DNA of 15,015 nucleotides from Candidatus Saccharimonadota bacterium (lineage in GTDB: Bacteria > Patescibacteriota > Saccharimonadia > Saccharimonadales > UBA4665): the NCBI GenBank assembly GCA_028289265.1, contig JAQGGU010000092.1, positions 1 through 15,015 of the forward strand. Direction: 5' to 3'. Under the pieces are notes generated by a model, which saw nothing but the letters and a program-made list of their open reading frames with translations, made no database searches and was not told the DNA's origin. This document shows, one piece after another, positions 1 to 15,015 of this stretch. The position numbers and the translations under genes were made by a program. The stretch's first letter is position 1; each line of letters begins with the position of its first letter.

Positions 1-2
1 AC

Positions 3-923
3 AGGCCGGCAGCCGGCGCTAGTGGTGTCGAGGGCGGCGTGGCTAGCCTGGTGCTGCTGAGCGTGGACGCTCCTGGTGCGCGGCGCGAAGCAAAGGTGGC
101 GGAGATAGTGGCCAGCCAAAAAGTATATGAATTTTTGCCAGCCAAAATGACGATCAAGCTGCGCAATGCAGGTAATGTCCACGTGGCGCCGTCAGGCACT
201 ATGTTTATCAAGCAAGGTAGCAAGCAGGTAGGCGCGCTTAACTTTAATGTCGAACGTGGTAATATCCTGCCTGGCACAAACCGGACGTTTGAAATGAGCT
301 GGAATGACGGCTTCCCAGTATTTGAAGAGAAGACCGAGGGAAGTAAAACGACGCGTTCGCTAAAGTGGAACTTGAGTAATTTAGATAAGCTCCGCTTTGG
401 TAGATATACCGCTAACTTAGTCGCAGTATACGACGACGGGCAGCGAGACGTGCCGGTTGAGGCTGTTGTGTCTTTTTGGGTAATCCCTTGGCGTATCCTC
501 GGCGTCCTTCTGCTTATTATACTGCTCGTAGGCTTTGGTACATGGGCGCTGCTGCGTTTCGTATGGAAGAATGTGCGCCGCCAGGTAGCGGCCGTACCAG
601 TGGAATCCGAGCCAGACCCAAGCTCTTTGGCTGCTGCAACAAAGAAGCCTAAGAAGAATCACCGCAATGAACGCCACGAAGAGCTAAAAACTGATGAAAA
701 CAATGAAGATGCATCGCCTGATGCTGCGTACCGCAAGCCAGTTGTAGAAACAGAGCGCCGTAGTTCTCCTGGTCAGCCTGATAGTCAGCAGCCAAGGCAA
801 CAAAAAGCCTCTACGCCCAAGAAATCGCAAAAAGCACTGACAGCCAACGATACTAACCGGCCATCAAAAGCCAAACACAACAAACGCAAGAGAAACCACA
901 AGCAGCGGAGACGCCATGAGTAG
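3..923 (+). CDS. DUF916/DUF3324-like membrane-anchored surface protein, 5'-truncated
   Basis: The reading frame is open to the window edge, so the N-terminus is missing. GTG at 39 is the first start-like codon but is probably internal, because 12 more residues are readable upstream and the homologous neighbour has about 165 residues before this point. Visible are a beta-rich extracytoplasmic domain, a transmembrane helix (about residues 149-172 counted from GTG 39) and a cytoplasmic tail of about 118 residues packed with Lys, Arg, His, Glu and Gln, ending in an extremely basic stretch. The motif NAGNVHVAPSGT (residues 43-54) matches NAGNVHVIPRGT in the next gene, so the two are paralogues. 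DUF916/DUF3324 proteins of Gram-positives are WxL-interacting proteins that bind the wall and partner proteins; membership is inferred from fold pattern and the neighbour. The gene overlaps the next by 8 bp, implying translational coupling. The function of the basic tail is unknown. Confidence 0.8.
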   Translation, partial: RPAAGASGVEGGVASLVLLSVDAPGARREAKVAEIVASQKVYEFLPAKMTIKLRNAGNVHVAPSGTMFIKQGSKQVGALNFNVERGNILPGTNRTFEMSWNDGFPVFEEKTEGSKTTRSLKWNLSNLDKLRFGRYTANLVAVYDDGQRDVPVEAVVSFWVIPWRILGVLLLIILLVGFGTWALLRFVWKNVRRQVAAVPVESEPDPSSLAAATKKPKKNHRNERHEELKTDENNEDASPDAAYRKPVVETERRSSPGQPDSQQPRQQKASTPKKSQKALTANDTNRPSKAKHNKRKRNHKQRRRHE

Positions 924-1920
924 GCAGCTCACCCGACTGGTGGTTGCTCTGTTGGTCGGCGTGTCACTGGCATTATGGATACCGGATAACACGGCTAAGG
1001 CAGCGGCCCCAAAGCGCATAAATGGCATAACCATTTCACCGGCATTCCAGGATATTACATTGAACCCTGAGAAAGCTAGTGAAACTTTCGATGTTGCCGT
1101 GACTAATAACACTAGCGAGCCGCAAGAATTCTCTTTATCGGTAGTAGACTTTGGCAGTTTGGATGAAAGCGGTGGCGTACTTTTTATAGGAGAAACCGAA
1201 AGGAAGTTGAACTATCGCTATGGTCTTTCAGGCTGGGCGACACTAGAGCGCGACCGTATTACTGTTGAGCCTAAGACTACCCAAAAGGTACCTGTTAGCG
1301 TCATTAATAAAGAATCCCTTTCTCCCGGCGGGCACTATGGTGCGGTATTGTTATCACCTGTCGCTTCTGGGGACAGGCCTATTAAGGTCCAGATCAACCA
1401 AGTCATGTCTTCGCTATTGTTCGTCAAAAAGCAGGGCGGTGAAATATATAATTTCGGCATGCGGAGTTTTGAATTTGACCGGAATATCTTCAAAGCACCG
1501 AGCACTGTCGATTTTCGGTTTCAAAATGCCGGTAACGTTCATGTCATACCCCGGGGAACAGTGACTATTACCGATCCGCGCGGCCGGGTAGTAAAGCGGG
1601 GTATCATCAATATGGACTCAGCGATTATACTCCCCGAAACGTTCCGTCATGTACTAACCCAGCTGACCTCGGTCAGTCCCGCCTGGATGCCAGGCAAATA
1701 CCACGCCAGTATTGTCTATCGTTTTGATGGAGAGGACAAGACGGAGCTCCGCGAGGTCAGCTTTATGTATATCAATATTTGGTACCTTATCTTGGCCATT
1801 CTTCTTGTAGCTACTGTAGCTGCCGCGGTGTTACATAAAAAGACGCGAAGTATCATTTTTGCCGGCCTTCGTGCGCCTCTGCGATTAGTGCAAAAAACAG
1901 TCAGAAATATCAAAAAATAA
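916..1920 (+). CDS. DUF916-family (WxL-interacting-protein-like) exported membrane-anchored protein
   Basis: The product has 334 aa. It has a signal peptide (residues 1 to about 30, hydrophobic core 8-21, likely cleavage after AKA or AKAA), then a DUF916-like Ig-type domain (about 36-150). That domain shows the usual order: 'ISPAFQDITLNP', 'VAVTNNTSEPQEFSLSV', a 'ITVEPKTTQKVPVSV' strand and 'LSPGGHYGAVLLSP'. A second Ig-like domain (about 160-285) resembles DUF3324 and carries NAGNVHV. A transmembrane helix (287-307) and a short basic tail follow, so the protein is anchored with its domains outside. The start is supported by GGAG at 907-910, 5 nt before ATG. It overlaps the truncated paralogue upstream and is probably cotranscribed with it. 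In Firmicutes such proteins scaffold WxL proteins on peptidoglycan. No WxL protein is visible here, so the partner may be one of the large surface proteins downstream (inference). It contains no cysteine, unlike those proteins. Confidence 0.85.
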   Translation: MSRQLTRLVVALLVGVSLALWIPDNTAKAAAPKRINGITISPAFQDITLNPEKASETFDVAVTNNTSEPQEFSLSVVDFGSLDESGGVLFIGETERKLNYRYGLSGWATLERDRITVEPKTTQKVPVSVINKESLSPGGHYGAVLLSPVASGDRPIKVQINQVMSSLLFVKKQGGEIYNFGMRSFEFDRNIFKAPSTVDFRFQNAGNVHVIPRGTVTITDPRGRVVKRGIINMDSAIILPETFRHVLTQLTSVSPAWMPGKYHASIVYRFDGEDKTELREVSFMYINIWYLILAILLVATVAAAVLHKKTRSIIFAGLRAPLRLVQKTVRNIKK

Positions 1921-1958
1921 TCCTCTGGCTTTGGTGCCGCAGCAGTGGAAAACTAGCA

Positions 1959-1971
1959 TCTTGTGACAAGA
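1959..1971. repeat. 13-bp palindrome upstream of the surface-gene promoter
   Basis: Two perfect 6-bp arms (TCTTGT and ACAAGA) flank a central G. It lies 8 bp upstream of the proposed -35 element, where an activator or operator could bind. No regulator is identifiable in the window. A 13-bp odd palindrome can arise by chance, so its role is speculative. Confidence 0.35.
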
Positions 1972-1979
1972 CATAAGCG

Positions 1980-2008
1980 TTGTTTTCATGGGGTCAAAGT
2001 GCTATGCT
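1980..2008 (+). promoter_or_regulatory. Extended -10 promoter for the fibre/kelch gene pair
   Basis: TTGTTT (1980-1985) is followed by a 17-bp spacer and TATGCT (2003-2008), which is preceded by TG one base away (2000-2001), giving the extended -10 TGCTATGCT. Transcription would start near 2015 and leave a leader of about 60 nt before the ATG at 2075. The site lies in the largest intergenic gap of the window. The -35 matches the consensus at three of six positions and the -10 at four, but the spacing and TGn extension are good. It would drive the 957-aa and 1614-aa genes and possibly those further downstream. Confidence 0.5.
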
Positions 2009-2018
2009 TAATCTAACT

Positions 2019-2050
2019 GGATACGGAGTATTCGGGGCACGAGAGGGTGC
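2019..2050 (+). other. Two small hairpins in the 5' leader of the fibre gene
   Basis: Bases 2019-2033 form a 6-bp stem (GGATAC with GTATTC, including one G-T wobble) around a 3-nt loop. Bases 2037-2050 form a 4-bp stem (GCAC with GTGC) around a purine-rich GAGAGG loop. Both lie just after the predicted transcription start. They may stabilise the mRNA or hide a purine-rich ribosome-binding sequence. The stems are short and no U-tract follows, so this is not a terminator. Confidence 0.3.
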
Positions 2051-2074
2051 ATTAGTTGAGTAACAGCTCAAGGG

Positions 2075-4948
2075 ATGAAAAATATAAAATTGCGAGAATT
2101 ATTATCATCCAGGCTGAGGCCTATTGTTGCCGGTGTTGCCGGTCTGATAGCCCTTGCCGTCGTCCTGTCTGTGTCGCTGCAGGCGCAGGCGGCCGTTGGC
2201 ATCAATAAAACAGTCAACTTCCAGGGTAAAGTCGTGAACCTCAACGGCACTAATGTCGCTGATGCCAGTTATTCTTTTCGGTTTCGAATCTACACCGCTG
2301 CTACCGGCGATACGGGAGTCAGCTGTACTGGTGGCTGTAAGTGGGAAGAGACCAAGAGCCTTACCACGGTCAACGGTATATTTCAGACCAACCTCGGCAG
2401 CGTGACGCCCTTTACAAGTGCAGTCGACTTCAACTCTGACAGCCTATACGTCGGCGTGCTATTTAATGGTGATAGCGAGATGACCCCACGTATCCGTCTG
2501 ACAGCCGTCCCCTATGCTTTTAATGCTGACAAGCTTGGCGGTTTGGATAGCTCAGCGTTCGCGCAGCTATCTCCTGGTGCACAGCAGACTGGTTTTTTAA
2601 ACGTTAGCGGCAACATTACCTCTGGCGGTATTATGTTTGCGAACACCCTGGATAGCGCTTCAGCTGGTGTACTCAACGTCGGATCACTTAACACTACCGG
2701 TATTAACCTCAATCAAAGTACTACCATAGCATTCGCGAAGTCACTGACGTTTACTGGCGGCGCCAGCAATTTCGACCAGTCGGCAAGTACTGGTACGTTC
2801 AAGACTGGTACGGGAGCCATAGCACTCAATGGCGACACGACTATAGCTGCCAGCAAGACGTTCACTGCTAATGGTATTTCGCTCATAAAAACCGACGCGA
2901 GCAATGCTTTCCAGGTCCAAGGCACCGGGGGTTATAACATATTGGGTGTTGATACGAATAGTGGGCGCGTAGGTATTGCGACCGGTTCTACGGCCCCTGC
3001 TTATACGCTTGATGTAAATGGAGATACCGGCATCAGCGGTAATCTGTACATGGGGTATGGGACTACCCGCACTATCACCGTGGCGTCAAATCCTGGCGGG
3101 GTGGGCAATACTTTGGCTCTTAAGGGCGGAGACGCAGGTTCGGGTAATAGCAATGGCGGTAATATCCAACTTACGGGCGGCCTTGGTAGTGGTACTGGCG
3201 CCCGCGGTATTGTGCTTCTTGATACTCCGGCCTTTACTACTACATCGAATGACGGTAACTGTTTTACCGGTGGTAACATGGTAAATGCCAGTTGTACTAT
3301 CTCGGCAGTTTCTGTCAATAATACGTCAGCCATCATCGTAGGCTTTACCTCATCTGCGAATAATCCGACTGCTACTTTGCCCGATCCGGCCAATACGACA
3401 CCAGGCCGTATTCTGTATGTGACGGGAGCCAATGGTACTAAAGACTTCACCTTGATCGTCAACGGTGGTGGCGTAGGTAACCAAATTGCTATGCGGCAAA
3501 ATACCTCAGCTACAATGATCTGGAACGGTGCTGATTGGACCGCCGCAGGCGCCAGTAGCTCGACAACACTACAGGCCGCTTACGACAACACCTTGGCTTC
3601 AGCCGGTGGTGCCGAGATTATTCTGAATAACACGGCGACTTCAAACGGCTTGACTATCCGTAACGCTCAGACTAACCCCGTTACGGGAAGCGTCTTTGAA
3701 GTTCAATCTTCTATTGGCACCAACTACCTCTCAGTTAATAGCAACGCTATCGAATATGTTACGAACGGTGGTGCTGAGTCGAACAATACCTATAGCTCGG
3801 AGTGGGTGTCGATAGGTGCCGGTACTGTCAACCGGTATACGACGACTACTACGAATATAGCTACTGGGCAGGCATCAACAGAAGTGAATACGGCTGCTGC
3901 TATTGGCGCGGGCGTAAGAGTCAAGATTGCTCCAGCACTGAGTACTACTCCGACGCAGTACCAAGTTTCCTTCACTGGCAGGGCGGTCACTGGTTTTTCT
4001 GGCCTCTCAGTCAGTTATACTCCCGACGGTGGCAGTACAGTCATACCTTGTAGCTCGTATAGTACGCAGGCGCTCACCAATACTGGGTGGTCAAAGGTGA
4101 CGTGCGTGTTCACTACTACCAGCGCGGCGGCAGGAAGTCCTTTCCTACAGATTACTCAAAGCGATGCTACTGCCCGCACCTTCTACGTTGATAACGCGAG
4201 TGTGACGCAAAGCACTATTACCTCAGCTCCGCCAAACGTCCAAATCGGTGGCGGTAGCTTCGGTGGTACAGTAACGCTCTTCACGCTTGATAAATCATCC
4301 AGCCCCCCAGTAGCGGCTGGCAACGATGTCTACTATGGATCTATGTATTACGACACTACCAGTGGACGTATCCAGTGCTATCAGGCGAATGGCTGGGGTG
4401 CATGTGGTTCGGCGCCTGACACCTTCGTCAACCTCACTCCCGAATACGCTGGTGCTGTCCTGAACGGCACGGGTGTCGGTACCATGACAGCCGACTTTTG
4501 CTCCAACCAATCCAGCGTGCTGGCAGTCAACACCGCTCTCTGCGGTACCGGCCAGGCATTGAACTTCTATAAATGGACTTCTCCGCAGGCTACGCAGCAG
4601 ACATACAGCATCTACATTGCGTATCAGCTGCCAGGTGGATTTAAGAGCTTCCAGAGTAACTCGACTGTTCAGCTTACGGCCCGGACTGACAACACTACCA
4701 CCGGTTCGGTTACCTATGAAATGTTCAGGAGTCAGGCAGGGGCGGTGACCGCTTGTGGTACGGAAACCACTATTACAACCGCTGTTAATACCTGGCAGAC
4801 TGTCGGTATAAACGGTAATGAATCTGACGGCTGTGGCTTTAACAGTGCATCCGCGAACAACTTTGCGATTTTCAAAATTAATGTGAAAGCGAGAAGTAAC
4901 GCCAATGTTTACGTTGGCGCTCTCAGCTTCACTATAGTTAACCAGTAG
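2075..4948 (+). CDS. Large exported beta-rich fibre-like surface protein
   Basis: The product has 957 aa. A signal or anchor segment (hydrophobic core about 17-38, ending QAQAA) is followed by a module (about 44-160) running from 'NFQGKVVN' through 'SFRFRIYTA' and 'NGIFQTNLGSV' to 'TPRIRLTAVPYAFNADKLGG'. I recognise this architecture from CPR surface proteins and tail-fibre-like proteins. Residues 170-390 are low-complexity beta repeats rich in Ser, Thr, Gly and Asn, including 'GRVGIATGSTAPAYTLDVNG' as in fibre head domains. A segment 'TTLQAAYDN...GLTIRNAQ' (498-530) precedes a jelly-roll, carbohydrate-binding-like region (about 565-712) and a C-terminal beta domain (about 720-957). Its 12 cysteines fall in close pairs (84/88, 396/407, 659/677, 768/777, 809/823, 894/920), suggesting disulfides outside the cell. 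ATG 2075 is the first start after an in-frame stop at 2057-2059. AAGGG abuts it directly, too close for a normal Shine-Dalgarno. It lies 5 bp before the kelch gene. The ligand is unknown; adhesion is an inference. Confidence 0.82.
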   Translation: MKNIKLRELLSSRLRPIVAGVAGLIALAVVLSVSLQAQAAVGINKTVNFQGKVVNLNGTNVADASYSFRFRIYTAATGDTGVSCTGGCKWEETKSLTTVNGIFQTNLGSVTPFTSAVDFNSDSLYVGVLFNGDSEMTPRIRLTAVPYAFNADKLGGLDSSAFAQLSPGAQQTGFLNVSGNITSGGIMFANTLDSASAGVLNVGSLNTTGINLNQSTTIAFAKSLTFTGGASNFDQSASTGTFKTGTGAIALNGDTTIAASKTFTANGISLIKTDASNAFQVQGTGGYNILGVDTNSGRVGIATGSTAPAYTLDVNGDTGISGNLYMGYGTTRTITVASNPGGVGNTLALKGGDAGSGNSNGGNIQLTGGLGSGTGARGIVLLDTPAFTTTSNDGNCFTGGNMVNASCTISAVSVNNTSAIIVGFTSSANNPTATLPDPANTTPGRILYVTGANGTKDFTLIVNGGGVGNQIAMRQNTSATMIWNGADWTAAGASSSTTLQAAYDNTLASAGGAEIILNNTATSNGLTIRNAQTNPVTGSVFEVQSSIGTNYLSVNSNAIEYVTNGGAESNNTYSSEWVSIGAGTVNRYTTTTTNIATGQASTEVNTAAAIGAGVRVKIAPALSTTPTQYQVSFTGRAVTGFSGLSVSYTPDGGSTVIPCSSYSTQALTNTGWSKVTCVFTTTSAAAGSPFLQITQSDATARTFYVDNASVTQSTITSAPPNVQIGGGSFGGTVTLFTLDKSSSPPVAAGNDVYYGSMYYDTTSGRIQCYQANGWGACGSAPDTFVNLTPEYAGAVLNGTGVGTMTADFCSNQSSVLAVNTALCGTGQALNFYKWTSPQATQQTYSIYIAYQLPGGFKSFQSNSTVQLTARTDNTTTGSVTYEMFRSQAGAVTACGTETTITTAVNTWQTVGINGNESDGCGFNSASANNFAIFKINVKARSNANVYVGALSFTIVNQ

Positions 4949-4953
4949 TCGAG

Positions 4954-7900
4954 ATGTATATGCAGCGTAAAATCATCCAATTCAAGAAAATAGTAGGCAG
5001 TCTAAGACAAAAGCTTGTTAGCTCCTCTCTTGCACGGGACTTCCGGACCAGTAAGCTACGCCGCGCCTATGCCATGATGTTCTTTGTGCTTTTTGCCGTC
5101 TCTACGCTGACGGCGGCTCTGCAGCCATTCATTTCCCAGGAGCCGTATCGTCTGGATGTAAAAGCGCGAAATGTCCTGCCCGAATCGAACCCAAAGCTCG
5201 CCGAGGTATTGAAATATGACGCAAAGAAGGCAAGCTTTGAATACAACGAGGGTTACACCGGCCGATCCAACCCTGAGAGCGACATGGATTCGAGTGCATC
5301 ACCACGGTTCAGTGCTTCATTCAGTGTGGACCCGACAAAAGGGGTAGTAGTAAATGATCCGCTTAGTGAAGTGAATGTCACTATGAAGCCAAAGTTCGGC
5401 CTGGGTCAAGGCAAACAAGAAGGTAACCAAGTGTTGTATCCACTTATCGGTGTCAAGGGCTACCTGGTGTATACCGCCCGTGTTAGCAGTGTCAAAGAGG
5501 ATATATTGCTTAGTGAATATAGCAAAGATTCGCTGAGTTACGAGTATGAACTGGGACTTGAAGCAGGCCTCGAAGCCCGGTTGGAGAAAAATGGCTCCAT
5601 AGGCATCTATGGTACCGACCTTCCCCTTATGGGCGGTGTCTCAACTGGTACAGACAAAGACAAGGAACTGCTGGATAAGGCACGTAAAAACGCCAAGAAA
5701 ACCAAACTCATGTTTTCTATTCCAGCGCCAGTTGTCGTCGAGACAGACAAATCAGTCTCACAGGTGAAGGCGCATTTTGAACTGGATGGAAATAAAGTGA
5801 CATTGGTAGCAGAAAATTTGAAGGGCGCATCGTATCCGCTGAGTATTGACCCAAGCGTGTACATCGAGACCGCCCAGAAGCTCATGAGGGGCAACAGTGA
5901 AACCAATATCGACTTCGACGTCAGTAACGAACTTATCCAAAAAGGTAAGTTGAGCGGCGGACGTTTTGATAACTGGACAAATACCATGGTATTACCCGCC
6001 TCCCGCTGGGGACATACTACTGCTGTAGCTGGCGGTTACATTTACGTGGTAGGGGGCATGGACTCAAGCAATACCCGGTCAGGTGCAGTTTATTGGGCGA
6101 AATTCAATGAAACTACGGGGGCTATTGAGGCGCCGAACCCCGGTAATGGTGCCTGCGCAAACTGGTGTACGAATGCCGCCTATAACTTGCCGGTAGCGCT
6201 CAATGCTCATGCAATGGTCGCCTACAACGGCTTCCTCTATGTCCTTGGCGGCGAATCGGCAGCGGGAAGGGTCAATACGGTGTATGTTGCGAAGATTGGT
6301 GCCAACGGCGAACCCAGTCTATGGCACCCCACAGATACAGACTCGAACAACTGGCAATACTGGAACAGTTCGACCTTGTCCAATGAGCGCAGTTACGCCA
6401 GTGCGGTTGCGTACAATAACCGTTTGTATCTCACGGGTGGGCGCACAAATGCGGCGGCAGGTGGTGTAAATACAGTAGAGATGGCAGATATCACTCCTAC
6501 CGGTATGCTCGGCGGCTGGACGACATCCGGCATGTCAAATATTCCGTCTGTTCGGCATATGCACAACGCACTTGTCTATAATGACCGGTTATATGTACTT
6601 GGCGGTAATAGTGGCGGTGTTGTGCAGAGCAGTGTGCAGTATATACGTATTGCGAACGACGGATCATTAGCAGGTTCATGGGTTACCACCACGCCGATGG
6701 GATCTCCACGACTGTCGCAGGGCGGAAATTTTGCAACTATTTGGGGTGGATACATCTATGTGGCGGGTGGCTGTAGTGCCGTTGCCGGAGCAGGCGACTA
6801 CTGTTCGGTTACGGGGCTTTCGAACGCCCGTGACATTCAAATCGCGAGCATAAATGCCGATGGAAGCATTGCCGACTGGAATAACATCATTGGTATTAGT
6901 AGTCCGCGTATGGGATATGGTTTTGTCGCGTGGCGCCAGAACATATATGGCATCGGTGGTTGCACGGCTCAAAATGAAACCACAGGGATATGTACTACGG
7001 CGGCGCAGCTTACGAACATTGGAGATATCAATCCCGATGGAGATGTCAGTACTGTCAACAACTCGGAGCCCGCCAATGCCTCGAGTACTACTTGTGTTGG
7101 AGCTAATCCAACGAACTGCGACCTTCCTGACGCCGGAGATAATGCAGGGCTTAGTGGCCGAATGTCGATGGGAGTGGTCATAAACAACGGCTTTATATAT
7201 GTGATTGGCGGCTGTGTGGATGTTACTCAAACGACCACCCCAGAGTGTAGCTCGGGTCTGCAGATGAGCGGCAATATATCGTACGCGACCCTAGCCGTTG
7301 ATGGAACCATCGTGAGGGCAACATGTACCTCCCCTAATGTCTATGGTACAAATACCGTTGGCGGCGTTACTACGGCCGGTACTTGGTGTGTGGATAGCAC
7401 CAATAGGGTCAATGGTACGACAGGGGTGGGGGCCATGGCTACCGCCGTGTTCAATAATGTCATGTATACGATCGGAGGGTTTGATGGTGACACGGAAGTC
7501 GGCAGCGTTTTCCGGGTTGGCCTCAATGATAACGGTTCGCTGACGGGCGCATGGACTGCGACGACATTTGCCACCGCCGCACTAGGTACCGCCCGGGCAT
7601 ATTCGTATGCGTTTACCCGGGCAAACCCCTCCTCGGCTGGAACGAACCCCGGTAACTTATACGTCATCGGCGGTTGTTACAATGCAAATACGACAAGTGG
7701 TATCGGCTGTACCAACTACGAGACGACGGTGTATAAGTGCAATATCACGACTGCGGCTGCCATAGCTGGCTGCACTACCACCGGACAACAGCAATTAGAC
7801 GCCCAGCCTGCGCAGGCGGGTGCCCAAGGTCTAGGCTTGATGGCAGGAGTGGTATATGCGAACTACATATATCTAGTAGGAGGTTCTAGTGTCACAGTGA

Positions 7901-9798
7901 CCGGTGGTCCTCCTCAAGCGGAACGCGGGGAGATAATGTATGCCAAGATTAACGATTCCAATAACATTGTTAACGCTGTCACTGGAACCGCAAACGCTAC
8001 GGGAGATGTATGGCAAACCTCACCAAACAAGCTAGAACCTGTTCGTCGCCGAGGTTTCGCATTTGGCTACAATGGATATCTGTATTCACTAGCCGGCTAT
8101 AGCGGTTCGCTAAACCTGAACGACCTCTTGTATGCAAAGATAGATGTTAGTAATGGCAGCATTAGTCCCTTTACTACCTCGTTCGTTACAGTAAACCCCC
8201 GCTGGGACCTGAAGGCGATTGTGGCCAACGGTTATGTCTACGCTATCGGTGGATGTAGCTCAGGTGCGGCGCCGAGTTGCGATACTATGACCGGAGCCGT
8301 ACAAACCTTCCAGCTATATAACAACTATAGTGGCTCGCCAGCTGGTTACTCTGCGACGAACACCTTCGGCCAGGACCGCATAGGTGGTAGCGCAACAGTG
8401 CTTAATGGGTATATATATTATGCCGGAGGTTGTACGACAACGGCTTGTACCACTACGACTAATAATGTCTACTACGCGCCGTTAAACCCCGATGGAACGA
8501 TCGGCGCGTGGACGGCTTCACCCAACAGCCTGCCAACTACACTGGCGTGGGGTAAGCTGGTTGCGGCCGCGGGGACACTCTATTATGTCGGCGGCCAGAC
8601 TGGCGCAGCTACTACGACTGCCGTGGCGACCGTCTATTATAGTACGCCAAGCAGTGGAGTTCCGGCCGCATGGGTGGCCGCATCGAATGGTTTACCATCT
8701 CAGCGTACTGAAATCGGAGCTGCCGTGTGGAACGATCGCATCTATGTCACAGGCGGAGTTAATAATGCCGCGACGCCTGCACGTCAAAATACTGTGTATG
8801 CCAGTCCTCAGCTTACGCCAGGCACGAATAGTATTACTTCCGCATGGGTATCGACAAATGGTTTCAATGTGGCCCGCAGCGCACAAGTAACGATAGCGTA
8901 CGCCAACAACCTGTACATATTTGGCGGCTGGGACGGCACAAACTACTTTAATGATGTCCAGTTTACGCAGATAAATAGCGACGGTACCGTCGATGCCGGC
9001 TGGCACTATACTACCAGTTTGCCGCAGCGAATCATGGGGGGTGACGGCTTTGCGGCCAACGGCTATATGTATATATTTGGTGGTCGGTCGGCCGCTGCAG
9101 CTGCCACGACATGTACGAATAACACATACATTACACCGATAAGCGCGAACACGACGATAGTGACTGGCAACAATCCTACAGGTATAGGTGAGTGGTCACA
9201 AACAAACGTCGAGTATGCCGAGGGGCGTTATGGTGTCGCTGCGGCATATGACCAAGGGAAGGCGTATGTGCTTGGTGGTGGGTGTACAGCACCAGTAGCA
9301 GCTGCTAATAGGGGGTTCCTCACGGCTTTGCAAGCCCAACCTCAAGTAGCAAAGTATTCACGCATGATCGATACTGACACCGATGTGTTCCCGACGAAGT
9401 GGCTTATGAACGGTCTCGATAACTCCATCGGAGCCCGCTGGCAATTGAAATATCGCAGCATGACCAACCCGCTCAATACCGACCCTGCGACCATGTGTGC
9501 TTCGGCGGCTATGTCTACCTGGGGGCAGGAAACTAACTATGGTACAGTCAACTTAGGTACGCCCGACAACTACATTCCTAAAGACGGGGCGGGTACTAAT
9601 ACCAACTGTGCCCGCTACTTCTATCTCAGTGTATCCATCGATAGCTCGCAGGCTTTCGGTTACCCGGAAGATGTGGAGCGTGGCCCAACTATCAATGACA
9701 TTTCACTGTTCTTTACCTCCGACCCGAGCAGGCGCCTCCGCCATGGCAAGACCTTCACCGGAGGTCTGCTCCAGCCCCTCGACACCCCGTTCCCATAA
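4954..9798 (+). CDS. Giant kelch-repeat surface protein with RHS-like N-terminal domain
   Basis: The product has 1614 aa. A basic cytoplasmic start (1-37) and one hydrophobic segment (about 38-60) form an anchor or long signal. Residues about 65-305 form a domain with 'VKEDILLSEY', 'LGLEAGLEARLEKNGSIGIYG', 'FSIPAPVVVETD' and 'YPLSIDPSV', the pattern of the domain preceding RHS/YD-type surface proteins. Residues about 350-1450 hold 18 kelch-like units of the form 'hydrophobic-YNGxLYVxGG', followed by a variable loop and 'DGSIxxW', which predict one or more beta-propellers. The remainder (about 1465-1614) is a beta domain with 'GARWQLKYRS' and a tail with RLRHGKTFTGG. Of its 24 cysteines none lies before residue 400, and many sit as pairs right after the blade GG. 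ATG 4954 (or ATG 4960, two codons on) follows the previous stop by 5 bp, with only weak Shine-Dalgarno. It is probably cotranscribed and assembled with the fibre protein. Binding to a host or neighbouring-cell ligand is plausible but unproven. Confidence 0.85.
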   Translation: MYMQRKIIQFKKIVGSLRQKLVSSSLARDFRTSKLRRAYAMMFFVLFAVSTLTAALQPFISQEPYRLDVKARNVLPESNPKLAEVLKYDAKKASFEYNEGYTGRSNPESDMDSSASPRFSASFSVDPTKGVVVNDPLSEVNVTMKPKFGLGQGKQEGNQVLYPLIGVKGYLVYTARVSSVKEDILLSEYSKDSLSYEYELGLEAGLEARLEKNGSIGIYGTDLPLMGGVSTGTDKDKELLDKARKNAKKTKLMFSIPAPVVVETDKSVSQVKAHFELDGNKVTLVAENLKGASYPLSIDPSVYIETAQKLMRGNSETNIDFDVSNELIQKGKLSGGRFDNWTNTMVLPASRWGHTTAVAGGYIYVVGGMDSSNTRSGAVYWAKFNETTGAIEAPNPGNGACANWCTNAAYNLPVALNAHAMVAYNGFLYVLGGESAAGRVNTVYVAKIGANGEPSLWHPTDTDSNNWQYWNSSTLSNERSYASAVAYNNRLYLTGGRTNAAAGGVNTVEMADITPTGMLGGWTTSGMSNIPSVRHMHNALVYNDRLYVLGGNSGGVVQSSVQYIRIANDGSLAGSWVTTTPMGSPRLSQGGNFATIWGGYIYVAGGCSAVAGAGDYCSVTGLSNARDIQIASINADGSIADWNNIIGISSPRMGYGFVAWRQNIYGIGGCTAQNETTGICTTAAQLTNIGDINPDGDVSTVNNSEPANASSTTCVGANPTNCDLPDAGDNAGLSGRMSMGVVINNGFIYVIGGCVDVTQTTTPECSSGLQMSGNISYATLAVDGTIVRATCTSPNVYGTNTVGGVTTAGTWCVDSTNRVNGTTGVGAMATAVFNNVMYTIGGFDGDTEVGSVFRVGLNDNGSLTGAWTATTFATAALGTARAYSYAFTRANPSSAGTNPGNLYVIGGCYNANTTSGIGCTNYETTVYKCNITTAAAIAGCTTTGQQQLDAQPAQAGAQGLGLMAGVVYANYIYLVGGSSVTVTGGPPQAERGEIMYAKINDSNNIVNAVTGTANATGDVWQTSPNKLEPVRRRGFAFGYNGYLYSLAGYSGSLNLNDLLYAKIDVSNGSISPFTTSFVTVNPRWDLKAIVANGYVYAIGGCSSGAAPSCDTMTGAVQTFQLYNNYSGSPAGYSATNTFGQDRIGGSATVLNGYIYYAGGCTTTACTTTTNNVYYAPLNPDGTIGAWTASPNSLPTTLAWGKLVAAAGTLYYVGGQTGAATTTAVATVYYSTPSSGVPAAWVAASNGLPSQRTEIGAAVWNDRIYVTGGVNNAATPARQNTVYASPQLTPGTNSITSAWVSTNGFNVARSAQVTIAYANNLYIFGGWDGTNYFNDVQFTQINSDGTVDAGWHYTTSLPQRIMGGDGFAANGYMYIFGGRSAAAAATTCTNNTYITPISANTTIVTGNNPTGIGEWSQTNVEYAEGRYGVAAAYDQGKAYVLGGGCTAPVAAANRGFLTALQAQPQVAKYSRMIDTDTDVFPTKWLMNGLDNSIGARWQLKYRSMTNPLNTDPATMCASAAMSTWGQETNYGTVNLGTPDNYIPKDGAGTNTNCARYFYLSVSIDSSQAFGYPEDVERGPTINDISLFFTSDPSRRLRHGKTFTGGLLQPLDTPFP
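6001..9303 (+). repeat. Array of 18 kelch-like protein repeats inside the giant surface gene
   Basis: Counted by the diagnostic Gly-Gly (Ala-Gly in unit 11), units lie at residues 367, 432, 495, 550, 605, 668, 752, 841, 906, 976, 1047, 1099, 1158, 1213, 1267, 1324, 1376 and 1441. Spacing is 52-71 residues except two long steps of 84 and 89 around units 6 to 8, where inserts rich in Thr, Asn and paired Cys occur. The repeats are diverged at DNA level and no exact tandem repeat is visible, so this is an old protein-level array. Eighteen units could fold as three six-bladed propellers, or as other combinations. Confidence 0.8.
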
Positions 9799-9815
9799 CG
9801 CCGTTACCTTGTATA

Positions 9816-9820
9816 GAGGG
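9816..9820 (+). promoter_or_regulatory. Shine-Dalgarno-like GAGGG deciding the start at 9829
   Basis: GAGGG ends 8 nt before ATG 9829, which is good spacing and favours that start. The competing ATG 9847 has a weaker GGAAG (9839-9843) only 3 nt upstream. Its product would start MAEGKKR, similar to the MAKSKK start chosen for the next gene, so the choice is not final. Confidence 0.4.
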
Positions 9821-9828
9821 CGACGCTT

Positions 9829-10602
9829 ATGCTAAGCTGGAAGTATATGGCGGAGGGTAAAAAGCGGACAGCCGTAAAAGCACGTAAGGCGAGTACACAA
9901 GCTTCTAAAGGCGCGCGCAGGCGTCAGCGCACCGGAAGCGCTGTTCCGCGTCGCAATGAAACCAAGGCTTATGGTAGCCGTACAATTACCAAGACCTCTG
10001 GGCAGGGTTTATCTATCACTATTCAGGTACCACCTCTTCGCCGCCCAAAGGGTGGCGCGATTGACAAGAAGGCTACTGCTACAATCTCTCTCAAACAGCG
10101 TCTTTTGCGTCCTATCATGCTGGCACCAATACTAGCGATCGTGGCGGTGATAGGTATTGTCGGTATCCCCGGTAAGGATGCAAATAAGCAACCCGACATC
10201 AAAGCGGCGGCCACCGAAAGAACCAAACCGGACTTCCAGCCTCTAGTGCCGTCCGCCGAGAAGGCCAGCGCCACCCGATATGACGGCAAGCGCAATATGG
10301 TTACCTACACGACAACTTTTAGCGGTATACGTATCACGGTGAGTCAGCAAGGGTTGCCGGATAGTTTCAAGAAGGATCCTGCGGCAATGCTCAAGGCTGC
10401 TGATAGTATTAAGGCTAATCAGCGCATAGAAACAGATCGTGGCGCATTATCCATCGCTACCAATGAGGGTGGCGACCAGATGGCCGTATTTGCCGATGAG
10501 CACGTCCTGCTATTTATCCATGCTGCCACAAAGCTCGACGATGTATCATGGAAATCATTTATTGAGCTCCTTGACGCGAAATCATGGGAGGATTTGATCT
10601 AA
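9829..10602 (+). CDS. Bitopic membrane protein with polybasic N-terminus and conserved-looking CPR outer domain
   Basis: The product has 257 aa (251 if ATG 9847 is used). Residues 1 to about 90 are cytoplasmic by the positive-inside rule, disordered and rich in Lys, Arg, Ala and Ser. A single transmembrane helix spans about 93-114. An outer domain (about 130-257) carries 'YTTTFSGIRITVSQQGLPDSFKK', 'ALSIATNEGGDQMAVFADEHVLLFI' and 'WKSFIELL'. The 'ITVSQQxLPxxF' motif resembles hypothetical proteins I associate with Saccharibacteria; this is recollection, not a search. No enzyme motif is evident. It begins 30 bp after the kelch gene and ends 8 bp before the next bitopic protein, which has the same layout, so the two may act together as an envelope complex. 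Function unknown. Confidence 0.75.
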   Translation: MLSWKYMAEGKKRTAVKARKASTQASKGARRRQRTGSAVPRRNETKAYGSRTITKTSGQGLSITIQVPPLRRPKGGAIDKKATATISLKQRLLRPIMLAPILAIVAVIGIVGIPGKDANKQPDIKAAATERTKPDFQPLVPSAEKASATRYDGKRNMVTYTTTFSGIRITVSQQGLPDSFKKDPAAMLKAADSIKANQRIETDRGALSIATNEGGDQMAVFADEHVLLFIHAATKLDDVSWKSFIELLDAKSWEDLI

Positions 10603-10610
10603 AAATAATT

Positions 10611-11684
10611 ATGGCGAAATCAAAGAAAACACCAGTACGGAAATCAACAACCCGACCTAAGAATAAGACGGCGCATAAGCCGAAGGGAAGCGGTATCGCT
10701 AAAAAAGTTGCGGCTGCTACGCCCAAGCTGGCCAAGCCAAATCTTCAGCCTGCCAGGATTATTAGAAGGCCGGATCATCCGCCGTTAGAGGAGTCTAACC
10801 ATAATGTTCCGGTGTCCCCGCTAGAAGCGCCAAATAATTCTCAGACCCACGTCGAAGAGGCGCCAGCAAAGGAGCAAACAACTAAAGTTGCTATGCCCGT
10901 GGAACCGGTAGTTGAAGAAGTTCCTAAAAAAGAGGCAGAACCACCTAAGGAGTCTAATAAACCGGCTGAAACCCAACTGGCGGAGGATAAAATTATTTCT
11001 GCCGAACCACTTGAGTCCTCAATTAGTTCTGCCGAAAATCCCTCCCAGGCAAATTCTATTCAGCGGCCACATTCAGTGAAGAAACTGCGCCGCCGATTGG
11101 CGCGACGAGTGCTTGTCGCCGTTTCCATACTAGTCCTGCTCGGTGTAAGCGGGGTAGTTATCTTCCACCGCTCATCACCTAATCAAGATGAGGCCACTAG
11201 ACAGTTGGTCGCCGAGGTGAGCAAGCGGGTAGTAGTACCGAGCGATGAGACTCCCACCGTCACTACGGTGGTTGATGAGACTCAGATCAGCCAGGATTTT
11301 TTGAGAGGTACTAAAAAGGGTGACAAAGTGTTGCTCTATTTCCAGGCTGGACGGGCAGTGGTCTACCGGCCAACTTCAGACCAGGTAGTCAACATGGGTC
11401 CTATTGAGACGCCGAAGCCACGCGTGTTTCTTCGTAGCGGATCCTCTGCCGACAAAGTTACTGCCATGGCGGACAAACTTAGCAAGTCGCCGGATTTCTT
11501 GCTTGTCTCGCGTGACGCTTCCCCGAAACCGTCTTATGAAAAAACCACTGTCATCGACGTTACCGGCGTACGCCCTGACGTCGCTGCAAAGCTAGCGACA
11601 TATCTTGGCGCTACCGTCGGCACCCTCCCTGATGGCGAGAGTAAACCTGACGCCGATTTACTGGTAATCGTAGGCCGTGATTAG
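10611..11684 (+). CDS. Bitopic membrane protein with basic/Pro-rich N-terminus and LytR_C-like C-terminus
   Basis: The product has 357 aa from ATG 10611. An in-frame ATG at 10584 would add nine residues (MGGFDLKII), overlap the previous gene by 19 bp and lacks a ribosome-binding site. The MAKSKK start mirrors the neighbour's MAEGKK, so 10611 is preferred. Residues 1 to about 155 are disordered: first Lys-rich, then Glu/Pro-rich with 'EEVPKKEAEPPKE'. A transmembrane helix lies at about 164-186. The outer part has a region (about 212-266) with 'PTVTTVVDETQISQDF' and 'KKGDKVLLYFQAGRAVVYRP', a pattern I recall from CPR envelope proteins. The end, 'TTVIDVTGVRPDVAAKLATY' to 'DADLLVIVGRD', fits the LytR_C domain found at the end of some LytR-CpsA-Psr proteins. 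The phosphotransferase domain of that family is absent, so this is not such an enzyme. Role in the envelope inferred. Confidence 0.75.
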   Translation: MAKSKKTPVRKSTTRPKNKTAHKPKGSGIAKKVAAATPKLAKPNLQPARIIRRPDHPPLEESNHNVPVSPLEAPNNSQTHVEEAPAKEQTTKVAMPVEPVVEEVPKKEAEPPKESNKPAETQLAEDKIISAEPLESSISSAENPSQANSIQRPHSVKKLRRRLARRVLVAVSILVLLGVSGVVIFHRSSPNQDEATRQLVAEVSKRVVVPSDETPTVTTVVDETQISQDFLRGTKKGDKVLLYFQAGRAVVYRPTSDQVVNMGPIETPKPRVFLRSGSSADKVTAMADKLSKSPDFLLVSRDASPKPSYEKTTVIDVTGVRPDVAAKLATYLGATVGTLPDGESKPDADLLVIVGRD

Positions 11685-11703
11685 ACAGGCCAATAATCTA
11701 ATC
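11679..11703. repeat. 7-bp inverted repeat across the stop codon and upstream of the ATPase promoter
   Basis: GATTAGA (11679-11685) and TCTAATC (11697-11703) are perfect inverted copies separated by 11 bp. The left arm contains the upstream gene's TAG stop. The pair occupies the space where a -35 element for the next promoter would lie. AT-rich arms and the lack of a T-tract argue against a terminator; an operator is possible. Confidence 0.35.
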
Positions 11704-11709
11704 CGCATA

Positions 11710-11718
11710 TGGTAAAAT
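11710..11718 (+). promoter_or_regulatory. Extended -10 element immediately before the FtsA/PilM-like gene
   Basis: TGGTAAAAT reads as TGn plus TAAAAT, five of six matches to TATAAT. No -35 is recognisable 16-18 bp upstream, which extended -10 promoters can tolerate. Transcription from it would start about 7 bp downstream, near 11725, i.e. at or next to the A of ATG 11726, giving a leaderless or nearly leaderless mRNA. The only Shine-Dalgarno-like sequence (TAAGG, 11718-11722) is 3 nt from the ATG, too close to work normally. Confidence 0.45.
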
Positions 11719-11725
11719 AAGGCAT

Positions 11726-13075
11726 ATGCTTGATCTCCAAAAGTTGAAGGGTCTTAGCGCTACCGTCGCCCAAAAAGCCAAAGAGGGCGCCCAGAAGGCG
11801 TCATCCAGGGTCAAAGAAAAGGCTGCGAACACCGACAGTTCCGGTGACCAGTACATCGTAGCGCTCGATATTGGTACGGAGTACGTGAAGGCGCTTATCG
11901 GCCGAGTCGATTCCGATGGTACTCGAATGGAAGTCATCGGCGTTGGCCGTGAAAAACAGGCACTGACAGATATGCAAGCTGGTGCAATCGCAGACATACC
12001 AAGTGTTGTCCAGAATTGTGACAGGGCGCTCAGTACTGCTGAGAGCCAGGCCGGGGTCAGTGTGCGCAGTGCCGTCATTGGTATCGCTGGTGAGCTGGTC
12101 AAAGGAACAACTACTACTGTTAAAATAACGCGCAAGCAGTCAGATAAACCTCTGGATACAGCTGAAATGGAAAAAATTATCCGCCTCGTGCAGGATAGGG
12201 CCGGCCTGCGCGCCCGCAAGCAGCTTGCTTGGGAGCTTGGTGGTAAAGAACTTGAGATACGGCTGGTTAACAGCGCATTAGTGAGCATCGAGATCGACGG
12301 CTATCCTGTCACAAACCCTATAGGCTTCCAGGGGCGTGATGTCGTCGTTCAGTTGTACACTGCCTACGCCCCGTTGATCCACATCGGTGCTCTTGAGCGT
12401 ACCGCCCAGGAGCTCGATCTTGATCTGCTGGCTGTCGCTGCAGAGCCTTTTGCTGTCGCCCGGTCAGTTATCGGTGATACCAACAATTCAGCGTTCAGCG
12501 CTATCCTTATGGATGTCGGTGGCGGTACAACAGATATCGCCGTAATCAATGACGGCGGCGTCCAAGGTACGAAGATGTTTGGTATTGGCGGCCGCGCGTA
12601 CACCCGGGGCGTAGAGCGTGACCTTGGTATCGAGTATGACCTCGCTGAAAAGCTTAAAGTCAGTCTGGCGCACAACACCGTGCCGGCACTGCAGGCTAAG
12701 CAAGTAAACGCCGCGCTCCAGAAGACCCTTGGAGTATGGACAAGCGGCGTAGGGCTGGCGCTCGGCGAATTCCCGCAGCTCGACCACTTACCGCATCGTA
12801 TCCTTCTCTGTGGCGGCGGCAGTAGCCTTGATATGCTCATGTATAGTTTGCAGCAAACAAACTGGTACAGCGGCCTGCCATTTACTCGCAAGCCAATAGT
12901 CCAGCACATCAAGCCAGGCCAGGTGGTTGGTATTACCGACACCACCGGACAAGTGAGCGATCACACGTTCATTACCGCAATGGGACTACTCAGAGTGGGG
13001 CTCGATACGCTACACTATGCAGGGACATCAGGCGGCTCGATTAAAGAAAAACTGGACAAACTACTACAAACTTAA
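11726..13075 (+). CDS. FtsA/PilM-family actin-like ATPase
   Basis: The product has 449 aa. The actin/Hsp70-fold motifs are present in order: phosphate 1 'ALDIGTEYVKALIG' (46-59), a 1C/SHS2-type insertion (about 80-190), phosphate 2 'LMDVGGGTTDIAV' (261-273) and the adenosine motif 'ILLCGGGSSL' (359-368). FtsA links FtsZ to the membrane in division; PilM is the cytoplasmic actin-like part of type IV pilus machines. Length, DVGGGTTDIAV and a short C-terminal amphipathic segment (438-449: Ile439, Leu443, Leu446, Leu447 on one face) favour FtsA, whose C-terminal helix binds membrane. Neither ftsZ nor pilN/pilO is adjacent, so the assignment stays open. An unusual 40-residue Lys/Ala-rich N-terminal extension precedes the ATPase core. 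The next gene starts 6 bp after the stop and encodes a membrane protein that could be its partner. An extended -10 element lies just upstream. Confidence 0.85.
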   Translation: MLDLQKLKGLSATVAQKAKEGAQKASSRVKEKAANTDSSGDQYIVALDIGTEYVKALIGRVDSDGTRMEVIGVGREKQALTDMQAGAIADIPSVVQNCDRALSTAESQAGVSVRSAVIGIAGELVKGTTTTVKITRKQSDKPLDTAEMEKIIRLVQDRAGLRARKQLAWELGGKELEIRLVNSALVSIEIDGYPVTNPIGFQGRDVVVQLYTAYAPLIHIGALERTAQELDLDLLAVAAEPFAVARSVIGDTNNSAFSAILMDVGGGTTDIAVINDGGVQGTKMFGIGGRAYTRGVERDLGIEYDLAEKLKVSLAHNTVPALQAKQVNAALQKTLGVWTSGVGLALGEFPQLDHLPHRILLCGGGSSLDMLMYSLQQTNWYSGLPFTRKPIVQHIKPGQVVGITDTTGQVSDHTFITAMGLLRVGLDTLHYAGTSGGSIKEKLDKLLQT

Positions 13076-13081
13076 AATATT

Positions 13082-14797
13082 ATGCCAACAAATCAAAAAG
13101 ACACCATTTATATAGACATCGATGACGAAATAACCGCCATCATAGATAAAGTACGAAGCTCTGAGCAGCGTATCGTTGCGTTGGTGCTGCCTAAACGTGC
13201 GACGGTGCTGCAGAGTATCGTCAATATGAAGCTTCTCAAGAAGACGGCCGAAAATGCTAAGAAACACGTCGTCCTTATCACCAGTGAGGCAGGCTTGCTG
13301 CCGTTGGCTGGTGCCGTTGGTATCCACGTGGCGCCAAGTTTGCAGTCCAGGCCAATGATACCGAACGCGCCAGGAGGCATGGCTGCAGGTCCAGTTGTCG
13401 ACGAGTCTCTGGATTTTGATCCTGATGCTGTGAGCACCAAGCCGGTAGGAGAGCTGGCAGGACCCGCTGCGATGATGGCTGATGATCTAGAAACTATAGA
13501 ACTTGATAATGAAGAACCTGGTACTGCCAGTGTCTCGCCGCTGCCTGCAGTAGCCGCCGCGGCAGCTGGTAAGAAAGTCAAAAAAGATAGCAAACTCAAG
13601 ATTCCTGACTTTAACAAATTCCGCCTTTGGCTTGTTCTTGGAGGCGTGGCTTTAGTCGCGCTTATTATATTTGGTTATTTTGCTACGGCGGTACTTCCAA
13701 AGGCGACGGTGACGATAGCGACAGATAGCAGTGACATCGATACTAACGCCAACATTACGCTCGACCCTAAAGTCACCGAAATGGACACCGAAGAGCGCGT
13801 ACTCCCAGCCAAGATTGAGCAAAAGCAACAATCCGGTTCCCAGCAAGCAGCCACCACCGGACAGAAGAACAAAGGCGCTAAGGCGAGCGGCACAGTGACG
13901 CTAAGCTTGAAGGATTGCTCGGTCGACGAGGCGACTATTCCGGCGGGTACTGGCGTCAGTTCGGGTGGCAAGACATTTATCACGCAGTCTAGTGCGACAC
14001 TGGAGAGCGTCAAAGTTGGCTCAAAATGTTCCAATAGTAGTTTTAAGGATGTTTCAACTGAGGAAGTTGATGTTATTGCGCAAACTCCGGGGGCGGCATA
14101 TAACATTGCTGCCAGTTCATTTGCGGTAGCCGGTTTTACGGTGGTTACTGGTCAATCGTCCGATGCAATGACGGGCGGAACGGATAATATCGTTAAAGTA
14201 GTGGCACAATCAGATGTCGACAACGTTAAGCAGAAGATTTCTGCTCAGGACAGCTCTGGTGCCCGAAGTGAATTAAAACAGAAACTGGAAAGTGCGGGCT
14301 ACACAGCGGTGACCAGCAGTTTGCAGGTTAGTGATCCAGTGGTAACACCGAGTGCAGCAGTGGGTGATGAAGCCGATACGGTGACAGTCACTTCTGCGGT
14401 AACATACACGATGTATGGTGCCAAGAAGAGCGATCTGGAAGATTTTATCAAAGAAAACGTCAAGAATAAGATTGATACCCGCAAACAGCAGATATTGAAC
14501 CTCGGCGTCGATAAGGCTTCGTTCGACGTAAATTCGCCAGCCTCCAGCGGCCAGCTGCAAGTCGCTCTTTCAGCTACTACACTTGCTGGTCCGGACATCA
14601 ACACGGACGATCTTAAGCGCCAGATTGCCGGCAAGAAGACAAACGATGTACGTACTGTAGCCAAGGCAACTCCCGGGGTGACCGATGTATCCGTCAAGTA
14701 CAGCCCATTCTGGGTATCGAAAGTGCCGAAAAAAGAAAGTAAGATCACAGTAGTGATTGAAAAAACTGCCGCAACCGCTCATGGAAACCAACCCTAA
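13082..14797 (+). CDS. Membrane protein with alpha/beta N-terminal domain and baseplate-J-like outer domain
   Basis: The product has 571 aa. Residues 1 to about 90 form an alternating helix/strand domain ('RIVALVLPKRATVLQSIVNM', 'HVVLITSEAGLLPLAGAVGI'), cytoplasmic and Rossmann-like in pattern, with no clear catalytic motif. A Pro/Ala/Asp-rich linker (90-175) leads to a transmembrane helix (about 181-201). Outside, residues about 205-360 resemble baseplate J/gp47-type domains ('GTVTLSLKDCS', 'TIPAGTGVSSGGKTFIT', 'VDVIAQTPGAAYNIAASSF'). Residues about 370-571 are a further mixed domain ending 'YSPFWVSKVPKKESKITVVIEK'. CPR genomes often carry such proteins labelled baseplate J-like although no phage is involved. 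Two outer cysteines (279, 316) could pair. It sits 6 bp after the FtsA/PilM-like gene with no obvious Shine-Dalgarno, and overlaps ruvX by 17 bp. It is probably an envelope partner of that ATPase; no phage genes are nearby, so a true tail baseplate is unlikely. Confidence 0.8.
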   Translation: MPTNQKDTIYIDIDDEITAIIDKVRSSEQRIVALVLPKRATVLQSIVNMKLLKKTAENAKKHVVLITSEAGLLPLAGAVGIHVAPSLQSRPMIPNAPGGMAAGPVVDESLDFDPDAVSTKPVGELAGPAAMMADDLETIELDNEEPGTASVSPLPAVAAAAAGKKVKKDSKLKIPDFNKFRLWLVLGGVALVALIIFGYFATAVLPKATVTIATDSSDIDTNANITLDPKVTEMDTEERVLPAKIEQKQQSGSQQAATTGQKNKGAKASGTVTLSLKDCSVDEATIPAGTGVSSGGKTFITQSSATLESVKVGSKCSNSSFKDVSTEEVDVIAQTPGAAYNIAASSFAVAGFTVVTGQSSDAMTGGTDNIVKVVAQSDVDNVKQKISAQDSSGARSELKQKLESAGYTAVTSSLQVSDPVVTPSAAVGDEADTVTVTSAVTYTMYGAKKSDLEDFIKENVKNKIDTRKQQILNLGVDKASFDVNSPASSGQLQVALSATTLAGPDINTDDLKRQIAGKKTNDVRTVAKATPGVTDVSVKYSPFWVSKVPKKESKITVVIEKTAATAHGNQP

Positions 14798-15015
14798 GCT
14801 TGAAACACTACTGGCGTTAGACGTCGGTGAGCGGCGTATAGGCGTCGCGCGGGCACATTTAAGCGTGCTCATGCCCCAGCCGCTCACTACTCTCGATAAG
14901 CCGGAGCGGTTTTTCGATGACATCATTGCCTTATGCACGTCTGAAGGAGCCTCAGCTCTTGTTATTGGGCGCCCACGAGGCTTGAACGGCCAGGAAACAG
15001 AACAAACCAGGCGTG
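14781..15015 (+). CDS. ruvX: Putative pre-16S rRNA nuclease / Holliday junction resolvase-like RuvX (YqgF), 3'-truncated
   Basis: The first 78 codons are present; the gene runs off the window end, where about 60 more residues are expected. The RNase H-like fold is marked by 'LALDVGERRIGVA' (about residues 11-23) with the catalytic Asp14, and by 'LVIGRPRGLNGQETEQT' (about 60-76), the family's conserved 'GxPxxLxG' loop. RuvX/YqgF is a small cytoplasmic nuclease implicated in 16S rRNA 5' maturation and earlier in Holliday-junction resolution. The chosen ATG lies inside the end of the upstream gene in another frame (17-bp overlap), with no Shine-Dalgarno, suggesting translational coupling. The start fits the usual few residues before the LALDVG strand. 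Confidence 0.92.
   Translation, partial: METNPKLETLLALDVGERRIGVARAHLSVLMPQPLTTLDKPERFFDDIIALCTSEGASALVIGRPRGLNGQETEQTRR

Follow-up and report, generated by a model that had tools for sequence, protein, structure and literature searches.

A conserved fibre, kelch-propeller and bitopic-protein unit of Saccharibacteria as a candidate adhesion complex

Do two large adjacent genes of a Saccharibacteria genome, one fibre-like (FIB) and one rich in kelch motifs (KEL), belong to a structure with which the cell holds on to something else? The window, the whole stretch of DNA that was analysed, is one entire contig of 15,015 bases from an 83%-complete genome of 896 kb. Its features are as follows.

3-923, forward strand: WxLIP-like fragment, a partial relative of the 916-1920 protein
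916-1920, forward strand: second WxLIP-like (DUF916-like) protein, 334 aa, with a hydrophobic start and a C-terminal membrane segment (aa 288-306)
2075-4948, forward strand: FIB, fibre-like protein of 957 aa with a signal-like start
2207-2500, forward strand: FIB N-terminal beta domain (head), aa 45-142, pLDDT of blocks ~67-93
3737-4216, forward strand: FIB carbohydrate-binding-module-like jelly roll, aa 555-714
4415-4945, forward strand: FIB conserved C-terminal beta-sandwich, aa 781-957 (alignment A4, 23 rows; model)
4954-9798, forward strand: KEL, 1614 aa; after a signal-anchor-like start come an N-terminal domain, three kelch propellers and a C-terminal beta-sandwich with a tail
8329-9342, forward strand: KEL third propeller, aa 1126-1463, six kelch motifs
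9718-9795, forward strand: KEL C-terminal tail, aa 1589-1614, a candidate docking motif, conserved, with pLDDT < 50 throughout
9829-10602, forward strand: B257, bitopic, with a conserved extracytoplasmic domain (alignment A3, 26 rows)
10584-11684, forward strand: B366
11726-13075, forward strand: FtsA/PilM-like ATPase
13082-14797, forward strand: 571-aa protein
From 14757, forward strand: RuvX, start only

FIB and KEL are separated by 5 bp, as the initial annotation had it. That annotation also described the two as exported beta proteins behind one promoter. Both have an N-terminal hydrophobic segment, while export itself stays a prediction. The single promoter had to be given up: promoter evidence was sought for FIB-KEL, and no promoter signal supports it. 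Upstream of FIB, the 334-aa protein scores 20.7 bits against PF06030 (WxLIP_PGBD; cut-off 27.3) and 20.3 bits against the Ig-like FixG_C (cut-off 25.6), both below threshold, and its membrane segment was assigned from hydropathy. WxLIP-like relatives precede FIB in many loci, and the proteins that recur upstream of FIB are UP, WxLIP-like and Ig/PKD-like (HTG) proteins.

We asked how constant this gene order is in 93 loci (the window, L033-L055 and L077-L145). They hold 35 distinct full-length KELs, defined by at least 150 bits to both terminal profiles, 18 of them from the window and the G genomes and 17 from named records. In 30 of the 35 the gene immediately before KEL on its strand encodes a fibre, and 29 of these 30 fibres have the FIB C-terminal domain. 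B257 lies directly downstream, again in 30 of the 35. Five KELs have no FIB directly upstream and five no B257 directly downstream; at L047, L081 and L099 the missing partner lies farther off, at a distance of at least one gene. In L124, L125, L126, L131, L132 and L139, KELs of a second kind are not directly preceded by a fibre gene on their own strand.

The same proteins occur together across genomes. Strong matches to the FIB C-terminus were found in 27, to B257 in 28 and to the KEL C-terminus in 16 of 147 genomes of the class, with cut-offs (5.6e-70 or better for FIB, 2.7e-53 for B257 and 7.6e-45 for KEL) that were set post hoc from gaps in the lists; most class genomes therefore have no strong match. 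At E <= 0.001 the numbers rise to 50, 55 and 25. Many carriers contributed rows to the search alignments, so their matches arise by construction. FIB and B257 are shared by 26 of the 147 genomes (Fisher 1.9e-25, a p-value that ignores relatedness); B257 is present in every one of the 16 KEL carriers and FIB in 15 of them. The exceptions are G019, which has FIB with only a weak B257-like match, G141, which has B257 without FIB, and one genome with its upstream part withheld. Co-occurrence no better than chance would have spoken against a common system; FIB, KEL and B257 instead travel together, with the same reservation about relatedness. In a sample of the phylum, FIB matched 14 of 145 genomes at E <= 0.001; three matches were better than 1e-100, all in this class, and the others were 5e-15 or worse. 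To judge by these matches, FIB in its strong form seems not to occur outside this class. The unit is a real and conserved operon whose surface exposure is probable.

Nine FIB carriers lack any KEL match, and in these B257 directly follows FIB (L115-L123). Thus, FIB and B257 form the core, and KEL is the usual third part. In L115 (3270-7276 and 9740-13604) the FIB-B257 pair stands beside oppositely read ATP synthase genes, and by eye the eight further genomes look alike. In a tree of FIB C-termini, rooted at the midpoint with no outgroup, one branch separates the nine KEL-less fibres from all others (96/88, recovered in 94% of bootstrap trees), and KEL occurs to either side of the root and is present in families f1, f2, f4, f10, f16 and f20. 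If the midpoint root is right, the tree would be read most simply as an ancestral FIB-KEL-B257 unit that lost KEL once. The window FIB itself clusters with fibres of f16 and f4 (L040, L042), not with the f1 fibres of L047 and L048, a position that may reflect gene transfer or old paralogues.

The FtsA/PilM-like gene further downstream does not share this pattern. Among 16 KEL carriers it adjoins the unit in two (G000 and G094) and lies ~9 kb from B257 in one (G012); in the other 13 it is on another contig or >100 kb away. The gene is matched in all 147 class genomes, which makes it a near-universal second actin-like protein of Saccharibacteria. It belongs to a separate module outside the FIB-KEL-B257 unit. 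The ATPase and the FtsA-like gene on contig C95 are distinct, at 26% identity. In the window and in L033 it is followed by the 571-aa protein, which has a membrane segment at ~aa 182-200 and for which no Pfam or NCBIfam match was found at E <= 0.1.

What kind of protein is FIB? Modelled as a single chain (65 rows, mean pLDDT 71.4), it is predicted with confidence in the head (aa 45-142), a domain at ~390-495 and beta-sandwiches at ~560-712 and 781-957. By profile comparison, the head is a remote homologue of NF053851, the NCBIfam model of the N-terminal domain of mosaic adhesive trimers (MATs). The head alone matches it with E 2.6e-9 and 37.1 bits over residues 33-112, below the curated 60 bits, and whole FIB gives 4.7e-5. 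Among 22 FIB heads, 13 match at E <= 0.01 and nine have no match; at E <= 0.001 the domain is found in 24 of the 147 class genomes and in none of 14 control genomes. A single frame, in G080, scores above the curated 60 bits (62.6 including neighbours), and it is 42% identical to FIB across residues 17-229.

The middle, or stalk, of FIB differs between relatives, and the C-terminal beta-sandwich holds four of the six cysteines that are invariant across the aligned last 257 aa (alignment A4, 23 rows). Stretches 496-554 and 715-780 are conserved and have low pLDDT in the single-chain model, a pattern compatible with chains that need to trimerise in order to fold; we infer from the model that FIB may trimerise. 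Foldseek on the model gives a fold like that of a carbohydrate-binding module (CBM) for aa 555-714, with a Bacteroides surface glycan-binding protein (7kwb, low TM-score) among the matches listed. Among these listed matches, all FIB rows concern the CBM region and all KEL rows the third propeller, and the remaining domains are barely probed. The window FIB has no CBM match in Pfam; the assignment comes from the model and from relatives, 81 of 120 of which have the carbohydrate-binding PF02018 among the matches listed. The predicted CBM fold fits adhesion, but a fold alone is no proof of glycan binding.

KEL had been described as an 18-blade kelch protein. The count of 18 motifs holds, but the best reading of the motifs, which are repeated and form closed propellers, is three propellers with six blades each. 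The tail has a mean conservation of 0.88 against 0.70 over aa 720-1614, and block 1590-1604, at 0.93, is the top of all blocks; the relatives in alignments A7 and A8 were recruited through the C-terminal parts of FIB and KEL, so conservation there is favoured. A role of the tail as a general sorting signal is not supported: of the 33 rows that it retrieved at E <= 0.001, all fall in known KEL frames but for one, a frame of 45 aa where a contig begins. Whole KEL found no relative when named genomes were scanned with it, and a scan with the KEL C-terminal alignment found 38 loci, 37 of whose record titles begin with MAG. Two relatives have open frames of 10,914 and 25,790 aa that suggested a "giant gene"; the reading was dropped because these frames cross N stretches, which also makes the apparent absence of FIB from one of these genomes uninterpretable.

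In L034 (5815-11476, a Lac Pavin assembly; also in L111) KEL is split over two overlapping frames, through sequencing error or as a two-piece gene. Additional relatives of KEL lie elsewhere in the window's genome, on contigs C42 and C97 (L053 6041-10159 and L054 5950-7104), and the one on C97 adjoins ParA and ParB genes. A 561-aa protein of L054, placed like B366, is a LytR-CpsA-Psr wall-polymer protein with LytR_C. In B366 itself, the C-terminal stretch shows weak similarity (25.5%, 34 bits) to the final part of a 544-aa protein from L048.

B257 is a new bitopic partner, with one membrane segment and strong carriers in 28 of the 147 class genomes, and it is the most constant partner of FIB. 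None of its relatives has a precomputed Pfam domain among the matches listed (120 of 297 relatives). In several carriers one or two small proteins of ~163-195 aa converge on B257 (L036 13280-14429, L041 15494-16525 and L115 13611-14198); the two tested have no Pfam match. PDB sequence searches with FIB, with the alignments of its head and C-terminus, with those of the KEL N- and C-termini and with that of B257 returned nothing convincing, which does not imply that the folds are novel.

Taken as a contact or attachment structure, as first proposed, the locus gains from the conserved unit, the MAT-like head and the CBM-like fold, and its surface site and host target are predictions. We consider it rather likely, with room for doubt, that FIB, KEL and B257 form one membrane-held, surface-exposed, glycan-binding adhesion complex. 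The MAT-like head, the CBM-like fold and PF02018 in relatives fit adhesion, and the unit probably helps these bacteria to hold on to other cells or surfaces. FIB and KEL would be exported, and the FIB head would be anchored at the cell surface by KEL, by B257 and, where present, by WxLIP-like proteins, which may bind peptidoglycan. The KEL tail would dock on one of its partners, for example B257 or the fibre. The FIB jelly roll, the KEL propellers or both would then bind glycans or proteins of another cell or surface. That the target is a host bacterium is plausible and is the least certain element.

Other functions would account for some of the same observations. FIB could serve feeding by keeping environmental polysaccharide near the cell, with no partner being attached, and both the CBM-like fold and the low-TM-score row for 7kwb among the Foldseek matches listed would suit this. 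However, no enzyme or transporter was found in the unit among the neighbour genes annotated, and the MAT-like head indicates a fibre; we judge capture for feeding to be unlikely. The upstream WxLIP-like proteins, below Pfam cut-offs as they are, and the LytR-CpsA-Psr wall-polymer gene near a KEL paralogue would accord with an S-layer-like or wall-linked scaffold that stabilises a monoderm surface and has no specific ligand. Such a role seems to us quite unlikely, as the patchy distribution, the varied fibre middles and the CBM fold suit recognition better than general structure.

A type IV pilus accessory, with KEL as a PilY1-like tip or priming protein, is highly improbable. The FtsA/PilM-like gene at 11726 would mark a pilus locus, and a pilin of TM7x, PilX2, has a beta-propeller according to the available portion of its report (PMC12206443), but that gene stands next to the unit in 2 of 16 KEL carriers and is matched in 147 of 147 genomes, and the window FIB, KEL and B257 match no pilus family. 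We find it scarcely credible that the locus is a prophage remnant with FIB as a phage tail fibre: the window FIB, KEL, B257 and WxLIP-like proteins match no PHROGs family at E <= 0.001, the partners have membrane segments, and the gene order is conserved across several families of the class. There was also no match to defence families. The adhesion complex is thus the reading that we carry forward.

What is known about how ultrasmall Patescibacteria recognise and hold cells derives from cultured strains, in which type IV pili and some essential surface proteins matter (PMC10633639 and PMC12206443, as far as the accessible sections go). In Southlakia epibionticum, excerpts describe envelope proteins that are essential and carry VCBS, dockerin and fibronectin III domains, and speculate that these target host glycans for adhesion or degradation (PMC10633639). 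The propeller pilin is reported from TM7x (PMC12206443), and pili in host contact are discussed elsewhere (PMC11665869 and PMC12592800, from partial text). We did not find the FIB-KEL-B257 unit described in the available excerpts of the open-access literature, a scope that leaves most subscription papers and bioRxiv preprints outside. The unit offers defined, testable parts in Saccharibacteria known from metagenomes and ties their surface fibres to the prey-recognition fibres of Bdellovibrio, with B257 and the KEL tail as candidate anchors for the base of such a fibre.

A bolder reading is that the unit is a Saccharibacteria-specific contact apparatus built on a Bdellovibrio-type fibre head, and that the head's cell-surface receptor consists of B257 and of KEL, the latter with its docking tail. 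We hold this to be doubtful; if true, epibionts and predators would share a homologous recognition fibre. According to the accessible part of the MAT study, all 21 Bdellovibrio MATs have a beta-rich domain of ~130 aa right after the signal peptide, and the surface element that this domain binds was left unidentified (PMC10769870).

Like the MAT fibres, FIB has a signal-like start followed by a detectably homologous beta-rich head, scoring below the curated cut-off, a mosaic middle and a glycan-binding-type module. MATs are also marked by a stalk in which three chains intertwine as a beta-prism, and by a place on the cell surface where they serve in prey contact. In MATs it is the C-terminal adhesive tip that varies, whereas in FIB the C-terminal domain recurs (29 of 30) and the middle varies; the FIB gene also has fixed operon partners, and a FIB trimer is a prediction. 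Compared with the kelch proteins KEAP1/KLHL, a single KEL chain holds three propellers and, in addition, a hydrophobic segment at the N-terminus, an N-terminal domain of its own and a C-terminal sandwich and tail. As in Gram-positive WxL/WxLIP (DUF916) complexes, a WxLIP_PGBD-like protein with a membrane segment lies upstream (20.7 bits against a cut-off of 27.3), but no WxL-domain protein was found in the nine window frames scanned. KEL resembles TM7x PilX2/PilY1 in being a beta-propeller candidate adhesin of Saccharibacteria. PilX2, as described in the sections at hand, has an RCC1-type seven-bladed propeller on a pilin (PMC12206443), whereas KEL has three kelch propellers and no recurrent linkage to pili.
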